Shown: piece by piece, positions 1 to 64,000 of the stretch
Layout of the letters: the number at the start of each line of letters is the position of its first letter
Position numbering within the stretch: position 1 is the first letter of the stretch
Assembly (NCBI RefSeq): GCF_001547755.1
Contig: NZ_AP013042.1
Span: forward strand, 1,054,001 to 1,118,000
From: an endosymbiont of Bathymodiolus septemdierum str. Myojin knoll
Lineage (GTDB): Bacteria; Pseudomonadota; Gammaproteobacteria; PS1; Pseudothioglobaceae
Reading direction: 5' to 3'
Length of the DNA: 64,000 bases
Translations under genes and position numbers: made by a program
Notes under the pieces: generated by a model
What the model saw: only the letters and a program-made list of their open reading frames with translations
Databases searched by the model: none
Told to the model about the DNA's origin: nothing

Positions 1-510
1 TTAATCAGTTTTGTAGAATCTTTCATCTTGCCTTATCCGCCACCCGATGTTTTGCTTGCACCGATGGCACTTAAAAAACCGAATAAAGCCTATCAATTTG
101 CACTGATTTGCACGGTTTTTTCAGTTTTAGGGGGTATGGTTGGTTACTATATTGGTGCGATTTTATTGGATGTTGTCACCCCTTTACTTGCCAAACTTAA
201 CTATTTAGACAAAATAGATGCCATTGAATTATGGTTTGAAGAATACGGTATTTGGATTGTTGCCATCGCAGGATTTTCACCAATGCCTTATAAGATATTT
301 ACGGTTGGCGCAGGTATTGCCAATATGGCGTTTTTGCCCTTTGTGCTAATATCATTATTCGCCAGAGGCGTGCGATTTTTCTTAGTTGCTTTTTTGGTTA
401 GAAAATTGGGTGATATCTGTGATATTTGGTTAAAAAAATATATTGACCGCTTGGGCTATGCATTAATTATTGTTATTGGAGCAGGAATTTGGTATGTTAA
501 AACACATTAA
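1..510 (+). CDS. YqaA/DedA-like inner-membrane protein (5' end outside the window)
   Basis: The frame is open from base 1, so the gene starts upstream of the window; the internal TTG at 28 is not a convincing start. The visible 169 residues contain a proline-rich re-entrant segment near the beginning (LPYPPPDVLL), several hydrophobic helices and the GFSPMPYK motif followed by a GAG segment, typical of YqaA proteins of the DedA/SNARE-associated superfamily. DedA relatives act in membrane lipid transport or homeostasis; the exact substrate of YqaA is not known. Position directly before an nlpD-like gene is common in gammaproteobacteria. The 3' end overlaps the next gene by 17 bases. Confidence 0.85.
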   Translation, partial: LISFVESFILPYPPPDVLLAPMALKKPNKAYQFALICTVFSVLGGMVGYYIGAILLDVVTPLLAKLNYLDKIDAIELWFEEYGIWIVAIAGFSPMPYKIFTVGAGIANMAFLPFVLISLFARGVRFFLVAFLVRKLGDICDIWLKKYIDRLGYALIIVIGAGIWYVKTH

Positions 511-1057
511 ATTTTTTACCGTTATTTTTATCTCTGCGACACTCATTGGCTGCTTTTCTGATGGACAGAGAAAACGCGTCATTATTATTGATAAATCAAC
601 CAGTGTGGAAAATATCAGCCCTAATCGTCTGCCTAACCTCGTTCAGCCTAAAAAGACTGTTACAAAAACTCATAAAAAAATCAACAAAAAACCTTTAACA
701 AATAAAACAATTATCAAAAGAAAGAAAGAGTTACTCCCCGTTACTGGCAAAGTTATCAAATCTTTTTCTAAAAAAAATCAAGGTATTACCATTGCCACTC
801 AGCCAGGGCAAGCCGTTCACGCCATTCGTAAAGGTATCGTGGTTTACAGTGGTAAAATAAAAAGACACGGAAAAATGATTATCATAAAACACGCACTCGG
901 ATTTTATAGCACCTACACCCAAAACCAAACCTTAAAAGTGCAAAGTGGTGACAAAGTCACAAAAGGTCAAATCATCGCCCTCACTGGAAAAAATAATTTT
1001 TACTTTGAAATGAAAAAATTTGAAACCCCAATTGACCCTCTTAAATATTTAAAATAA
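494..1057 (+). CDS. nlpD: NlpD-like LytM lipoprotein, probably amidase activator
   Basis: I choose ATG 494, which gives a clean lipoprotein signal (MLKHIKFF, hydrophobic stretch, lipobox LIGC), over the earlier start at 470. Length is 187 residues. After a basic linker rich in Lys and Thr, residues ~85-187 form a LytM/M23-type domain ending in the NlpD-like DPLKYLK. The metal ligands of active M23 enzymes are not visible: the HxGxD position reads NQGIT and the HxH position reads FYFEM. NlpD of E. coli is likewise degenerate and activates amidase AmiC at the septum. Unlike E. coli NlpD no LysM domain is present. An outer-membrane-anchored activator of cell-wall amidases is the likeliest role. 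Confidence 0.75.
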   Translation: MLKHIKFFTVIFISATLIGCFSDGQRKRVIIIDKSTSVENISPNRLPNLVQPKKTVTKTHKKINKKPLTNKTIIKRKKELLPVTGKVIKSFSKKNQGITIATQPGQAVHAIRKGIVVYSGKIKRHGKMIIIKHALGFYSTYTQNQTLKVQSGDKVTKGQIIALTGKNNFYFEMKKFETPIDPLKYLK

Positions 1058-1073
1058 CGGATAATAAAATTCT

Positions 1074-2099
1074 ATGAATGATTTCTTACAAAATATAACC
1101 CTTCATCAATCCGCAGGTGCTTTGCTCGTAGTAGCATTAGTGATGCGTGTGGTTTTGAGTATGGTTTTAACAGGATTGGTCAAGCAAGCGCAGAAGACTA
1201 AAAATCAATTAGATAACCATTTGATTGAGGCAGTGGCATTGCCATTGAAAACAATGATTTGGTTTGGACTGGTATTCTTCTTAATTGATTTATTTAAAGG
1301 TGAGTTGGAATTTTTTCTGAGTCTAATTGCTTACATTAATATCGTGCCGATTTTTATTGTGGCTTGGGCAATGATTCGTATGGTATCTGGGATTGAGGCG
1401 TATTTGATTAAGAGAAAATCTAAGGTAAACAGCGATTCAATTCGATTGATTTCGCGATTGACTAAAATTTTAATTGGAATTGGGATTGCGTTAGGCTTAG
1501 CGCAGCATCTTGGATTTTCGGTATCGGGTCTACTAACTTTTGGCGGTGTGGGTGGTATTGTGATAGGTTTTGCAGCCAAAGATATGCTCTCAAATATCTT
1601 TGGCGGGTTAATGTTACAGATGGATAGACCATTTTCAACAGGGGATTGGATTCGCTCTGATCAGTTTGAAGGAACCGTTGAGAAGATTGGGTGGCGAATG
1701 ACGCGTATTCGTACTTTTAGTAAAAATCCGATTTATATTCCGAATTCTATTTTTTCCTCCATTCCGATTGAGACACCATCACGGATGACCAATCGTCGAA
1801 TTAAAGAGACCATTGGTATTCGTTATGACGATATTGCGCAAATGCCTATCATTGTTGCAGAAATAGAATCCATGCTAACAGCGCACAAAGAAATCGATCA
1901 AACCCAGCCATTACGCGTGTATTTTAATTATTTTAATGCATCATCACTTGATATTAATGTTTACGCCTTTAGTAAAACCACAGAAAAAGATAAATATCAA
2001 CAGCTTAAACAACAGATATTATTAGAGATTGCAAATATTATTGCCAGACATAAAGCAGAAATTGCCTACCCTACTCAAACAATCAACATTCATAAGTAG
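1074..2099 (+). CDS. MscS-family mechanosensitive ion channel
   Basis: 341 residues with about five N-terminal membrane segments (residues ~15-160) followed by the MscS signature: a glycine-rich pore helix (FGGVGGIVIGFAAKDMLSN, residues ~155-175) and the beta domain with DRPFSTGDWI and the GTVEKIGWRMTRIRT motif. The C-terminal domain (residues ~240-335) fits the cytosolic cage. MscS-type channels open under membrane tension and release solutes during osmotic downshock. The gene starts 16 bases after nlpD and ends 3 bases before miaB, so the three are probably cotranscribed. Confidence 0.9.
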   Translation: MNDFLQNITLHQSAGALLVVALVMRVVLSMVLTGLVKQAQKTKNQLDNHLIEAVALPLKTMIWFGLVFFLIDLFKGELEFFLSLIAYINIVPIFIVAWAMIRMVSGIEAYLIKRKSKVNSDSIRLISRLTKILIGIGIALGLAQHLGFSVSGLLTFGGVGGIVIGFAAKDMLSNIFGGLMLQMDRPFSTGDWIRSDQFEGTVEKIGWRMTRIRTFSKNPIYIPNSIFSSIPIETPSRMTNRRIKETIGIRYDDIAQMPIIVAEIESMLTAHKEIDQTQPLRVYFNYFNASSLDINVYAFSKTTEKDKYQQLKQQILLEIANIIARHKAEIAYPTQTINIHK

Positions 2100-2102
2100 A
2101 GA

Positions 2103-3425
2103 ATGAACAAACTTTTTATTAAAACTTTTGGTTGTCAAATGAATGAATACGACTCTGATAAGATGTCGGATGTATTAAAGCACTCTCATAATTTAACATT
2201 GACGAATGATGAAAAAAAGGCGGATGTGTTACTAATAAATACTTGTTCTATTCGTGAAAAGGCTCAAGAAAAATTGTTCCACCAGCTCGGTCGCTGGCGT
2301 AAATATAAAGATAAAAATCCAAATTTAGTGATTGGCGTTGGCGGTTGCGTAGCATCCCAAGAAGGGGATTTGATTCTCAAACGCGCACCGTTCGTAGATA
2401 TAATTTTTGGCCCGCAAACGCTACACCGATTACCAACGATGCTAAATAATGCGCTGAGTGATAAAGAAGTAAGCATTGATATTTCCTTTCCTGAAATTGA
2501 GAAATTTGACCATTTACCTAAAGCAAAGACGAACGGGGTAACGGCATTTGTATCAATTATGGAAGGTTGTTCAAAATATTGTACTTTCTGCGTTGTACCT
2601 TATACAAGGGGAGAGGAGGTGTCGCGCCCGTTTAATGATGTCATTAAAGAAGTACAGGTTTTGGCAAATCAGGGGGTGCGAGAGGTGAATTTGTTGGGGC
2701 AGAATGTCAATGCTTATCAAGGCAAGATGGACGATGGAGAGGGAGCAGATTTAGCACTGTTGATTAATATCGTTGCACAAATTGATGGTATTGATAGGAT
2801 TCGCTACACCACTTCTCACCCTGTTGAATTCAGTGATAGTCTCATTCAAGCCTACGCCGATGTACCTGAGTTGGTGTCGCATTTACACCTACCAATTCAA
2901 AGTGGCTCAGATAAAATTTTATCGTTGATGAAACGCGGACATACAGCACTTGAGTATAAATCTAAGATTAGAAAGTTGCGTAAAATTCGCCCTGATATTT
3001 CAATTTCATCGGACTTTATTATTGGCTTTCCTGGGGAAAGTGACCAGGACTTTACAGATACAATGAAGCTCGTTGATGCTATTGTCTTTGATAAATCGTT
3101 CAGTTTTATTTACTCGGCCCGCCCAGGAACGCCAGCGTCAAGTTATGCTGACGATGTAGATATGACAGTAAAAAAACAGCGCCTAGCGATTATGCAAAAA
3201 ACCATTGACGCATCTACCGAAGTCATCTCAAAATCAATGATTGGCAGCGTGCAAAAAGTCTTGGTGGAAAATAAAGCAAAGAAAGACGATAATATGTTTG
3301 GACGCACTGAAAATATGCGTAATACGCATTTTAAAGGATCCGAGTCTTTAGTTGGTCAAATCATTGATGTGAAAATTACAGGCGCAAGAGGGAATTCTTT
3401 AATGGGTGAGTTAGTATTACCCTAA
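2103..3425 (+). CDS. miaB: tRNA-2-methylthio-N6-isopentenyladenosine synthase MiaB
   Basis: 440 residues, full family length. Three N-terminal UPF0004 cysteines bind one 4Fe-4S cluster (C10 in TFGCQMN, one in NTCSIREKA, one in GGCVA); the radical SAM motif CSKYCTFC binds the second; a C-terminal TRAM domain (residues ~375-440) recognises tRNA. It methylthiolates the i6A37 base beside the anticodon after MiaA has added the isopentenyl group; miaA is also in this window at 21914. The 3' end overlaps a palindromic repeat that separates it from the convergent copper operon and could act as a bidirectional terminator. Confidence 0.97.
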
Positions 3426-3480
3426 CCCAACAATAGAAAATACAAATCTGACGCCAACCCTTACTATCTTTGAATTAGGG
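3420..3480. repeat. Palindromic repeat, copy 1
   Basis: The outer arms CCCTAACCCAACAATAG (3420-3436) and CTATCTTTGAATTAGGG (3464-3480) form an imperfect hairpin. Bases 3434-3459 are the reverse complement of 5266-5291 with one mismatch, and the match extends to 40 bases with four mismatches. The repeat supplies the last codons and the stop of the hypothetical gene ending at 3464 and overlaps the miaB stop. It could serve as a bidirectional terminator, but I see no clear T-run. Confidence 0.7.
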
Positions 3481-3940
3481 TGTTAATTAATTGCTTCTTA
3501 AATGGCAAGGATATCTCCCAAGTTTCACTGCCTCTTTTGACAATCAGATGTGCAATCCAACTTTGCTTTGAAAGTGTGCATATTGCTAAAAAACCACTGC
3601 CAGAAAAACTATTTTTGCCATTTTTATACAAACGATACTGCGGGGTACTGGTATCAATTTCAATAGCCTCAAAAAAGACACTCACTTCATCAAGTTTATC
3701 CCCTTTTGCATCAACAGAAATCGTTAGTCTTTCACTGGCTGGTATGCCTTTAGGCGAAATATTAACTTGAAGCGTGTTAGATTGGTCAAGCGTAACTTGA
3801 CAAGAGGTCTTCTCTATATGGCAATCGTTCACTTGAATATAATAATCAACATTGTTCCTATCTCTGATGATTAAATAACCCGATAAGACAACCGTAAACA
3901 CCATAGCTAGTGCAATAATAATAACGGACTTATGTTTCAA
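3464..3940 (-). CDS. Small membrane-anchored protein of the copper operon, function unknown
   Basis: 158 residues with an N-terminal membrane anchor (residues ~5-25) and a periplasmic part predicted to be beta-rich, with three cysteines (in NDCHIEKTSC and AICTL). I do not recognise a named family. It begins at a TTG that overlaps the sco1 stop (TTGA), so translation is coupled to the copper chaperone genes. Position suggests a role in copper handling or cytochrome oxidase assembly. Its final codons lie inside a palindromic repeat, so the true C terminus may have been altered by that insertion. Confidence 0.7.
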   Translation of the reverse strand: MKHKSVIIIALAMVFTVVLSGYLIIRDRNNVDYYIQVNDCHIEKTSCQVTLDQSNTLQVNISPKGIPASERLTISVDAKGDKLDEVSVFFEAIEIDTSTPQYRLYKNGKNSFSGSGFLAICTLSKQSWIAHLIVKRGSETWEISLPFKKQLINTLIQR

Positions 3941-4617
3941 AAATTCACCATGCGTTCAATGTCCTTCGCCATATCACTAGGTTTATGTGGGGATGGAAAT
4001 CCTGCAAAAATTTGACCTTTTGGATTAATCAAATAAATCCAAGCCGTGTGATTAATGGTATAACCCTCTTTAATTGCTCGTTCAGGTAATTTTCCATTTG
4101 CTTTCAAGATAATTTGTTTACCATTTTCAGCATAAATAACCCGTTCGTAATAAGTACCGAAAGGCTTAATAAGTCTATCAATTTGCACCTGTTCACCAGA
4201 AACACCGATAAAATCTTTGTCAAAATTTGTGATATATTTTTTCAATACTTTAGGCGTATCTCTTAAAGGGTCAAATGTGATTGCAACCACATTTGGCATA
4301 TCAATTTTTTTATCTTTAACAATAATCTGTTTCAACCTAGACATATCAAAAAGTTCTGTCGGACAAACATCAGGGCAGTTGGTGTAAATAAACAACAATA
4401 AACTCCATTGACCTTCTAAACGACTATTGTCAAACTTGTTATTATTATGGTCAACTAAAGAAAATAATGGCAAAGGTTTATCAAGATTGTGAAGAATATA
4501 AGAGCCCTTAAGTTGCTTCGCCAAAGATTTGTAATCTTTATTCGACATTGTAAAATAAAAAGAGAGCGCTAATAACCCAATCAGAGTAGATATTAAAATT
4601 GATTTTTTAATGCTCAT
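3937..4617 (-). CDS. SCO1/SenC-type copper chaperone (thioredoxin fold)
   Basis: 226 residues. Residues ~6-23 are a membrane anchor and the rest is a periplasmic thioredoxin-like domain. The copper ligands of the SCO1/SenC family are present: the CxxxC pair C81/C85 in NCPDVCPTE and a distal histidine, H190, in INHTAWIYL. SCO proteins deliver copper to, or reduce, the CuA site of cytochrome c oxidase. The start overlaps the end of the PCu(A)C gene by 11 bases, giving a coupled operon of PCu(A)C, Sco and a small anchored protein, a common pairing for CuA assembly. Confidence 0.95.
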   Translation of the reverse strand: MSIKKSILISTLIGLLALSFYFTMSNKDYKSLAKQLKGSYILHNLDKPLPLFSLVDHNNNKFDNSRLEGQWSLLLFIYTNCPDVCPTELFDMSRLKQIIVKDKKIDMPNVVAITFDPLRDTPKVLKKYITNFDKDFIGVSGEQVQIDRLIKPFGTYYERVIYAENGKQIILKANGKLPERAIKEGYTINHTAWIYLINPKGQIFAGFPSPHKPSDMAKDIERMVNF

Positions 4618-5059
4618 GATTGTTCATATGCATTTTTTTACCACTCTTAACCTGTGCATTGACAGTTTGCACCGTACCATTGTCAAATTCTAACTTAATC
4701 GCTACCGTGCTACCTATGTCTGGCACTTTCTCAGGTTTTATCAACATAATATGCCAACTACCTGGTTTTAGGATTAACCTCTCCCTAGCTGGAATAGGTG
4801 CAAATAATTGCCTAACCATTTTCATTAGCCCATTATCATTGACAGTCCTATGAATCTCAACACGCCGATACCCCTGTGCATAAGCAGAAAGTAACTTAAT
4901 GTCTTTATCAGTTTGATTATCAATTTGCATAAATACCCCTAAAACAGATGCATTAACTGGCGCTGAACGAATCCATGGGTCATAAACAATGATGTCTGCA
5001 TTCGCCTGAGCAATAAACAACAAAGAAAATAACGCACTTAATATCTTTTTATTCATCAT
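4607..5059 (-). CDS. PCu(A)C-type periplasmic copper chaperone
   Basis: 150 residues from the double ATG at 5059/5056. I prefer 5059, with GGGA five bases upstream, over the longer frame from 5149, which would put charged residues before the signal peptide. A Sec signal peptide (ending near AQANA) is followed by the DUF461 fold with the copper ligands in order: H in VEIHRT, M residues in GLMKM, then HIM in GSWHIML. The C-terminal MHMNNHEH tail adds further possible ligands. Family members pass Cu(I) to Sco1 and the CuA site. The promoter and first ~110 coding bases are duplicated at 6527-6684. Confidence 0.93.
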   Translation of the reverse strand: MMNKKILSALFSLLFIAQANADIIVYDPWIRSAPVNASVLGVFMQIDNQTDKDIKLLSAYAQGYRRVEIHRTVNDNGLMKMVRQLFAPIPARERLILKPGSWHIMLIKPEKVPDIGSTVAIKLEFDNGTVQTVNAQVKSGKKMHMNNHEH

Positions 5060-5125
5060 TCCATTCCCGTTATATTGGTAAAATTTTACAAAATATATTT
5101 TAAACCATAAACAAGGTACAAATAA
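4968..5125. repeat. Direct repeat, left copy (copper-chaperone 5' region)
   Basis: This 158-bp stretch covers the promoter region, start codon, signal peptide and first mature residues of the PCu(A)C gene. It recurs without gaps at 6527-6684 in the same orientation (offset 1559), with about a dozen substitutions. Upstream sequence shared by both copies, including TTTTACAAAATATATTTTAA, probably holds the promoter. Confidence 0.9.
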
Positions 5126-5230
5126 GGCTCTTTTCTTTGTCGCTCGCATGGAATTACTTGAATATTTTTACGCCAACATCACCAGAAAAACAAAACACAA
5201 TAAATAATGAATGTATATTTTTGTTATATC

Positions 5231-5305
5231 CCCAATCCAAAGATAGAAAGTGCTGTGGTGGTAAAGGTTGGCGTCAGATTTGCATTTTCTATTTTTGAAT
5301 TAGGG
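5231..5305. repeat. Palindromic repeat, copy 2
   Basis: The arms CCCAATCCAAAGATAG (5231-5246) and CTATTTTTGAATTAGGG (5289-5305) form an imperfect hairpin around a core containing TTGGCGTCAGATTT. The core matches copy 1 at 3434-3459 in inverted orientation, 25 of 26 bases. The right arm supplies the stop codon of the adjacent hsdR fragment. Confidence 0.7.
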
Positions 5306-5851
5306 TATATTTTTCTTAAAGTTTTCCGCTTGCTCAAAGATATCCTTGTAAACTTCATCTCGTGTTACAGGTGGATAATCGTGTTTATCCAGTAATAAGA
5401 TTAATTCGGCTTTTAAGGTTGATTTAATATCTTCCCGCTTATTCCAATCAAGAAATTTAGCTTGAGCGTCAACTAAATTTTTAACGGCTTTTGCCAAGTC
5501 AATGAGTTTTTCCTCTGGGTAACTAAAGTCATATTTAATGCACAACTCTTTTAGAATGTCATAAAAAGCTTTTTCTTCAAAATCAATTCCCAACTCAAGC
5601 CCTGCAGTAAATTCTTTTTGCACTTCCCAAATTAAATTGCTTAAATGTTCCGCCATTTCTTCGTAAACTTCACTACGCAAAACATCATCTTCTTTTCTTT
5701 CATTATATTTTTCAACTAAAGATTGCATTTTTTTTGAAAAATCAATTCCTTTTACTTTATTGACTTTCTTTATTTCTCCAATGGCTTTTGCTAAAAGTTG
5801 TTGAAGTAATTTTATTTTAGTATTTGGCAATTTTATCTTGTCTATTTTAGC
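5300..5851 (-). pseudogene. hsdR: 3' remnant of type I restriction endonuclease subunit R
   Basis: The translated stretch carries the hallmark C-terminal region of HsdR (DUF3387): KIKLPNTKIKLLQQLL, then GIDFEEKAFYDIL and WNKREDIKSTLK, ending in YPPVTRDEVYKDIFEQAENF. Only about 180 of the roughly 1000 residues of an HsdR remain, without the nuclease or helicase domains. At about 5851 homology switches abruptly to the antisense side of an IS5-family transposase, which marks the break. No hsdM or hsdS is present in the window. The fragment cannot restrict DNA and is a relic of a lost defence system. Confidence 0.88.
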
Positions 5852-6184
5852 CAAGTAGAGACCTTTGCTGATAGTGCCTATGCCAATAAAAATAATAATG
5901 AAAAATTGGGTAAAGAAAACAATAAAATATTGCACCGTGCCTACAGAAACAAGCCTTTAACCAAAGAGCAGAAACAAGAGAATAAACAACGCTCATCTAT
6001 TCGCTATATTGTTGAGCGAACCTTTGGCTTGCTAAAGCTTCATCACGGTTTAGGCAAGGCAAGATACCTTGGGTTAGAACGAAACAAGACTAGAGCGCAA
6101 CTGATTGCCATAAGTCATAATCTTAAAACTGGGATGAATATTTTTAAGCGAATGCGCAACCTGAGGGATTGTTGTATCCAATGA
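5852..6184 (+). pseudogene. IS5-family transposase, C-terminal fragment
   Basis: Reading in frame from about 5852 gives VETFADSAYANKNNNEKL, then ILHRAYRNKPLTKEQKQ and RYIVERTFGLLKLHHGLGKARY. This is the C-terminal third of an IS5-type DDE transposase, including the Y-(2)-R-(3)-E-(6)-K-like region (VERTFG). The catalytic aspartates upstream are absent because the element is truncated at the hsdR junction. The ATG-type start at 5906 is internal and not a real gene start. Confidence 0.85.
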
Positions 6185-6336
6185 ACGGAGAAAGCGTAAA
6201 AATAGAGAGATAAAGCGATAAAATCTAGATAAATCAAAGATTTTTATGAGAAAAATACAGTAGATTCTAGAAAATATTTTTGAAAAACAGACAAACTGAA
6301 ATTAAGGTGAAAAATTATGAATTACGCAAAGGTCTC
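5852..6336 (+). mobile_element. 3' fragment of an IS5-family insertion sequence
   Basis: It starts at the break with hsdR and ends with the inverted-repeat-like TACGCAAAGGTCTC (6323-6336). The same end type, AGACCTTTGCATAAATA, bounds the 74-bp element at 47481. The left end and most of the transposase are missing, so the element is dead. Confidence 0.75.
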
Positions 6337-6345
6337 TTTTTAGTA

Positions 6346-6480
6346 TTAACTATTGCCAACGGTGAGTTTTGAGGCGGCTTTGGCTATTTCTTCAGTGTGA
6401 TGCGTGAGGACAAAAAATCGCTGTGAAACCACTGGACTAAGATTTTTTGAAAATACTATGATAGCAAGGCTTAACGCCAT
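6346..6480 (-). other. 44-codon ORF, unidentified, within the relic region
   Basis: ATG 6480 to TAA 6346 encodes a peptide containing KNLSPVVSQRFFVLTHHTEE and ending KLTVGNS. I do not recognise it. It lies between the IS5 fragment and a half-copy of the palindromic repeat and may be the tail of a decayed gene. No ribosome binding site is evident. The stretch 6184-6690 is otherwise filled by the IS end, this ORF, the repeat half and the duplicated copper-chaperone fragment. Confidence 0.3.
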
Positions 6481-6483
6481 ATT

Positions 6484-6509
6484 CACACTTTCTATCTTTG
6501 GACTAGGGC
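6484..6509 (+). repeat. Half-copy of the palindromic repeat
   Basis: CACTTTCTATCTTTGGACTAG, running to 6509, matches the reverse complement of 5230-5252 almost base for base. No clear partner arm remains upstream. It abuts directly the truncated PCu(A)C remnant at 6510, which suggests that the repeat was the breakpoint. Confidence 0.6.
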
Positions 6510-6684
6510 AATGTCTTTATCAGTTTCGAGTCCATGGGTCATAAACAATGATATCTGCGTTCGCTTGAGCGATAAACAACAAAGAAAATAACGCACTTAA
6601 TATCTTTTTATTCATCATTTCATTCCCATTATATTGGTAAAATTTTACAAAATATATTTTAAACCATAAACAAGACACAAATAA
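6510..6684 (-). pseudogene. Truncated second copy of the PCu(A)C gene (promoter, signal peptide)
   Basis: Bases 6527-6684 are a gap-free direct repeat of 4968-5125, and 6510-6526 match 4898-4914. The intervening 53 bases of the intact gene are deleted here, which shifts the frame. What remains encodes the start, the signal peptide (MMNKKILSALFSLLFIAQA) and DIIVYDPW before running out of frame. It cannot make a chaperone, but the retained promoter faces away from phoH. The copy suggests that a copper operon once sat directly beside phoH. Confidence 0.9.
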
Positions 6685-6689
6685 TCTCA

Positions 6690-7607
6690 ATGAATTTAAC
6701 ACTTGAATTAAGTAATGCGGAGGAACTTGCCAGCGTTTGTGGCTCATTTGACCGTCACTTAGAAACGATTAGCAAAAGTTTGGATGTTGTCATTAATAAT
6801 AAAGGCGAAGATTTTACGCTTCAAGGTGACAACAAACATGTAGCCGCCAGAGTGTTACAAGATTTAGTAGCATTAAGTAAAAACCAAATGATTGAAATTC
6901 ACGATGTGGAAATGACCATTAAAGTTTACTCGCATTCGGATTTACCTGACAAAGTGGTGAATATCAAAACCAAACGCAAATTTATCCACATTCGCAGTCA
7001 AAATCAACAGCAATATGTTTTAGACATCAAGAAAAAAGATTGTACTTTTGGCATTGGTCCAGCAGGCACGGGCAAGACTTATCTTGCGGTAGCGCGTGCG
7101 GTAGAAGCTTTAGAAAGCTCTGAAGTGCGTCGTATTATATTGGTGCGTCCTGCAGTAGAAGCGGGGGAAAAATTGGGCTTTTTGCCAGGGGATATGACGG
7201 AAAAAGTGGACCCTTATTTACGCCCGATTTATGATGCCTTGTATGAGATGCTGGGCTTCGATAAAGTCGAAAAATTACTAGAAAAAAATGTCATTGAAGT
7301 TGCGCCGCTTGCCTTTATGCGCGGTCGAACCCTAAATGAGGCTTTTATCATTTTGGACGAAGCGCAAAATACCACAGTAGCGCAAATGAAAATGTTTTTA
7401 ACGCGTTTGGGTTTTGGCTCAAAAATGGTCATTACCGGTGATGTAACCCAAATTGATTTAGCAAATCCAAAACAATCTGGATTGATTCACGCTGCCAAGG
7501 TTTTAAAAGATGAAAAAAAGATTTCTTTTTGTTATTTTGAAGCAAAAGATGTGGTGCGTCACAATCTTGTACAGCGCATCGTTAACGCCTACGACAAAGA
7601 AAAATGA
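6690..7607 (+). CDS. phoH: PhoH-family ATPase (YbeZ type)
   Basis: 305 residues, normal for the PhoH/YbeZ family. Walker A is [11 protein letters not shown] (residues ~120-130) and Walker B is [11 protein letters not shown] (residues ~218-228); the N-terminal ~95 residues form the KH-like extension of YbeZ. The family binds RNA and is linked to YbeY in ribosome/rRNA maturation, but its precise reaction is uncertain. The stop overlaps the mnmA start (ATGA). The 5' side is occupied by the pseudogene relic, so phoH transcription must start inside or beyond that duplicated sequence. Confidence 0.92.
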
Positions 7608-8671
7608 AAGTTATCGTCGGACTTTCAGGTGGCGTTGATTCTTCTGTCGCTGCATTAAGGTTGATAGAGCAAGGTTTTGAAGTGGAAGCTTTGTTTATGA
7701 AAAACTGGGAAGAGGATGACAGTGGTGAACATTGCACGGCGAAACAAGATTTGTCAGATGCACAGAAAGTGGCAGACAAACTCAATATCAAACTGCATAC
7801 GGTTAATTTTTCGGCAGATTATTGGGAGGATGTGTTTGAACATTTTCTCAAAGAGCATAAAAAAGGCCGCACCCCAAATCCCGATGTCTTATGCAATAAA
7901 AGCATTAAGTTTAAAGCATTTTTAGACTATGCATTAAATCTAGGGGCAGATAAAATTGCCATGGGTCATTATGCGAGAATTAAAGAAATCAATGGTGCTT
8001 TTCAACTAAAAACAGGGTTGGATAATGACAAAGACCAAAGTTATTTCTTGCATTTATTAAATCAGCACCAACTGTCTAAAAGTCTATTCCCACTTGGAGA
8101 AATTAATAAAAAAGAAGTGCGGAAGATTGCCACAGATAATGGTTTTGTGACTGCGAATAAAAAGGATTCAACGGGTATTTGTTTCATTGGTGAGCGCAAT
8201 TTTTCAGAATTTTTAGCCACTTATTTGCCCAAACAACAAGGTAATATTGTTGATGAAAATGGGCAATTTATCAAGCACCATCAGGGTTTGGCTTTTTATA
8301 CCATCGGACAACGCAAAGGCTTGGAAATTGGCGGGGGATTTGGTGATTCAGGTGCAGCTTGGTTTGTGGCGGATAAGCACATTGAAAACAATGAATTATT
8401 AGTGGTGCAAGGCGACCACCCCCTACTCTACCACGCATCATTAAATGCATCTAACCCACATTGGATTGACAACGAACCAAATTTTCCTTTAAAATGTACA
8501 GCAAAAATACGCTATCGACAAGCCTCTCAGGACTGTACAATTCATCTTGAAAATGGCGAGATTAAAGTCAATTTTGACCAATTACAGCGCGCAATTACAC
8601 CAGGGCAATCCATTGTTTTTTATAGCGAGGATGTGTGTTTAGGTGGTGCAATTATAGAAGACAGACAATGA
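7604..8671 (+). CDS. mnmA: tRNA-specific 2-thiouridylase MnmA
   Basis: 355 residues. The PP-loop [11 protein letters not shown] (residues ~6-16) adenylates U34 of tRNA. The first catalytic cysteine is in [12 protein letters not shown] and the second in [12 protein letters not shown]; the central region carries GHYARI. C-terminal beta barrels bind tRNA. The enzyme makes s2U34 in Lys, Glu and Gln tRNAs. It overlaps phoH upstream and hflD downstream by four bases each (ATGA), a tight operon. Confidence 0.97.
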
Positions 8672-9273
8672 ATAAAGACGAACAAAGAACACTGGCACTT
8701 GCCTCTGTATTACAAACTGCAACTTTGGTGGACCAACTTGCCTCCACAGGCACTTGTGACAGTGAGAACAGCAATGCCAGTTTAAAAAGTATTATTACCA
8801 ATAGTACCGATATTGAGCAGATATTTACCTCGCCGAAGGAATTAGCAACGGGTTTGAAATCACTCAAAATTGCGTTTGGTGAGAAAACCAAAGGCATTCA
8901 AAATGTGGTTTTTTATTCTTTGGCATTAATCAACCTGGAAAAGAAATTAATGAAAAATCAAAAATTTTTGTCAAAAATATCGGGTGAAATTGAACACCTT
9001 AAAAAACAAGAATTCTTTGAAATTTCTCACGCAAATTCATTAGCACGACTTGCAGAATTATATAAAACCACTTTAGGTGAGTTAAATCCAACGATTATGG
9101 TGAACGGTGAAGAGATGTATTTGTCTAATCAACGCACTGCCAATCACATCAGGGCGCTACTACTAGCAGGCATTCGTGCGGTTTCCTTGTGGAAATCTCA
9201 GGGCGGTCGCACTTGGCAATTATTGCTAAATAAGAAAAAGACACTTAAATTAGTAAATACTATGGACTTTTAA
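8668..9273 (+). CDS. hflD: HflD homologue (lysogenization regulator family)
   Basis: I use ATG 8668, which overlaps the mnmA stop, instead of the longer frame from 8635; the result is 201 residues, close to E. coli HflD (213). The sequence is helical and matches the family in [15 protein letters not shown] near the start and [20 protein letters not shown] near the end. HflD is a peripheral membrane protein that binds phage lambda CII in E. coli; its native role is unclear. The mnmA-hflD pairing is conserved. Confidence 0.9.
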
Positions 9274-9291
9274 TCTATATCACTCTATAAT
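9263..9291 (+). promoter_or_regulatory. Probable sigma70 promoter of rpsT
   Basis: TGGACT (9263-9268) and a perfect TATAAT (9286-9291) are separated by 17 bases and lie 35 bases before the rpsT start. The -35 box lies within the last codons of hflD. Confidence 0.6.
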
Positions 9292-9325
9292 TACGCCTTT
9301 CTATTATTTTACATTTTTTCTAAAT

Positions 9326-9586
9326 ATGGCTAATTCAGCAGGTTCAAAAAAACGCGCAAGACAAGCGGTTAAACGCAACAAACACAATTCTCGAATCCGT
9401 GCAAGAGTTCGTACCTTCATCAAAAAAGTTGCTTATGCATTAGACGCAGGCAACAAAGAAGAGGCACAGGGTGGTTTTGCTAAAATGCAAAAAGAGATTG
9501 ACCAGGCAGTTAGCAAAGGTTTAATAAATAAGAGTCAGGCAGCTAGGAAAAAATCTCGTTTAAACGCACAAATTAAAGCACTGTAA
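9326..9586 (+). CDS. rpsT: 30S ribosomal protein S20
   Basis: 86 residues, very basic, with the family start MANSAGSKKRARQAVKRNKH and helical remainder ending in INKSQAARKKSRLNAQI. S20 binds 16S rRNA at the bottom of the small subunit. It is a single-gene unit with its own promoter upstream and a strong terminator 22 bases after the stop. Confidence 0.98.
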   Translation: MANSAGSKKRARQAVKRNKHNSRIRARVRTFIKKVAYALDAGNKEEAQGGFAKMQKEIDQAVSKGLINKSQAARKKSRLNAQIKAL

Positions 9587-9608
9587 ATTATCAACGATGC
9601 TTATATAA

Positions 9609-9633
9609 TAAGACCCTCATACGAGGGTTTTTT
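9609..9633 (+). terminator. Rho-independent terminator of rpsT
   Basis: The stem ACCCTC/GAGGGT with loop ATAC is followed by seven T residues. It lies just before the Smr gene start at 9639, so that gene needs its own promoter or depends on readthrough. Confidence 0.85.
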
Positions 9634-9638
9634 TATAT

Positions 9639-10130
9639 ATGAATCAAGTTAACAAAGAAGACAGTCAACTGTTTAGAGAACATATAGATACCATTGCACC
9701 TATAGATAAAGACGCTGGTGCACATCAATCTACGCATACCGAAAAAAAACCACCTTTTTTCTCATTCAGTCATGTGATAGATGGCACGATTGGCGGCGAA
9801 GAAGTGGTTTCTTATGCCAAAAGTGGCATTTCAGAAAAACAAATATTGGCAATGAAACGCGGGCAGATTGATAATGTCTCAGAAATAGATTTGCACGGCT
9901 ATACAGTGGAGCAAGCTTGCGAAGCCTTGCCAAACTTTATTTATCAGCATCAATTTGAGCGTTTCGTGCGTATCATTCACGGCAAGGGTTATCGATCTAA
10001 AAATGGAATGAGCATTTTAAAAACCCAAGTGGTGAATTTCCTTAAACAACATCCACAAGTATTAGCATTTCACTCTTGCCCACAAAATAACGGTGGAACG
10101 GGCGCAACTTTTGCCCTACTTAAACAATAA
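9639..10130 (+). CDS. Smr-domain protein
   Basis: 163 residues. The C-terminal half (residues ~85-163) is an Smr domain with its two signatures, EIDLHGYTVEQA and IIHGKGYRSKNG, and ends in GGTGATFALLKQ. Stand-alone Smr proteins of the SmrA/YdaL type have DNA nicking activity, and related SmrB cleaves mRNA at collided ribosomes; which applies here cannot be told. The N-terminal part is charged and low in conservation. Its TAA stop (10128-10130) is one copy of the target duplication of the adjacent 162-bp element. Confidence 0.88.
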   Translation: MNQVNKEDSQLFREHIDTIAPIDKDAGAHQSTHTEKKPPFFSFSHVIDGTIGGEEVVSYAKSGISEKQILAMKRGQIDNVSEIDLHGYTVEQACEALPNFIYQHQFERFVRIIHGKGYRSKNGMSILKTQVVNFLKQHPQVLAFHSCPQNNGGTGATFALLKQ

Positions 10131-10292
10131 TGAGATCACTACATTAACCCATCACAACTTATGAAACATATAAAACAACACCTTTTTCACCCAAAAACTC
10201 GTCAAATAACTGGCTATTCTCCTCATTTTTGGATAAAAAATGTGCTATTTTCCATATTCCCTAAGTCGCACTGGGTCAATGCAGTGGTCTCA
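10131..10292. mobile_element. MITE-like element, 162 bp
   Basis: The ends TGAGATCACTACATTAACCC and GGGTCAATGCAGTGGTCTCA are inverted repeats, 18 of 21 positions identical. TAA flanks both sides (10128-10130 and 10293-10295), as expected of the 3-bp TNA duplications of IS5-type elements. It has no coding capacity. It fills the gap between the Smr gene and xseA and ends five bases before the xseA ATG. Confidence 0.8.
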
Positions 10293-10296
10293 TAAT

Positions 10297-11724
10297 ATGC
10301 AAGTGAATCACGCAACAGACTATGGTTTTAGTGCAGATGAAATTTATTCAGTTTCAGATTTTTTGGCGTTAACCAAGTCTACCATTGAAAACAACATACC
10401 GACTTGCTGGCTAAAGGGTGAGATTTCTAATTTCTCTCGCCCTGCTTCAGGGCATTGGTATTTTTCCCTTAAAGATGAGCGTGGGCAAGTGCGATGTGCG
10501 ATGTTTCGCATGAATCAACGCGCAATGAAATTTGTGCCAGAAAATGGAATGGAAGTATTAATTCAGGCAATACCGACATTATACGAACAACGCGGTGATT
10601 TCCAATTGATTGCCCGCCAAATTGAGCCGATGGGCGCAGGTAACTTACAGGCAGCCTTTGAGCAACTTAAAGCCAAATTGCAAAAAGAAGGCTTGTTTGA
10701 TATTCAGCATAAAAAACCCCTGCCAAAGGAAATCAAAGCCATTGGTGTTATTTCTTCATCAAATGGTGCAGTTATCCGGGACATTATTAAGGTGTTAAAC
10801 AAACGCTACCCTTTTGCCGAAGTTTTGTTGTTTGATTGCGTAGTACAAGGTGAGGGTTCAGCAGAAAAATTATCACAAGCAATTTACGCTGCAGATAAAT
10901 CAAACCATTGTGATATTTTAATTTTAGCGCGAGGCGGAGGCTCATTAGAAGACTTATGGGCATTTAATGAAGAAGTATTGGCAAGGGCTGTATTTGCAAG
11001 CAACACGCCAATCATTAGTGCCATTGGACACGAAACAGACACCACAATTTCTGATTTTGTTGCAGATATGCGAGCACCAACACCTAGTGCAGCGGCAATG
11101 ATGGCGACACCCGATAGATTGGAACTGTTAGCCAAATTAGACAAATTGCATTCGCATTTATTGCGATGCACACAGAAAAATTTAAATGACTGCCAACAAC
11201 ACCTTGAAAAATTAGGGTTAAACACGGTGGGCTTTGGTCGACAATTAAATATGTTTTCACAGAGACTGGATGAATTAAATAAGCGCTTAAATTCGCATTT
11301 TAAAGCTACCTTTACCTTAAAACAAAGTCAGTTAAATACCTTATCAGAACAGCTTAAGCAATATTCACCTATGGTAAGCATTCGTCACAAAAAAGAACTC
11401 AACCAACGGGCAAAAGCACAATTAAATAACACCATGCAACGACAAATTGCACAACAGCGATTGAATGTTACAGCCCTTAATCAACAACTTAAAAAATCGA
11501 TGGATAGCTTGATTGAACAACAAAAATACCAACTGGGTAAACACAGTGTTGGGCTAAACCATCTCTCGCCATTAAAAATTCTAACTCGTGGCTATAGTAT
11601 TTCTATGTCGGGCGACAATCAACTACTACAATCGACGACTAAGGTTAAAATAGGCGATACGATTATCACAAAATTAACCGATGGCAAGCTTTACTCTAAG
11701 GTGGATAAAATTGAACAAGATTAG
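10297..11724 (+). CDS. xseA: Exodeoxyribonuclease VII large subunit
   Basis: 475 residues from ATG 10297; the frame is open further upstream from 10240, but that part lies inside the MITE. An N-terminal OB fold (GEISNFSRPASGHWYFSLKD) is followed by the catalytic core with GRGGGSLEDLWAFNEE-type sequence, GHETDTTISDFVADMRAPTPSAA, and a long coiled-coil C-terminal region. With XseB the enzyme degrades single-stranded DNA. No good Shine-Dalgarno precedes the start; the element supplies the upstream context AGTGGTCTCATAAT. It heads the long operon to ftsQ. Confidence 0.95.
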   Translation: MQVNHATDYGFSADEIYSVSDFLALTKSTIENNIPTCWLKGEISNFSRPASGHWYFSLKDERGQVRCAMFRMNQRAMKFVPENGMEVLIQAIPTLYEQRGDFQLIARQIEPMGAGNLQAAFEQLKAKLQKEGLFDIQHKKPLPKEIKAIGVISSSNGAVIRDIIKVLNKRYPFAEVLLFDCVVQGEGSAEKLSQAIYAADKSNHCDILILARGGGSLEDLWAFNEEVLARAVFASNTPIISAIGHETDTTISDFVADMRAPTPSAAAMMATPDRLELLAKLDKLHSHLLRCTQKNLNDCQQHLEKLGLNTVGFGRQLNMFSQRLDELNKRLNSHFKATFTLKQSQLNTLSEQLKQYSPMVSIRHKKELNQRAKAQLNNTMQRQIAQQRLNVTALNQQLKKSMDSLIEQQKYQLGKHSVGLNHLSPLKILTRGYSISMSGDNQLLQSTTKVKIGDTIITKLTDGKLYSKVDKIEQD

Positions 11725-12538
11725 TCTTTTATTGCTCTTACTTTCCAATGTGGTATTGGCAAGTATTCCCATTAAACACACGCCTTACCCTGGCGGCATT
11801 GCGGTGTTTGATTTTGAGAGTAATCACAGCAATCCAAAGGCGTTTTATCACACCGTTCCACTTTATACCCAACATATTAAAGGTAACCATTGGCAGGCGT
11901 TATTAGGCATTCCGTCAATGGAAAAAGCAGGCAAAAAATCAATCACCATTCGGGATTTCTCCACGCGCACTTTAAGTGTCGATATTAAAATCAAGCAAGC
12001 CAACAAGCGCCCTGCCAAACAAAAAATTACATTAAAAGGTAAAAAGAAAAAATTCGTTAATCCTAACGCTAAGCACATGAATCGTATTATTAAAGAACGC
12101 GCAATTTTAGGCAAAGCTCGGATTTTCCATTCGGATAAAATTTTATCCAACGGCTTATTTTTACGCCCAGTTCCCGGCATCACTACCAGTCCTTTTGGCA
12201 TCAAACGCATTTACAACGGACAACCTCGCAACCCACATACTGGAGTAGATTACGCAGGTGATACAGGCACACCTATCAAGGCCCCTGCAAATGGAAAAGT
12301 AATTTTAGCGGGCAAATATTTCTTTAATGGTAATGCGATTTTCTTGGACCACGGACAAGGGTTAATCAGCGTTTATATCCATATGAATAAACGCATTGCC
12401 AAACAGGGTCAAATGGTTAAAAAGGGTGATATTATTGGCACGATTGGGCAAACAGGTCGGGCAACGGGTCCGCATTTACATTGGGGGGTGTACCTCAATC
12501 GCACTGTGGTTAATCCAAATTTATTAATGGGAAAGTAA
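11711..12538 (+). CDS. M23-family murein endopeptidase, exported
   Basis: I choose TTG 11711, preceded by a strong AAGGTGG six bases upstream, giving a Sec signal peptide (MNKISLLLLLLSNVVLA); 275 residues. The C-terminal LytM domain has all metal ligands: H and D in HTGVDYAG and HLH in TGPHLHWGVYLN. A ~100-residue basic beta-rich region precedes it. Such enzymes cut peptide cross-links of peptidoglycan. The gene overlaps xseA by 14 bases and lies in a cell-wall/division operon. Confidence 0.92.
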   Translation: MNKISLLLLLLSNVVLASIPIKHTPYPGGIAVFDFESNHSNPKAFYHTVPLYTQHIKGNHWQALLGIPSMEKAGKKSITIRDFSTRTLSVDIKIKQANKRPAKQKITLKGKKKKFVNPNAKHMNRIIKERAILGKARIFHSDKILSNGLFLRPVPGITTSPFGIKRIYNGQPRNPHTGVDYAGDTGTPIKAPANGKVILAGKYFFNGNAIFLDHGQGLISVYIHMNKRIAKQGQMVKKGDIIGTIGQTGRATGPHLHWGVYLNRTVVNPNLLMGK

Positions 12539-12541
12539 TAT

Positions 12542-12949
12542 ATGAAATCAAATGTTTCTTTATTGCGTCGATTAGGTGCAGCAACCTATGATGTATTTTT
12601 AGCCTTTTCACTGGCATTTTTTATTGTTGGCATTATCCTGATTGCTTTTTTTGAAAAACAAGCGCAAACAGGATCTTGGATGTTTTTTGTCACTTTAGCC
12701 ACCACTTATTTTTATTTCGCCTGGTCGTGGGCAATCGGTGGGCAAACCTTAGGTATGAAAGCTTGGAAATTCCACATTGTGCAATATAATGGTGACCCTA
12801 TCACCCACAAACAAGCCTTTGTCCGTTTTTTCTTGTCAATCCTGTCCTTTTCTGCCGCTGGATTAGGCTTTATTTACCAATTATTTGATAGGGACAACCT
12901 TAGCCTACATGATAAATTTTCAAAAACGCAATTATTGCAAAACCAATGA
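12542..12949 (+). CDS. RDD-family membrane protein
   Basis: 135 residues with three membrane helices and the RDD pattern: RRLGAATYDVF near the start and GQTLGMKAWKFHIV centrally, ending with DRDNLSLHDKFSKT. Some RDD proteins are transporters, but the function of most is unknown. It overlaps ftsB by four bases. Confidence 0.88.
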   Translation: MKSNVSLLRRLGAATYDVFLAFSLAFFIVGIILIAFFEKQAQTGSWMFFVTLATTYFYFAWSWAIGGQTLGMKAWKFHIVQYNGDPITHKQAFVRFFLSILSFSAAGLGFIYQLFDRDNLSLHDKFSKTQLLQNQ

Positions 12950-13245
12950 GTTATTTACTTAAAAATTTCTCTCACTATTTTGTAACTTTTGCATTAATAA
13001 TTGTATTGATAACACTCATTCGTCAAAACCTATTTATCAATAATTTTCCATTTTCATTGTATGAAAGACAAGCGATTATTGACAAAAATATACAGCATAA
13101 CAACAGAATAAAGCAACAGAATAAAGCAATTACGCTTAAATTACAAGCGCTTTATGCGACCGATGGAGAAATTTTAGAGTCTCAATCGCGATATCGTTTT
13201 GGCTTCATTAAAAAAAACGAGCGTTATTACCGAGTGAACGAGTAA
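12946..13245 (+). CDS. ftsB: FtsB/DivIC-type septum protein
   Basis: 99 residues: an N-terminal membrane helix (residues ~12-30), then a coiled coil (residues ~40-75) and a short C-terminal tail with RYRFGFIKKNERYYRV, as in FtsB. FtsB joins FtsL and FtsQ at the divisome; ftsQ is the last gene of the same operon. The ftsB-ispD-ispF order is conserved in gammaproteobacteria and supports the assignment. Confidence 0.88.
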   Translation: MSYLLKNFSHYFVTFALIIVLITLIRQNLFINNFPFSLYERQAIIDKNIQHNNRIKQQNKAITLKLQALYATDGEILESQSRYRFGFIKKNERYYRVNE

Positions 13246-13955
13246 TGATGAATACAATAGACCAATATTTTCTCATTGTCCCTGCGAGTGGCATCGGCAC
13301 GCGTATGAATGCCGACCTGCCAAAGCAATACCTAACATTGAACAACGGCTTAACCGTACTTGACCAAACCCTCAAAACCTTATTGGCTATTGAGAATATT
13401 AAAGCCTGTGTGGTTGCAATCTCTAAGGATGATACCAAATTTAAAAACTCGCTATTTGCCAACCACGACAAACTGCTCACGACTGCTGTCGGTGGTAAAG
13501 AGCGTTTTCATTCTGTGATGTCAGCACTCAACGCCCTACGCCCTTTTGCCAAAGACGATGATTGGGTATTGGTACACGATGCAGCCAGACCATGTGTTAA
13601 AGCCAGTGAAGTGAGTAATCTAATGGCAACATTAAAAAATAATTCGGTTGGTGGCTTGTTAGCTGTACGAGTGGTAGATACTATTAAAAAATCAGAGAAT
13701 AATATCGTTGAAAAAACCATCGATAGATTGAACCTTTGGCAAGCACAAACACCCCAAATGTATCGTTTTGGTGTATTATTCAAGGCATTGACCAATGTAA
13801 TAGAAAATGCGTTGAACATCACTGATGAAGCCAGTAGTATTGAACATTTAGGCTTGAAATCAGTACTAGTGCCAGCAAGTAAAAGCAACTTAAAAATAAC
13901 CACAGCGGAAGATTTAGATTTGGCAAACTTCTATTTAAAAGAGACCTTTACATAA
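13245..13955 (+). CDS. ispD: 2-C-methyl-D-erythritol 4-phosphate cytidylyltransferase
   Basis: 236 residues. The nucleotide-binding start PASGIGTRMNADLPKQYL departs slightly from the usual A-A-G-x-G but keeps the R and the PKQY motif. VLVHDAARPC and TPQMYRF are family motifs. It makes CDP-ME in the non-mevalonate isoprenoid pathway; ispF follows two bases downstream. Two ATG codons are possible, 13245 (overlapping the ftsB stop) and 13248. Confidence 0.96.
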   Translation: MMNTIDQYFLIVPASGIGTRMNADLPKQYLTLNNGLTVLDQTLKTLLAIENIKACVVAISKDDTKFKNSLFANHDKLLTTAVGGKERFHSVMSALNALRPFAKDDDWVLVHDAARPCVKASEVSNLMATLKNNSVGGLLAVRVVDTIKKSENNIVEKTIDRLNLWQAQTPQMYRFGVLFKALTNVIENALNITDEASSIEHLGLKSVLVPASKSNLKITTAEDLDLANFYLKETFT

Positions 13956-13957
13956 AT

Positions 13958-14425
13958 ATGATAAAAACAGGCATTGGACAAGACTCTCACGCATTTATTA
14001 ACGGCAAGCCCCTGGTTTTAGGTGGCGTGACTTTTGACCACCCTCAAGGCTTAAAAGGTAACAGTGATGCCGATGTGATTTTGCATTCTCTGACCAATGC
14101 TATTTCCTCCATAACGGGAAAAAATATCCTTGGCGCCGAAGCTGATAAGCTTTGCAAACAAGGTGTGACTGACAGTGCAGAATATTTAAAACTCGCCTTG
14201 GTGGATTTGGGTGATTGGCACATTGATCATATTGCCATCACTATGGAATGCTTAGTGCCGAAGATTTTTCCAAACATAGATGCAATCAAATCCAATATTG
14301 CCAATTTAACCAACATTAAAATCACAGATGTTGGGCTTACTGCCACCACAGGTGAAGGCTTAACCGCTTTCGGCAGAGGCGAGGGTATTCAAGTATTTAC
14401 TATTATCACGGTTTCTAATGAATAA
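13958..14425 (+). CDS. ispF: 2-C-methyl-D-erythritol 2,4-cyclodiphosphate synthase
   Basis: 155 residues, standard length. Metal ligands D and H are in GIGQDSHAF, with a third histidine in NSDADVILHSLTNA; LTATTGEGLTAFGRGEG is the C-terminal signature. It closes CDP-ME-2-phosphate to the cyclodiphosphate. It overlaps murC by eight bases. Confidence 0.97.
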   Translation: MIKTGIGQDSHAFINGKPLVLGGVTFDHPQGLKGNSDADVILHSLTNAISSITGKNILGAEADKLCKQGVTDSAEYLKLALVDLGDWHIDHIAITMECLVPKIFPNIDAIKSNIANLTNIKITDVGLTATTGEGLTAFGRGEGIQVFTIITVSNE

Positions 14426-15827
14426 TTTACGCCCTGCATTCACCTCCAGAATTAAAAAAATTCACTTTATTGGTATCGGTGGGTCGGGAATGAGTGGCAT
14501 TGCCGAAGTTCTGCACAACCTCGATTATCAAATTTCAGGCTCTGATTTAATTCAAAGTCCAATTACCCAGCGCCTGCAAGCGTTGGGCTGTAAAATTTTT
14601 CACCAACATCATCAGGACAATGTCCAAAATGTTGATGCGGTTGTCATTTCTAGTGCAATTAATAGTGAAAATCCAGAATTAATTAAGGCGCGAAAAAATA
14701 ACATTGCCGTTATGCCAAGGGCAGAAATGTTAGCGGAAATTATGCGCTTTCGTTTCGGCATTGCTGTTGCAGGTACACATGGAAAAACCACAACGACTAG
14801 TTTGATTACGCATATTTTGAACACAGCAAAATTAGACCCGACTTATATTATTGGCGGTATTTTAAATTCAAGTGGTATCAATGCAAAACTCGGAGAAAGT
14901 GATTATTTAGTCGCTGAAGCCGATGAGTCTGATGCGTCTTTTTTATTATTGCAACCAATGTTGAGCGTCATTACCAATATTGATCAAGACCATATGAGTA
15001 CCTATGACAATGACTACAATAAACTCAAAGATGCTTTTATTAGTTTTACTTCCAACCTGCCTTTTTACGGCGCATGCGTGGTTTGTGGCGATGATATTGG
15101 CGTACAAAGCATACTTGAAAAAATCAGCCGCCCTACCGTCACTTACGGTTTTAGCGACAATGTTGACATTCAAGCCATTGACATCAGTCAAATCGGTCGG
15201 AAAATGCATTTTGAAGTCAGATGCCATTGTCACAAAAATATTGAACCTTTCAAAGTAGAGCTGAATGGCATCGGCAAACACAATGTCCTCAACACTTTAG
15301 CCGCTATTGGTGTTGCTTGTGAATTGGATATTGATACCCACTTAATCCAAAATGCTTTAAAAAGTTTTTCTGGCGTTGCTCGTCGCCTTGATTTCCACGG
15401 CATACTCAATATTGACAACAAAAAAACGCTGTTATTTGATGATTATGGACACCATCCAAACGAGATTAAGGCGGTACTTGAAAGTCTAAGAGATACTTAT
15501 AAAAATAGACGCTTAATGGTTATTTTCCAACCGCATCGCTACACCAGGACACGCGATTTATTCGATGATTTTTGCCACGCTCTATCTAAAGTTGATGCCC
15601 TTATTTTGCTGGATGTTTACGCTGCCAACGAGCAACCGATTGCCAATATTAGCTCCAGTACATTGGCAAACAGCATTCGCCAACGCTCGACAGTCAGCCC
15701 TATTGTCGTAAAAGATGTAAATGAAGCCCTTAAAGTACTGCCAAATATCGTACAAGATAACGATGTAATACTGACACTTGGCGCGGGCAATATCCATTCT
15801 TTAGTTTCTTTACTGACTAAAAAATGA
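14418..15827 (+). CDS. murC: UDP-N-acetylmuramate-L-alanine ligase
   Basis: 469 residues in three Mur-ligase domains: N-terminal Rossmann (IHFIGIGGSGMSGIAEVL), central ATP-binding (GTHGKTTTTSLI) and C-terminal with DDYGHHPNEI and FQPHRYTRT. It adds L-Ala to UDP-MurNAc, the first step of the peptide stem. It overlaps murB by four bases. Confidence 0.98.
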   Translation: MNNLRPAFTSRIKKIHFIGIGGSGMSGIAEVLHNLDYQISGSDLIQSPITQRLQALGCKIFHQHHQDNVQNVDAVVISSAINSENPELIKARKNNIAVMPRAEMLAEIMRFRFGIAVAGTHGKTTTTSLITHILNTAKLDPTYIIGGILNSSGINAKLGESDYLVAEADESDASFLLLQPMLSVITNIDQDHMSTYDNDYNKLKDAFISFTSNLPFYGACVVCGDDIGVQSILEKISRPTVTYGFSDNVDIQAIDISQIGRKMHFEVRCHCHKNIEPFKVELNGIGKHNVLNTLAAIGVACELDIDTHLIQNALKSFSGVARRLDFHGILNIDNKKTLLFDDYGHHPNEIKAVLESLRDTYKNRRLMVIFQPHRYTRTRDLFDDFCHALSKVDALILLDVYAANEQPIANISSSTLANSIRQRSTVSPIVVKDVNEALKVLPNIVQDNDVILTLGAGNIHSLVSLLTKK

Positions 15828-16657
15828 GATTGCGGAATGAATCAATGCACAAACATTGCTCACTCAGAGCAGGTGGCAAGGTTAAAGATTTCTTTGTACC
15901 CGATACAATAAATGAACTGTCTGATTTTCTAAAAAACAATCAACAACCGATTTTAATACTGGGATTAGGCAGTAATTTATTAGTGAGAGATTGTGGCTTT
16001 AATGGTACCGCAATCAAACTCACACACCTTAATCAACTCACTTTTAAAGATGGGTTAATCCATGCAGGTGCAGGGGTAACACTGGCAAAACTTTCTCGTT
16101 TTTGCGAATCTCAACAGTTAAACGGTGTAGAGTTTCTAAGTGCCATTCCAGGTAGTGTTGGTGGCGCCTTAGCGATGAATGCAGGTGCCTTTGGTGCTGA
16201 TATTTGGTCTTTTGTTGAGTCTGTTAACACGATCAATCATTCAGGCAAGGTGTTCATGCGTGATAAATCTGAATATGATATTGCTTATAGGTCTGTAATA
16301 CCACATCAAAAAGACGAGATTTTTATTGGTGCGAATTTAAAAACTTCACAGACCGAAAAGCAAGACAACATCAAAGTCCTATTAAAAAAACGCAATGAAT
16401 CTCAGCCCATCGGGCTACCCAATTGTGGCTCAGTCTTCAAAAATCCGCCAAATAATCACGCTGCCAAACTCATTGAAGACAGTGGTTTAAAAGGGTTTTG
16501 TATCGGTGGTGCTTGTGTTTCTAAGAAACACGCTAATTTCATCATTAATCAGAACAATGCCACAACAAATGACATTGAAAATCTCATTCAACACATTCAA
16601 CAAACCGTAAAATCTAACTGTGAGATTGACTTAGAAACTGAGGTGGTGATTATATGA
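15824..16657 (+). CDS. murB: UDP-N-acetylenolpyruvylglucosamine reductase
   Basis: 277 residues with the FAD-binding motif LGLGSNLLVRD and GSVGGALAMNAGAFG. The catalytic serine is in NCGSVFKNP and the C-terminal KLIEDSGLKG is present. The length fits the shorter class of MurB (type II), common outside the enterics. It reduces UDP-GlcNAc-enolpyruvate to UDP-MurNAc, the substrate of the adjacent MurC. Confidence 0.97.
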   Translation: MRLRNESMHKHCSLRAGGKVKDFFVPDTINELSDFLKNNQQPILILGLGSNLLVRDCGFNGTAIKLTHLNQLTFKDGLIHAGAGVTLAKLSRFCESQQLNGVEFLSAIPGSVGGALAMNAGAFGADIWSFVESVNTINHSGKVFMRDKSEYDIAYRSVIPHQKDEIFIGANLKTSQTEKQDNIKVLLKKRNESQPIGLPNCGSVFKNPPNNHAAKLIEDSGLKGFCIGGACVSKKHANFIINQNNATTNDIENLIQHIQQTVKSNCEIDLETEVVII

Positions 16658-17532
16658 TTGCGGTACTAATGGGTGGTAACTCCGCTGAACGAGAAGTCTC
16701 CTTAAACAGCGGTGAGGCGGTTTATAATGCTTTGAAAAATCAGGGTGTCGATTGTTTTAAATTTGATTGGCACGGCAATAATCTTGACACGCTTTGGGTA
16801 CAAAATTTTGACAAAGCTTTCATTGTCTTGCATGGTCGTGGTGGTGAAGATGGCTACATTCAGCAGCAGTTAGAACAGCGTAATATTAAATATACAGGTT
16901 CAGGTGCGACAACCTCTGAGCAATGCATGAATAAAGCCACCACTAAAAATATTTGGCGGCAACATAACTTACCACTTTCGCCCTCTGTTTTATCAAAAGT
17001 GGGGCAGAAAATACCGGATATTGACTTCCCATTACCTTGGGCAGTTAAGCCAATTCTTGAGGGATCAAGTGTCGGTATTAGCAAAGTAAAAACCATTGAA
17101 GGGCTCAACAAAGCCTTAGAATTAGCCTGGGAATACGATGAAATTGCCTTGATTGAACAATGGGTTGAGGGTAGCGAATACACAGTATCCATTCTCAAAG
17201 GTGAAGCCTTACCTGTTATTCAAATCAAAACCAATCAAGGTTTTTACGATTATGCATCTAAATACCTTGCAAATGACACGCAATATTTATGCCCCTGCGG
17301 ACTCTCAGATGATAATGAACAATTACTCAAAGAAATTGCCATGCGGGCATTTACCCTCATGGGAGCAGAAACTTGGGGGCGAGTTGATTTTATTTTAGAC
17401 AAAGAAAACCTACCCTATTTATTAGAAATCAATACCGTACCTGGTATGACTTCTCACTCATTGGTACCGATGGCAGTCAAAGCAAGGGGAATGAGTTTTG
17501 ATGAATTAGTTATGGAAATTCTTAATGATTAA
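16654..17532 (+). CDS. ddl: D-alanine-D-alanine ligase
   Basis: 292 residues with an ATP-grasp fold. Motifs are MGGNSAEREVSLNSG at the N terminus, HGRGGEDGYIQ, EGSSVGISKVK and the C-terminal metal site EINTVPGMTSHSLVP. It makes D-Ala-D-Ala for the wall precursor. It overlaps ftsQ by eight bases. Confidence 0.97.
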   Translation: MIAVLMGGNSAEREVSLNSGEAVYNALKNQGVDCFKFDWHGNNLDTLWVQNFDKAFIVLHGRGGEDGYIQQQLEQRNIKYTGSGATTSEQCMNKATTKNIWRQHNLPLSPSVLSKVGQKIPDIDFPLPWAVKPILEGSSVGISKVKTIEGLNKALELAWEYDEIALIEQWVEGSEYTVSILKGEALPVIQIKTNQGFYDYASKYLANDTQYLCPCGLSDDNEQLLKEIAMRAFTLMGAETWGRVDFILDKENLPYLLEINTVPGMTSHSLVPMAVKARGMSFDELVMEILND

Positions 17533-18292
17533 AAAACAAAATAGGCGCTATAACGCACACAAAAAAACCACGGCACAACGCCTGATGCCGATTGCCAAAA
17601 TTCTATCCATTCTTATTATCTTGGGATTTACTATTTGGGGCGTGGTAAAAATTAAGGAGATGGATTTTCTACAGACCAAAATTACATGGCAAATTGACAA
17701 TAACTTATTAGTTGCCCAATCTCACCTTGAAAGTAAGGTACAGCCTTTAATTAAAAACAAGTATTTGTTATTAAATTTGATTGAAATTAAACAAGTGCTA
17801 GAAAATGAACCTTGGATTGCCACGGCAAATATTAAGCGTTTATTTTTCAACAGTATTCAAGTCAGTATCAAAACTCATAAAATTGCAATGCGGTGGGAAA
17901 ACATAAATTGCAAGCAAAAAAGTGTGCCTGGCTGTTTGGGATATATCTCTACTAACGGCACCTTGTTTATGCCTAGGAAAACCGTTAAATCTAATGCTGT
18001 ATTGGCACACTCCAAAGCAGAGCAAGCCGTCATTACTCAACTATATCAAGATTATCAAAACTACCAAAAATCCTCTGGAGAAATGCGAATTCACGCTTTC
18101 TCAAAAACACAGATTGACACGCTTATATTTAAGCCGAATATTAAAGTGATTTTGGGCTATCAACAAAAACAACAGCGATTAGAAAGATTTTTAAAAGCCT
18201 ATAAAGAACTCAAAAAAACAACTCCTAAAGTCAAACTTAATCGAGCCTCGTTTGATATGCGTTACCCTAAGGGGTTTTCCCTGAAGTTGTAA
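17525..18292 (+). CDS. ftsQ: Cell division protein FtsQ
   Basis: 255 residues: basic cytoplasmic N terminus, one membrane helix (residues ~25-43), a POTRA domain (residues ~48-120) and a beta domain. FtsQ links early and late divisome proteins. In most relatives ftsA and ftsZ follow; here the next gene is a convergent membrane-protein gene overlapping by 26 bases, so the cluster ends at ftsQ. Confidence 0.92.
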   Translation: MIKKQNRRYNAHKKTTAQRLMPIAKILSILIILGFTIWGVVKIKEMDFLQTKITWQIDNNLLVAQSHLESKVQPLIKNKYLLLNLIEIKQVLENEPWIATANIKRLFFNSIQVSIKTHKIAMRWENINCKQKSVPGCLGYISTNGTLFMPRKTVKSNAVLAHSKAEQAVITQLYQDYQNYQKSSGEMRIHAFSKTQIDTLIFKPNIKVILGYQQKQQRLERFLKAYKELKKTTPKVKLNRASFDMRYPKGFSLKL

Positions 18293-18977
18293 GTAGTTGG
18301 TAACACAAGGCAAGGGTAATCGCACTCCAGTAAAAAACTAACACTCTTGCCACCCATTCTGCGCCCACGCCAAAACCGATAAGTTTCGCTAAAGAAGTTA
18401 ATAATAGCACCACTAACATCGGCACAATCACTTGCAAAAAAAACAAATTCATATGTGTCGGGAATGACAATCCCCAGCGATATCTAGAAGGTTTCCCAAT
18501 GGCAATATTAACAAAATTAAGGGTAATTGGCACCATCAGAAAAGAGATGATAAATTGCAATATCAAAAGATTAGTGAGTACCAATGGCACTATCGTTACC
18601 ATCCCTACTAATAATGTCAAACCAAAAAATCGAGCAATCTTACCAAGGTCAAAAACTGGCGTAATACCAACAGATTGCCTGCCCAAAATAACCAATCGAT
18701 ACATGTCAATAGATAAAGAAATATTGCCATATAAGAACAAAATAAAATAAATACCTGTGTTATCTGGCAAGATAATCTCAGGCAACGGCGTATCAGGTGC
18801 TGTCTGCTCTATGGCTAAAAATACCTGCTTAGCGACCATTAACAATTCTGGCAACATCATCAATAACGGTAAAGAAATAACCAAAGGAACAAGAGAAATT
18901 TCCAATATTTTCTTCCAATGTGTCATTGCAAAAGCAAAGCCAGCGATAAAAACTTTATTAACAGGTAATTGATTCAT
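18267..18977 (-). CDS. Multi-pass membrane protein, function unknown
   Basis: 236 residues with about six hydrophobic segments (around residues 20-48, 75-90, 115-140, 140-158, 178-200 and 212-230) and no motif I recognise. It lies downstream of mltD in the same direction, 8 bases away, so it is probably cotranscribed with it. Its 3' end overlaps the convergent ftsQ by 26 bases. Confidence 0.75.
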   Translation of the reverse strand: MNQLPVNKVFIAGFAFAMTHWKKILEISLVPLVISLPLLMMLPELLMVAKQVFLAIEQTAPDTPLPEIILPDNTGIYFILFLYGNISLSIDMYRLVILGRQSVGITPVFDLGKIARFFGLTLLVGMVTIVPLVLTNLLILQFIISFLMVPITLNFVNIAIGKPSRYRWGLSFPTHMNLFFLQVIVPMLVVLLLTSLAKLIGFGVGAEWVARVLVFYWSAITLALCYQLLTTSGKTP

Positions 18978-18985
18978 GGCACTCC

Positions 18986-20551
18986 TTATTCAACAATGGA
19001 TTTGATAATTTTTAATTTTTTTCCTATTTTAAGCGGTTTATTTTTAGCTAAATTATTCCACTGACGCAACTGTGAGATACGCACCTTAAACTTATGTGCA
19101 ATGGTTGACAGATTGTCACCGCTTTTAACTTTATAACTTAATGTTCTTTTAACATTAACCCCCTTCTTAGTCAAATTTTTCAAAGCCGATGCCTTGGTTT
19201 TTGGCACTTGCCAAATCACTAACTTTTTCCCAATTTGTAAGCCTTTGGTTGCATTAGACAAATAATTCCATTTAATAATACTGTCCACAGGTACACCATA
19301 ACGATTAGAAATCACCCACAAAATTTCCCCTTTGGCGACGATATGGGTAATTTTTTTTCCGTATTTTCGGCTGTTAAATCGCTGTTTTTTGCGTTGCTCT
19401 ATAGACAGTGAATAATAATCTTTGGCTTTTTTTGGAATTGTAATAATGATTTTTTGTCCAAGTTTAATACGAGTGCCTTTGATATTATTAATACTCTTAA
19501 TGTAACTCACCGATGAATTAAATCTCTTTGCCAAACTATTTAAACTGTCGCCCGATTTAATTGTATAGCGCTTGTAACGCAACTGTTTTTGCTTTGGATA
19601 ACTCGCTCGTGCTTTTTTAAAACGCGCTACTTTATCAATTGGCAATAATAACTCATAACGCGTCGTATCTGGCGTTGCCCAACGATTTAAATCAGGATTA
19701 AGTGTATAAATCTCATCTAAACTTAACCCCGTCCATTCAGAAATTAAAGATAAATCTAACTGTGAATAAACGAACACCGATTCAAGCTTTGGCATATTTG
19801 AGATTGGGGTAATGGTTTGCCCGTATTTCTCTGGGTGCTTAATTAGTTCCGCCACTGCCAATAATCTCGGCACATAGCCTCGCGTTTCCGCAGGCAAAGA
19901 AATGTTCCAAAAATCCGCTTTTCTACCTTTGGCTTTATTCTTTTTAACTGCTTTTTGCACTCTACCTGGCCCAGAGTTGTAGCTGGCAATTGCTAGCAAC
20001 CAATCGCCTTTAAATAAGGTGTGCAAATTTTTCAAATAAGCAACTGCTGCACGCGTTGAGCGAATCACACTGCGTCGTTCATCCATCCAATAATTTTGTT
20101 TAAGTCCATACAATCTACCTGTATCTGGAATAAACTGCCACAAACCCGATGCGGTGCCATGTGAATAAGAAAACGGGTAATAAGCAGATTCAACAATTGG
20201 CAACAAGGCTAACTCAATCGGCAAGCCTGCTTTTTTCACTTCTTGAATAACAAGATGCAAATACGGTCCAGCGCGCTTAGTCACTCGAGTCAAGTAATCA
20301 GGATTTTCCTTAAACCATTTAATATGCCAATATAAATCTCTTTGACTGCGTGCTTTGAGCGTACTCCCACGAGAGATATAACGCCATAAATCCTCCCCCT
20401 CTATTTTTGAAGAGATGAGTTTTACGGGTTTTTCAGCGACTGTAAAATTTACAAAATGTTTATCGCTGGTGGTTTCTTGAGTTGAGCAAGCACTCAACAA
20501 TACAAAAGACAGGAGTAATAGGATTCTTAAGATTTTGACCCCCCTGCACAC
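18986..20551 (-). CDS. mltD: Membrane-bound lytic transglycosylase D (MltD)
   Basis: 521 residues from GTG 20551, which gives a good lipoprotein signal (MCRGVKILRILLLLSF, lipobox LLSAC); ATG 20587 is an alternative that adds 12 residues. Residues ~95-200 are a family 1 SLT domain with catalytic glutamate in PIVESAYYP, then SGLWQFIP and AIASYNSGPGRV. Three LysM modules follow (about 328-374, 400-445 and 468-515), binding peptidoglycan. MltD cuts glycan strands to 1,6-anhydro ends. The start overlaps bolA by 25 bases. Confidence 0.94.
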   Translation of the reverse strand: MCRGVKILRILLLLSFVLLSACSTQETTSDKHFVNFTVAEKPVKLISSKIEGEDLWRYISRGSTLKARSQRDLYWHIKWFKENPDYLTRVTKRAGPYLHLVIQEVKKAGLPIELALLPIVESAYYPFSYSHGTASGLWQFIPDTGRLYGLKQNYWMDERRSVIRSTRAAVAYLKNLHTLFKGDWLLAIASYNSGPGRVQKAVKKNKAKGRKADFWNISLPAETRGYVPRLLAVAELIKHPEKYGQTITPISNMPKLESVFVYSQLDLSLISEWTGLSLDEIYTLNPDLNRWATPDTTRYELLLPIDKVARFKKARASYPKQKQLRYKRYTIKSGDSLNSLAKRFNSSVSYIKSINNIKGTRIKLGQKIIITIPKKAKDYYSLSIEQRKKQRFNSRKYGKKITHIVAKGEILWVISNRYGVPVDSIIKWNYLSNATKGLQIGKKLVIWQVPKTKASALKNLTKKGVNVKRTLSYKVKSGDNLSTIAHKFKVRISQLRQWNNLAKNKPLKIGKKLKIIKSIVE

Positions 20552-20832
20552 TGCGGAGAAGCGGGTGCGCCCTGTTTCATCTTCCATTCGCTAGGTGTGT
20601 AAGTATGCATAGCCAATGCGTGAATATGCGTTAATTCCTCTTTAAACAATTGATTGATGAAACGATGCCTATCAATCAATTTCAAACCTGTAAATTCATC
20701 ACTCACCACAATCAATTTAAAATGTGACTGCGTCGCAGGACCTGAATGATTTTTTGATTCGTTCAGCACTTGCAAATGCGCAGGGCTCAATGCCGTAGTC
20801 AATTGTTCGGTCAAATGTTGTTGCATGTCCAT
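20527..20832 (-). CDS. BolA-family protein
   Basis: 101 residues with the BolA fold and the class II KH-like signature: SHFKLIVVSDEFTGLKLIDR with the conserved histidine in DRHRFINQLF, and ALAMHTYTPSEW. BolA proteins pair with monothiol glutaredoxins to carry Fe-S clusters. It follows the iron-sulfur reductase gene by two bases. The last residues (PASPQCAGGSKS) are read through the mltD start region and are not conserved. Confidence 0.92.
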   Translation of the reverse strand: MDMQQHLTEQLTTALSPAHLQVLNESKNHSGPATQSHFKLIVVSDEFTGLKLIDRHRFINQLFKEELTHIHALAMHTYTPSEWKMKQGAPASPQCAGGSKS

Positions 20833-20834
20833 TG

Positions 20835-21845
20835 TTATTTTTCCTTAGTATAGGCAAAAACAAAAGCATCAGAAAAGAAATTATCCTTAATCATCCCCTG
20901 TGCTACGAAAGTATTTGCCGCAGATTTCACCATTGCTGGTGGACCACAAGCATACACCTCATAGCCCGTCAAATCTTCAAAATCCGCTAACACACTGTCA
21001 TGCACATAACCCGTTTTTCCCTGCCACGCCTCATCAGCCTCCGACAATACAGGTACAAAATGAATATTATCATGTGTATTTGCCCACTGCTGTGGCAAGT
21101 CCATGTACAAATCGCACGCCTCACGCGCACCCCAATAAACATAAATTTGTCGACTTAAATTCGTTGCAATAGCGTGTTCAACAATAGATTTAATCGGTGC
21201 AAAACCCGTCCCACCTGCCAGCAAAATTACTGGTTTTTTACTGTCTTCTCTAAAAAAGAAATCGCCCTTTGGACCTTCGAGCTTTAACAAAGATTTTTCT
21301 TTCATTTCATTAAATATGAAATGCGTGAATTTACCACCATCAACCAAGCGCACATGCAACTCAATCAAGTTTGAATTCTTTGGCGCATTGGCAATAGAAA
21401 AAGCCCTAGGCTCAAAATCAGGATGAATTAAATCAATATATTGCCCTGCAAAATACTGTAGCGACTCTGCCCCTGGTATTTTCAAAAATATTTGTGCCAC
21501 ATCGTGATTTAAATGTGTAATACTTTCAACCTTACAAGGCAAAATTTTTACTTTAATATCTGCCAAACTGTCCAGTTCTTCCACCACCAGCGACACATCT
21601 GATTTCGCATGACATTGGCACAACAAAGCCATCCCATCCGCTACTTCCTCAGGCGTGATGCCATTCGGCACATCAGTATCATAACCCACTTCACCCTCAA
21701 TAATCGTCGCCTTACACTTGCCACAAAAGCCTTTTTGACAGCCGTATGGAAAGTTCAGACCGTGAATTAACGCATCATCCAAAATCGGACCATTACCCTC
21801 GGTTCTAAAAACTTTACCCGTCGCTTGATTTTCAATTGTAAACAT
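20835..21845 (-). CDS. 2Fe-2S ferredoxin-FAD/NAD(P)H oxidoreductase
   Basis: 336 residues in three domains: plant-type 2Fe-2S ferredoxin (residues ~1-90, cysteines in YGCQKGFCGKCK and LLCQCH), FAD-binding barrel (~100-195, motif PRAFSIANAP) and NAD-binding domain (~200-325, LLAGGTGFAPIKSI and YACGPPAMV). The order matches CDP-6-deoxy-glucoseen reductase and phenol/toluene-type oxygenase reductases. It passes electrons from NAD(P)H to an iron or iron-sulfur partner; no oxygenase is nearby, so the partner is unknown. bolA follows by two bases. Confidence 0.9.
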   Translation of the reverse strand: MFTIENQATGKVFRTEGNGPILDDALIHGLNFPYGCQKGFCGKCKATIIEGEVGYDTDVPNGITPEEVADGMALLCQCHAKSDVSLVVEELDSLADIKVKILPCKVESITHLNHDVAQIFLKIPGAESLQYFAGQYIDLIHPDFEPRAFSIANAPKNSNLIELHVRLVDGGKFTHFIFNEMKEKSLLKLEGPKGDFFFREDSKKPVILLAGGTGFAPIKSIVEHAIATNLSRQIYVYWGAREACDLYMDLPQQWANTHDNIHFVPVLSEADEAWQGKTGYVHDSVLADFEDLTGYEVYACGPPAMVKSAANTFVAQGMIKDNFFSDAFVFAYTKEK

Positions 21846-21913
21846 TATTTACCCTAACTAATTTCGTGTTGATATTATAATGTAGGTTGCGCCCTATTAA
21901 TCTTACTAATTAA

Positions 21914-22849
21914 ATGTCAATACAACCCAATACTGCGGTCTTTTTAATGGGACCTACTGCCTCAGGAAAAACCGATTTTGCTATTGAATTATCCAAACAA
22001 TTCCCCGTACGCCTTATCAGTGTTGACTCTGCGCTGATTTACAAGGGTATGGACATTGGTACTGCTAAGCCCAACGCCGAAACCTTACGACAATACCCCC
22101 ATCAATTAATCAACATTTGTAACCCCGAAGATTCCTACTCTGCCTTTGATTTTGTCCAAGACGCCAAAACACAAATACAAATCGCCTTCAACAACAACGA
22201 AACCCCAATCTTAGTCGGTGGCACAGCATTCTACTTCAATGCTCTAGAACATGGTCTATCCGACCTACCCGAATCTACCCCAGAATCCCGAGAGAAATTC
22301 ACCCAACTACTATGCGAGAAAGGCGCATCCACTTTACATCAAGATTTGGCAACAATCGACCCAACTGCCGCAAAACGCATCCACCCCAATGATGCCCAAC
22401 GCATCACCCGCGCCCTAGAAGTCTTTGACATCAGTGGCAAAACCCTCACCGAACTCCAAGGCAACAAACAATTAGGACTCACCTACCCCGTCAAAAAAAT
22501 CATCCTAATGCCGCCCCGCCCCGAACTCCACGCTCGTATTGAACAACGATTCCTCTCAATGATAGACAACGATTTCCTTGCCGAAGTCAAAACCTTAAAA
22601 CAAAACCCTGCCCTCCATGAAGACCTTCCCTCTATCCGTTGCGTTGGCTACCGCCAAGCGTGGCAATACCTCAACAATGAAATCGACAAAGCAACCATGA
22701 TAGAAAAATCCATCATTGCCACTAGGCAACTCTGCAAACGCCAAAGCACTTGGCTCCGCAATGAGCCCAATGCCCTAACTCTAGAAATGCCAGATATCAC
22801 CAAAGCAATAGAATTTATTCATAATGAAAGGCCTTTGCATGATTCATAA
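21914..22849 (+). CDS. miaA: tRNA dimethylallyltransferase
   Basis: 311 residues. Walker A is GPTASGKTDFA (residues ~13-23), followed by SVDSALIYKGMDIGTAKP and the tRNA-binding SIRCVGYRQAWQYL. It adds dimethylallyl to A37, the substrate for MiaB (2103). The gene uses many C-ending codons in its second half compared with its neighbours. It stands alone, just upstream of the CRISPR array. Confidence 0.97.
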   Translation: MSIQPNTAVFLMGPTASGKTDFAIELSKQFPVRLISVDSALIYKGMDIGTAKPNAETLRQYPHQLINICNPEDSYSAFDFVQDAKTQIQIAFNNNETPILVGGTAFYFNALEHGLSDLPESTPESREKFTQLLCEKGASTLHQDLATIDPTAAKRIHPNDAQRITRALEVFDISGKTLTELQGNKQLGLTYPVKKIILMPPRPELHARIEQRFLSMIDNDFLAEVKTLKQNPALHEDLPSIRCVGYRQAWQYLNNEIDKATMIEKSIIATRQLCKRQSTWLRNEPNALTLEMPDITKAIEFIHNERPLHDS

Positions 22850-22887
22850 TTTTTTACCTAAATTATAAAAAAAAGCAACGGCAGTCA

Positions 22888-23055
22888 GTTATAGACCCCT
22901 CCCTCTCTCTGGTCTGATATACTAAATAAATATGTGCAAAGACATTCTGGCTAGTTATAGACCCCTCCCTCTCTCTGGTCTGATATACTTTCGGCAGTCG
23001 CCTTAGTCGGTGGTGGCTCGTTATAGACCCCTCCCTCTCTCTGGTCTGATATACT
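22888..23055 (+). CRISPR. Type II-C CRISPR array, 3 repeats and 2 spacers
   Basis: Three identical 36-base repeats lie at 22888-22923, 22954-22989 and 23020-23055. They begin GTTATAGACCCC and end GGTCTGATATACT. Two spacers are exactly 30 bases each (22924-22953 and 22990-23019). Orientation + is set by the tracrRNA anti-repeat at 28924, which is complementary to this strand. The 3' end TGATATACT is an extended -10 promoter motif, the arrangement known from Neisseria type II-C arrays, where each repeat starts its own crRNA. The array is short for a system with all genes present. Confidence 0.97.
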
Positions 23056-23109
23056 ACAAAGCCACACAACTCTTATATATCAAGAGTTGTGTGGCTTTGT
23101 AGTATGCGT
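23051..23109 (+). terminator. 24-bp perfect hairpin ending the array transcript
   Basis: The arms 23051-23074 and 23082-23105 pair without mismatch around a 7-base loop and are followed by GCG and a T5 run. The first five bases of the left arm are the last five of the terminal repeat. It sits between the array and the convergent cas2 end (23113) and probably terminates transcription from the array. Confidence 0.75.
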
Positions 23110-23112
23110 TTT

Positions 23113-23442
23113 TCAAAATAATAATAGTTGTTTGCCTGCACTTTTCTCTGTTTTTTTAACTGATCCAAGTAATATTTCCATGCGCGCATATTGCTTTTCG
23201 GTAACTTGTAACATTCTAATGTTTCCCTTGGGTGGCAATATAGATTTTAAGTATTTTAAATGTGATTCTACACTATCCAATCCTTTGCAAACCCTTGAAT
23301 ATACAGAAAATTGCAACATAATAAATCCATCTTTTAATAGGTATCGCCTGAAAACGGTATAAACTCTTTTATCCTGTTTTGTTTTAGTTGGTAAGTCAAA
23401 AAATACAATTAATCGCATAAAACGATCATTTTTATTGAGCAT
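23113..23442 (-). CDS. cas2: CRISPR-associated endoribonuclease-like protein Cas2
   Basis: 109 residues from ATG 23442, which overlaps the cas1 stop by 11 bases; the longer frame from 23487 would overlap cas1 further. The ferredoxin fold starts MRLIVFFDLPTKTKQDKR with the conserved aspartate, and VFRRYLLKDGFIMLQFSVY is typical of type II Cas2. With Cas1 it forms the spacer-integration complex. Confidence 0.94.
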   Translation of the reverse strand: MLNKNDRFMRLIVFFDLPTKTKQDKRVYTVFRRYLLKDGFIMLQFSVYSRVCKGLDSVESHLKYLKSILPPKGNIRMLQVTEKQYARMEILLGSVKKTEKSAGKQLLLF

Positions 23443-24322
23443 GTCTTGGTAATAACAACAAATCAATATCTTGATGTTCGCTGGCACTTAACAAACCAAA
23501 TACCATCATTTGAATAGCGTTCAATAGTGTTGTTTTTTCTTGCTTAAACACAACCTGTTTATTTAAAATATTAACCAAATCAGCGCGCATTTTAAAAGTT
23601 AACTTAGTGCCTGTCTTAGATGGATTGAGCAAATACACTTCAAAATCAATAAACGCTCTAAAAGGTTCTATTAAATCATCCACCAAATTAAAGGCATTTA
23701 ATTCATTTTTATGATGAAAACCAAATGCTGGAACAAAGCCACTAGCACTGATGCTCCTAGCAATCGCAGAACGTACAATACTATAGCCATAGTCTAAGGC
23801 AGAGTTTCTAATATCATTAGTATTATTGCGTTTAAAATTCTCAAACAATGTTCTCCAATAAATTGTCGCCGCATATGCCTCCCTATTGGTCTTATCTGCC
23901 GATTGCACTTTAGATGCGATTAAACTAAGCTGTTTATTAGGTTGTTTGGTAATTTTTATTAAAGTTTGCTGCTGGTTTAATATCTTTGCTTTAACAATTT
24001 TTTGCCACACTCTATTTTTAAAAGATTGCGACCAGTTATTTTGTAAAAATGCATGTTTCGTCATTCTACTATGTTGATAAAAAGGGTGGAATACACCAAT
24101 AGGCGTGTATTTTTCATCTGAAAAAATAACAACAATATTACTATCTGCACAATGCGACATAAAAACGGCAGTCATTGTTACTTGCGGATTTTCAATAACA
24201 ATAGCAGATACTTCACTAATGGCAATATTTGCATCTTCATCATCTAAACGCCTAAGCAAAATATTACCATTTTTAATGGATAATTTGCAAGGGTTACTGA
24301 TTAATAGCGTTTGCCACGACAT
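23432..24322 (-). CDS. cas1: CRISPR-associated integrase Cas1 (type II)
   Basis: 296 residues, beginning MSWQTLLISNPCKLSI as in type II Cas1. The metal-site region FHHKNELNAFNLVDDLIEPFR carries the conserved His and Asp, and ALDYGYSIVRSAI precedes it. It integrates new spacers with Cas2. The original upstream sequence, the end of cas9, is now separated by IS256: the start codon is 9 bases from the IS end, and its only purine-rich leader is AGGG inside the IS inverted repeat. Confidence 0.95.
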   Translation of the reverse strand: MSWQTLLISNPCKLSIKNGNILLRRLDDEDANIAISEVSAIVIENPQVTMTAVFMSHCADSNIVVIFSDEKYTPIGVFHPFYQHSRMTKHAFLQNNWSQSFKNRVWQKIVKAKILNQQQTLIKITKQPNKQLSLIASKVQSADKTNREAYAATIYWRTLFENFKRNNTNDIRNSALDYGYSIVRSAIARSISASGFVPAFGFHHKNELNAFNLVDDLIEPFRAFIDFEVYLLNPSKTGTKLTFKMRADLVNILNKQVVFKQEKTTLLNAIQMMVFGLLSASEHQDIDLLLLPRHAQ

Positions 24323-24330
24323 TTTATTTT

Positions 24331-25710
24331 GACCCTGTAAACCAGATTGTGTAAACCCTCATATTTTATAATCCCTAAAAAGGAGAAAAAACATGAGTAA
24401 CGCAACACTAAGAAAAAACCAAAAGAACCAACTGAACAACACAGGCATTAACCAACAAAAACTCCGTGCTTTTGCTGGTGAGCTTGCCAAAGACATCCAC
24501 ACCCAAGATGACTTGGCAGACTTGTCTGCATCATTGGTTAAGATGACCATAGAAGCGGCACTTGGTGCTGAGATGGAACATCACCTTGGCTATCCAAAAT
24601 ATGGACAAAATGGCAATGAATCTAATGCCAGTAATAACGCTCGCAATGGCTACTACTCTAAAATTGTTAAAGGTAATCATGGCGAAGTTGAACTTGCTAT
24701 TCCAAGGGATCGCAATGCTAACTTTGAGCCTGCTATCATTGAGAAGGGTCAAACCAGATTAGGCGCTTTTGATAATCAAATATTAAGCCTGTATGCCAAA
24801 GGCATGAGCACCCGTGATATTGTCACAACCTTTAAAGAGATGTATGACGCTGACATCTCAGCAACGTTGGTGTCCAATGTAACACAAGCGGTTATTACTC
24901 AAGCCACAGAGTGGCGTAATCGTCCATTGGATGAGATTTACCCCATTGTTTATTTAGACGGTATTGTCATTAAAGTTAGGCAAGATAAACAAATCATTAA
25001 AAAGACCATGTACATTGCCCTAGGCGTTAATCTTGAGGGTAAAAAAGAATGTCTTGGCTTATGGTTGTCCAAAAATGAATCTTCTAAGTTCTGGTTGGGC
25101 GTTCTTAACGATATTGCTAATCGTGGCGTAAAAGACATTCTGATCGCCTCAGTCGATGGGTTAACGGGATTCCCCGAAGCTATTAATGCCGTGTTCCCAC
25201 AGGCTGATGTACAACTGTGTATTGTTCATATGGTTCGCAACTCGCTTAAATATGTGGGCTATAAGGAACATAAGAATGTTGCTAGTGATTTAAAGCAAAT
25301 CTATCAGTCTATTACTGAAGAAGAAGCTTTATTGGCGTTAGATGAGTTTGAGTATAAATGGGATACGCAGTTCCCAAGTATCGCCAAATCGTGGCGACGA
25401 AATTGGGATAATGTTGCTACTCTATTTGCTTATCCTGAGGCAATCAGAAAGGCAATCTATACCACTAATGCCATTGAATCCTTAAACTCAATGATTAGAA
25501 AATCTATCAAAAACAGAAAGATTTTTAATCATGATAACTCTGCTTTTAAAGTGGTCTTTTTAGCCATTGAAGCAGCCAGTAAGAAATGGACAATGCCAAT
25601 ACGAAATTGGTCACAAGCAATGAATCAGTTTATAATCCTACATGAGGATAGATTAAAGGATTATGTCTGATTTTTGAAAGAGGTGTTTACACAATCTGGT
25701 TTACAGGGTC
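24331..25710 (+). mobile_element. IS256-family insertion sequence, intact
   Basis: The 1380-bp element has perfect 26-bp terminal inverted repeats (24331-24356 and 25685-25710, starting GACCCTGTAAACCAGATTG) and an 8-bp target duplication TTTATTTT (24323-24330 and 25711-25718). Identical ends and target sites indicate a recent insertion. It lies between cas9 and cas1, in opposite orientation. Confidence 0.97.
24393..25670 (+). CDS. IS256-family (Mutator-type) transposase
   Basis: 425 residues, full length. The DDE residues appear in VYLDGIVIKV, IASVDGLTGFPEAI and the glutamate of TTNAIESLNSMIRKSI; CIVHMVRNSLKYV is the family's histidine motif. A clear AAAAGGAG ribosome binding site precedes the ATG. 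No frameshift or stop is seen, so the element may still be active. Confidence 0.96.
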   Translation: MSNATLRKNQKNQLNNTGINQQKLRAFAGELAKDIHTQDDLADLSASLVKMTIEAALGAEMEHHLGYPKYGQNGNESNASNNARNGYYSKIVKGNHGEVELAIPRDRNANFEPAIIEKGQTRLGAFDNQILSLYAKGMSTRDIVTTFKEMYDADISATLVSNVTQAVITQATEWRNRPLDEIYPIVYLDGIVIKVRQDKQIIKKTMYIALGVNLEGKKECLGLWLSKNESSKFWLGVLNDIANRGVKDILIASVDGLTGFPEAINAVFPQADVQLCIVHMVRNSLKYVGYKEHKNVASDLKQIYQSITEEEALLALDEFEYKWDTQFPSIAKSWRRNWDNVATLFAYPEAIRKAIYTTNAIESLNSMIRKSIKNRKIFNHDNSAFKVVFLAIEAASKKWTMPIRNWSQAMNQFIILHEDRLKDYV

Positions 25711-25711
25711 T

Positions 25712-28700
25712 TTATTTTTTCTTTGGCTTGCTCTTATACATTTGTTTAATCAGAGGTAGTCGTTTTTCATTTTTCACTTCCGCTATGTCTCCTAATACCG
25801 ATACTTGATATTTTTTTAAAGATGCCAATCCTGATCCAGTTGCAAGCAAAATATCTTTATACCCTTTTTTATTATCAGATTCTTTTCTTTCAATTTCAGC
25901 TTTATAATTCTGCTGAAAGGCAATTTTTCCATCTGATCTGATATATTTAAAATAAGCCAAAAGATGCTTACTATCTTTGGTTTTAGTTTTCTTGGTTTTA
26001 AACTCAATCAAATCATCTTTAAACAAAGAAAATAAAAACTGAACGTTTTTATCTATTTCATTACCTTTCAAATCCAGTTCTGGAAAATCATCTTTATAAA
26101 AATCGGCTGGATAAAATACTATAAATTGATATTTATTTTTTGCATTTTTAAACACATCAACTCTTTGAATGACCCCATTTTCTGCCATACCATTATTAAC
26201 TGGGAATTTATACTTTCCACCCGTGTCTTTTGGCTTGATAGTCGCTTTATGCGCTGCTCCTGAAATTTTTCGCCTTGGTGCGAATGAAACAAAAATATCA
26301 CCGACACTTTCATCAAGTACACTCTTGAAATCAGAAAAAGGCGGGGTGAATTTTATTTTTCTTTCTTTGGCAGTTTGATATTTGAAGTCTTCTCTTTTAG
26401 CGGAAATAGTTGACATTCTTTGCACTTCGCCTTGTGTGGCAAATGCCAAAATAATAGCGTCTTCAGCATGATGTAGATTGTTATCTCTATTTTTCTCTTC
26501 AATACCCCAGTTATAACGCAATTGATTTGTCAATGCACCACTTCTGACCTTTACCTTTTGTTTAATCGTATCATTTTGACTAAATTGCAAATGATTTTGC
26601 ACAAAATTTTTAATAAATCTTGAAGCATAAGCCGTATCGTTTAGATTGCGTGCTAAAAAACCACTTTCTGGGTTTTTAATATCATCGCTAAAATCATTGC
26701 CTCGTCTTGGTGGTAGTGTCGTATTAAGCAGTTTATGTTTCTTTGCCTGCTTAATGCCAGCAAAGCTACTCACATAATTTTTATATTCTTGCCATTCTTT
26801 ACTGTCTTTACTGTTTTTATCGCTATTTGTCAAATATTCAAATGGCGTTTGGTTTGCTTTATTTTGATTTTCTGCAGATAAACACAAAGCCTTATTATTC
26901 AAACTATTATCAAAAGTTCTGCTCCATGGCAAAATATGATCAATTTCCACATACCCATCTTCCAGTAGTTTGTTTATCTCGATTTCTTTTTTAGAATAGA
27001 TACATTTTCCATGCTGTTGTTCATACAATCTTAATTTCAACAAGTCTCTACCTGAACCTTCATACTTAAAAATTTCTAAAAACTTTACCCTGATTGCTTC
27101 TTTTTCTTGTGCATATTCCTTTTGCCCTGTTTGGATTTCAAACTTTATTTTTTTAGAATTTTTTAACTCCCTTGCCATTTCAATATGCATCGCATCAAAA
27201 CTACCATGCTTACGAATAACAGCATTTAGCACTTTTCTAAATTGTGAAAAAACACGCTTAACTGTTGGACTGGTAATTTGATAATTCTCTTCTTTATTGA
27301 GAGGTCGTAAATATTGTTGTGGATTAGCGGCTTTAAATTGAGAATGGTGTTTATATTCAGAATGAGCAACAGCGTCATGATATTTTAACCCTTGACATAA
27401 ATAAGGTAATAATTTGTTGATAGCTTTCAAGGACAAACTATTAAACCCCGAAAAAGATATATTTAACAAGCTATTAATCGCTTCATTTACAATAGTTTTA
27501 TCCATATTAAAGTCATTAAAAACTTGCTTTTTTAAGTCTTGTGTTGCACTTTTATCATCTTTTTGATAACTTAAAATCTCAGCAATTTTATTAAACTTAT
27601 CTTTGTCAATAAATAACAAATCAAAAACTTCTTTATTTAATTCTTTTTTAATAGAGTGGTAGCCATTTAATTTGCCAAAAACAGTGTTCTCAACCTTAGT
27701 GTCATATTTAACGCCGTTAAATTTTTGCGACTCTGAAAGAGATAAAATACTGCGAATACTGCTATATTTATAACACTTAAACTTTTCTTTCTTATCATCT
27801 AAAACTTGTTTTTCTAATAAGACTTTTTGCTCAGGCGTAAGCCAATCCTCTAGTTTATAAAAATCTTCTATTTTGGCTTTAATGTTCGTTTTATATTCAA
27901 AATTTTGATGATAATCTAGTTGTTTAAATTTAAAGGCATCGGTTATTTTTAGTTGTTTTCTTAGGGTTGTGTATTTAACTTCTTTTATACTATAAAAAAT
28001 ATCAAGCAATTTATCAAATTCTGAAATCTCAAATAACCGCTTGATTTCACCCGTACTTTTATCAATTAAATCGGTATTGTTGATTTTACTAAGTAAGGTT
28101 GATTTTTCTACTGAAAAACAATTTTTTGCTCCTCTATATTCCTGAGTTTCAAAAGTGCATTTTCCAACTAAATCGGCTTTAAACTTTATTGGTCTTTGTG
28201 TAAAAGCAATATCTTTATAATGTTCTTTCAATCCATCAGTTGCAAATTGATTACCAAAATCTCTTTGTGATTCAAATAACACATCAATCTCTTTTCTTAA
28301 TAAATCACGAGAAATTGAATGCTTGTATTGATCTTTTTTATTGCGCCTTATTCTATTATCTGGATAACGATTTTCTGTATAAAGCATTTCTCCAATCGTT
28401 TTATAGCCTAATTCATTCATTTTCTTTTCATTCTTACTAATACCGCTTAAAACTTTTTTCTTATCGGTATTGCCACTTTCTTCTGATTTACGATTAGATT
28501 GATAAGCTCGTCTTTTGGCAATATGATACAAAACCCTTGCCCACTCTTTGTTATTGAGCTGTTGTTCTAAACCTTTTGCCCGTAGTTGCCAGATATCTAA
28601 ACGATTTTTACTATTAAATAGATGTTTAAATTCTGATTTTGAAAGTAATTTATGGGCAATAAATAACTTTTTGAGTTGGTTAAGTCGTTGTTTTCTACGA

Positions 28701-28876
28701 CTTAAAACTCTTCTACCCCCTCTAAAACTTCGCCTAACAGCAGCAAGCGTTTTCCCCTCTCTATTAGTCGATTGAGTGAAAATACGCACCCCTGAATCAA
28801 TAATTTTATTATTCTTATCATTAACCAATGCCCATCCAACTGAAGCGACACCTAAATCAACACCTAATATTCTCAT
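25712..28876 (-). CDS. cas9: Cas9 endonuclease, type II-C
   Basis: 1054 residues, compact II-C size. RuvC-I is ILGVDLGVASVGWAL with D7; the arginine-rich bridge helix spans about 46-72 (RRSFRGGRRVLSRRKQR); RuvC-II is MHIEMAREL with E566; HNH is YVEIDHILPWSRTFDNS with D646, H647 and N670; RuvC-III is HHAEDAIILAF with H802/H803 and D806. All nuclease residues are therefore present. A PAM-interacting C-terminal domain (from about 850) ends in a lysine-rich tail. The stop TAA lies inside the IS256 target duplication; before the insertion cas1 began one base further on. Confidence 0.97.
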   Translation of the reverse strand: MRILGVDLGVASVGWALVNDKNNKIIDSGVRIFTQSTNREGKTLAAVRRSFRGGRRVLSRRKQRLNQLKKLFIAHKLLSKSEFKHLFNSKNRLDIWQLRAKGLEQQLNNKEWARVLYHIAKRRAYQSNRKSEESGNTDKKKVLSGISKNEKKMNELGYKTIGEMLYTENRYPDNRIRRNKKDQYKHSISRDLLRKEIDVLFESQRDFGNQFATDGLKEHYKDIAFTQRPIKFKADLVGKCTFETQEYRGAKNCFSVEKSTLLSKINNTDLIDKSTGEIKRLFEISEFDKLLDIFYSIKEVKYTTLRKQLKITDAFKFKQLDYHQNFEYKTNIKAKIEDFYKLEDWLTPEQKVLLEKQVLDDKKEKFKCYKYSSIRSILSLSESQKFNGVKYDTKVENTVFGKLNGYHSIKKELNKEVFDLLFIDKDKFNKIAEILSYQKDDKSATQDLKKQVFNDFNMDKTIVNEAINSLLNISFSGFNSLSLKAINKLLPYLCQGLKYHDAVAHSEYKHHSQFKAANPQQYLRPLNKEENYQITSPTVKRVFSQFRKVLNAVIRKHGSFDAMHIEMARELKNSKKIKFEIQTGQKEYAQEKEAIRVKFLEIFKYEGSGRDLLKLRLYEQQHGKCIYSKKEIEINKLLEDGYVEIDHILPWSRTFDNSLNNKALCLSAENQNKANQTPFEYLTNSDKNSKDSKEWQEYKNYVSSFAGIKQAKKHKLLNTTLPPRRGNDFSDDIKNPESGFLARNLNDTAYASRFIKNFVQNHLQFSQNDTIKQKVKVRSGALTNQLRYNWGIEEKNRDNNLHHAEDAIILAFATQGEVQRMSTISAKREDFKYQTAKERKIKFTPPFSDFKSVLDESVGDIFVSFAPRRKISGAAHKATIKPKDTGGKYKFPVNNGMAENGVIQRVDVFKNAKNKYQFIVFYPADFYKDDFPELDLKGNEIDKNVQFLFSLFKDDLIEFKTKKTKTKDSKHLLAYFKYIRSDGKIAFQQNYKAEIERKESDNKKGYKDILLATGSGLASLKKYQVSVLGDIAEVKNEKRLPLIKQMYKSKPKKK

Positions 28877-28904
28877 ATTTTTTTATTATGTTAAAAAAAA
28901 TGTA

Positions 28905-28910
28905 TATAAT
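28905..28910 (+). promoter_or_regulatory. -10 box of the tracrRNA promoter
   Basis: TATAAT is a perfect -10 element 14 bases before the anti-repeat; a weak -35 (TTTATT, 28882-28887) lies 17 bases upstream. The region is shared with the divergent cas9 start at 28876. Confidence 0.65.
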
Positions 28911-28916
28911 ACACCA

Positions 28917-29036
28917 TCTTAATAGTATGTCATACCAAGAGAGAGGGAGGATTTACTATAATAAGGTTTCTAGGTTTCTTGATCCGAAAGGCTCTAATAT
29001 TTATATTATCCTCAATAAGAAACCACACTTTTTTTT
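28917..29036 (+). ncRNA. tracrRNA of the type II-C system
   Basis: Bases 28924-28960 form an anti-repeat: AGTATGTCATACCAAGAGAG continues to GGGAGG and pairs along nearly the whole CRISPR repeat, with a bulge near the 3' side (ATTTACTATA against the repeat's 5' end). It continues ATAATAAGG, the same junction sequence as in the Neisseria tracrRNA (ACAATAAGG). The tail forms a stem GGTTTCTT (28973-28980)/AAGAAACC (29017-29024), followed by T8 at 29029-29036, a plausible terminator. The predicted length is about 120 bases. It is transcribed divergently from cas9, away from the array. Confidence 0.9.
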
Positions 29037-29039
29037 AAA

Positions 29040-29071
29040 CCCTACACAATGGTTATTGTATAGGGTTTTTT
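29040..29071 (+). terminator. Rho-independent terminator after tracrRNA
   Basis: The stem CCCTACACAAT/ATTGTATAGGG with one mismatch is followed by six T residues. It is a second terminator for the tracrRNA and lies at the 3' end of the convergent murD. Confidence 0.85.
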
Positions 29072-30353
29072 AATGGGCGCTATTCACATAATCTTTAAAC
29101 ATTCTTCCACGCTGTTCAAAGTTGTCAAACATATCAAAACTGGCACAGGCTGGAGATAATAGGATTGCACCCTTGATAATAAGGGATTGAGCGGTGGTGA
29201 TGGCGTCTTCTAAGGTGTTTGCCAAGGTTGTGTTGGTGATGGATTTTTCAAATTTGTGGGTATCTTTGCCGATTAGGACGACGGGGATTTTATGCTCGTT
29301 AATGAGGGTGAATAGCGGGTGATAATCCTCTTGTTTAGCGACGCCGCCCATAATGAGAATGATGTTTTTATGGGTGGAAATTAGGGCTTGAATGGCGGTG
29401 ATTGTGGAGATGGCGTTGGTGGCTTTTGAATCATTGTAGTAAGTAATGTTGTTTTTTTCTGTAACTTTTTCCAGGCGGTGCTCTAAGCCTTTGAAGGTTT
29501 TTAAGGTGGCAATCATCGCCTCCGTGCTCAATCCAATTTGGTCGCCAAGACTAAGTGCGGCTAAGGCATTTTTGATATTATGTTCACCGATGAGTGGCAT
29601 ATCATCAATACACATTAATGAAGTATCGCCTTTGAGTAGATAAGTGCTATTGTGACAAGTGACGGTGCCGAAATCTTTAGGATTTTTAGGTATGTCCATA
29701 CCAAAAATTTTACTGGAAGATTGTTTAGATGTCAGGGGTTCGTCGATATTAATGACGGAGGTTTGGCAATGTGTATAGAGGCTGAGTTTAGATTGTGCAT
29801 AATGCTCAAAACTTAGGTAGCGGTCTAAATGGTCGGGGGTAATGTTAAGTACCACGCCAGTGAATAGCCTTAAATTTTGCGTGTAATCTAATTGGTAGCT
29901 GGAAAGTTCTAACACATAATACGCAATATCATCATCCAGGCAATCAAGAGCAGGTTTGCCAATATTACCACCGATAGCGACTTTTTTGCCATCATTGGCA
30001 ATCATCTCACCAAATAATTGAGTAACGGTAGATTTTCCATTAGAGCCAGTAATACCAATGATGGGGGCTTGAGCGTGACGAGAAAATAGTTCTATGTCGC
30101 TGACAATAGAGATATTTTGCTGCTTTGCCCAAAGGACGATGGGCTCAGTTTGAGCGATACCAGGGCTGATGAAAATCTCGTCAATATCAGCGAGCAGGTC
30201 CAAGGTCCAGTCGCCGAGAATTGGAGATTGGGGGCAATTGTTTAATGAAGGAGGATTTTGGCGACTGTCGGCGATGCGATAAGCGATATTTTGTTTAGAT
30301 AAAAATCGTGCGATAGATAAACCTGTATCACCTAAACCTAAAACCAGTTTCAT
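29070..30353 (-). CDS. murD: UDP-N-acetylmuramoylalanine-D-glutamate ligase
   Basis: 427 residues. The N-terminal domain starts LVLGLGDTGLSIARFL, the ATP site is GITGSNGKSTVTQLF, and the C-terminal domain carries YYNDSKATNAISTI and SPACASFDMFDNFEQRG. It adds D-Glu to UDP-MurNAc-Ala. The gene stands apart from the murC-murB-ddl operon (14-18 kb) and is a single transcription unit. Confidence 0.97.
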   Translation of the reverse strand: MKLVLGLGDTGLSIARFLSKQNIAYRIADSRQNPPSLNNCPQSPILGDWTLDLLADIDEIFISPGIAQTEPIVLWAKQQNISIVSDIELFSRHAQAPIIGITGSNGKSTVTQLFGEMIANDGKKVAIGGNIGKPALDCLDDDIAYYVLELSSYQLDYTQNLRLFTGVVLNITPDHLDRYLSFEHYAQSKLSLYTHCQTSVINIDEPLTSKQSSSKIFGMDIPKNPKDFGTVTCHNSTYLLKGDTSLMCIDDMPLIGEHNIKNALAALSLGDQIGLSTEAMIATLKTFKGLEHRLEKVTEKNNITYYNDSKATNAISTITAIQALISTHKNIILIMGGVAKQEDYHPLFTLINEHKIPVVLIGKDTHKFEKSITNTTLANTLEDAITTAQSLIIKGAILLSPACASFDMFDNFEQRGRMFKDYVNSAH

Positions 30354-30413
30354 AATCAGTCCGCTATTTTGGTATAAAATAGGTATTTTACCGTTAATTA
30401 TAAGGAGTAAGTT

Positions 30414-31082
30414 ATGAGTACATTTACAACGACGGCTACAATGGGTAGCGTACAGGTTAAGAACAAAGTTTTATCCGATACAATGAGATTACTATCTTAC
30501 ACGCTAGTATTTGGCGGGTTGTCGTCTTGGTTTGCTGTAACCACAGGTGCAGGCTTTGGATCGGCAATGGTGGCATCATTGGTGGCAATCGCAGTAATTT
30601 GGTTTGTATTACCAAAAACACAAAATAGCAACAAAGGTATTGTTACAGCCTTTGCGGTGGCAGGGTTATTAGGCTACTCATTGGGTCCTATGCTAACGCA
30701 TTATTTAGCGATGCCGAATGGGGCAAGTTTAGTGATGCAGGCGTTGACGGGTACGGGCGTGTCATTTTTTGCCATTAGTTTTTATGCACAAAATACTAAG
30801 AAAGATTTTTCTTTTATGGGTGGGATGATTTTCTTTGCTATGGTTGGTGTGATTGCTTTGTCATTGATTAATATCTTTTTTATCGAATCTTCATTTGTAA
30901 GTTTGGCAATTTCATTTGCCGTTGTACTGCTAATGGGTGCGTTTATGTTGATGCAAATGTCGTCTATTATCAACGGTGGTGAACGAAATTATATTGCTGC
31001 GACGGTTGGATTGTACTTATCATTGCACAATATGTTTGCCAGTTTGCTGCATATCTTAGGCGCTTTCGGTGGCGATGATTGA
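30414..31082 (+). CDS. Bax inhibitor-1 family protein (YccA-like)
   Basis: 222 residues with seven hydrophobic segments; residues 25-222 match the YccA branch of the BI-1/TMBIM family, ending in LYLSLHNMFASLLHILG. YccA in E. coli modulates the FtsH protease. A strong AAGGAG precedes the ATG, and TATAAA about 40 bases upstream may be the -10 box. The stop overlaps the rppH start. Confidence 0.9.
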   Translation: MSTFTTTATMGSVQVKNKVLSDTMRLLSYTLVFGGLSSWFAVTTGAGFGSAMVASLVAIAVIWFVLPKTQNSNKGIVTAFAVAGLLGYSLGPMLTHYLAMPNGASLVMQALTGTGVSFFAISFYAQNTKKDFSFMGGMIFFAMVGVIALSLINIFFIESSFVSLAISFAVVLLMGAFMLMQMSSIINGGERNYIAATVGLYLSLHNMFASLLHILGAFGGDD

Positions 31083-31602
31083 TAGAGAAGGGTATCGTGC
31101 GAATGTCGGCATTGTTATTACTAACGACAAACAACAGGTACTTTTGGCCAAACGCTTCAAAAAAGAAGGCTGGCAGTTACCACAGGGTGGAATTGACAAG
31201 GGTGAGAATGAACTTGAAGCTCTGTTGCGTGAATTAGAAGAAGAAGTCGGCTTACGGGCTGAGCACATTGAGGTGGTGGCAAAGACACCAAAATGGTTGC
31301 GTTATGATTTACCTAAGAATAAAAGAAGTAAATATTGCGTGGGGCAAAAGCAGGTTTGGTTTTTGTTAAAACTGATAGGTTCAGAAAGTGACATTAAATT
31401 AGACACACATACGAAAATTGAATTTGAAGATTGGAAATGGGTGGATTATTGGCACCCGATTGAGGCAATTATTGACTTTAAAAAACCGATTTATGAAGAT
31501 ATGCTAAAAGCCCTAGCGCCTGTTTTATTTAACAATCAGCACAAAGTCCCTGTGCAATATTCTCGCCCATTAAAATGCAGTGCGATTACATTCAGCAAAT
31601 AA
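31075..31602 (+). CDS. rppH: RNA pyrophosphohydrolase RppH
   Basis: 175 residues from ATG 31075 (MIDREGYRANVGIVI), which matches the E. coli start better than the GTG two codons upstream. The Nudix box is GGIDKGENELEALLRELEEE, continuing VGL. RppH removes pyrophosphate from mRNA 5' ends and starts RNase E decay. It overlaps the yccA-like gene by eight bases. Confidence 0.95.
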   Translation: MIDREGYRANVGIVITNDKQQVLLAKRFKKEGWQLPQGGIDKGENELEALLRELEEEVGLRAEHIEVVAKTPKWLRYDLPKNKRSKYCVGQKQVWFLLKLIGSESDIKLDTHTKIEFEDWKWVDYWHPIEAIIDFKKPIYEDMLKALAPVLFNNQHKVPVQYSRPLKCSAITFSK

Positions 31603-31613
31603 GATTTTATATT

Positions 31614-31621
31614 GGTATAAT
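31614..31621 (+). promoter_or_regulatory. Extended -10 promoter before hom
   Basis: TGGTATAAT contains an extended TG and a perfect TATAAT (31616-31621), 30 bases before the hom start. No good -35 is needed with an extended -10. AGGA sits seven bases before the GTG start. Confidence 0.6.
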
Positions 31622-31651
31622 TTCATCCTTTATTTGTATAGGATTTAACTT

Positions 31652-32929
31652 GTGAATATCGGAATTTTAGGACTTGGCACTGTTGGTGGTGGCGTTGTTA
31701 ATGTTTTGGCTAAAAATAATGCTGAGATTAAACGCCGCACTGGCGCGTCTATCCAGGTGACGCACGCTGCAGTGCGCGATGTTAATCAAGCGCGTATCTG
31801 CCCTACTGACCATATTAAACTCACAGAAGACCCATTGACGATTGTTAATGATGCGTCGATTGATGTGGTGTTAGAATTAATGGGTGGCACAGGTCTTGCT
31901 AAGGAATTGGTTGAGGCAGCGTTACGCAATGGCAAGCATGTGATTACAGCAAATAAGGCGTTGATTGCCACACATGGCAATGCATTATTGGCGTTGGCAA
32001 AATCTAATAATGTACATTTATTGTTTGAAGCAGCAGTGGCTGGTGGCATTCCTATTCTAAAATCTTTAGAGCAAGGTTTGAGTGCCAATCAAGTTGAAAT
32101 GGTGGCAGGTATTATTAACGGCACAGGCAACTTTATTCTTACGGAAATGCGTGACAAAGGTAGGGATTTTGCCGATGTACTAAAAGAAGCACAAGAATTA
32201 GGCTATGCAGAAGCCGACCCAACTTTTGATGTAGAAGGTATTGATGCGGCACATAAACTGGCCATTTTGGCATCAATTGCGTTCGGTTGCGAACTGGATT
32301 TTGACAAAGTTTCAAGCGAAGGTATTAGCGAAGTGAGTGGCGAAGATGTGGCGTTTGCGACTGAGTTAGGTTATTCCATCAAGCACTTAGGGATTGCCAA
32401 AAAAATTAATGGTCAAATTCAAATGCGTGTCCACCCTACTTTGATTCCAAAAACACAGTTATTGGCAAATGTTGATGGCGTGATGAATGCGGTATTAGTC
32501 AAAGGCAATGCGGTTGGGCCGACGCTTTATTATGGCGCGGGCGCAGGCGCTGAAGCCACGGCGAGTGCGGTGATTGCAGATTTAGTTGATGTGATTAAAG
32601 GCACGGTGAGTGCTGATGTGTTTGGCTGGAAATCGCTTAAAGCAGTACAAAGTCAAAATGTTAATGACATTGAAAGCGTATTTTATTTGCGTTTATTGGC
32701 GAAGGATACAACAGGCGTATTGGCAGACATTACTTCAATTCTTGCAAATCATAATATCAGTGTAGAATCTGTTGTACAAAAACAAATTGACGCACAAAAC
32801 AATGCACACATTGCCATTATCACTAACTCGGTCGAAACGGGGGATATTAATACAGCAGTTGCAGAAATTCAAGAAAAAGATTTTATTCAAGCGGCAATTA
32901 AAATCATTCATGTAGAAACATTAGATTAA
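31652..32929 (+). CDS. hom: Homoserine dehydrogenase
   Basis: 425 residues from GTG 31652. The NAD(P)-binding motif is GLGTVGGGVVNVL, the catalytic region includes GIINGTGNFILTEM and EAQELGYAEADPTFDVEGID, and a C-terminal ACT domain (residues ~345-425) suggests feedback control by threonine. It reduces aspartate semialdehyde to homoserine. thrC follows 14 bases later, without thrB. Confidence 0.97.
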   Translation: MNIGILGLGTVGGGVVNVLAKNNAEIKRRTGASIQVTHAAVRDVNQARICPTDHIKLTEDPLTIVNDASIDVVLELMGGTGLAKELVEAALRNGKHVITANKALIATHGNALLALAKSNNVHLLFEAAVAGGIPILKSLEQGLSANQVEMVAGIINGTGNFILTEMRDKGRDFADVLKEAQELGYAEADPTFDVEGIDAAHKLAILASIAFGCELDFDKVSSEGISEVSGEDVAFATELGYSIKHLGIAKKINGQIQMRVHPTLIPKTQLLANVDGVMNAVLVKGNAVGPTLYYGAGAGAEATASAVIADLVDVIKGTVSADVFGWKSLKAVQSQNVNDIESVFYLRLLAKDTTGVLADITSILANHNISVESVVQKQIDAQNNAHIAIITNSVETGDINTAVAEIQEKDFIQAAIKIIHVETLD

Positions 32930-32943
32930 CAGGAAAATAGATT

Positions 32944-34014
32944 ATGAGCAAAAGATACACAGGGCTAATTAACCACTACAAAAACAGATTGCCGGTTGAT
33001 AAAAATACAAAATTTATCAGTTTAGGTGAAGGCAATACGCCTCTTATTCGCTTGGAAAATATTCCTGCGCTATTAGGCAAAAATGTGGATATTTATGTGA
33101 AATACGAAGGCTTAAATCCGACAGGTTCATTTAAAGACCGTGGTATGACGATGGCTGTAACCAAGGCTGTGGAAGCAGGCTCTAAGGCCATTATTTGCGC
33201 TTCAACAGGCAACACTTCTGCTTCTGCAGCAGCCTATGCAGCTCGCGCTGGTATCAAAGCATTTGTACTTATTCCAGAGGGGAAAATTGCACTGGGTAAA
33301 TTAGCGCAAGCAATGATGCACGGTGCGGTAATTATTCAGATTAAAGGTAATTTTGATGATGGCATGCGACTGGTCAAAGAAGTGGCCAACCATGCACCTG
33401 TATCTATCGTCAATTCAATCAACCCTTTCCGCCTGCAAGGTCAAAAAACTGCCGCCTTTGAGATTGTCGAAGAGCTAGGTGATGCCCCTGATTATCACTG
33501 CTTACCTGTGGGTAATGCGGGTAATATTTCCGCGCATTGGATGGGTTATAAGGAATACAACCAAGATGGAATTTCAGCGAAAACCCCTTCTATGGTCGGT
33601 TATCAAGCAGAAGGCGCAGCACCATTTACCAAAGGTGAAATGGTCGACAACCCTGAAACCATTGCCACCGCTATTCGCATCGGTCACCCACAAAGTTGGG
33701 ATTTGGCACATAAGGTTAAAGAAGAATCTAACGGTTGGTTTGATGCTATTAGTGATGAGGCTATCTTAGCCGCACAAAAATTATTAACAGAACAAGAAGG
33801 TATTTTCTGCGAACCTGCTTCTGCCACCTCACTCGCAGGTGCGATGATTGACATTAACAATGGCAAAATCCCAGAAGGTTCTACCATCGTTTGCACGCTA
33901 ACGGGTCACGGCTTAAAAGACCCTGATACAGCAATCGCACAATGTAAAAGTGAGATGATTTTAATTAATCCTGTGATGGACGAAGTTAAAAATGCGATTT
34001 TGGAGAATATGTAG
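32944..34014 (+). CDS. thrC: Threonine synthase
   Basis: 356 residues, the short class of PLP-dependent threonine synthase. The PLP lysine is in PTGSFKDRGM, STGNTSASAAAYA binds the phosphate, and TLTGHGLKDPD lies near the C terminus. It converts O-phosphohomoserine to threonine. It ends nine bases before the ATPase gene of a probable defence module. Confidence 0.97.
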   Translation: MSKRYTGLINHYKNRLPVDKNTKFISLGEGNTPLIRLENIPALLGKNVDIYVKYEGLNPTGSFKDRGMTMAVTKAVEAGSKAIICASTGNTSASAAAYAARAGIKAFVLIPEGKIALGKLAQAMMHGAVIIQIKGNFDDGMRLVKEVANHAPVSIVNSINPFRLQGQKTAAFEIVEELGDAPDYHCLPVGNAGNISAHWMGYKEYNQDGISAKTPSMVGYQAEGAAPFTKGEMVDNPETIATAIRIGHPQSWDLAHKVKEESNGWFDAISDEAILAAQKLLTEQEGIFCEPASATSLAGAMIDINNGKIPEGSTIVCTLTGHGLKDPDTAIAQCKSEMILINPVMDEVKNAILENM

Positions 34015-34023
34015 AAAACAATT

Positions 34024-35211
34024 ATGAAAATTGAATCCATAAAAATTAAAAATTTTAAAGCATTTAAAAATGCTGAAATGAAAGATATTCCTAGATTTTG
34101 CGTAATTGTTGGTGCTAACGGTTCTGGAAAAACTACACTTTTTAATGTTTTTGGATTTTTAAAAGATGCTTTAACTGATGATGTTAATACTGCCTTTAAT
34201 AAACGAGGTAGATTTAACGAGGTTATTAGTCGCGATTGTAGTGGCAGTATAGAGTTTGAAATTAAATTTAGGGCCAAAGACACTTCTAAAAACAACCCAA
34301 TTATCACTTATTCTTTAAGTATATCCCAAAAAAATGGCAAAGCATTGGTGGAAAAAGAAGTTTTAAAATACCGTCGTGGAAGTAAAGGTACACCTTGGCA
34401 TTTTTTAGAATTTAGCAATGGCAAAGGTTACGCTGTAACTAATGAGTTAGATGGGGATACGGATATTAATGAGTTAAGTAGAGAAGAACAAACTTTAAAA
34501 TCACCAGATATTTTAGCCATCAAAGGTTTGGCGCAATTTGAGAAATTTCCAGCAGTTATTGCCCTTAGTGAATTAATTGACAATTGGCATGTGTCTGATA
34601 TCCATGTCAATGAAGCGCGCAACATTCAGCAAGCGGATTATGCCGAGCATTTATCTACTTTGGGTGAGAATTTATCCAATGTCGTTGACTATTTGCATAA
34701 TAATCACAAATCAACACTGGATGAGATTATCAAAATCTTGCAACAAAGGATTCTAGGAATTTCCAAGGTAGAGGCAAAAACTATTGAAACAGGGCAAGTT
34801 TTATTAAAAATTCAAGACGAATCTTTTGATAAACCATTTTTAGTGCGTTACATTTCTGATGGCACTATAAAAATGTTGGCTTATTTAGTTTTACTTTATG
34901 ACCCCAAACCCTACCCTTTGTTATGCGTTGAGGAGCCTGAAAATCAACTTTATCCGCATTTATTAGAAGAATTGGCAGAGGAATTTAGAGCGTATGCTAA
35001 TCGAGGTGAGCAGGTTTTTGTCTCCACACACTCACCTGATTTTCTTAATGCTGTTGAAGTTAATGAAGTATTTTATCTATCCAAGAATAATGGCTACACG
35101 ACAATCAAGCGCATCTCTGACGATGAACAAATTAAAGCCTTTATGAACGATGGCGACAAAATGGGATATTTGTGGAAACAAGGATTTTTTGATCAACTAG
35201 GCAAGCAATGA
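34024..35211 (+). CDS. AAA/ABC-type ATPase of a two-gene (OLD/AbiL-like) module
   Basis: 395 residues with a RecF/SMC-like ATPase head: Walker A GANGSGKTT (residues 30-38), a signature-like SDGTIKMLAYL (~278), Walker B LLCVEEPENQLYP (~297-309) and an H-loop STHSPDFLN (~333). A middle insert of ~200 residues separates the halves. The architecture matches the ATPase part of OLD-family and similar anti-phage proteins. It overlaps by four bases the next gene, which supplies a TOPRIM-like domain. The pair is wedged between thrC and cysM without a repeat or integrase. A defence role is inference. Confidence 0.8.
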   Translation: MKIESIKIKNFKAFKNAEMKDIPRFCVIVGANGSGKTTLFNVFGFLKDALTDDVNTAFNKRGRFNEVISRDCSGSIEFEIKFRAKDTSKNNPIITYSLSISQKNGKALVEKEVLKYRRGSKGTPWHFLEFSNGKGYAVTNELDGDTDINELSREEQTLKSPDILAIKGLAQFEKFPAVIALSELIDNWHVSDIHVNEARNIQQADYAEHLSTLGENLSNVVDYLHNNHKSTLDEIIKILQQRILGISKVEAKTIETGQVLLKIQDESFDKPFLVRYISDGTIKMLAYLVLLYDPKPYPLLCVEEPENQLYPHLLEELAEEFRAYANRGEQVFVSTHSPDFLNAVEVNEVFYLSKNNGYTTIKRISDDEQIKAFMNDGDKMGYLWKQGFFDQLGKQ

Positions 35212-35771
35212 ATCTGGTTTGCTTCACCGAAGAAAGATCTGCAAAAGAAATGTTACGAATTGTTCTGCCTAAAATACTACCTAATAATTCTTTACATTCT
35301 ATTTTTTCTTTTGAAGGAAAAAGTGATTTAGACAGACAAATAAAGAAAAAGTTAAAAAATTACAACCTTCCAGGCGCTCGCTTTTTAATTCTTAGAGATC
35401 AAGATTCTGCTATTTGCACTGATATTAAGCAGCAATTACTAGACAAAGTTAATGAAAGTGGTAAGAAAGATGTATCTATTGTTCGGATTGCTTGTCATGA
35501 ATTAGAAAATTTTTATTTAGGTGACTTATTAGCAGTTAAGCAAGCCTTTAATAAAATATTGCCTTCAAGTCAAACTTCTAAGAAATTCAGAAATGCCGAT
35601 AATTTAGCCAACGCAAAACAAGAATTACAAAGAATAACCAACAAAGAATATCAGCCCATATCAGGTTCAAAAGCAATAGCGCCCCACTTAAAATTAGATG
35701 ATAGCAACACATCTACTAGTTTCAATGCGCTACTTTCAGGAGTTAAAAAATTATGCACTATTCAACCATAG
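35208..35771 (+). CDS. DUF4276-family protein, TOPRIM-like candidate nuclease
   Basis: 187 residues. The N terminus FTEERSAKEML carries acidic residues E8/E9 in the place of the TOPRIM glutamate; LILRDQDSA (D64, D66) is the DxD-like strand, and RIACHELENFYLGDL (E98, E100) is the third family motif. These are the conserved parts of DUF4276 and suggest a metal-dependent TOPRIM fold as in OLD nucleases. It is coupled to the ATPase by a four-base overlap and overlaps cysM by 19 bases in another frame. Reaction and target are unknown. Confidence 0.75.
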   Translation: MNLVCFTEERSAKEMLRIVLPKILPNNSLHSIFSFEGKSDLDRQIKKKLKNYNLPGARFLILRDQDSAICTDIKQQLLDKVNESGKKDVSIVRIACHELENFYLGDLLAVKQAFNKILPSSQTSKKFRNADNLANAKQELQRITNKEYQPISGSKAIAPHLKLDDSNTSTSFNALLSGVKKLCTIQP

Positions 35772-36646
35772 AAAAAACTATTGGCAACACGCCATTGGTG
35801 TGCTTACAACGCCTTAACCCTAACCCGTCTAACACTATCTTGCTAAAACTTGAGGGTAATAACCCTGCTGGATCGGTCAAAGACCGTGCAGCTTTTAATA
35901 TGATTACTCAGGCAGAAAAACGCGGAGACATTAAATTGGGTAATACGCTGATTGAGGCAACCAGCGGTAATACGGGCATTGCATTGGCAATGGTAGCAGC
36001 GATTAAGGGCTATAAGATGATTTTGATTATGCCTGATAATCTCTCACAAGAACGCAGGGATGCGATGACGGCATATGGGGCTGAGTTGATTTTAGTGAGT
36101 GAAAAATCAGGCATGGAGGGTGCGAGAGATTTAGCCGATAAAATGGAAAAAGACGGAAAAGGTAAGCAACTTGACCAATTTTCTAATGCCGATAATTCAG
36201 GCGCACACATTAACACGACTGCTGAAGAAATCTGGAATGATACCAATGGCGAGGTAACGCATTTTGTCTCTGCGATGGGTACAACGGGTACGATTATGGG
36301 TGTATCTGAAACTTTAAAGTCTAAAAATTCTGATATTAAAATCATCGGCGTTCAACCCGAAGATGGGGCAAAAATTGCCGGTATTCGTCGCTGGCCAAAA
36401 GCCTATTTACCAAAAATATTTGACGCCTCCAAAGTGGATTCAATAATAGATGTTTCGCAATCTGCTGCCGAACAAATCACGCGTGATTTAGCCACTAAAG
36501 AAGGTATATTTGCAGGTGTATCAAGTGGTGGTGCTGTATCAGCAGCACTTGAGCTGTCTAAGAAAGTCAACAATGCTACGATTGTAACAATTGTTTGTGA
36601 CCGTGGTGACCGCTATCTTTCAACGGGTTTATTCACTCAAAATTAA
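35753..36646 (+). CDS. cysM: Cysteine synthase B
   Basis: 297 residues. The PLP lysine is in NPAGSVKDRAAFN, the phosphate loop is EATSGNTGIAL, and IAGIRRWPKAYLP is the signature that separates CysM from CysK. It makes cysteine from O-acetylserine with sulfide or thiosulfate, the latter relevant in a sulfur oxidiser. The ATG lies inside the end of the DUF4276 gene; AGGAG ten bases upstream serves as binding site. Confidence 0.96.
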   Translation: MHYSTIEKTIGNTPLVCLQRLNPNPSNTILLKLEGNNPAGSVKDRAAFNMITQAEKRGDIKLGNTLIEATSGNTGIALAMVAAIKGYKMILIMPDNLSQERRDAMTAYGAELILVSEKSGMEGARDLADKMEKDGKGKQLDQFSNADNSGAHINTTAEEIWNDTNGEVTHFVSAMGTTGTIMGVSETLKSKNSDIKIIGVQPEDGAKIAGIRRWPKAYLPKIFDASKVDSIIDVSQSAAEQITRDLATKEGIFAGVSSGGAVSAALELSKKVNNATIVTIVCDRGDRYLSTGLFTQN

Positions 36647-37549
36647 ATGTTTAAATTTGAACAAAAAGAAGTTCTTCTGGGCTTTTTCTTTGCGTTTTTA
36701 GGTACGGCATTGTTCGCTCTAAAGTCTATTTTTATCAAATTAATCTACCAACAAGGACTGAATGCCGATACTGTTTTAATGTTAAGAATGGCAATTTCTT
36801 TGCCAATTTATTTATTAATTATTGGTTTTTTAAGTCAAAAAAACATACCTAAAACTGATATAAAAAACAACTTTTCTATGATTTTATTATTAGGATTCAT
36901 CGGTTACGCCTTGGCATCATGGTTGGATTTAAAAGGACTTGAAAATATCTCAGCCAGTTTAGAGCGTTTAACTTTATTCACTTATCCTATTTTTGTGGTA
37001 ATCTTAGGTGCACTATTTTTTAACACACCACTCACCAAAAAAATTATCAGTAGTTTATTGTTAAGTTATTTAGGTTTGTGGATTGTATTTAGTCAAGAAT
37101 TAAATACCCACATAGGTGATACAACTACAGGTGTGTTGTTCGTATTACTTTCAGCGTTGAGTTTTGCTTGTTATGTTTTGCTTAGCAAAAAAATTATTCA
37201 TTTGTTAGGCGGCTTATGGTTCACTGCCTTAGCAATGAGTGTGTCCAGCGTGTTTGTACTGAGTTATTACTTTCTAGTATTTGATTTTAATGTGCTTGAT
37301 GTGAGTAATATAGCATGGTTTTGGATTGTAATGCTAGCAGTGATTAGCACGGTAATACCTAGTTTTATGATTAGTGAGGCTATTCCCAAAATTGGTTCAG
37401 CGCAAACGGGGATTATTGGCACTTTAGGTCCTATTATTACGATTGCTTTAGGTGTATGGGTTTTAGATGAATTTTTCAATATATACTATGGTGCTGGCAT
37501 TATATTTATAATCACAGGTGTTGCCTTACTCACCATAAAAAAACCATGA
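36647..37549 (+). CDS. EamA/DMT-family transporter
   Basis: 300 residues with ten hydrophobic helices in two EamA repeats (residues ~8-145 and ~155-298); LERLTLFTYPIFVVILGALFF and IGTLGPIITIALGVWVLDE are the repeated family motif. DMT transporters export amino acids or metabolites; the substrate cannot be read from sequence. It begins at the base after the cysM stop and overlaps the next gene by four bases, which suggests a link to cysteine or related metabolism. Confidence 0.9.
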   Translation: MFKFEQKEVLLGFFFAFLGTALFALKSIFIKLIYQQGLNADTVLMLRMAISLPIYLLIIGFLSQKNIPKTDIKNNFSMILLLGFIGYALASWLDLKGLENISASLERLTLFTYPIFVVILGALFFNTPLTKKIISSLLLSYLGLWIVFSQELNTHIGDTTTGVLFVLLSALSFACYVLLSKKIIHLLGGLWFTALAMSVSSVFVLSYYFLVFDFNVLDVSNIAWFWIVMLAVISTVIPSFMISEAIPKIGSAQTGIIGTLGPIITIALGVWVLDEFFNIYYGAGIIFIITGVALLTIKKP

Positions 37550-38811
37550 AGAAATATATAGCATCTCAATTCCCCCATGAATTAAAAACCTATATATCAC
37601 TGATACTAGCAAGTATTTTGACGGTTATTACGATTGGGATTTTCTTAGAAATTAGCGAATTTTCACATCATACCTTTAAAGTATTTATTGTCAAAAATCC
37701 TGCACTGAGTTTTATTATTACACCGATTACCTTTGTTAGTATTATCTATTTTGCCAAGCATTTTTGTCATTTTGTTCAAGGTAGTGGCATTCCACAACTG
37801 ATTGCTGCCACCGAGTCTCACAATAAATCTATCCGCGAAAAACTATTATCGTTCAGAATAGTGGCAGGGAAAATTGGCTTCATCTTTTTTGCAATGTTAG
37901 GTGGTGCACCGATTGGTATCGAAGGCCCGAGTATTCATATTGGTGGCTCTATTTTTTATGGATTTAACCGTTTTTTAAAACTTAAGCGCACACTTTTAAT
38001 CCATGCTCTGATTGCAATTGGTGGTAGTGCAGGGTTAATTGTTGCATTTAACGCGCCTATTGCTGGTGTGTTATTTGCTTACGAAGAAATTGGCAGAAAA
38101 TTAAAAAAACAGGCTTTGATTTTAATCGCGACTGTCAGTGGGCTTGTTTATTTTTTAAATATTTCATACCATGGTAGCAGCCCATATTTAATGGATTTAT
38201 CCTCAGTTTCGTTTGATTTAACTTTGATTTGGCAACTGCTACCTTTAGTCGTAGTGGTCAGTGTTTTGGGTGGGTTATTTTCCAGAATAACACTCTATTT
38301 TGTGCATAAATTAATTATCAATAGTAAAATCAAAGTGTTTATGATGGCATTGAGTGTTGGAATGATTGCGGCATTGTTTAACTATGTCTCAAAAGGACAA
38401 ATTGCAGGCTCTGGGCATACTGAAGTTCTGCAGATGCTCAATAGTCAATCATTGGGATTGGATTTTGTGGCAATGAAATTCTTTGCAGTTTTAACCTCTT
38501 TCGTTTCCACTATTCCAGGGGGTATTTTTATGCCAAGTATTTCAATTGGTGCAGGAATTGGCGCGGAATTGGCAAATTTCTATACGCAAATCGATATGCA
38601 AGTCATCATGATAATGGCAATGATTGGTTATCTAAGTGCGGTCATCAGGGCGCCACTCACCTCAACTTTTGTCATTTTAGAAATGACGATGAGCCTACAT
38701 TTACTCATTCCAGGTTTGGCTGTTGCCTTTATTGCTAACTTTATTTCCAGGCAAATTTACCATCAGCCTATCTACGAGGCGCTCGCCGAAAGATTTTCTA
38801 AAACGGCTTAA
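37546..38811 (+). CDS. ClC-family chloride channel/antiporter
   Basis: 421 residues. Selectivity-filter motifs are GSGIPQLI, GAPIGIEGPSIHIGGS (with the gating glutamate of the antiporters, in the position of E148) and GGIFMPSISIGAGIG. No CBS domains follow. Presence of the gating glutamate favours Cl-/H+ exchange over a pure channel. The 3' end overlaps the convergent hemJ by 14 bases. Confidence 0.93.
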   Translation: MKKYIASQFPHELKTYISLILASILTVITIGIFLEISEFSHHTFKVFIVKNPALSFIITPITFVSIIYFAKHFCHFVQGSGIPQLIAATESHNKSIREKLLSFRIVAGKIGFIFFAMLGGAPIGIEGPSIHIGGSIFYGFNRFLKLKRTLLIHALIAIGGSAGLIVAFNAPIAGVLFAYEEIGRKLKKQALILIATVSGLVYFLNISYHGSSPYLMDLSSVSFDLTLIWQLLPLVVVVSVLGGLFSRITLYFVHKLIINSKIKVFMMALSVGMIAALFNYVSKGQIAGSGHTEVLQMLNSQSLGLDFVAMKFFAVLTSFVSTIPGGIFMPSISIGAGIGAELANFYTQIDMQVIMIMAMIGYLSAVIRAPLTSTFVILEMTMSLHLLIPGLAVAFIANFISRQIYHQPIYEALAERFSKTA

Positions 38812-39220
38812 CCACAACCAAAATAACCACTGCGATCAATATCAATACTGGCACCTCATTAAACCAGCGATAGAAAACATGGGAGCGAGTGTTCTTGTCC
38901 ACTTTGAAAACCGATAGCAAATGTCCACAATAAAAGTGATAAACAATGAGTGGCACGACTAAGGTTAATTTAGCATGTAGCCAATATTGTGTTGAATAAT
39001 ACGCCCAATTATCAAACAACATCCAGATGCCTAATACGCTTGCTAAAATAAAACTCGGCATCATAATGCCACGATACAATTTGCGCTCCATCGTTTTAAA
39101 ACGCTCAATGCTTATTTTATCGCTGCTCATTGCGTGATAAACAAACAGGCGCGGTAAGTAGAACAAGGCAGCAAACCAAGTGATAATGCTAATTATGTGA
39201 AACGCTTTAAGCCACAACAT
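38798..39220 (-). CDS. hemJ: Protoporphyrinogen oxidase HemJ
   Basis: 140 residues from ATG 39220 (MLWLKAFHIISIITWFAALF), the usual family start; the frame from 39271 adds 17 residues. Four membrane helices and the conserved histidines in KAFHII, LFVYHAM and YHFYCGHLL fit a heme-binding HemJ. It oxidises protoporphyrinogen IX in bacteria lacking HemG and HemY. hemC of the same pathway is at 52697. Confidence 0.93.
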   Translation of the reverse strand: MLWLKAFHIISIITWFAALFYLPRLFVYHAMSSDKISIERFKTMERKLYRGIMMPSFILASVLGIWMLFDNWAYYSTQYWLHAKLTLVVPLIVYHFYCGHLLSVFKVDKNTRSHVFYRWFNEVPVLILIAVVILVVVKPF

Positions 39221-39293
39221 ATTAATCTCAAATAAAACAACGAATGACGCTATTATAGTAAAATAAAACAACTTTTACCAACTTCATTCATCA

Positions 39294-42200
39294 TTGCAAC
39301 AGTATAGAGAAATCCCCTACAACTACACCTCATTCTCAGACAAGGAAGTGGTGTGTCGTTTTCTCGCTAAAGAGTCGTGGGAATTACTTAACCAATTGCG
39401 TGAAAATCGTAATACTGGTCGCAGTGCAAAAATGCTATTTGAAGTGTTGGGGGATATGTGGGCAGTTAGTCGCAACCCCTACTTGCAAGAAGACTTGATT
39501 AAAAATAAGCGTCGTTGGGAATCGCTGACTGAGGCGCTTTATTCTCGCCTTAATCAAATTCGTGACCGTGCTGGTGACAATGAAAAAGTACTGACTTTGT
39601 TAAACAGTGCCGACCAAGCAGTTGATGATTTTAAATCGTGCTTGAGTGGCTTTCAAAGTAATCAAAATCGCATTAGAAAAGCCTTATTAAAAATTACGCA
39701 CAATAACAATATTCGTTTTGACGCTCTATCGCGTGCGTCGCATTCAACTGATGCAACCGATTGGCGGGTAGAATATCCAGCAGTGATAATTACACCTGAT
39801 ACCGAATTTGAAATTGCCGCAATTGTTAAAACTTGTATCAAATTAGGATTAACCATCATCCCAAGAGGTGGTGGCACAGGCTATACAGGTGGTGCAATTC
39901 CTTTGACGACACAAACAGCGGTCATTAATACAGAAAAACTCAGTTTTATTAATGAGGTCAAAACACGCGGCGACTTACACAGTGTTAATGTTGGCGCAGG
40001 CGTGGTTACCAAGCGCGTCAGCGAAGTAGCGACAGCTAATAATTTGGTATTTGCCGTTGACCCCACTTCACAAGATGCTTGCACAATTGGTGGCAATGTG
40101 GCAATGAATGCTGGCGGTAAAAAAGCACTTAGATGGGGTACTACCATTGATAATTTACTTTCTTGGAAGATGGTAATGCCTGATGGCAAATGGCTACAAG
40201 TGGAACGAATTGACCATAATCTGGATAAAATTCAACTATTGGAGGTTGTGAGTTTTAATATTCACACACTAAAAGAAGACGCACAGACGATTACCGACAC
40301 CAAACGACTAGACATTAAATCTGAAAATTTGCGTAAACTAGGTTTGGGAAAAGATGTGACCAACAAGTTCTTGGATGGCTTACCAGGTATTCAAAAAGAA
40401 GGTTGCGATGGCTTTATCACTTCTGCTGAATTCATTTTACATCAGCCACTTAAATGCATTCATACCTTGTGTTTAGAGTTTTTTGGCTATGATTTAGAGT
40501 GTGCGGTATCTAGCATTGTTGATATTAAGGATAGCGTTGATAACAATAGTGAAGTGGACTTAGTCGGTATGGAACATCTTGATGCCCGTTATATCAAAGC
40601 TGTTGGCTACACCACTAAGGCTAATCGCCCAGAATTGCCGAGGATGGTATTATTGATTGACATCAGTGCAGAAACTGATGATTTACTCAAATTACAAACT
40701 GATAGTATTACCACCTTGACAGAAAACAGAGGTGGCGAATGTTTGGTGGCAAAATCATTAGAAAAACGCCAAGCATTTTGGAAGGACCGCGCCAATACTG
40801 CGGCAATCGCAGCGCACACAAATGCCTTTAAAATCAATGAAGATGTGGTCATTCCATTGGATAAACTCGGTGATTATAGTTATGGTATTGAACGCATTAA
40901 TATCCGTTTATCGATTGAAAATAAATTGGCAACCCTTACTCAAATTAAAAACTATTTTCAAAATATTAACCCAGAATTTACGCTAATTAAAGACAAAATT
41001 ACCTCTGCCTTATCTTTGTTAGATGAAGTTAATACAGATTGGCAGAATGCTTTAGAAAGTTTGATGGAGGAAGAGGGTTTTAAGGTTTTGCAAACAGGTA
41101 AGCGCATTATTTCTTATGTAAATGACTTTTCCCAACCATTAAACGATTTATTAATAGGCGATGTGTTTATTGATATGCGTAAAGATGTTAGGGCTATTCA
41201 CGATGAATATCGTCAAGTTCGCCTATTCGTTGCCACTCATATGCACGCTGGTGATGGTAATGTTCATACCAATATCCCCGTGCACTCACACAACACTGAA
41301 ATGCTTAAATTGGCAGAATCGGTAGTGGATGAAATTATGATTTTAGCTGAGCAATTGGGCGGTGTGATTTCAGGCGAACATGGCATTGGACTGACTAAAT
41401 ATCAATATTTATCTGATGAATTCAAAAAAGAATTTTCCGCTTACAAAGCCAAGATTGACCCAAATGGACACTTTAATAAAGGTAAATTAATGCCTAATAG
41501 TGGCTTAAAAAATGCCTTCACCCCCTCACTACGCTTGGTTGAGCAAGAGGCTTTAATTTTAGAGAGTAGTGAAATTGGTGAAATTAACAATATGGTAAAG
41601 TCTTGCCTGCGTTGTGGAAAATGCAAGGATGTCTGTACCACACATGTACCAGAGGCAAATCTACTCTACTCGCCACGCGATAAAATTATCGGTACCAACT
41701 TGATTTCTGAGGCTTTCCTTTACGAAGAGCAAACGCGTCGTGGCGTGTCTATCGACCATTTTGATGAATTGAATGATGTGGCAGACCATTGCACTATTTG
41801 TCATCGCTGCGAAAAACCTTGTCCAGTTGACATTGATTTTGGCGATGTGTCAATTAAAATGAAAAATATTTTGGTAAAGCAGAAGCAAAGGCACACAAAT
41901 ATCATCTCCAAAGCATCAATTGCCTATCTAAATATGACGCAACCTTGGAAGATTAATTTAACGAAAAAAGTACTGATTGATTTTAGCTATAAGGCACAAC
42001 ACTTTGCCTCCCTCCTCAGTAAACCTTTTGTAAAAAAACAGCCTGATAAAACCGTTGGAAAGCCCAGTGTATTCGCAGAATTGGTTACTATTTTAGACAA
42101 ACCCTTGCCAACCGATACTACGCAAGCCCCCCTACGCAGCCTGTTGAATATCAACGATAATGGCAGCATACCAATTTTAGCCCACCCCGAAAAATCCAAC

Positions 42201-42977
42201 GCCAATTCACCCAGTGTCTTTTATTTTCCAGGCTGTGGATCAGAACGATTATATTCCAACATTGGTTTGGCAACCGTTGCCCTGCTCTACCACCAAGGTG
42301 TGAAAGTGGTACTGCCACCAAGTTACCTCTGTTGTGGCTACCCACAACAAGCTGGCGGTTACCAACAAAAAGCCAATGAAATATCAACCGATAATCGCGT
42401 CCTGTTCCACCGCATGGCAAATACGCTCAATTACCTCGATATCAAGTATGTGTTAACTTCTTGTGGCACTTGTATCGATCAATTAATGACCTATGAGTTA
42501 GGCGATATTTTCAAAGATGCCAGTCTAACCGACATCCACGAATACTTATTAGAAAACAATGTAACTCTTGATAGTAAAGGCGAACAATACCTATACCACG
42601 CCCCTTGTCATGACCCAATAAAATCCGACAAATCAGCAACTGTCATCTCAAAAATCGTCAATTCGGAAGTTATTGACAATGACCGTTGCTGTGGCGAAGC
42701 AGGCACTTTTGCAGTCGCCCGTCCCGATATTGCCAAACAAGTAAAATTCCGCAAAGAGACTGAAATCAAGAAAGGTTTAGCCATTCTAAAGCCTACTGAC
42801 AAACCAACCAAAATGCTGACAACTTGCCCCGCTTGCCGTCAAGGTCTATCGCGTTACAGCGACTCAACAGGTATCGAACCTGTCTATCCAATAGAATTAA
42901 TTGCCGAACAACAGTTAGGCAAAAATTGGCAAAAAGACTTCATTAAGTCTGTGCATATCGAAAAAGTATTGCTATAA
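39294..42977 (+). CDS. DUF3683 FAD-linked oxidase fused to Fe-S (CCG) domains
   Basis: 1227 residues from a TTG start; no in-frame ATG lies nearby. Modules in order: DUF3683-type N terminus (REIPYNYTSFSDKEVV, ~1-130), FAD-binding PCMH domain (IIPRGGGTGYTGGAIPL near 190), FAD-oxidase C-terminal domain (THMHAGDGNVHTN near 650, EHGIGLTKYQ near 700), two 4Fe-4S motifs (CLRCGKCKDVC near 770 and CTICHRCEKPC near 832) and two CCG domains (CCGYPQQAGG near 1012, CCGEAGTFAV near 1131). The layout resembles YdiJ/GlcD-GlcF-type D-2-hydroxyacid dehydrogenases feeding electrons to quinone. The substrate is unknown. Confidence 0.9.
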   Translation: MQQYREIPYNYTSFSDKEVVCRFLAKESWELLNQLRENRNTGRSAKMLFEVLGDMWAVSRNPYLQEDLIKNKRRWESLTEALYSRLNQIRDRAGDNEKVLTLLNSADQAVDDFKSCLSGFQSNQNRIRKALLKITHNNNIRFDALSRASHSTDATDWRVEYPAVIITPDTEFEIAAIVKTCIKLGLTIIPRGGGTGYTGGAIPLTTQTAVINTEKLSFINEVKTRGDLHSVNVGAGVVTKRVSEVATANNLVFAVDPTSQDACTIGGNVAMNAGGKKALRWGTTIDNLLSWKMVMPDGKWLQVERIDHNLDKIQLLEVVSFNIHTLKEDAQTITDTKRLDIKSENLRKLGLGKDVTNKFLDGLPGIQKEGCDGFITSAEFILHQPLKCIHTLCLEFFGYDLECAVSSIVDIKDSVDNNSEVDLVGMEHLDARYIKAVGYTTKANRPELPRMVLLIDISAETDDLLKLQTDSITTLTENRGGECLVAKSLEKRQAFWKDRANTAAIAAHTNAFKINEDVVIPLDKLGDYSYGIERINIRLSIENKLATLTQIKNYFQNINPEFTLIKDKITSALSLLDEVNTDWQNALESLMEEEGFKVLQTGKRIISYVNDFSQPLNDLLIGDVFIDMRKDVRAIHDEYRQVRLFVATHMHAGDGNVHTNIPVHSHNTEMLKLAESVVDEIMILAEQLGGVISGEHGIGLTKYQYLSDEFKKEFSAYKAKIDPNGHFNKGKLMPNSGLKNAFTPSLRLVEQEALILESSEIGEINNMVKSCLRCGKCKDVCTTHVPEANLLYSPRDKIIGTNLISEAFLYEEQTRRGVSIDHFDELNDVADHCTICHRCEKPCPVDIDFGDVSIKMKNILVKQKQRHTNIISKASIAYLNMTQPWKINLTKKVLIDFSYKAQHFASLLSKPFVKKQPDKTVGKPSVFAELVTILDKPLPTDTTQAPLRSLLNINDNGSIPILAHPEKSNANSPSVFYFPGCGSERLYSNIGLATVALLYHQGVKVVLPPSYLCCGYPQQAGGYQQKANEISTDNRVLFHRMANTLNYLDIKYVLTSCGTCIDQLMTYELGDIFKDASLTDIHEYLLENNVTLDSKGEQYLYHAPCHDPIKSDKSATVISKIVNSEVIDNDRCCGEAGTFAVARPDIAKQVKFRKETEIKKGLAILKPTDKPTKMLTTCPACRQGLSRYSDSTGIEPVYPIELIAEQQLGKNWQKDFIKSVHIEKVLL

Positions 42978-42993
42978 CTTCCCTAAGCCGGGC

Positions 42994-43353
42994 TTAGATT
43001 TTAGAATATGCCTTTTGGTTTGCTTTTACATACACCCAAGCAGGGGTTCCTGATAGCATTTTACCCAATATACGCTGATAATCACTGACTTCGTACTTGT
43101 CTGATTGTGCGAGTTCTTCGGTGGTGATTTTAAAAACTTTGCCTTGTACGGTTTCACCTTGATTGACAACGGCAATTGGATGATGACTTGCGCCACTTAA
43201 TTCGACCACGCTTTTATCTTGAATTTCAACCATTTCTAATTTGTAGTCTAATAATCGGTCTTCATAGCCAACCAACTCACGACCGAAAGTTTCGATCTGC
43301 ACAGAGGGGGTTTGTAATGTGCCGTAGGAAAATAGCAATTCGGTTGTTTTCAT
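42994..43353 (-). CDS. Gamma-glutamylcyclotransferase-like (AIG2) protein
   Basis: 119 residues with the GGCT-like substrate loop FSYGTLQ at the N terminus and a conserved acidic residue in DKYEVSDY, which matches the catalytic-glutamate region of the fold. The natural substrate of bacterial members is mostly unknown. It is followed 14 bases upstream by the M16 pair on the same strand and may be the last gene of that operon. Confidence 0.85.
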   Translation of the reverse strand: MKTTELLFSYGTLQTPSVQIETFGRELVGYEDRLLDYKLEMVEIQDKSVVELSGASHHPIAVVNQGETVQGKVFKITTEELAQSDKYEVSDYQRILGKMLSGTPAWVYVKANQKAYSKI

Positions 43354-43367
43354 TGTGAGACTGTTGA

Positions 43368-44651
43368 TTATTGTTTTCCTACGGTTACCACAACCAATTT
43401 ATCCATATCCACTAGCCCACTAAATGCAGTTTGAATATCCTCCTTGGTCACTTCATTGATTTTATCAGTAAAATCCGATAAATAAGTAAGAGGTAAATTA
43501 TAGAAGCCGATAATAGAGAGGTAAGTTAGAATATTAGCGTTGCTTGCCGTTTCTAGGGAGAATCCACCGATGATATTGGACTTGCCATCTTGCAATTGTT
43601 GCTGACTTAAATTGTTGTTAATCAAGTCGCTTAAAGTTTTTAATACAATTTTTTTGGCTTGATTGCTTTGTGTATTTTTGGTTTGCAAACGCACAATGAA
43701 GGCGCCATTTGACTGCATCATTTTGAAATAACTGTAAGCGGAATATGCCAATCCTTTTTTCTCACGAATTTCATTACTGAGAATTGAAGTTAATCCGCTA
43801 CCACCTAAAATATGATTGCCCAAATATAGGGGGTAGAAAAACGCGTCAGAACGGTTTGTACCAACTTGTCCGATGAGTAAATGTGTTTGCCTTGAAGGGA
43901 AATTAATGTGGATACTTTTCTTTTCAATTGGCAATACCATGGGGTTAGCCGCTGGTTTTTTACCAATGTTCAAGCCGTGAGAAAGTTGGCGGGCAATTTG
44001 TTTGGCTTTAACTTTGCTAACATCACCGACGATGGCAATGGTTAGGTTTTTTGCCACATAGTATTGATGATAATGACGCTCTAAATCTTGGATGCGGATA
44101 CTTGCCAAAGTTTCTTCGGTGCCGATTGTGTTGTGCGCATAAGGATGTCCGTCAAATACAACTCGGTCAAAAGCCAGAGAGGCGACACTTGACGGGGATT
44201 GCTGACTGGCCTTGATGGCTTGCAAAGTTTGGCGTTTTTCACGGCTAAGATAAGACTGCTCAAACCTTGGCTGAGTAACCACTTCGGTAAAAGTATTCAA
44301 GGATTTTTTAAGAATTGACTCCCTTGATAAGGTGCGCAAAGATATGCTCGCCATATCTTTTAATGAGCTGGTAGAAAACTGTGCACCGACGGATTCAAAG
44401 GCGTTAATGATTTGCTCTTCGTTGTGATAAATGGTGGCAGTACCCAATAAACTATTGGTCAAAGAGGCTAAGCCATATTGTCCATCATCTCTGCTGGCAG
44501 CGGCATCAAAAGTTAACGAAATATCCAAAATTGGCAAGCCTTTGGTTTGCACGAACAAGACCTTTGCACCTTCAGGTGTTGTCCAGTTTTGAATGTCTAT
44601 TTTTGCATGTACACTGCTTGTTAGCAGTAAAAGTGTAATTAAATATCTCAT
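43368..44651 (-). CDS. M16-family peptidase subunit lacking the zinc motif
   Basis: 427 residues with signal peptide (MRYLITLLLLTSSVHA) and two M16 domains. The HxxEH position is not conserved (DDGQYGLASLTNSLL), while the C-terminal glycine-rich loop (EIREKKGLAYSAYSYF) with the substrate-binding R/Y pair is kept. Such inactive partners pair with an active subunit, here the gene immediately upstream, coupled by ATGA. Confidence 0.9.
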   Translation of the reverse strand: MRYLITLLLLTSSVHAKIDIQNWTTPEGAKVLFVQTKGLPILDISLTFDAAASRDDGQYGLASLTNSLLGTATIYHNEEQIINAFESVGAQFSTSSLKDMASISLRTLSRESILKKSLNTFTEVVTQPRFEQSYLSREKRQTLQAIKASQQSPSSVASLAFDRVVFDGHPYAHNTIGTEETLASIRIQDLERHYHQYYVAKNLTIAIVGDVSKVKAKQIARQLSHGLNIGKKPAANPMVLPIEKKSIHINFPSRQTHLLIGQVGTNRSDAFFYPLYLGNHILGGSGLTSILSNEIREKKGLAYSAYSYFKMMQSNGAFIVRLQTKNTQSNQAKKIVLKTLSDLINNNLSQQQLQDGKSNIIGGFSLETASNANILTYLSIIGFYNLPLTYLSDFTDKINEVTKEDIQTAFSGLVDMDKLVVVTVGKQ

Positions 44652-45964
44652 TGTATTCCTTGGGGGATGAGTTCAACGGAATTAGCCTTGGAAAAATCTA
44701 AATATTGCTTGGCAATGTCTGCTACTTGTTTTGCATTAATGGCGTTCATTTTACCCACATAGGAAAACATTTTTTCAATGCCAATACCGACCGTAGACAA
44801 CATTCCTAAATAATAAGATTGCGTGGAAATACGGTCTTGCTCAAAAACAAAGCTAGATTCAAGCTGTGTTTTGGTGCGGGACAATTCATCCTTAATAATG
44901 CTTGGGTTTTTGATGAGTTCTGCCACTTGGGTTTTGATGGCGGATAAAACAACTTTATTACTGATGCCTTTGGCAGCGATAAAACTAATGGTAAATATCG
45001 TATTGTAACGGTCATATAATTGATATCCTACACTGATATCTGAAGCGATTTGTTGTTCTCTTATTAGGGTTTTTGACAGTCCATTATCTAAAACATACGC
45101 CAACATATCCAAATCATAGGCATCGTTTTCGTTGGTTTTTAAACTTGGCACTGGGAATGATAAAATGTAAAAAGGCAACTCTGCTTTGAGTTTTAAAATG
45201 CGTGCATTGTTGATTTTTTCAATAGATGGTCTATCAGCATGGGTAATATTCGGATTGTGCTGATAACCGCCAAAATATTGCTTTGCCAAAGCAACAACTT
45301 CGTCAGCTTGCACATCGCCAACAACGACCAAAGTGGCGTTATTCGGTGCGTAATATTTTTCGTACCAATCGCGTAAATCTTGTAACTTGTAAGACTCTAT
45401 ATCTGCCTTAAAACCAATCACTGGCGTATGATAGGCGCCTTTCTTATCAAATGAAATCAATCTAAGATTTTCATATACCTTAGCATTGGGATTATCTTCT
45501 ACGCGCATTCGTCGCTCTTCAATCACGACCTGCCTTTCTTTGCTTAATTCTTCATCGGAAAAGGTCAAATTTTGCATTCTATCGGCTTCCATTTTGAGTG
45601 CTAATGCCAATTTAGACTTGTGCATTTTTTGGTAATAAGCCGTATAATCTTTGGAAGTAAAAGCATTATCAGTGCCGCCATTTCTGGCAATAATCGTTGA
45701 AAATTCTCCTGCTTTATAGCGTTTTGTGCCTTTAAACATCATATGCTCTAACATATGTGAAAGCCCTGTATTGGGACGCCGTTCATCGCTAGCACCTACT
45801 TGATACCAAATCTGGGAAATAAATACAGGGGCGCGATTGTCAACTTTCACAATAATTTTTAACCCATTATCAAGCGTTGCCACACTAACGCCTGCGTCTT
45901 GCAACGATGTAGACCATGCCCACTGATGAAAAATCAAAATAATAAAACCTAGCGTTTTAACCAT
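44648..45964 (-). CDS. M16-family zinc metalloprotease, active subunit
   Basis: 438 residues from ATG 45964, which has GGAG five bases upstream. A signal peptide is followed by the inverted zinc motif HMLEH (H70, E73, H74) in GLSHMLEHMMFKGT and the distal glutamate region EERRMRVEDNP. It probably works in the periplasm with the zinc-less partner downstream, like other bacterial M16 pairs that degrade peptides. The start overlaps msrQ. Confidence 0.93.
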   Translation of the reverse strand: MVKTLGFIILIFHQWAWSTSLQDAGVSVATLDNGLKIIVKVDNRAPVFISQIWYQVGASDERRPNTGLSHMLEHMMFKGTKRYKAGEFSTIIARNGGTDNAFTSKDYTAYYQKMHKSKLALALKMEADRMQNLTFSDEELSKERQVVIEERRMRVEDNPNAKVYENLRLISFDKKGAYHTPVIGFKADIESYKLQDLRDWYEKYYAPNNATLVVVGDVQADEVVALAKQYFGGYQHNPNITHADRPSIEKINNARILKLKAELPFYILSFPVPSLKTNENDAYDLDMLAYVLDNGLSKTLIREQQIASDISVGYQLYDRYNTIFTISFIAAKGISNKVVLSAIKTQVAELIKNPSIIKDELSRTKTQLESSFVFEQDRISTQSYYLGMLSTVGIGIEKMFSYVGKMNAINAKQVADIAKQYLDFSKANSVELIPQGIQ

Positions 45965-46524
45965 TTTTTCCACTCCACTCTAAAACTTAACAAAAATAAG
46001 GTGATAATCGTATAAATCAACGGCTCAATATCAGCCATTGATTTTACTTGCCAATAAAAATGCAGGATAACTAAAATGGCAATCAAATAAATAAATTTGT
46101 GTAATTGCTTCCACCTCCTTCCTAAGCGACGAATCATCTTATTCGTTGAAGTAATTGCCAATAAAAATAACAGTAAAAAAGCACTAAAACCAATGGCAAT
46201 ATACGGGCGTTTCGTTACATCTTCCAAAATAAATGTCAGGCTAAATTGTTGATCAATCAGAAAAATACCCAAATGCATACAAGCATAAAAAAAACTAAAC
46301 ACGCCAATCATGCGTCGGAATTTAACGATTGAAAAAGGTAGAATTTTATTCAGTGGTGTAATCAATAAACTGAGTAATAAAAATCGCAATGCCCATTGTC
46401 CCGTTGGATTGGTAATCTCTTCAATTGGGTCAATTAAATTGCCCGACAACACCTCGGTAACAAGCCAGATAAAAGGACTTGCAAGCACAACAAACAACAA
46501 AGGTTTTTGCCAAAAAGTATTCAA
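45949..46524 (-). CDS. msrQ: Heme-binding membrane subunit MsrQ
   Basis: 191 residues with six membrane helices and ferric-reductase-like histidines in [22 protein letters not shown] and [10 protein letters not shown]. MsrQ carries electrons from quinones to MsrP. It overlaps msrP by four bases. Confidence 0.94.
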
Positions 46525-47474
46525 AAGTTTTTCTTTAAATCAAGCCCAGTATACAAATGCGCCACTTCATCTCCATAGCCATTAAACATTTCAGTTTTGC
46601 GTTTTTTTGGCGAGAAAAAACTCCCTTGACCAATGACTCTCTCGCGTGCCTGCGACCAACGCGGATGATCTACATTTGGGTTAACATTGGCATAAAAGCC
46701 ATATTCTCTTGATGCCTGGTCTTGCCAAGTATTTATCGGGGCGTGTTCTTGAAAATGAATAGAGACAATAGATTTGATATTTTTAAATCCATACTTCCAC
46801 GGCACCACCAAGCGCAAAGGGGCGCCATTTTGATTCGGCAGTGTTTTGCCATATAAACCCACTGCCAACATACTTAGAGGGTTCATTGCCTCAGCAATCG
46901 TTAAACCCTCAACATAAGGCCAATCTAGCGTTGAACGTTTCTGCCCAGGCATTTGCTCACTATCAACCAAGGTTTTAAAAACGATATATTTAGCCTTTGA
47001 GGTTGGTTGGAAAGTTTTAAGTACACTCGCCAATGGCACACCTACCCAAGGAATAACCATTGACCAAGCCTCCACACAACGAAAGCGATAAATACGCTCC
47101 TCTAATTGATAAGGTGCAATAAAATCTTCTAAATCATACACACCTTGTTTGGCACATTCTCCAGAAGCCTCAATATGCCAAGGCTTGGGCTTTAAGGTGT
47201 GGGCATTTTTAACAGGATCGCGTTTACCTGTACCAAATTCATAAAAATTATTATAATTAGTAATTTGTTTAAAAGTATGCGGCGTTAAGTCTTTGCCATA
47301 ATTTGTTTTGATAATTTTATCCGACAATTCACCGCCATAAACCCCTTCTGCCATACTTGGGAGTGCATTGAATGCCGTCAAACCTACGCCAAATTGCGCG
47401 CCCTTTTTAATAAATTCTCTGCGATTTAAATAATCACTTTCATTCGTTACATAATGTTCTGTTATTTTTTTCAT
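46521..47474 (-). CDS. msrP: Periplasmic methionine sulfoxide reductase MsrP
   Basis: 317 residues. The twin-arginine signal is [14 protein letters not shown], and the molybdenum-ligand cysteine is in [15 protein letters not shown]. MsrP repairs oxidised methionines in periplasmic proteins. The 74-bp MITE-like element begins six bases upstream of the start codon, so the native leader is displaced; AAAGG from the element's end lies about ten bases before the ATG and may now serve as binding site. Confidence 0.95.
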
Positions 47475-47480
47475 TATCTA

Positions 47481-47554
47481 AAGACCTTTGCATAAATAGG
47501 GATGATTAGCAAGATTCAATTTTTGATGGTTATTCATATTTATGCAAAGGTCTC
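47481..47554. mobile_element. MITE-like element, 74 bp, with 5-bp target duplication
   Basis: AGACCTTTGCATAAATA (47482-47498) and its exact reverse complement (47537-47553) bound the element. ATCTA flanks both sides (47476-47480 and 47555-47559). The ends match the right end of the IS5-family fragment at 6323-6336, its likely source of transposase. It lies between divergent msrP and ftsY. Confidence 0.85.
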
Positions 47555-47656
47555 ATCTAGTTATAATTGTTATTCATCTACATTATACGAGCAAAACACG
47601 CAATAGTTTCACTGTAAAATCAAATAACAAATTATATTTTTTATTTGATTTAAACC

Positions 47657-48604
47657 ATGTTTAATTTTTTCAAAAAAAACACTACTGACAAAGAAAAGGC
47701 AACTTCATTAAAAGATAAATTGGAAAAATCTAGGCGAAAACTAGGCTCTGGATTATTCAATTTGTTATTGGGTAAAAAAAACATCGATGATGATTTACTA
47801 GAAGAGCTTGAAATGTTGTTAATTACTGCCGATATTGGCATTGATACTACAGACAAAGTGTTGGAATCTGTGCGTAAAAATGCGTCACGCAAAACACTCA
47901 AAAATTCTGATGAATTATATGAATTTTTAAAAGGTGAATTGGCAAAATTATTAATTGAAGACAATCAACTTAACACCGACCAACAAGATACCTTCGTGAT
48001 TTTAGTCGTTGGTGTAAACGGCGCAGGTAAAACCACAACCATTGGCAAGTTGGCAAAATCTTTCCAAAATCAAGGAAAATCAGTCATGCTAGCTGCTGGC
48101 GATACTTTCCGTGCCGCTGCCGTTGAGCAACTTAAAGTATGGGGTCAGCGTAATGATATACCAGTCGTTGCTCAAGATACTGGTGCAGACGCAGCCTCGG
48201 TAATTTTTGATGCTTATCAATCCGCACAAGCTAAAAAGATTGACATTCTGATTGCCGACACCGCAGGACGCTTGCATACGCAAGATAATTTAATGCAAGA
48301 ATTGGAAAAAATCAAACGCGTTATTAGCAAACAAAACGAAGATGCTCCACATGAAGTGATGCTAGTAGTCGACGGCGGCGCAGGTCAAAATGCACTTAAT
48401 CAAGCCAAAGCATTTAACAAATCCGTGATACTTAGTGGTATTAGCGTTACCAAACTTGATGGCACTGCCAAAGGGGGTATCGTCTTTGCGATTTCTAATG
48501 AATTGCAATTACCGATTCGCTATATTGGTGTCGGCGAAGGTATTGATGACCTTAAGCCATTTGTTGCCAAGGACTTTGTTGACGCCTTATTTGAGACGCA
48601 ATGA
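47657..48604 (+). CDS. ftsY: Signal recognition particle receptor FtsY
   Basis: 315 residues, an FtsY with a short acidic N domain. GTPase motifs are VNGAGKTTTIGKLAKSF, GDTFRAAAVEQLK, DTAGRLHTQDNL and TKLDGTAKGG. It receives ribosome-SRP complexes at the membrane. The TGA stop is the first three bases of a 30-base palindrome derived from a MITE end. Confidence 0.97.
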   Translation: MFNFFKKNTTDKEKATSLKDKLEKSRRKLGSGLFNLLLGKKNIDDDLLEELEMLLITADIGIDTTDKVLESVRKNASRKTLKNSDELYEFLKGELAKLLIEDNQLNTDQQDTFVILVVGVNGAGKTTTIGKLAKSFQNQGKSVMLAAGDTFRAAAVEQLKVWGQRNDIPVVAQDTGADAASVIFDAYQSAQAKKIDILIADTAGRLHTQDNLMQELEKIKRVISKQNEDAPHEVMLVVDGGAGQNALNQAKAFNKSVILSGISVTKLDGTAKGGIVFAISNELQLPIRYIGVGEGIDDLKPFVAKDFVDALFETQ

Positions 48605-48631
48605 GACCACTGCATTAACTCAGTGGTCTCA
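48602..48631. repeat. 30-base palindrome, remnant of the 162-bp element type
   Basis: TGAGACCACTG and CAGTGGTCTCA pair perfectly around CATTAACT. TGAGACCACTGCATTAAC matches the ends of the element at 10131-10292. It overlaps the ftsY stop and ends two bases before the alkC-like start. Confidence 0.75.
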
Positions 48632-48633
48632 TA

Positions 48634-49761
48634 ATGGTAGAAAAATTTTCCTTAAAAGATGCACTTTTTAATCAACAAAAAGTTGAATACTTAGCAGTAC
48701 TAATTACCGGCGCCTATCCAACATTTAAAGCAGATAAATTTGTCAGTCAAATTATTAAAGAATTTCCAAATTTAGAACTCAAACAACGCATTACCTGCAT
48801 CCGAGAACAATTGGAAAGGCAATTGCCAGGTGATTTTGAAGGTGCTTTGATTATCCTACTCAAAACCCTGCCAAGAGAGCTTGACCCAGATAAAACTGAT
48901 GATGATTTTGGGGATTTTATCTTTGCACCTTTGGCTGATTTCGTCGCTAAAAATGGACTGGAAAATAGATATTTAAGCCTTTCTTTTAACGCCTTAGCGC
49001 AAATGACTAAACGCTTTAGTTGTGAAGATGCAATCCGTTACTTTATCAACAAGTACCCTGATGAAAGTTTTGTTTTTATGAAAAATATGTCAAAATCTAA
49101 CAACTATCATCAACGACGCCTAGCATCGGAAGGCTTACGCCCTAGGCTACCCTGGTGCATTGGTATTAAATTTGAGCATCAAAAAGCCATAGCAATTTTA
49201 GATACTTTGTATTTTGATAAAACACGGTTTGTGGTGCGTTCAGTTGCCAATCATCTTAACGATATCGCCAAATTTGATGCCAATTTAGTGATAAAAACCT
49301 TGGAAAAATGGCAAAAAGAAGACCGACAAAAAAATAAAAAAGAATTTATTTTCCTTATGCAACATTCATTAAGAACCTTGGTAAAACAAGGCAATGAAAA
49401 CGCTCTGGCAATGTTGGGGTATCAATCCAATCCAAAGATTAGTATTGAAAATTTTGAATGCAAAGAGGTGCAAATTACACTTGGAAATTATCTAAATTTT
49501 AGTTTTACTATTAAAACCAAACAAGATGAAAAATTGATGATCGATTACAAAATTATCTACCCAACCCATAATCAAAGAAAATCTGAAAAAGTATTTAAAA
49601 TCAAAAAAATAACCTTAAAAGAAAATGCGCTTATTGTCATTCAGAAAAAGCATTTATTTAGAGTGATGAGTAGCAGAAAACTCTACCCAGGAGAATATAA
49701 AATTCAACTACAAATTAATGGAAAAAACTTTGCAGAAGATAAATTTAGGCTAATTTTTTAA
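48634..49761 (+). CDS. AlkC-like DNA alkylation repair protein
   Basis: 375 residues. Residues ~1-235 are HEAT-like helical repeats (LKDALFNQQKVEYLA, then RLASEGLRPRLPWCIG, a family motif), and ~240-375 is a beta-rich segment resembling the Ig-like domain known in AlkC glycosylases. AlkC removes N3-methyladenine-type lesions. The start follows the palindrome context AGTGGTCTCATAATG without an obvious Shine-Dalgarno, as in xseA. Confidence 0.85.
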   Translation: MVEKFSLKDALFNQQKVEYLAVLITGAYPTFKADKFVSQIIKEFPNLELKQRITCIREQLERQLPGDFEGALIILLKTLPRELDPDKTDDDFGDFIFAPLADFVAKNGLENRYLSLSFNALAQMTKRFSCEDAIRYFINKYPDESFVFMKNMSKSNNYHQRRLASEGLRPRLPWCIGIKFEHQKAIAILDTLYFDKTRFVVRSVANHLNDIAKFDANLVIKTLEKWQKEDRQKNKKEFIFLMQHSLRTLVKQGNENALAMLGYQSNPKISIENFECKEVQITLGNYLNFSFTIKTKQDEKLMIDYKIIYPTHNQRKSEKVFKIKKITLKENALIVIQKKHLFRVMSSRKLYPGEYKIQLQINGKNFAEDKFRLIF

Positions 49762-49815
49762 TTATTCTCTTAAACTTGTATGTTACTATACAATCTAAAA
49801 TAAAAGAATGATTAT

Positions 49816-50319
49816 ATGAAAACAATAATTCACTTAATATTTTTTTTGCTATTAGGCACATCAAGCTTTGCTGAAGAAAAAGTTTCGATATTTGATCAAA
49901 ATTTTAATGATTATAGCGAAAATTTAGAAGATGCTATTGACGCCAAAAAAGACGGTATTTTTATCTTTTTTCATATGGAAGAATGTCCATTTTGTCAAAA
50001 AATGCGCCGTCATGTACTAAATCGAAAACCTATTATTGATTATTTTAAAAAGCATTTTTTAAATTTTGAAGTGGATGTAGAGTCCAGTTTAGATTTGATC
50101 GATTTTAACGGTGATACCCTACCAGAGAAAATTTTTGCCAAGCACCACAACAAAATCGGCGCCACGCCTGTGTTGGCCTTTTTTGATTTAAAAGGCAACC
50201 GCGTGGTGCGTCACACAGGTTTTGCCAATGAAAAAGATTTTTTACTATTGGCAAAATATTTTGTTGAAGGCGCTTATAAAAATGAAAAATTTATTCGCTA
50301 TAAGCGTAAACATAGATAA
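49816..50319 (+). CDS. Periplasmic thioredoxin-like protein (SoxW type)
   Basis: 167 residues with a signal peptide (MKTIIHLIFFLLLGTSSFA) and a thioredoxin fold with active site EECPFCQKM and cis-proline in GATPVLAFFD. SoxW-type proteins keep periplasmic sulfur-oxidation enzymes reduced. It is paralogous to the gene at 53663. Its stop overlaps the TolC-like gene, forming an operon with an outer-membrane channel and an adaptor. Confidence 0.85.
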   Translation: MKTIIHLIFFLLLGTSSFAEEKVSIFDQNFNDYSENLEDAIDAKKDGIFIFFHMEECPFCQKMRRHVLNRKPIIDYFKKHFLNFEVDVESSLDLIDFNGDTLPEKIFAKHHNKIGATPVLAFFDLKGNRVVRHTGFANEKDFLLLAKYFVEGAYKNEKFIRYKRKHR

Positions 50320-51581
50320 TGTATATAATTAATAATAAAAGATTTATAATTGGACTTTTTGCCTTATTGTCTTTTTTTACATTTGCCAGCGAAATCCCCA
50401 ATCCTTTGAGCTTAGAACAGGCGTTAAAAATTGGAGAAAAGCACAGTTTGGCGGTGCAAAAACAACAATTAAATATAGATGAAAATACGCTTAATTTAGA
50501 AACCATTCAATCAAAATTTGATTTAAAAAGCACGGTAGATTTACAATTAGCACGAAGAGATGATTATGCAAATAATATTAATGATTCACATACATTTATT
50601 CATTTTGAAAAAGTATTATTTGAACAAAACGCCAATATTAATGCCGATGCTACGCAGCAAAAAATTATCAATACTAAACAAAATTTAGTTTATATAAAAA
50701 AAGAAAATAAAATTGAGATTATGCGTCGCTTTTTTGATGTTATTTTGGTAGATATGCAACTTGAAACTACCCTTGAACGACTAGCGATTTCTGCCATTCG
50801 AGCCAACAATGTCAAAGATGATTTTGACATTAACAAGGCTTCAGAAGTAGAATTATTACAAAAACAAGCCTCTACCCAGTTAGATGTGAGTCAGCGCATT
50901 AAAATCGAAGCACAGCAAATTCTCAAGCGTGCAGAATTGGCAGATATTTTAGGCGTTAGTTACGAAAATCGTCCCGATGATTTGGTTAAACCTGAACTAA
51001 AACACTACTTTAATAAACCAATTACTGCACTTGATGTATTAAGAAAAAATGCTTTCAAAAACAATACCGTGCTACAAATTATGCAGCAAAATTTATCTTC
51101 GCTTAAACATCAATTTAGTCGCCATAAAGGTGATTATGGCGTGATTATCAAAAGTAATGTCAGAATAGGGGAGCAAGCCTATTTGCGAGATAAATATGGT
51201 AACTTACGCTATGGTGTCAATTTAACCATGCCTTTTGGCACTAATAATGTCAAACAACAAACCATCGCCAAACTTAATTTGAAAATTAAACAAATTAAAA
51301 TAGAAATTGAACAATTTAAACGCACTCTATCTTCTCAAGTATTTGCACTTTGGATTAAGCTTAATGAACTCAAACAGATACATAAGTCACTAACGACTGA
51401 ACTGGAATATCGTGATTTATATCTTGAGCGTGCTCGGGCAAAATACGAATTAGAATTAGCAAGTGATATTGGAGAAGCTCTAACCCAATTCACTAATACC
51501 GAATACAAACTTAGCAAAAATCAATTTGACTTTGTGATTGCCTTTGAAAAACTTGCCTTACTAACTGGAGAAATACAATGA
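50319..51581 (+). CDS. TolC-family outer-membrane efflux protein
   Basis: 420 residues, somewhat short for the family. The signal peptide (to about residue 22) is followed by LSLEQALKIGEKHSLAV, the usual TolC start, long helices (~30-110 and ~190-300) and a second repeat with coiled coil at ~300-420. It would form a trimeric channel. It overlaps the adaptor gene by four bases. No inner-membrane ABC, RND or MFS pump gene is adjacent. Confidence 0.85.
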   Translation: MYIINNKRFIIGLFALLSFFTFASEIPNPLSLEQALKIGEKHSLAVQKQQLNIDENTLNLETIQSKFDLKSTVDLQLARRDDYANNINDSHTFIHFEKVLFEQNANINADATQQKIINTKQNLVYIKKENKIEIMRRFFDVILVDMQLETTLERLAISAIRANNVKDDFDINKASEVELLQKQASTQLDVSQRIKIEAQQILKRAELADILGVSYENRPDDLVKPELKHYFNKPITALDVLRKNAFKNNTVLQIMQQNLSSLKHQFSRHKGDYGVIIKSNVRIGEQAYLRDKYGNLRYGVNLTMPFGTNNVKQQTIAKLNLKIKQIKIEIEQFKRTLSSQVFALWIKLNELKQIHKSLTTELEYRDLYLERARAKYELELASDIGEALTQFTNTEYKLSKNQFDFVIAFEKLALLTGEIQ

Positions 51582-52054
51582 AAATCAAACCAATCTTACT
51601 CTTACTATTTATTAGTTTTAACACCTTGGCTTTAGAAATATATCCACTGGTTTCTGGTGAAATTACCATGATTAAACCTGTTAGAACCCATGTTGAAAAA
51701 GGAGATTTACTCGTGCAAATTGATGATGCACAAGCAAAATTAGAATTAAACTATTTAAAAGCGTTGCAAAAAACCTATCAACAGAATTTTAAAGACAAAC
51801 AATTAGAACTGAAACAAACACAAGAATTATACGACCGTTTGGTTTCTCCACATAGAGATTTAGAGATTGCACAATTGATTTTTGATCAAGCAAGGCGTGA
51901 ATTAGAGGCCCATAACATCAAAATCAAAATTGCCGAAAATCAACTAAAAAAATATCAACTTCACGCACCAATATCTGGCACTATTAGTATGACACCTAAT
52001 TTAAGAAATGCTACTAATATGAATGCACCAAAGGTGCTAATGATATTAGAATAA
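51578..52054 (+). CDS. Minimal membrane-fusion (HlyD-like) adaptor
   Basis: 158 residues: signal peptide (MKIKPILLLLFISFNTLA), a first half-lipoyl motif (VSGEITMIKP, VEKGDLLVQIDDA), a helical hairpin (~50-125) and the second half-lipoyl motif (LHAPISGTISM). The usual beta-barrel and membrane-proximal domains of adaptors are missing, so the protein is unusually small. It may link a TolC-like channel to an unlinked pump. Confidence 0.8.
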   Translation: MKIKPILLLLFISFNTLALEIYPLVSGEITMIKPVRTHVEKGDLLVQIDDAQAKLELNYLKALQKTYQQNFKDKQLELKQTQELYDRLVSPHRDLEIAQLIFDQARRELEAHNIKIKIAENQLKKYQLHAPISGTISMTPNLRNATNMNAPKVLMILE

Positions 52055-52056
52055 TA

Positions 52057-52686
52057 TTATTTTCTTGTGTTTTGTTCAATACGCAAAACAGCAAGCATAA
52101 TCACCAACATTGCAAAAATCGTCAACGCATTCCAAAGTGCAGAATAAACGCCTCTTTCAATTCGCAGTGAACCTATATGCACAAAATTAGTTTTGCTTTT
52201 TTTCTGTATTTGTTGGAAAAAAGATTGATCATGCCAACTGGTCAATTCATCAATATTCACCTTGATGCCAACGGTTGCCACTTGATTAGTAAGTTTTGCC
52301 AAAGATTCCACATAAGACAATTGCACGGATTGAGAATATTGATTGGTTTTAATTTTGCTTGAAACTTTAACCTTTTGCTTCAGGTCTTTCTTATCAACCA
52401 CTTGATCTGGAAAGTTGCTTAATGCACTGACAATATCGTCAATATATGAATTAAATTTTTGTTCAAAATTCTGATTATCACTTAAATTTTTAGCGATTTG
52501 TTTTTCCTGGTTGGTGCGCATTTTTTGGTAATCAGCCAATTTAATCACAGGAAAATCCGCCTTTTCATCTTTGACACTAATTTTGTTATAACCTAAAGTA
52601 ATTGCCATAATCAATACAATAGCTGCAAATATCAAAATGATAATTTGAACTGTCTTTAAAAAACTTTTTTCAATAAATCTAAACAT
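52057..52686 (-). CDS. Membrane protein with a helix at each end, function unknown
   Basis: 209 residues with one membrane helix near the N terminus (residues ~12-33) and one near the C terminus (~185-203), and a ~150-residue soluble domain rich in Lys, Asp and Gln between them. I recognise no family. It is convergent with the adaptor gene and lies 10 bases downstream of hemC on the same strand, so it is probably cotranscribed with hemC. Confidence 0.65.
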   Translation of the reverse strand: MFRFIEKSFLKTVQIIILIFAAIVLIMAITLGYNKISVKDEKADFPVIKLADYQKMRTNQEKQIAKNLSDNQNFEQKFNSYIDDIVSALSNFPDQVVDKKDLKQKVKVSSKIKTNQYSQSVQLSYVESLAKLTNQVATVGIKVNIDELTSWHDQSFFQQIQKKSKTNFVHIGSLRIERGVYSALWNALTIFAMLVIMLAVLRIEQNTRK

Positions 52687-52696
52687 ATTTTTTTTC

Positions 52697-53617
52697 CTAT
52701 TTGTTAATTCCTAAAATTTCCCACGCACCCATTTCAATCAATTTATCTGCCAACTGCACGCCTAATGCCTCTGCATTATCCACACTTCCAGATACTTCGT
52801 GCTTCAAAATTACACCAGTATCAACATTACCCACTAAGCCCGTAAGGGTTATTTGTCCATCAGTAATGGTTGAAAATCCTGCAATTGGCACAGAGCAGCC
52901 GCCCTCCAATCGAGCATTCATTGCCCTTTCAGCGCTGACTCTATCAGTCGTTTTCTGATCCACAAGCGGTGCAATTAAAGCTAAAATTTCTTCGTCATTT
53001 TCTCTAATTTCAATACCGACTGCACCCTGTCCAACGGCGGGCAAAGATTGTTCGGTAGAGATTTGCTGCTTGATTCTGTCTTTAAAACCTAAACGAATCA
53101 GTCCTGCACACGCCAAAATAATGCCGTCGTATTCATCGTCATCTAATTTTTTCAATCGTGTATTAACATTACCACGCAAATCCAAGATTTCTAAATCAGG
53201 ACGAATGGCTTTAAGTTGCACGATACGACGCATAGAGCAAGTGCCGATTTTTGCCCCGTGTGGCAAATCAGCAATGCTATCAAAATTATTTGAGACAAAT
53301 GCATCAAATGGATTTTCGCGCTCAAGAATTGCCCCTAACTCAAATCCTGCAGGGATTTCGTAAGGTACATCTTTCATTGAATGTACAGCGATATCTGCTT
53401 TTCCCTCTAACATTCCGATTTCTAACTCTTTGATAAACAATCCTTTTCCACCAATTTTTGACAAAGGAGAGTTTAGAATTTGGTCACCTTTAGTCATCAT
53501 CTTGACCAATTCCACTTTTAATTCTGGGTGGTGACGCTCTAATTCTACCTTAACATGTTCGGCTTGCCAGAGAGCGAGTGGACTTTTGCGTGTTGCAATT
53601 TTGATTGTTTGTTGCAT
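52697..53617 (-). CDS. hemC: Hydroxymethylbilane synthase
   Basis: 306 residues, standard length. The N terminus [17 protein letters not shown], the catalytic aspartate region [14 protein letters not shown] and the dipyrromethane cofactor cysteine in [12 protein letters not shown] are all present. It joins four porphobilinogens in heme synthesis. Confidence 0.98.
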
Positions 53618-53662
53618 AGAATTGATTTAAAATCATATAAGCAGTCATTTTAACAAAAAACT

Positions 53663-54043
53663 ATGGGTATTCCACCGGCAAAAAACCTTTTTCAAGTAAA
53701 ACAGCGAGCAAAGGCGATTTTAGTGCTGATGCATTTGGAAGATTGCCCTTGGTGTCATTTTGTAATTAACGAAGTTTTTGACCCAATGATTGAACTCAAA
53801 GAATACACGGACAAACTCGTTATTCGTCAGATAGAAATAGACTCAAGTTTGGCATTATATGATTTTGACGGCTCACAAATCGATGGCGATGTATTTGCGC
53901 ACAGGTACAATGTAGATTTTTATCCAACGGTGTTATTATTCGACGCCCGCGGACAATTATTAGAAAAAATCATTGGCGTTGCTAGTGAAGAAACCTATTG
54001 GACAGATTTAGATAAACTATTGAATAAACAAGGAATTTTATGA
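53663..54043 (+). CDS. Small thioredoxin-like protein (CPWC)
   Basis: 126 residues with active site [10 protein letters not shown] and cis-proline in [11 protein letters not shown]. It resembles the SoxW-like protein at 49816 in the [11 protein letters not shown] region but lacks a signal peptide from this start (GTG or TTG starts upstream are not evident), so it is cytoplasmic or N-terminally shortened. It overlaps argH by four bases. Confidence 0.8.
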
Positions 54044-55422
54044 GTAAAACCAATCAATCTTGGGGCGGACGCTTCACGCAATCAACCGACGAATTCGTCA
54101 AAATTTTTGGTGCATCGGTATTTTTTGACAAAATTCTTGCCCCGTATGATATTCAAGGTTCAATCGCCCACGCCACGATGTTGTGCGAAGCTGGGCTATT
54201 AACTGAAGACGAAAAAACACAGATTGTCGATGGTCTGACGAACATTCTTGAAGAAATCACAGTCGATAAATTCGAATGGTCTGTTGACTTGGAGGATGTG
54301 CATATGAATATTGAAGCACGATTAGTCGCTATGATTGGTGATGCTGGTAAAAAATTGCACACTGGTCGCTCGCGCAATGACCAAGTAGCCACCGATATTC
54401 GCCTATATTTGCGTGAGCAACTTAATGACATTAATGATGAAATTAAACGCTTGCAAATAGCATTACTGGATTTGGCTGAGAAAGAAATCAACACCATATT
54501 ACCTGGGTTTACCCATCTACAAGCCGCCCAACCTGTGAGTTTTGGTCATCATATGATGGCATATTTTGAAATGCTGTCTCGTGATGCTGAACGATTAATT
54601 GATTGTCGTAAGCGACTCAACTCAATGCCCCTTGGCAGTGCCGCATTGGCAGGCACAACTTACCCAATTGAACGCACGCGCACCGCTGAATTATTAGGCT
54701 TTGAACGCATTTGCAACAACTCGCTTGATGGCGTTAGTGACCGTGATTTTGCCATAGAGTTTTTATCAACAGCCAGTATTATTATGATGCATTTGTCGCG
54801 TTTTTCTGAGGAACTCATTCTTTGGTCAAGCGCACAATTCGATTTTATTGAATTACCAGACAGTTTTTGCACAGGCTCATCGATTATGCCACAAAAGAAA
54901 AACCCCGATGTGCCAGAGTTGGTGCGTGGCAAAACAGGCCGTGTATATGGTAATTTAACCTCAATGCTAACCATTATGAAATCACAGCCACTCGCCTACA
55001 ATAAGGACAACCAAGAAGACAAAGAACCCCTGTTTGATACGGTTGATACGCTTAAGGCTTGCTTGCGCGTATTCGCCGATATGGTGCCGACCATTCAAAC
55101 AAAACGAGACAATATGTATAACTCCACCAAAAAAGGCTATACCACTGCCACCGATTTGGCAGATTATTTGGTGAAAAAAGGTTTGCCATTTCGTGACGCA
55201 CACGAAGTGGTGGGTTTATCGGTTGCTTATGGAATAAAAATGCAAAAAGATTTAAGCGAGTTAAGTTTGGAAGCGTTACAAGAATTTGACCCTCGTATTG
55301 AAAACGATGTGTTTGATGTACTATCGCTAGAAGGCTCACTACGCGCGCGTGACCATTTTGGCGGCACCGCACCAAACCAAGTCAAACAGGCCATCAAAAC
55401 CGCTCGCAACAACCTAAAATAG
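54040..55422 (+). CDS. argH: Argininosuccinate lyase
   Basis: 460 residues, full length. Family motifs are [13 protein letters not shown] at the start, [22 protein letters not shown], and the signature [20 protein letters not shown]. It splits argininosuccinate into arginine and fumarate. fmt starts two bases after it. Confidence 0.98.
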
Positions 55423-55423
55423 C

Positions 55424-56353
55424 ATGAGAATTATTTTTGCAGGCACCCCTGAGTTTTCAGTCGGTGTTTTAACCGCCCTCATCAATGCTGGACATGATAT
55501 TGCCGCTGTCTATTGCCAACCCGACCGCCCCAAAGGTCGTGGTCGCGTATTAACTGCCTGTGCCGTCAAACAAAAAGCCTTAGAGCATAATCTGCCCATC
55601 TTTCAACCAGAAAGCCTAAAAGATAAGAACACTCAAAAAACCCTATCCGCACTCAATGCCGATATTATGATAGTCGTGGCTTACGGTCAACTGCTACCAA
55701 AACCCGTATTAAACGCCCCAAAGCACGGATGTTTGAATATTCACGCCTCGCTACTCCCTCGTTGGCGAGGTGCTGCCCCGATTCAACGCGCTATCTTGGC
55801 AGGCGATAAAACCACGGGAGTCAATATTATGCAAATGGAGGAAGGATTGGACACAGGCGATATTTTGCTAGAAAAAACCTGCGAGATTACCGATACCGAC
55901 ACCGCACAATCTTTGCACGACAAACTCGCCACACTCGGTGCCAACGCTATTATTACAGCATTAACAGACTTCGACAACCTATCGCCCATAAAGCAAAATG
56001 AAGCGGGCGCCACCTACGCTAAAAAACTTAAAAAAGACCAAGCGTGGATAGACTGGCACCAATCCGCCGAACAAATTAACCGCCAAATCAGAGCATTCAA
56101 CCCCTACCCCATCGCCCAAACTGTCGCAACAAGTAACAAATTTGAATCCAAAGTATTGCGCATCCTTGAAGCCGTCGCCGTTGAAGGCAACGGACACCCC
56201 GGCGAAGTTATTAAACACAACAAGCAACAATGCGTTATTGCCACTGGCAACAACGCATTGAGTTTACAAGCCGTGCAACTATCAGGCAAAAAAATCACCA
56301 ACATCCAAGACTTCAACAACGCCTACACACTCACAAAACTAACCAACCCATAA
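55424..56353 (+). CDS. fmt: Methionyl-tRNA formyltransferase
   Basis: 309 residues. The N terminus is RIIFAGTPEFSV, the formyl-transfer site is LNIHASLLPRWRGAAPIQ with the catalytic Asn and His, and GVNIMQMEEGLDTGDIL follows; the C-terminal barrel binds tRNA. It formylates initiator Met-tRNA. A strong terminator lies 48 bases downstream. Confidence 0.98.
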   Translation: MRIIFAGTPEFSVGVLTALINAGHDIAAVYCQPDRPKGRGRVLTACAVKQKALEHNLPIFQPESLKDKNTQKTLSALNADIMIVVAYGQLLPKPVLNAPKHGCLNIHASLLPRWRGAAPIQRAILAGDKTTGVNIMQMEEGLDTGDILLEKTCEITDTDTAQSLHDKLATLGANAIITALTDFDNLSPIKQNEAGATYAKKLKKDQAWIDWHQSAEQINRQIRAFNPYPIAQTVATSNKFESKVLRILEAVAVEGNGHPGEVIKHNKQQCVIATGNNALSLQAVQLSGKKITNIQDFNNAYTLTKLTNP

Positions 56354-56359
56354 CACCCA

Positions 56360-56380
56360 TTCCCACGCACAGCGTGGGAA
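56360..56380. repeat. Short palindrome of the GTGGGAACGAG type
   Basis: TTCCCACGC and GCGTGGGAA pair perfectly around ACA and are followed by CGAGG. I recall this motif as a dispersed repeat in many proteobacterial genomes; that is memory, not a search. Confidence 0.6.
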
Positions 56381-56400
56381 CGAGGGTATTTGCCTCATTA

Positions 56401-56430
56401 AAAAAGGACAATCCTAAGATTGTCCTTTTT
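56401..56430. terminator. Terminator hairpin after fmt
   Basis: AAAAAGGACAATC and GATTGTCCTTTTT form a perfect 13-bp stem with loop CTAA, with a T-run on each strand. It can stop fmt transcripts (+) and may also act on transcripts of the autotransporter gene (-). Confidence 0.85.
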
Positions 56431-56498
56431 AAGGTTAGACCAGCATGTCCAACCTGCTATCGGGGAGAGTTATGAAGCCCGTGTCCCCCGACCTTAAA
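56428..56498. other. Structured intergenic sequence, possible three-stem RNA
   Basis: TTTAAGGT (56428-56435) pairs with ACCTTAAA (56491-56498), enclosing AGCA/TGCT (56442-56458) and CGGGG/CCCCG (56461-56490). It lies at the 3' end of the autotransporter gene, beyond the fmt terminator. I do not recognise the RNA family. Confidence 0.4.
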
Positions 56499-56503
56499 CC
56501 TGT

Positions 56504-59500
56504 TTAAAACTTCCAACGCACAGCCCCTTCAATACCATCACTGTGGGCTTTGTTGTTGGTGGATTGAACGCGTTCGTAGTTGATAGAAACACTACTGTCT
56601 TTAACTTGATAATCTAGTCCTAACTTCAGCGTTATTTCTTGCTGTGCATTTTGGCTGATGTAGTCGGTTCCATTGCGGCGAATGTCGGATTTGTATTCTA
56701 TATTCGCAAAGCGATTGAGTTTGCCGTTTTTGTAGTTGATGGCGTTGTTTATATCAATACCAACAGCGAGGGCTTCGTCGGTGGCGGTTTCGCTGCTGGT
56801 TAGGACATCGTTGGCTTTCATTTTGATGCGACTGATGTCATATCTAGCATATGGGGAAAGATTGAGTTTTGTGCTTTGCAATTGGGTTTGTATATCACCA
56901 CGATAAGCGATAGAGGCAAAATAGCCATTGCTACTTTGACCCGTGCTTGGGTTGGTGGTAGATTTTACCTTGTGCTTGCCCTTGGCAATACCGACAACTG
57001 CTTCAAGGCTGGTTTGTTTGTCTAATTCTAGCGCGCCGTAAGTAGACAGACTCCATTGCGTGGTGTCAATATCGCCTGAGAAATCTGTGCCCGTAGCAGT
57101 GCGGTCTTCCTTGCCAAAACCAAGGGCGAAACCTAGGGTTTTGGCGGTGTCGATGCGTCTGTCCATACCGATGTTTAAGGATTTAAGATTAAACTTGGTT
57201 TGGTTATTGCCACTGCCATTGCTTTTACCAATCACGATTTTGGCACTTGTCCAAGTATCCCAACGATTAATTTTGCGATTAGGCATAGCGATGGTGCTAG
57301 ACATACCATTGGCACTGAGTATTTGATTAAACGCTGTGTTAAGGTCGCTGTTGGCAAACTGGATTTGAATGCCATTAACAAAGCCACTGACATTAAAGTT
57401 ACTTTGTTTGTTTTGCTTATGACGCAGGTATGAGAGCCTGCTCATTGCTGTTTTGCTAACTCTGGCGAGTAACACCTTGGCCGCCGCTTTGCCTTCTTTA
57501 CGCACAGTGAGGGCAATGATTTCGGCGTTGTTGACTTTAACTTTTACGCCGTCGCTGGCACTAAAAGTGCCGTCGCTGGCGGTAACGCTGAAGGTAAAGT
57601 TTTTGCCTTCCATCTCAGCCGTGGTGGTGAACGAGGCAGTTTTGGTGTTGGGGTTGGTTAAAGTAATAGTAATACCTGTACTGTCGGTTTGTGTCCACGC
57701 ATAGGTTAACGCATTATCATCGCCATCAGGGTCGGTGCCTGTGGCGGTTAGGGTAACGAGTTTGTCGATGCTGGTGGTGATGTTGCTGCCTGCACTGACG
57801 GTTGGGGCTTGCTCGACTTCGGTGTCGGCTTCGTTATTAATATTAATTACTACATTGGCTTTTTTAGTATCGGCGTCTGCACCAGTGATGGTTACTTCAA
57901 TGGTTTGGTTAGTGGCAGTTTCAAAGTCGAGTTTGCTGGCATCAGCCACGGTGATTTGTCCTGTGTTGTTAATGGCAAAAGCGCCATTATCATTACCACT
58001 GGTGATACTAAAAGCAGTTGGGGTGCCTTCGGTGATAACGCTACCAACTACCGCATTAACGGCTGAGTTTTCAGCAATGCTAAGGGTTTGGTTGTTGATG
58101 GTGAGGGTGTTTTCATTGATATTATTAATGGTGATGGTAATGGCTTGGGTGGTGGTGGATAAGCCATCATTAACTTTTAGGACTAGGTTGTAAACATTGT
58201 TGCCGCCAGCATCAGCAGGGCTGTCGTAGTCGGGGGCGTTGTTGAAGGTAACCACGCCGTTGTTTAAAACGAAAAGGGCTTTATCAGCGCCGTCAATACT
58301 ATAAGTTAAGGTTTCGCTACTTGGTGTATTGCTAACATCAAAGGTTAGGGCAGTAAGGCTAGCGCCTTCATCACGGGTTACATTGGTATTGTTAATCACA
58401 GCGGGGTTGGCGTTATTGGTAACGCTGATGGTGAAGTCTTTGGTGGTGGTGCGAACGCTGTCGGAGGCGGTAACAGTAATGGTTATGTCGCCTAGTGCGG
58501 TGATTATTTTTTTGGTTTTGAGTTGCTTGCCTTCGATTACAAAATTATCGTTGGTGGGGACGCTGAACGAGAGAGTGTCGTCGTCGGTATCAACATCATT
58601 AGCACTAAGGGTACCAACGATGGTGCCAGCGGGTTGGTCTTTAACGAGGTTGGTGTTTGTGAGTTGGATGTTGGTTGGGGCAGTGTCGTCAATATCGTTG
58701 ACGGTAATGATAAATTCCTTCTCAAAAGTATGCCCTGCGCCGTCATTAACGGTGATTTTAAGCGTTATGCTTGGGGTGGTTTCATAATCAGGGGCATTCT
58801 TGCTGACTAATTGGTTACTAGCTGTAACGAGAAAACCATCGTTGTCAACCGTATAAGTAAAGGTATTGTTAGCATCAGCATCAGTGGTTGATAGTGTGCC
58901 TATTATTAAACCTGCAGAGGCGGGACCTTCGCTGATAGTGCGAGAGCCTGTAAGACTAATGTCGGTTGGAGTTTCGTCGTTGAGGTCTTGTAGGGTAACG
59001 ATGATGGTTTTGGTTGCTTCTTCACCGTCTTTGGTGGCTTTGATTTGGACTTCGTAGGTTTTGTCGGTTCTTACCTCGTAGTCGGTGGCGGCAAAGGTTA
59101 GTTTGGCGCCGTTTAATGAGAAACTGGCTTGGTCTGCACCGCCTGTAATGCTAAAGGTTGCACTGCCTTTGTTGGTGGTTAGTGTGATTTCTTCGCTTAG
59201 GTTTTCAGCAACACTAACATCATCGGTGGTAATGGCAAACGCATTGAGAGGGGAAACATTAACGGTTGTGTCGCCTGTTTTGCCACTAGTATCGGTTACG
59301 GTTACTTTAAAGGTAAAGGTTTTAGCGTCCATGGCTTCGGTGGTGGTGAAACTGGCAGTTTTGGTGGTGGGGTTAGTTAAGGTAATAGTAATACCTGTGC
59401 TATCGGTTTGTGTCCACGCATAGGTTAACGCACTATCATCGCCATCAGGGTCGGTGCCTGTGGCGACGAGTTCTATGAGGGTATTTGTTGATACTATGCC

Positions 59501-62500
59501 ACCACCGGTGATGGTAACGGTTGGGTTTTGTTCAATAGCAGTGTCTGCTAAGTTATTAATATTAATTAATACATCTGCTTTTTTAGTATCTGCGTCCGTA
59601 CCAACGATGGTAATTTCAAGGGTGTGACTGGTGGTGGTTTCATAATCTAAATTGGCAGTTGCAACATCGATTTGTCCTGCGTTGTTGATTTTGAATAAAC
59701 CAGCGTCGTTGCCACTGGTAATGCTAAAGGTTGGTACTGGGAAGCCTGTGGCAACAACTGTGCCAACTCTTGTATCAACGGCTGAGTTTTCATTAACGGA
59801 AAAGATTTGGCCAGCGGCAATGGTAATATTGTTTTCGTTGACATTATTAATGGTGATGGTAATGGCTTGGGTGGTGGTGGATAAGCCATCATTAACTTCT
59901 AAAATCAGGGCGTAACTGGTTTTGCTTTCAAAATCGGGGGCAGTTTTGAAGGTAACCACTGCACCGTTAATGTCAAATAAGCCTTCGTCTGCACCAGAGA
60001 TGCCGTAGGTAAATGCTGTGTTGGCATCATCAATGGCAGTGATGGTAAGGGCAGTAAGGCTATCGCCTTCATCACGGCTGATGGTGGCGGGGTTGGTGAT
60101 GTCAGCGGGGTTGGCGTTATTGGTAACGCTGATGGTGAAGTCTTGGGTGGTGGTGCTAGCGCCGTCGGAGGCGGTAACAGTAATGGTTATGTCGCCTAGT
60201 GCGGTGATTATTTTTTTGGTTTTGAGTTGTTTGCCTTCGATTACAAAATTATCGTTGGTGGGGACGCTGAACGAGAGAGTGTCGTCGTCGGTATCAACAT
60301 CATTAGCACTAAGGGTGCCGATGAGGGTGCCAGCGGGTTGGTCTTTAACGAGGTTGGTGTTTGTGAGTTGGATGTTGGTTGGGGCAGTGTCGTCAATATC
60401 GTTGACGGTAATGGTAAATTCCTTCTCAAAAGTATGCCCTGCGCCGTCATTAACGGTGATTTTAAGCGTTATGCTTGGGGTGGTTTCATAATCAAGGGCA
60501 TTCTTGATGGTTAACTTGTTACCATTTCTAACGAAAAAATCATCGTTGTCAACCGTATAAGTAAAGGTATTGTTAGCATCAGCATCAGTGGTTGTTAGTG
60601 TGCCTATTGCTGCACCTATAAAGATGCCTCCTTCGCCGATAGTGCGATCGCCTGAAAGACTAATGTCGGTTGGAGTTTCGTCGTTAATGTCTTGTATGTT
60701 AACGGTAATGGTTTGTTCGGCGTTTTGGTCGGCGTCGGTGCCAAAATTGTCGGTGGTGGCTTTGACTTTGACGGTGTAGGTTTTGGGTTGGGCGGTGCTT
60801 TCAAAATCGATACCACTGCCGTTGAAACTAAGGGTAGTGCCGCTGAGGGTGAATAAATTGCCAGTATTTGTTCCCGCAACGATGCTAAAGATGGCGTCAG
60901 CGTCGCTGGCTGCCAGGGTGTAGTCGGTGTTTGCTGCGCCCTCATCGGCGGTTAGAGCGGCAGAAGAAGTGATACTAACAGCTGGCTTGTCATTACTAAC
61001 TTTAATTTCTATGTCGCCAATAACAGATGGAGCATCGTCAGCTTTAATTTCAATTTGTAAAATGTAATCTTGTACTGTTGCTGGTGCATCCTTTAATAGA
61101 GTAATAAGCCCACTTGATGTAACAAAAAAGAAACCATCGTCATTTCCATTAAGAATTGTAAACTGCTTAACAGCGTTAATTGTTGCACTAGTCTTTACCG
61201 TACTAACAGTAGAACCCCTCGATTGACCTTGTGGAACATAGAAAACTTGATTAGCATTAAGCCCAATAGTATTTTCTAAGACATTGTCAATTCTCACAGT
61301 TATCATTGCCATTTTTTCATCTGCATCTTCCCCTGTAATCTTTACTTTAAGCGAATAGGTGTTTAATGTTTCATAATCCACCTCTGACTTAGCCACCTTA
61401 ATCTGCCCAGTGTTGTCCACCGTAAATATGCCATTAGTATCACCTTGTGTAATCTCAAAACCAGTTACTATTCCAATCGTGGCAATCTTATCGCCAACAG
61501 GCGTATTAATTATGCTGTTTTCTACAATGCTCCTGCTTTGATTATTAACAATAGCAATAATTTTTTCATTAACATTGGCAACATTAATATTAATAACAGC
61601 AGTTTTATCGTCCGCATCTGCCCCTGTAATTTTAACCGTCAAAGCATAAGTTTTCGTGCCTTCATAGTCCAGTCCAGTATTAGAAACTTTAATTTGTCCA
61701 CTACTATCAATCCTAAATAAGTTTGCTGAATTACCTCCAACAATAGAAAAACTTTCCACTATACCTTTGATAATAAGCTTATCGCCAACATCAGTACCCA
61801 AAACTGAATTTTCATCAATCATTCTTGTTTGTGTTTCGATCTCAATCGTTTTTTCGTGGATATTGTTAATAGTAACCGTAATATTTTTTTGGGTTTCAGA
61901 AACCCCATCACTTACCTTTAAAACAAGACTGTAACTATCTTTGCTCTCGTAATCAGGTGCTTCCCTAAAACTTACCACTTGATTATTAAGTATAAATGCA
62001 CCAACATCAGTACCAGCAATCTCATAATTTAATACTTGACCTTCTGCCACCGAATCTGCATCAGATGCCGTGATAGTCAAAACCTGAATAGTGCCTTCGT
62101 CTATCGTTACATCAGTATTGCTAATTTTAGGTGGATGAGCGTTAGCAGTTACTTTAATCGTTATTGTTGCTGTGGTCGGGTTGGCATCTTCGCCATCAGC
62201 TTGCACAGTAATACTATGTGTAGTAACGCTGTCTGCTAACTTTGCTGCTACGCTGATTACTCCATTATTGTCTATTTGATAATAACTACTATCCGTTCCA
62301 TTAACAATACTCCAAGCATTTACCGTGCCACTGCTAAGTACTACCGTTCCTACAACAACACCTATATCAGAGGCTTTGAGAACTTCCATCTGCTGATCAT
62401 TAATAACAATTATATTTTCAGAAATGTTATCAATATTAATCGTTATTGTTGCCGTTTTATCATCCGCATCATCGCCCGAAACCTTAACTCCTATGGAATA

Positions 62501-63754
62501 AGTTTGTGTATCTTCATAGTCCAGTTTACTATTATCATTGATTATAATTTGTCCACTAGTATCAATAGAAAAAATGCCATCATCATTACCGCTCTCAATA
62601 CTATAACCCGTGATTGTTGTATCGCCAGTAGTGGTAATCACCGCCCCAACGCTCGCCCCTATGTCTGCATTTTCAGCAACCGACCTAACTTGGTCGGCAA
62701 TGTTAATTGTTTTTTCATTAACATTTACAACCTGGTAGTTGAATCTTTTGCTAATCAATAACCCAAGGCTAAGGTCATTATGATAAATATTTATAGTCTC
62801 ATAATTCGTTGTTTTAGATTCATAATCAAGGCTTTTAGAAACCCAAAATTTATTACCTGTTTTTAAAGAATAATTAACGCCGCCAACATCCTGATACTGG
62901 AAACCGTAAGACTCAGGCAACGGATCAGCATTAACAACTGTGACTGACCCAATTATGGTGTTTACCGGTATATTTTCTTTAATGTAATATATCCCATCTG
63001 CACGCTTCTCTATATAACTTGTGTCAGGGACAGTAAAAGTAATATCACTTGGGTCAGTATCAGCAATATTTTTTAGATTAATAGTAATATCTTCAATAAC
63101 CTCAGTCCGACTGGGTTTGGTCATTTTTATCTTTAGTTGATAAGTCTTTTGTGCGATGGTTTCATAATCTGGTACATTTCTAAATTTGATTTGATTATCG
63201 TTCACAATCTCAAACAAATGACTATTACCTTCACTAACAATTGCAAAGGTTACATCAAATTGGTTAGGATCTAAAACTGCATATTTTCCTGCGCCCTCTT
63301 CAATATCAAACGCTGTATTCAATAATGCGATAGGGCGATCGTAATCAAGACTTATAGTATTAGTGGAAAGAGTAGTAAAATTACCTCCACTATCAGAATA
63401 ATAAGCATCTGCAGAAACTGTAATGGTGGCACTTCTTACTTTGTCTTTATCCATCTCCGCCAAGGCTGGCTCAGTCCAACTAATATTACCATTGCCTTGG
63501 TTTTCAGGCCATGTAGCATTGCGTTGCACCCATTCAGTGGCAGATCCAGCATAATACTTGCCGTTACTACCAATAATTCTGACTTTTTGAGGGCTGTTAA
63601 TATGTTGTACAATTAGCCAATCATAATAATTAATTGTTAAGGTGGTTTTGTTAACACGAGTAAGGAGTGCAGAATTCTCTGCCAACGCTTGTGCGGAGAG
63701 CAGTAGAGAAAAAGCGATGATAATAAACTGAGAGAGTTTGCTGATAGTATTCAT
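56504..63754 (-). CDS. Giant cadherin-repeat autotransporter (surface adhesin)
   Basis: 2416 residues. A Sec signal peptide (ending LLSAQALA) is followed by a ~200-residue N-terminal domain and then some 16-18 cadherin/Ig-like repeats with calcium-type motifs (DYETxxxYxLxVK, DADANNTFTY, DVDTDDDTL, DPDGDD). The last ~290 residues form an autotransporter beta-barrel (type V secretion) starting near WDTWTSAKIVIGK and ending in a terminal phenylalanine (VRWKF). It would display an adhesin at the cell surface, for host, cell-cell or particle contact. Repeats near residues 930-2080 include two ~568-residue copies. Such genes are often size-variable. No regulator is adjacent. Confidence 0.92.
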   Translation of the reverse strand: MNTISKLSQFIIIAFSLLLSAQALAENSALLTRVNKTTLTINYYDWLIVQHINSPQKVRIIGSNGKYYAGSATEWVQRNATWPENQGNGNISWTEPALAEMDKDKVRSATITVSADAYYSDSGGNFTTLSTNTISLDYDRPIALLNTAFDIEEGAGKYAVLDPNQFDVTFAIVSEGNSHLFEIVNDNQIKFRNVPDYETIAQKTYQLKIKMTKPSRTEVIEDITINLKNIADTDPSDITFTVPDTSYIEKRADGIYYIKENIPVNTIIGSVTVVNADPLPESYGFQYQDVGGVNYSLKTGNKFWVSKSLDYESKTTNYETINIYHNDLSLGLLISKRFNYQVVNVNEKTINIADQVRSVAENADIGASVGAVITTTGDTTITGYSIESGNDDGIFSIDTSGQIIINDNSKLDYEDTQTYSIGVKVSGDDADDKTATITINIDNISENIIVINDQQMEVLKASDIGVVVGTVVLSSGTVNAWSIVNGTDSSYYQIDNNGVISVAAKLADSVTTHSITVQADGEDANPTTATITIKVTANAHPPKISNTDVTIDEGTIQVLTITASDADSVAEGQVLNYEIAGTDVGAFILNNQVVSFREAPDYESKDSYSLVLKVSDGVSETQKNITVTINNIHEKTIEIETQTRMIDENSVLGTDVGDKLIIKGIVESFSIVGGNSANLFRIDSSGQIKVSNTGLDYEGTKTYALTVKITGADADDKTAVININVANVNEKIIAIVNNQSRSIVENSIINTPVGDKIATIGIVTGFEITQGDTNGIFTVDNTGQIKVAKSEVDYETLNTYSLKVKITGEDADEKMAMITVRIDNVLENTIGLNANQVFYVPQGQSRGSTVSTVKTSATINAVKQFTILNGNDDGFFFVTSSGLITLLKDAPATVQDYILQIEIKADDAPSVIGDIEIKVSNDKPAVSITSSAALTADEGAANTDYTLAASDADAIFSIVAGTNTGNLFTLSGTTLSFNGSGIDFESTAQPKTYTVKVKATTDNFGTDADQNAEQTITVNIQDINDETPTDISLSGDRTIGEGGIFIGAAIGTLTTTDADANNTFTYTVDNDDFFVRNGNKLTIKNALDYETTPSITLKITVNDGAGHTFEKEFTITVNDIDDTAPTNIQLTNTNLVKDQPAGTLIGTLSANDVDTDDDTLSFSVPTNDNFVIEGKQLKTKKIITALGDITITVTASDGASTTTQDFTISVTNNANPADITNPATISRDEGDSLTALTITAIDDANTAFTYGISGADEGLFDINGAVVTFKTAPDFESKTSYALILEVNDGLSTTTQAITITINNVNENNITIAAGQIFSVNENSAVDTRVGTVVATGFPVPTFSITSGNDAGLFKINNAGQIDVATANLDYETTTSHTLEITIVGTDADTKKADVLININNLADTAIEQNPTVTITGGGIVSTNTLIELVATGTDPDGDDSALTYAWTQTDSTGITITLTNPTTKTASFTTTEAMDAKTFTFKVTVTDTSGKTGDTTVNVSPLNAFAITTDDVSVAENLSEEITLTTNKGSATFSITGGADQASFSLNGAKLTFAATDYEVRTDKTYEVQIKATKDGEEATKTIIVTLQDLNDETPTDISLTGSRTISEGPASAGLIIGTLSTTDADANNTFTYTVDNDGFLVTASNQLVSKNAPDYETTPSITLKITVNDGAGHTFEKEFIITVNDIDDTAPTNIQLTNTNLVKDQPAGTIVGTLSANDVDTDDDTLSFSVPTNDNFVIEGKQLKTKKIITALGDITITVTASDSVRTTTKDFTISVTNNANPAVINNTNVTRDEGASLTALTFDVSNTPSSETLTYSIDGADKALFVLNNGVVTFNNAPDYDSPADAGGNNVYNLVLKVNDGLSTTTQAITITINNINENTLTINNQTLSIAENSAVNAVVGSVITEGTPTAFSITSGNDNGAFAINNTGQITVADASKLDFETATNQTIEVTITGADADTKKANVVININNEADTEVEQAPTVSAGSNITTSIDKLVTLTATGTDPDGDDNALTYAWTQTDSTGITITLTNPNTKTASFTTTAEMEGKNFTFSVTASDGTFSASDGVKVKVNNAEIIALTVRKEGKAAAKVLLARVSKTAMSRLSYLRHKQNKQSNFNVSGFVNGIQIQFANSDLNTAFNQILSANGMSSTIAMPNRKINRWDTWTSAKIVIGKSNGSGNNQTKFNLKSLNIGMDRRIDTAKTLGFALGFGKEDRTATGTDFSGDIDTTQWSLSTYGALELDKQTSLEAVVGIAKGKHKVKSTTNPSTGQSSNGYFASIAYRGDIQTQLQSTKLNLSPYARYDISRIKMKANDVLTSSETATDEALAVGIDINNAINYKNGKLNRFANIEYKSDIRRNGTDYISQNAQQEITLKLGLDYQVKDSSVSINYERVQSTNNKAHSDGIEGAVRWKF
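57560..60960. repeat. Tandem duplication of a ~1.7-kb multi-domain unit inside the autotransporter gene
   Basis: Bases around 58471-58780 and 60175-60484 are nearly identical at a constant offset of 1704 (568 codons), and the Ig-like segments at 57672 and 59391 match at an offset of 1719. The unit boundaries are approximate. Only short in-frame insertions separate the copies. Confidence 0.85.
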
Positions 63755-63846
63755 AATATGCTTTAGTTAGAATAAATTATAAAGTGATTTTGTTGTTGTT
63801 GAATTTTGAGGAATTATACCTTATATTTTTGTGAGCGTGTCGGGGG

Positions 63847-63978
63847 CTAGGTGATGGCAAAGGAAAGACTAACGCCAAAGGCACCGAGGGCGCCGTAGAG
63901 GTTGAATTTGTCAAGTTGTGCACCGCCCCGCCCGAGTTCGGTTTATTTCTCGGGAGTGATATAAATATAGGTGTCCAT
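63847..63978 (-). pseudogene. Small broken ORF upstream of the autotransporter gene
   Basis: ATG 63978 reads MDTYIYITPEK, then TAA, then continues in the same frame TELGRGGAQLDKFNLYGALG and on to VSLSFAIT and a stop at 63847. A single C-to-T change (CAA to TAA) would explain the break. The family is not recognised. The rest of 63755-64000 shows only AT-rich leader sequence of the autotransporter gene, whose promoter is probably here. Confidence 0.35.
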
Positions 63979-64000
63979 TATTTGTAATTGGTTGTTAAAT

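Follow-up and report, generated by a model that had tools for sequence, protein, structure and literature searches.

A recent IS256-family insertion at the cas9-cas1 boundary of a type II-C CRISPR-Cas locus with a self-matching spacer in the endosymbiont of Bathymodiolus septemdierum

The window analysed, a 64,000-nucleotide stretch of the genome of the B. septemdierum endosymbiont (G000, a single contig of 1,469,434 bp, 100% complete with 0.35% contamination), contains a compact CRISPR-Cas locus with the following constituent features, given in window coordinates.

22888..23055, plus strand: CRISPR array of three identical 36-nt repeats and two 30-nt spacers
22924..22953, plus strand: spacer 1, self-match outside the array absent (up to 3 mismatches)
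22990..23019, plus strand: spacer 2, a 30/30 match to the genome's own comM at two chromosomal places
23051..23105, plus strand: perfect hairpin of 24 bp at the end of the array nearer cas2, also present in both relatives
23113..23487, minus strand: cas2 open frame of 124 aa, counted from a GTG
23432..24322, minus strand: cas1, type II (NMENI) family, 296 aa, full length
25712..28876, minus strand: cas9, type II-C, 1054 aa, full length, with RuvC and HNH motifs that align to solved Cas9 chains
28937..29072, plus strand: candidate tracrRNA with an anti-repeat, a middle stem and a terminal hairpin, running divergently from cas9

Cas9, Cas1 and Cas2 are all of full length, each belongs to the family expected of it, and the first two align with solved structures across their catalytic regions; the Cas2 domain begins at residue 24, so the true start of cas2 probably lies further in. 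From the array to the tracrRNA candidate, the long open frames comprise cas2, cas1, a transposase and cas9, with neither csn2 nor cas4, a gene content that identifies the locus as type II-C. Searches of 58 genomes, the window's own included, detected cas9 at 78% identity in no more than two others, those of its congeners G005 and G006 (the latter being BCLUESOX, the symbiont of Bathymodiolus sp. 5 South), all further Cas9 matches being at or below 41% identity. Comparison of Cas1 with that of each congener gave a dN/dS of ~0.09 (NG86), indicative of purifying constraint, and the possibility that cas1 is a pseudogene was ruled out on the grounds of this constraint and its full length, the constraint itself being silent on the time since insertion. 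Over Cas9 residues 930-1020 (window numbering), the G005 protein is only ~40% identical to the others, compared with ~80-85% over the aligned remainder, and this PAM-interacting stretch is likely to represent a domain swap changing the PAM.

Between cas9 and cas1 lies a mobile element, delimited as follows.

24323..24330, strand-neutral: left copy of the target-site duplication TTTATTTT, 8 bp
24331..25710, plus strand: IS256-family insertion sequence, 1380 bp
24331..24356, plus strand: left terminal inverted repeat, 26 bp, 26/26 complementary to the right end
24393..25670, plus strand: transposase, IS256/Mutator family, 425 aa
25685..25710, minus strand: right terminal inverted repeat, 26 bp, 26/26
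25711..25718: right copy of the target-site duplication TTTATTTT, with the cas9 stop codon inside (25712-25714)

The transposase matched the IS256-family model NF033543 with 409.6 bits (E 8.6e-123; cut-off 150) and PF00872 (Transposase_mut) with 371.5 bits; transposase type, terminal repeats and target duplication all place the element in the IS256 family. The perfect 26-bp ends and flanking 8-bp duplication described in the initial annotation were confirmed, as was the location of the cas9 stop codon within the duplication: the TAA occupies minus-strand positions 25714-25712 in the right copy, and the cas1 ATG begins at 24322. Scripted removal of the IS plus one duplicate, and joining of the flanks, regenerated ...AAAAAATAAAATGTCG, that is TAA-A-ATG, the one-base empty junction previously proposed. 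Comparison with the relatives revealed no IS at the orthologous junction in either congener, the sequence being TAA-A-ATG in G005 and a two-base TAA-TA-ATG in G006. Both the cas9 and cas1 frames survived the insertion at full length, as claimed, and the reported opposition of the transposase to the strand of cas9, cas1 and cas2 could be refined to a convergent arrangement with cas9 (3' to 3') and a divergent one from cas1 (5' to 5').

Eight other copies or fragments of the same IS are present in G000, giving nine in total, which argues that the window element is not a chance resemblance. The full 425-aa transposase frame is kept in seven of the nine, and direct duplications of 8 or 9 bp are present at six, absent at two, with one copy truncated. 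The window transposase has H293 and M367 in common with only one other copy (L007), the remaining copies that cover these sites having R and V respectively, and perfect 8-bp duplications flank both the window copy and L007. The preponderance of full transposases and the two private substitutions common to L007 point to a young insertion, in agreement with its earlier description as fresh, for which the perfect ends, the duplication and the multiple near-identical copies all speak. The sublineage comprising the window copy and L007 thus appears to have moved recently, and other sublineages seem to have moved too. By eye, the sites of two other copies (L002, C1:66052; L003, C1:1381397) coincide with terminator-like hairpins that precede runs of T; the window insertion does not lie at such a hairpin, and insertion at intrinsic terminators was set aside as a general target rule.

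The 1380 bp of IS physically separate cas1-cas2 from the transcription unit of cas9; loss of cas1-cas2 expression, the proposed consequence, is plausible but unproven. The cas strand of the IS contains 38, 23 and 20 stop codons in its three frames, so that any run-through RNA would be untranslated for about 1.4 kb, a likely setting for polarity. No intrinsic terminator above chance was detected in the region (three terminator-like sites against a shuffled mean of 3.2), and with no strong terminator found in the IS, read-through may suffice. The search for outward promoters at the left IS end gave the following best candidate.

24355-24326, minus strand: candidate fusion promoter toward cas1, TTTACA-18-CAAAAT, weak

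The -35 element of this site (TTTACA) lies in the IS end and the -10 element (CAAAAT) spans the junction, but the score of 5.83 is only at the 36th percentile among the best sites of random 200-bp stretches, and the predicted start falls approximately at the cas1 ATG. An outward IS promoter driving cas1 was consequently rejected, the search having given no more than this weak and badly placed site. Provision of a new ribosome-binding site by the IS end was likewise rejected, the best pairing (-4.6 kcal/mol) being equalled by 38% of random 35-mers and also falling outside the anti-Shine-Dalgarno core. The right end of the IS carries a better promoter-like site (9.22, 92nd percentile, equalled by 8% of random stretches), directed antisense into cas9.

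It may be argued that the insertion is neutral, either because transcription from the cas9 promoter crosses the IS or because an IS-end promoter substitutes for it, such that adaptation goes on. The terminator-like sites, no more numerous than in shuffled sequence, and the existence of the junction candidate are both compatible with this view, as are the documented ability of IS256 ends to form fusion promoters (PMC9330008, available text) and the transcription of the cas genes of Flavobacterium psychrophilum CN46 despite nearby IS elements (PMC10309648, in the portion available). However, the junction promoter is weak with a predicted start at about the cas1 ATG, the long untranslated RNA invites polarity, and the array holds only two spacers; on balance, neutrality is considered somewhat unlikely.

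With respect to the RNA components of the locus, the anti-repeat at 28937 is complementary to the repeat on direct reading, the candidate tracrRNA is near-identical in G006 over about 85 nt, and in G006 an inverted-repeat match links the array with the region upstream of cas9. The folding of the candidate is weak evidence alone (13 of 200 shuffles as stable), and an Rfam search of the locus returned no match near a gathering score. The hairpin at 23051-23105 is probably a terminator or boundary of array transcripts; it is perfect or near-perfect in the window, G005 and G006, with paired stem changes between the window and G005. The 36-nt repeat begins GTTATAG and ends with the -10-like TATACT, presumably in the manner of Neisseria-like type II-C repeat ends, and irregular repeats occur at the miaA-side end of the array in both G005 and G006. 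In the available text of PMC10309648, Flavobacterium II-C arrays are described as transcribed toward the variable end. Taken together, and by analogy with Flavobacterium, these three features suggest that spacer 2, the cas2-proximal one, is probably the newer of the two. A motif conserved on the miaA side of the arrays in the relatives was considered as a lost leader and ruled out, because G002, G010 and a second G006 contig contain it repeatedly with array-like spacing, as a component of the repeat belonging to a different CRISPR system in the genus.

The three repeats of the window, the only copies of that repeat in G000, compare with 31 in G005 and 73 in G006 (2 + 71, on two contigs) at the orthologous array, a difference drawn from two relatives only which was counted for reduced adaptation, and a small array could have causes unrelated to the IS. 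That the symbiont species does acquire spacers is indicated by the 1920 carried by 92 MAGs of the B. septemdierum symbiont, according to the available part of PMC12927875.

Spacer 1 gave no second match in its own genome at up to 3 mismatches and no exact match in viral_contigs. Spacer 2, which matched nothing in phage records or viral_contigs, has full-length 30/30 protospacers outside the array at two chromosomal places (G000 C1:1394063-1394092 and, in a partial second copy of the same gene, 1372281-1372310), with identical flanks, the chance of such a match being ~2.5e-12 per spacer and genome. The product of the gene falls in the Mg-chelatase-like family, and we take the gene to be comM, with a presumed role in recombining DNA that has been taken up. 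In 10 aligned comM orthologues of relatives (L117, L119 and L120, which do not align at the site, being left out), 3-8 of the 30 positions differ, so the spacer derives from the comM of this species itself or of a strain very close to it. None of 96 spacers from the relatives (27 from G005 and 69 from G006, three and one segments respectively being dropped as irregular) matched its own genome outside the arrays, in a search of the same kind as that which detects the window's self-match at E 1.3e-8; elsewhere, these spacers gave only two 24-nt matches at 92%, in G009 and G007. The comM gene is present once whole and three times partial in G000 C1:1360483-1394744 (L274, L103, L104), two of the fragments sharing a start at comM nt 1041, and G004, G005 and G011 contain additional 3' fragments that start at nt 1036-1072. 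These fragments suggest that comM contains a point of recurrent recombination or integration; the seven frames checked included no integrase.

Mixtures and recombination of strains are documented for B. septemdierum symbionts (PMC10469979, in the available text), and the assembly might accordingly combine an array or IS allele from one strain with comM from another, such that no single cell targets itself or has exactly this locus. However, G000 is a complete single contig of low contamination and the protospacer is present in both comM copies, which makes such mixing decidedly unlikely.

Whether the self-match could be cut would depend on the PAM, which was inferred from protospacers of the Cas9 of the relative G006 in phage loci. 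The 128 loci were chosen with two patterns derived from two kinds of G006 spacer, so that matches of these pattern-source spacers are present by construction, and the spacers compared with them were those of at least 28 nt. Among the matches listed, 25 spacers, all from G006, match these loci with 4 or fewer mismatches, and reversed spacers gave no match among the 128 loci listed. The downstream flanks, again among the matches listed, have C at position 3 in 21/25, C or T at position 4 in 19/25, and A or G at position 2 in 20/25. The loci include microvirus-like phage contigs (L146-L273) that, among the matches listed, nearly match 25 spacers of the BCLUESOX array (L105, G006 C126), three of them exactly, a strong hint that microviruses infect these mussel symbionts.

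The comM flank GCCACCCA has the C at position 3 but does not fit at positions 2 and 4. Its score of -0.05 exceeds that of 6/34 phage flanks and is below that of 28/34, among the matches listed, and is equalled or bettered by 16% of random 8-mers from the window; in its PAM-interacting part the window Cas9 is 75% identical to that of G006 and 63% to that of G005. The comM self-target is thus borderline, appearing neither clearly cut nor clearly exempt, and with the PAM half matched the spacer may have either a tolerated weak target or a silent Cas9. A harmless self-match, in which the flank offers no working PAM and Cas9 interference is fully active elsewhere, is a serious possibility, though somewhat short of an even one: the A at position 4 and C at position 2 are each rare (2/25 and 4/25, among the matches listed) and most phage flanks score higher, but the strongest position is satisfied, and the equal scores of many random 8-mers leave the flank borderline. 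The earlier suggestion that interference stays possible was sustained to the extent that no damage is apparent in cas9, the tracrRNA candidate or the repeats, but the perfect match of spacer 2 to chromosomal comM makes interference doubtful rather than preserved. Either Cas9 is inactive in the cell, or the comM target is without a working PAM.

The explanation that we regard as the probable one, with moderate confidence, is a recent transposition of an IS256-family element into the cas9-cas1 boundary, resulting in adaptation that is reduced or off in a locus at an early stage of decay, with interference doubtful. The 1380-bp element jumped into the one-base boundary of a type II-C cas9-cas1-cas2 operon in a thiotrophic symbiont of the Bathymodiolus type. 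On this reading, cas1-cas2 would now depend either on the weak junction promoter or on transcription reading through 1.4 kb of antisense RNA that is not translated, and adaptation would hence be reduced or off; the two-spacer array would be a mark of early decay; and the cell would owe its survival either to a lack of effective Cas9 expression or activity or to a poor PAM at the comM target. With an IS between cas9 and the memory-making genes, and a self-match in a tiny array, the immune locus looks partly retired: it is probably no longer learning, while the insertion itself is ordinary as well as recent.

A further account invokes CRISPR autoimmunity, the lineage having acquired spacer 2 from its own comM and survived by shutting the locus down. 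The IS would have contributed to this by preventing more self-acquisition and perhaps by dampening cas9, towards the 3' end of which the transposase is transcribed as antisense. We consider this unlikely, and return to the probable reading of a recent insertion into a locus in early decay.

What exceeds the routine is the pairing of the IS insertion with a self-matching two-spacer array. The locus constitutes a natural experiment in which the adaptation genes have been cut from cas9 while cas9, tracrRNA and array remain whole, and alleles with and without the IS both exist in the genus; moreover, the comM self-match offers a direct test of whether CRISPR in intracellular symbionts is active, tolerated or retired.

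In comparison with known systems, the element has the usual attributes of the IS256 family (an NF033543/Transposase_mut match, 26-bp terminal repeats, an 8-bp duplication and multiple copies), its insertion site being the sole difference. The locus shares the cas9-cas1-cas2 order, divergent tracrRNA and 30-nt spacers of the Neisseria-like type II-C systems, but differs in the IS between cas9 and cas1 and in the PAM of approximately N-R-C-Y-N-N-Y inferred for its relative. For self-targeting spacers, the known ways out listed in the available part of PMC6990116 are cas mutation, PAM change and anti-CRISPR proteins; there too a perfect chromosomal protospacer occurs in a viable genome, but the window differs from the cases described in that part in having comM as target, twice, together with an IS in the cas operon. 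IS insertions in type II-C loci are already known from F. psychrophilum CN46, in which, as described in the text available (PMC10309648), IS982 occupies the tracrRNA-cas9 gap and an IS256 element lies inside the array, with target duplications and all cas genes intact, as here. There the array is split yet transcribed and active, and interference was shown despite the insertions, which by analogy counts against silencing by the IS in the present locus; by way of contrast, in the window the break falls between cas9 and cas1-cas2, and a very small array carries a self-match.

Follow-up and report, generated by a model that had tools for sequence, protein, structure and literature searches.

A highly probable tracrRNA gene, with a tail perhaps specific to its clade, beside the type II-C cas9 of a sulfur-oxidising bathymodioline mussel symbiont

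In type II-C CRISPR systems, Cas9 is loaded with a dual RNA and then cleaves. A metagenomic II-C system with its tracrRNA upstream of cas9 has been published (PMC10281378), its arrays can be transcribed in the direction opposite to the cas genes (PMC7038990), and promoters can lie inside its repeats (PMC5965380). Cas9 and dual RNA co-evolve, and exchange works between close relatives only (PMC3936727). The Nme1Cas9 protein binds stem loops 1 and 2 (PMC6594998), both of which are present in the tail (-36.9 kcal/mol, z -7.2) of the Neisseria meningitidis-type locus in our comparison set (L081, which bears the Neisseria repeat and tracrRNA). Other II-C scaffolds depart from this plain two-stem-loop plan, among them the guide RNAs of BlCas9 and CjCas9, in whose structures triple helices are seen; the fold of the BlCas9 RNA was not predicted from sequence (PMC11222456).

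We analysed a 64-kb window (64,000 nucleotides, numbered from its first letter) of the closed 1,469,434-bp genome of an endosymbiont of Bathymodiolus septemdierum, which contains a II-C locus. Among named relatives, the closest in Cas9 is BCLUESOX, another Bathymodiolus symbiont, whose protein is 78% identical to that of the window. We conclude with high confidence that positions 28917-29036 (+) are the tracrRNA gene of this sulfur-oxidising symbiont's type II-C CRISPR-Cas9 system, and that its tail is perhaps specific to the clade. From miaA to murD, the locus runs through a three-repeat array, cas2, cas1, an IS256 element, cas9 and finally the candidate tracrRNA gene:

21914-22849, + strand: miaA, the left border of the II-C locus
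22888-23055, + strand: CRISPR array, three identical 36-nt repeats (at 22888, 22954 and 23020) and two spacers
23051-23105, no strand assigned: perfect 24-bp hairpin that overlaps the third repeat at its end (-38.7 kcal/mol)
23113-23487, - strand: cas2 (TIGR01573, 85.1 bits)
23432-24322, - strand: cas1 (TIGR03639, 288.6 bits)
24331-25710, + strand: IS256-family insertion, with 26-bp inverted repeats and an 8-bp target duplication (TTTATTTT)
25712-28876, - strand: cas9, type II-C, 1054 aa (TIGR01865, 658.5 bits), HNH and RuvC-III present
28905-28910, + strand: tracrRNA -10 box TATAAT, read from the sequence, with a start predicted near 28917
28906-28933, - strand: predicted cas9 promoter ATGACA-16-TATTAT, a consensus match only (10 of 12 in a consensus scan)
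28924-28962, + strand: tracrRNA anti-repeat, defined by pairing with the repeat
28958-28966, + strand: junction from anti-repeat to tail, ATAATAAGG, matching the (A/C)AATAA(A/G) of 11 relatives
28963-29036, + strand: tracrRNA tail, AU-rich and closed by T8 (29029-29036), with 28963-29025 conserved in BCLUESOX
29037-29071, no strand assigned: hairpin with T6 between tracrRNA and murD (-13.1 kcal/mol)
29070-30353, - strand: murD, the right border, convergent with the tracrRNA

All three cas genes are intact open reading frames, and neither cas4 nor csn2 is among the ORFs between miaA and murD. The locus is therefore type II-C, with cas9, cas1 and cas2 but without csn2 or cas4.

The repeat, GTTATAGACCCCTCCCTCTCTCTGGTCTGATATACT, pairs over nearly all of its 36 nt with the anti-repeat, which lies 48 nt from the cas9 start. 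In a pairing scan, in which the repeat was aligned locally to each strand of the window and scored by base pairing, this site reached 58 and the next-best site 35; the maxima of ten shuffled strands were 32-37, and a chance origin was rejected on these scores. A first-pass annotation, made from the sequence by a model, had proposed an anti-repeat to almost the whole repeat, and these scores bear it out. Co-folding with the repeat, a check suggested at the same time, agrees, giving a duplex of -45.7 kcal/mol (shuffled mean -18.0, minimum -32.8). We carried the comparison to the whole 1.47-Mb genome as a search for the core pattern AGAGAGAGGGAGG, the full pairing scan having covered the window; the core occurs only in the three repeats and the anti-repeat, plus one copy elsewhere with one mismatch, so that this search revealed no better anti-repeat in the genome. 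A BLAST search of the array against the genome was too insensitive to recover the anti-repeat itself. Rfam gave no match anywhere in the window, which is uninformative because it matched none of the relatives' tracrRNAs that we tested either. A limited literature search found no description of a tracrRNA from any Bathymodiolus symbiont.

We compared the locus with 11 related II-C loci (L035, L036, L037, L067, L080, L081 and L082-L086). In 11/11 the anti-repeat is divergent from and upstream of cas9, 50-144 nt from the start of the cas9 match. This position is thus ordinary for such loci, and the interest that the first-pass annotation had seen in the divergent placement falls away. So does that of the 6-kb distance to the array, which is real but has been lengthened by the 1.4-kb IS256 element.

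The Neisseria-type locus shares more than gene order. There, too, the anti-repeat engages almost all of the repeat, and the duplex has the same small internal loop ahead of its lower stem; an extended -10-like motif closes the repeat, as it does in the window (TGATATACT); and the array is likewise convergent to the cas genes, the crRNA sense in the window being + as judged from pairing with the anti-repeat. The (A)AATAAGG junction is common to both: the Neisseria-like junction claimed earlier is present as AATAAGG, although the full ATAATAAGG is one base off the ACAATAAGG of L081. The other ten loci, gammaproteobacterial and other pseudomonadotal, share position, orientation and junction, but in all of them a compact nexus hairpin immediately follows the junction, and there is a GC-rich terminator hairpin as well. 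A second II-C system occurs in the same bacterial family (L038, L041 and others), with a Cas9 about 33% identical. In L038 and L041 its tracrRNA likewise lies upstream of cas9 and diverges from it, and in L041 the system too adjoins murD, but its repeat and tail are unrelated and it has a strong terminator hairpin.

BCLUESOX carries the same tracrRNA element at the same position of the locus. Its -10 box is identical (6/6), and identity reaches 36/39 (92%) in the anti-repeat and 60/63 (95%) in tail positions 28963-29025, against 61% at fourfold-degenerate sites of cas9 and 54-69% in the flanking stretches (binomial p against the fourfold rate, 1e-5 for the anti-repeat and 4e-10 for the tail). 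The element is under purifying selection. The three substitutions in the tail fall in predicted loops or change G-C to G-U, and are too few to count as evidence of structure. Close sequences of the tail were found only in these two among the genomes searched. With pairing, uniqueness and synteny added to this strong conservation, the element very probably encodes the tracrRNA of this type II-C Cas9.

Its expression can be modelled on known II-C systems. RNA polymerase would start at about 28917 from the TATAAT, a perfect -10 box as first noted, and stop at T8, for a transcript of about 120 nt; read-through to the murD-side hairpin would extend it to about 155 nt. The TATAAT and the T run are conserved, but the -35 is weak, at best 3/6 as read from the sequence, and the stem ahead of T8 is weak and statistically unsupported; the tracrRNA TATAAT site is absent from the output of the promoter scan. 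Of the two T-run terminators proposed earlier, T8 stands behind its weak predicted stem; the T6 hairpin (29037-29068), also predicted, is probably shared with convergent murD, because BCLUESOX has a different hairpin sequence at the same place; for the tracrRNA it probably serves as a backup stop. On the opposite strand, the promoter predicted for cas9 shares DNA with both the tracrRNA -10 box and the first bases of the anti-repeat, and the two divergent promoters may compete. Transcription of the crRNAs would run against that of the cas genes, with its promoters probably located within the repeats, and the repeat part of each crRNA would pair with the anti-repeat. By analogy with known systems, Cas9 would then bind duplex, junction and tail, licensing DNA cleavage.

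The tail is where the symbionts part from their relatives. In all 11 related loci, a nexus hairpin and then a terminator hairpin follow CTACAATAA, with tail energies of -18.8 to -38.3 kcal/mol and z-scores of -2.6 to -7.6. The tails of the window and BCLUESOX are about 30% GC, with energies of -10.4 and -10.6 kcal/mol and z-scores of -0.91 and -0.60. We built a covariance model (R2) from six canonical tracrRNAs with a stated structure, replacing an earlier model (R1) that was dropped when RNAalifold paired the anti-repeat with the terminator. R2 found the held-out L035 (63.0 bits), L086 (58.6), L080 (57.1), L036 (43.1) and Neisseria-type L081 (29.2), whereas the window scored 12.3 bits (E 0.88) and BCLUESOX 11.5. 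Both mussel symbionts thus have the anti-repeat and (A)AATAA(G/A)G junction of the canonical scaffold, but structure prediction finds neither the canonical nexus and GC-rich terminator hairpins nor stem loops 1 and 2 of the Neisseria type in their AU-rich tails. An AT-rich genome alone does not explain the weak tail, because strong hairpins (z -3.2) persist in the other II-C system of this genus. The claim that the tail differs from known scaffolds therefore survives against eleven relatives, the covariance model and the literature consulted, a subset of published scaffolds. The likeness to BlCas9 and CjCas9 is one of departure from the common plan, with the symbiont tail known from prediction and the other two from structures.

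Within the tail, the tandem copies GGTTTCT (28965-28971) and GGTTTCTT (28973-28980) can each pair with AAGAAACC (29017-29024). In the best predicted fold, a 9-bp stem joins the second GGUUUCU copy to AAGAAACC around an AU-rich hairpin, with the first copy competing in the window (pairing probability 0.15-0.22); in BCLUESOX, AAGGU also pairs with ACCUU ahead of the T run. The long stem described in the first-pass annotation is thus predicted, closing a large loop, but it folds no better than shuffled sequence (z -0.91) and is not established. The tail is thus a conserved sequence whose structure is putative.

The tail could still form an ordinary nexus and terminator in the Cas9 complex or at habitat temperature, missed by prediction, so that the architecture would be canonical and only the sequence diverged. 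Energies at 37 C understate its stability, because at 4-10 C, nearer the habitat, the predicted energy is -20 to -24 kcal/mol; in addition, UUGAUCCG resembles the GUAUCCG linker of the relatives, a weak AAGG/UCUU nexus is possible, and the BlCas9 RNA is a precedent for a fold unpredictable from sequence (PMC11222456). Set against this are the R2 alignment of the window tail, which breaks most of the model's pairs, and the strong hairpins of the same-genus II-C tracrRNA. We give a hidden canonical fold somewhat less than an even chance.

In the reading that the scaffold has truly changed, the tail would be a clade-specific Cas9-binding element replacing the canonical nexus and terminator hairpins, in a clade seen here only in bathymodioline mussel symbionts. 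The conserved AU-rich tail would be recognised anew, having co-evolved with a duplication in the recognition lobe of Cas9. We advance this as a tentative possibility. The Cas9s of the two symbionts have about 70 recognition-lobe residues that are absent from ten relatives. A profile of the relatives' segment matches twice in the window Cas9 (residues 285-332 and 369-414), and likewise in BCLUESOX, but once in the Neisseria-type protein, and a solved II-C Cas9 chain aligns to both copies; when the two copies were simply aligned with each other, the result was weaker, with 41/2000 shuffles reaching the score. As judged from these alignments, the extra residues are best read as a tandem duplication of the segment, at about 285-332 and 369-414; we only infer its link to the altered tail. 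An AlphaFold prediction of Cas9 from a two-sequence alignment (mean pLDDT 28.5) was set aside.

A tail departing from the nexus-and-terminator plan, together with the recognition-lobe duplication, would make this locus a testable case of changing scaffold recognition in II-C Cas9. Given a tail without the relatives' two hairpins, the protein may grip its guide RNA differently, and the sequence reported here provides the guide RNA needed to assay it.

A real tracrRNA gene decaying in this strain would also have a weak tail, through degeneration and not as a variant scaffold. Several features of the locus fit decay. The IS256 element sits directly after the cas9 stop and separates cas9 from cas1-cas2; it is absent from that junction in BCLUESOX and in a further relative, G005, where cas1 begins within a few bases of the cas9 stop. 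The array holds two spacers only, and the second (22990-23019) matches the host chromosome 31/31 in two comM/YifB-like ATPase genes (G000:C1:1394063-1394093, +, and 1372280-1372310, -), one of which is without its N-terminal part. The cas9 start has no Shine-Dalgarno-like sequence (28877-28896) where BCLUESOX has GGAG, a difference that may make cas9 translation weaker in this strain. Strain-level decay cannot account for the tail, however, because BCLUESOX shares it, in the same non-canonical form and with a conservation (95%) exceeding that of cas9 itself. Moreover, cas9, cas1 and cas2 are open, and G005, with the same repeat, has about 34 spacers. We regard decay as an unlikely source of the tail.

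The self-match concerns the present activity of the RNA and leaves its identity untouched. The 3' flank at the comM-like sites is GCCACCCA; a perfect self-match suggests an unmet PAM, or else interference that is low or switched off in the strain. It prompts the question how a strain can keep such a spacer alongside an intact cas9; ways of tolerating self-matching spacers have been reviewed (PMC6990116). Beyond these sites, spacer matches were confined to diverged comM-like copies in relatives, with no phage or viral-contig match in the collections searched.

Two further alternatives carry little weight. One is a regulatory RNA in the manner of tracr-L or scaRNA, which would repress cas9 or act as a decoy for crRNA and be no part of the guide; it could draw on the overlap of the predicted cas9 promoter with the tracrRNA promoter and anti-repeat DNA. 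Unlike tracr-L, however, the element shows no repeat-like partner upstream of its anti-repeat (score 27; shuffled mean 26.7) and has only about 7 nt ahead of it, and the core-pattern search of the genome gave no other anti-repeat core to serve Cas9, which makes this reading highly improbable. A small protein gene has a negligible chance: an 81-aa ORF (28828-29073, +) spans the element, but indels and stops break its frame in BCLUESOX while the nucleotides stay conserved, which excludes a coding explanation.

A few observations concern the surroundings of the gene. The 23051-23105 hairpin is probably the array-end terminator and looks to be under selection, because a diverged hairpin occupies the same place in BCLUESOX. 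The G005 array (L034, 3380-5600) consists of about 34 spacers between repeats that vary in homopolymer length, possibly through assembly errors; its spacers had no protospacer in the phage collection searched. The murD-adjacent site (window 22849-29070; L041 2251-6714) holds the different II-C system in L041, from another genus, and in G005 a single repeat of that L041-type system lies between array and miaA (L034 near 5700); the different system at this site and the leftover repeat suggest that one II-C system replaced another between miaA and murD. Further along the window, an AAA ATPase and a DUF4276 gene (34024-35771), set between threonine-synthase-like and cysteine-synthase-like genes, match the PADLOC candidate defence pair HEC-01 (633 and 224 bits).
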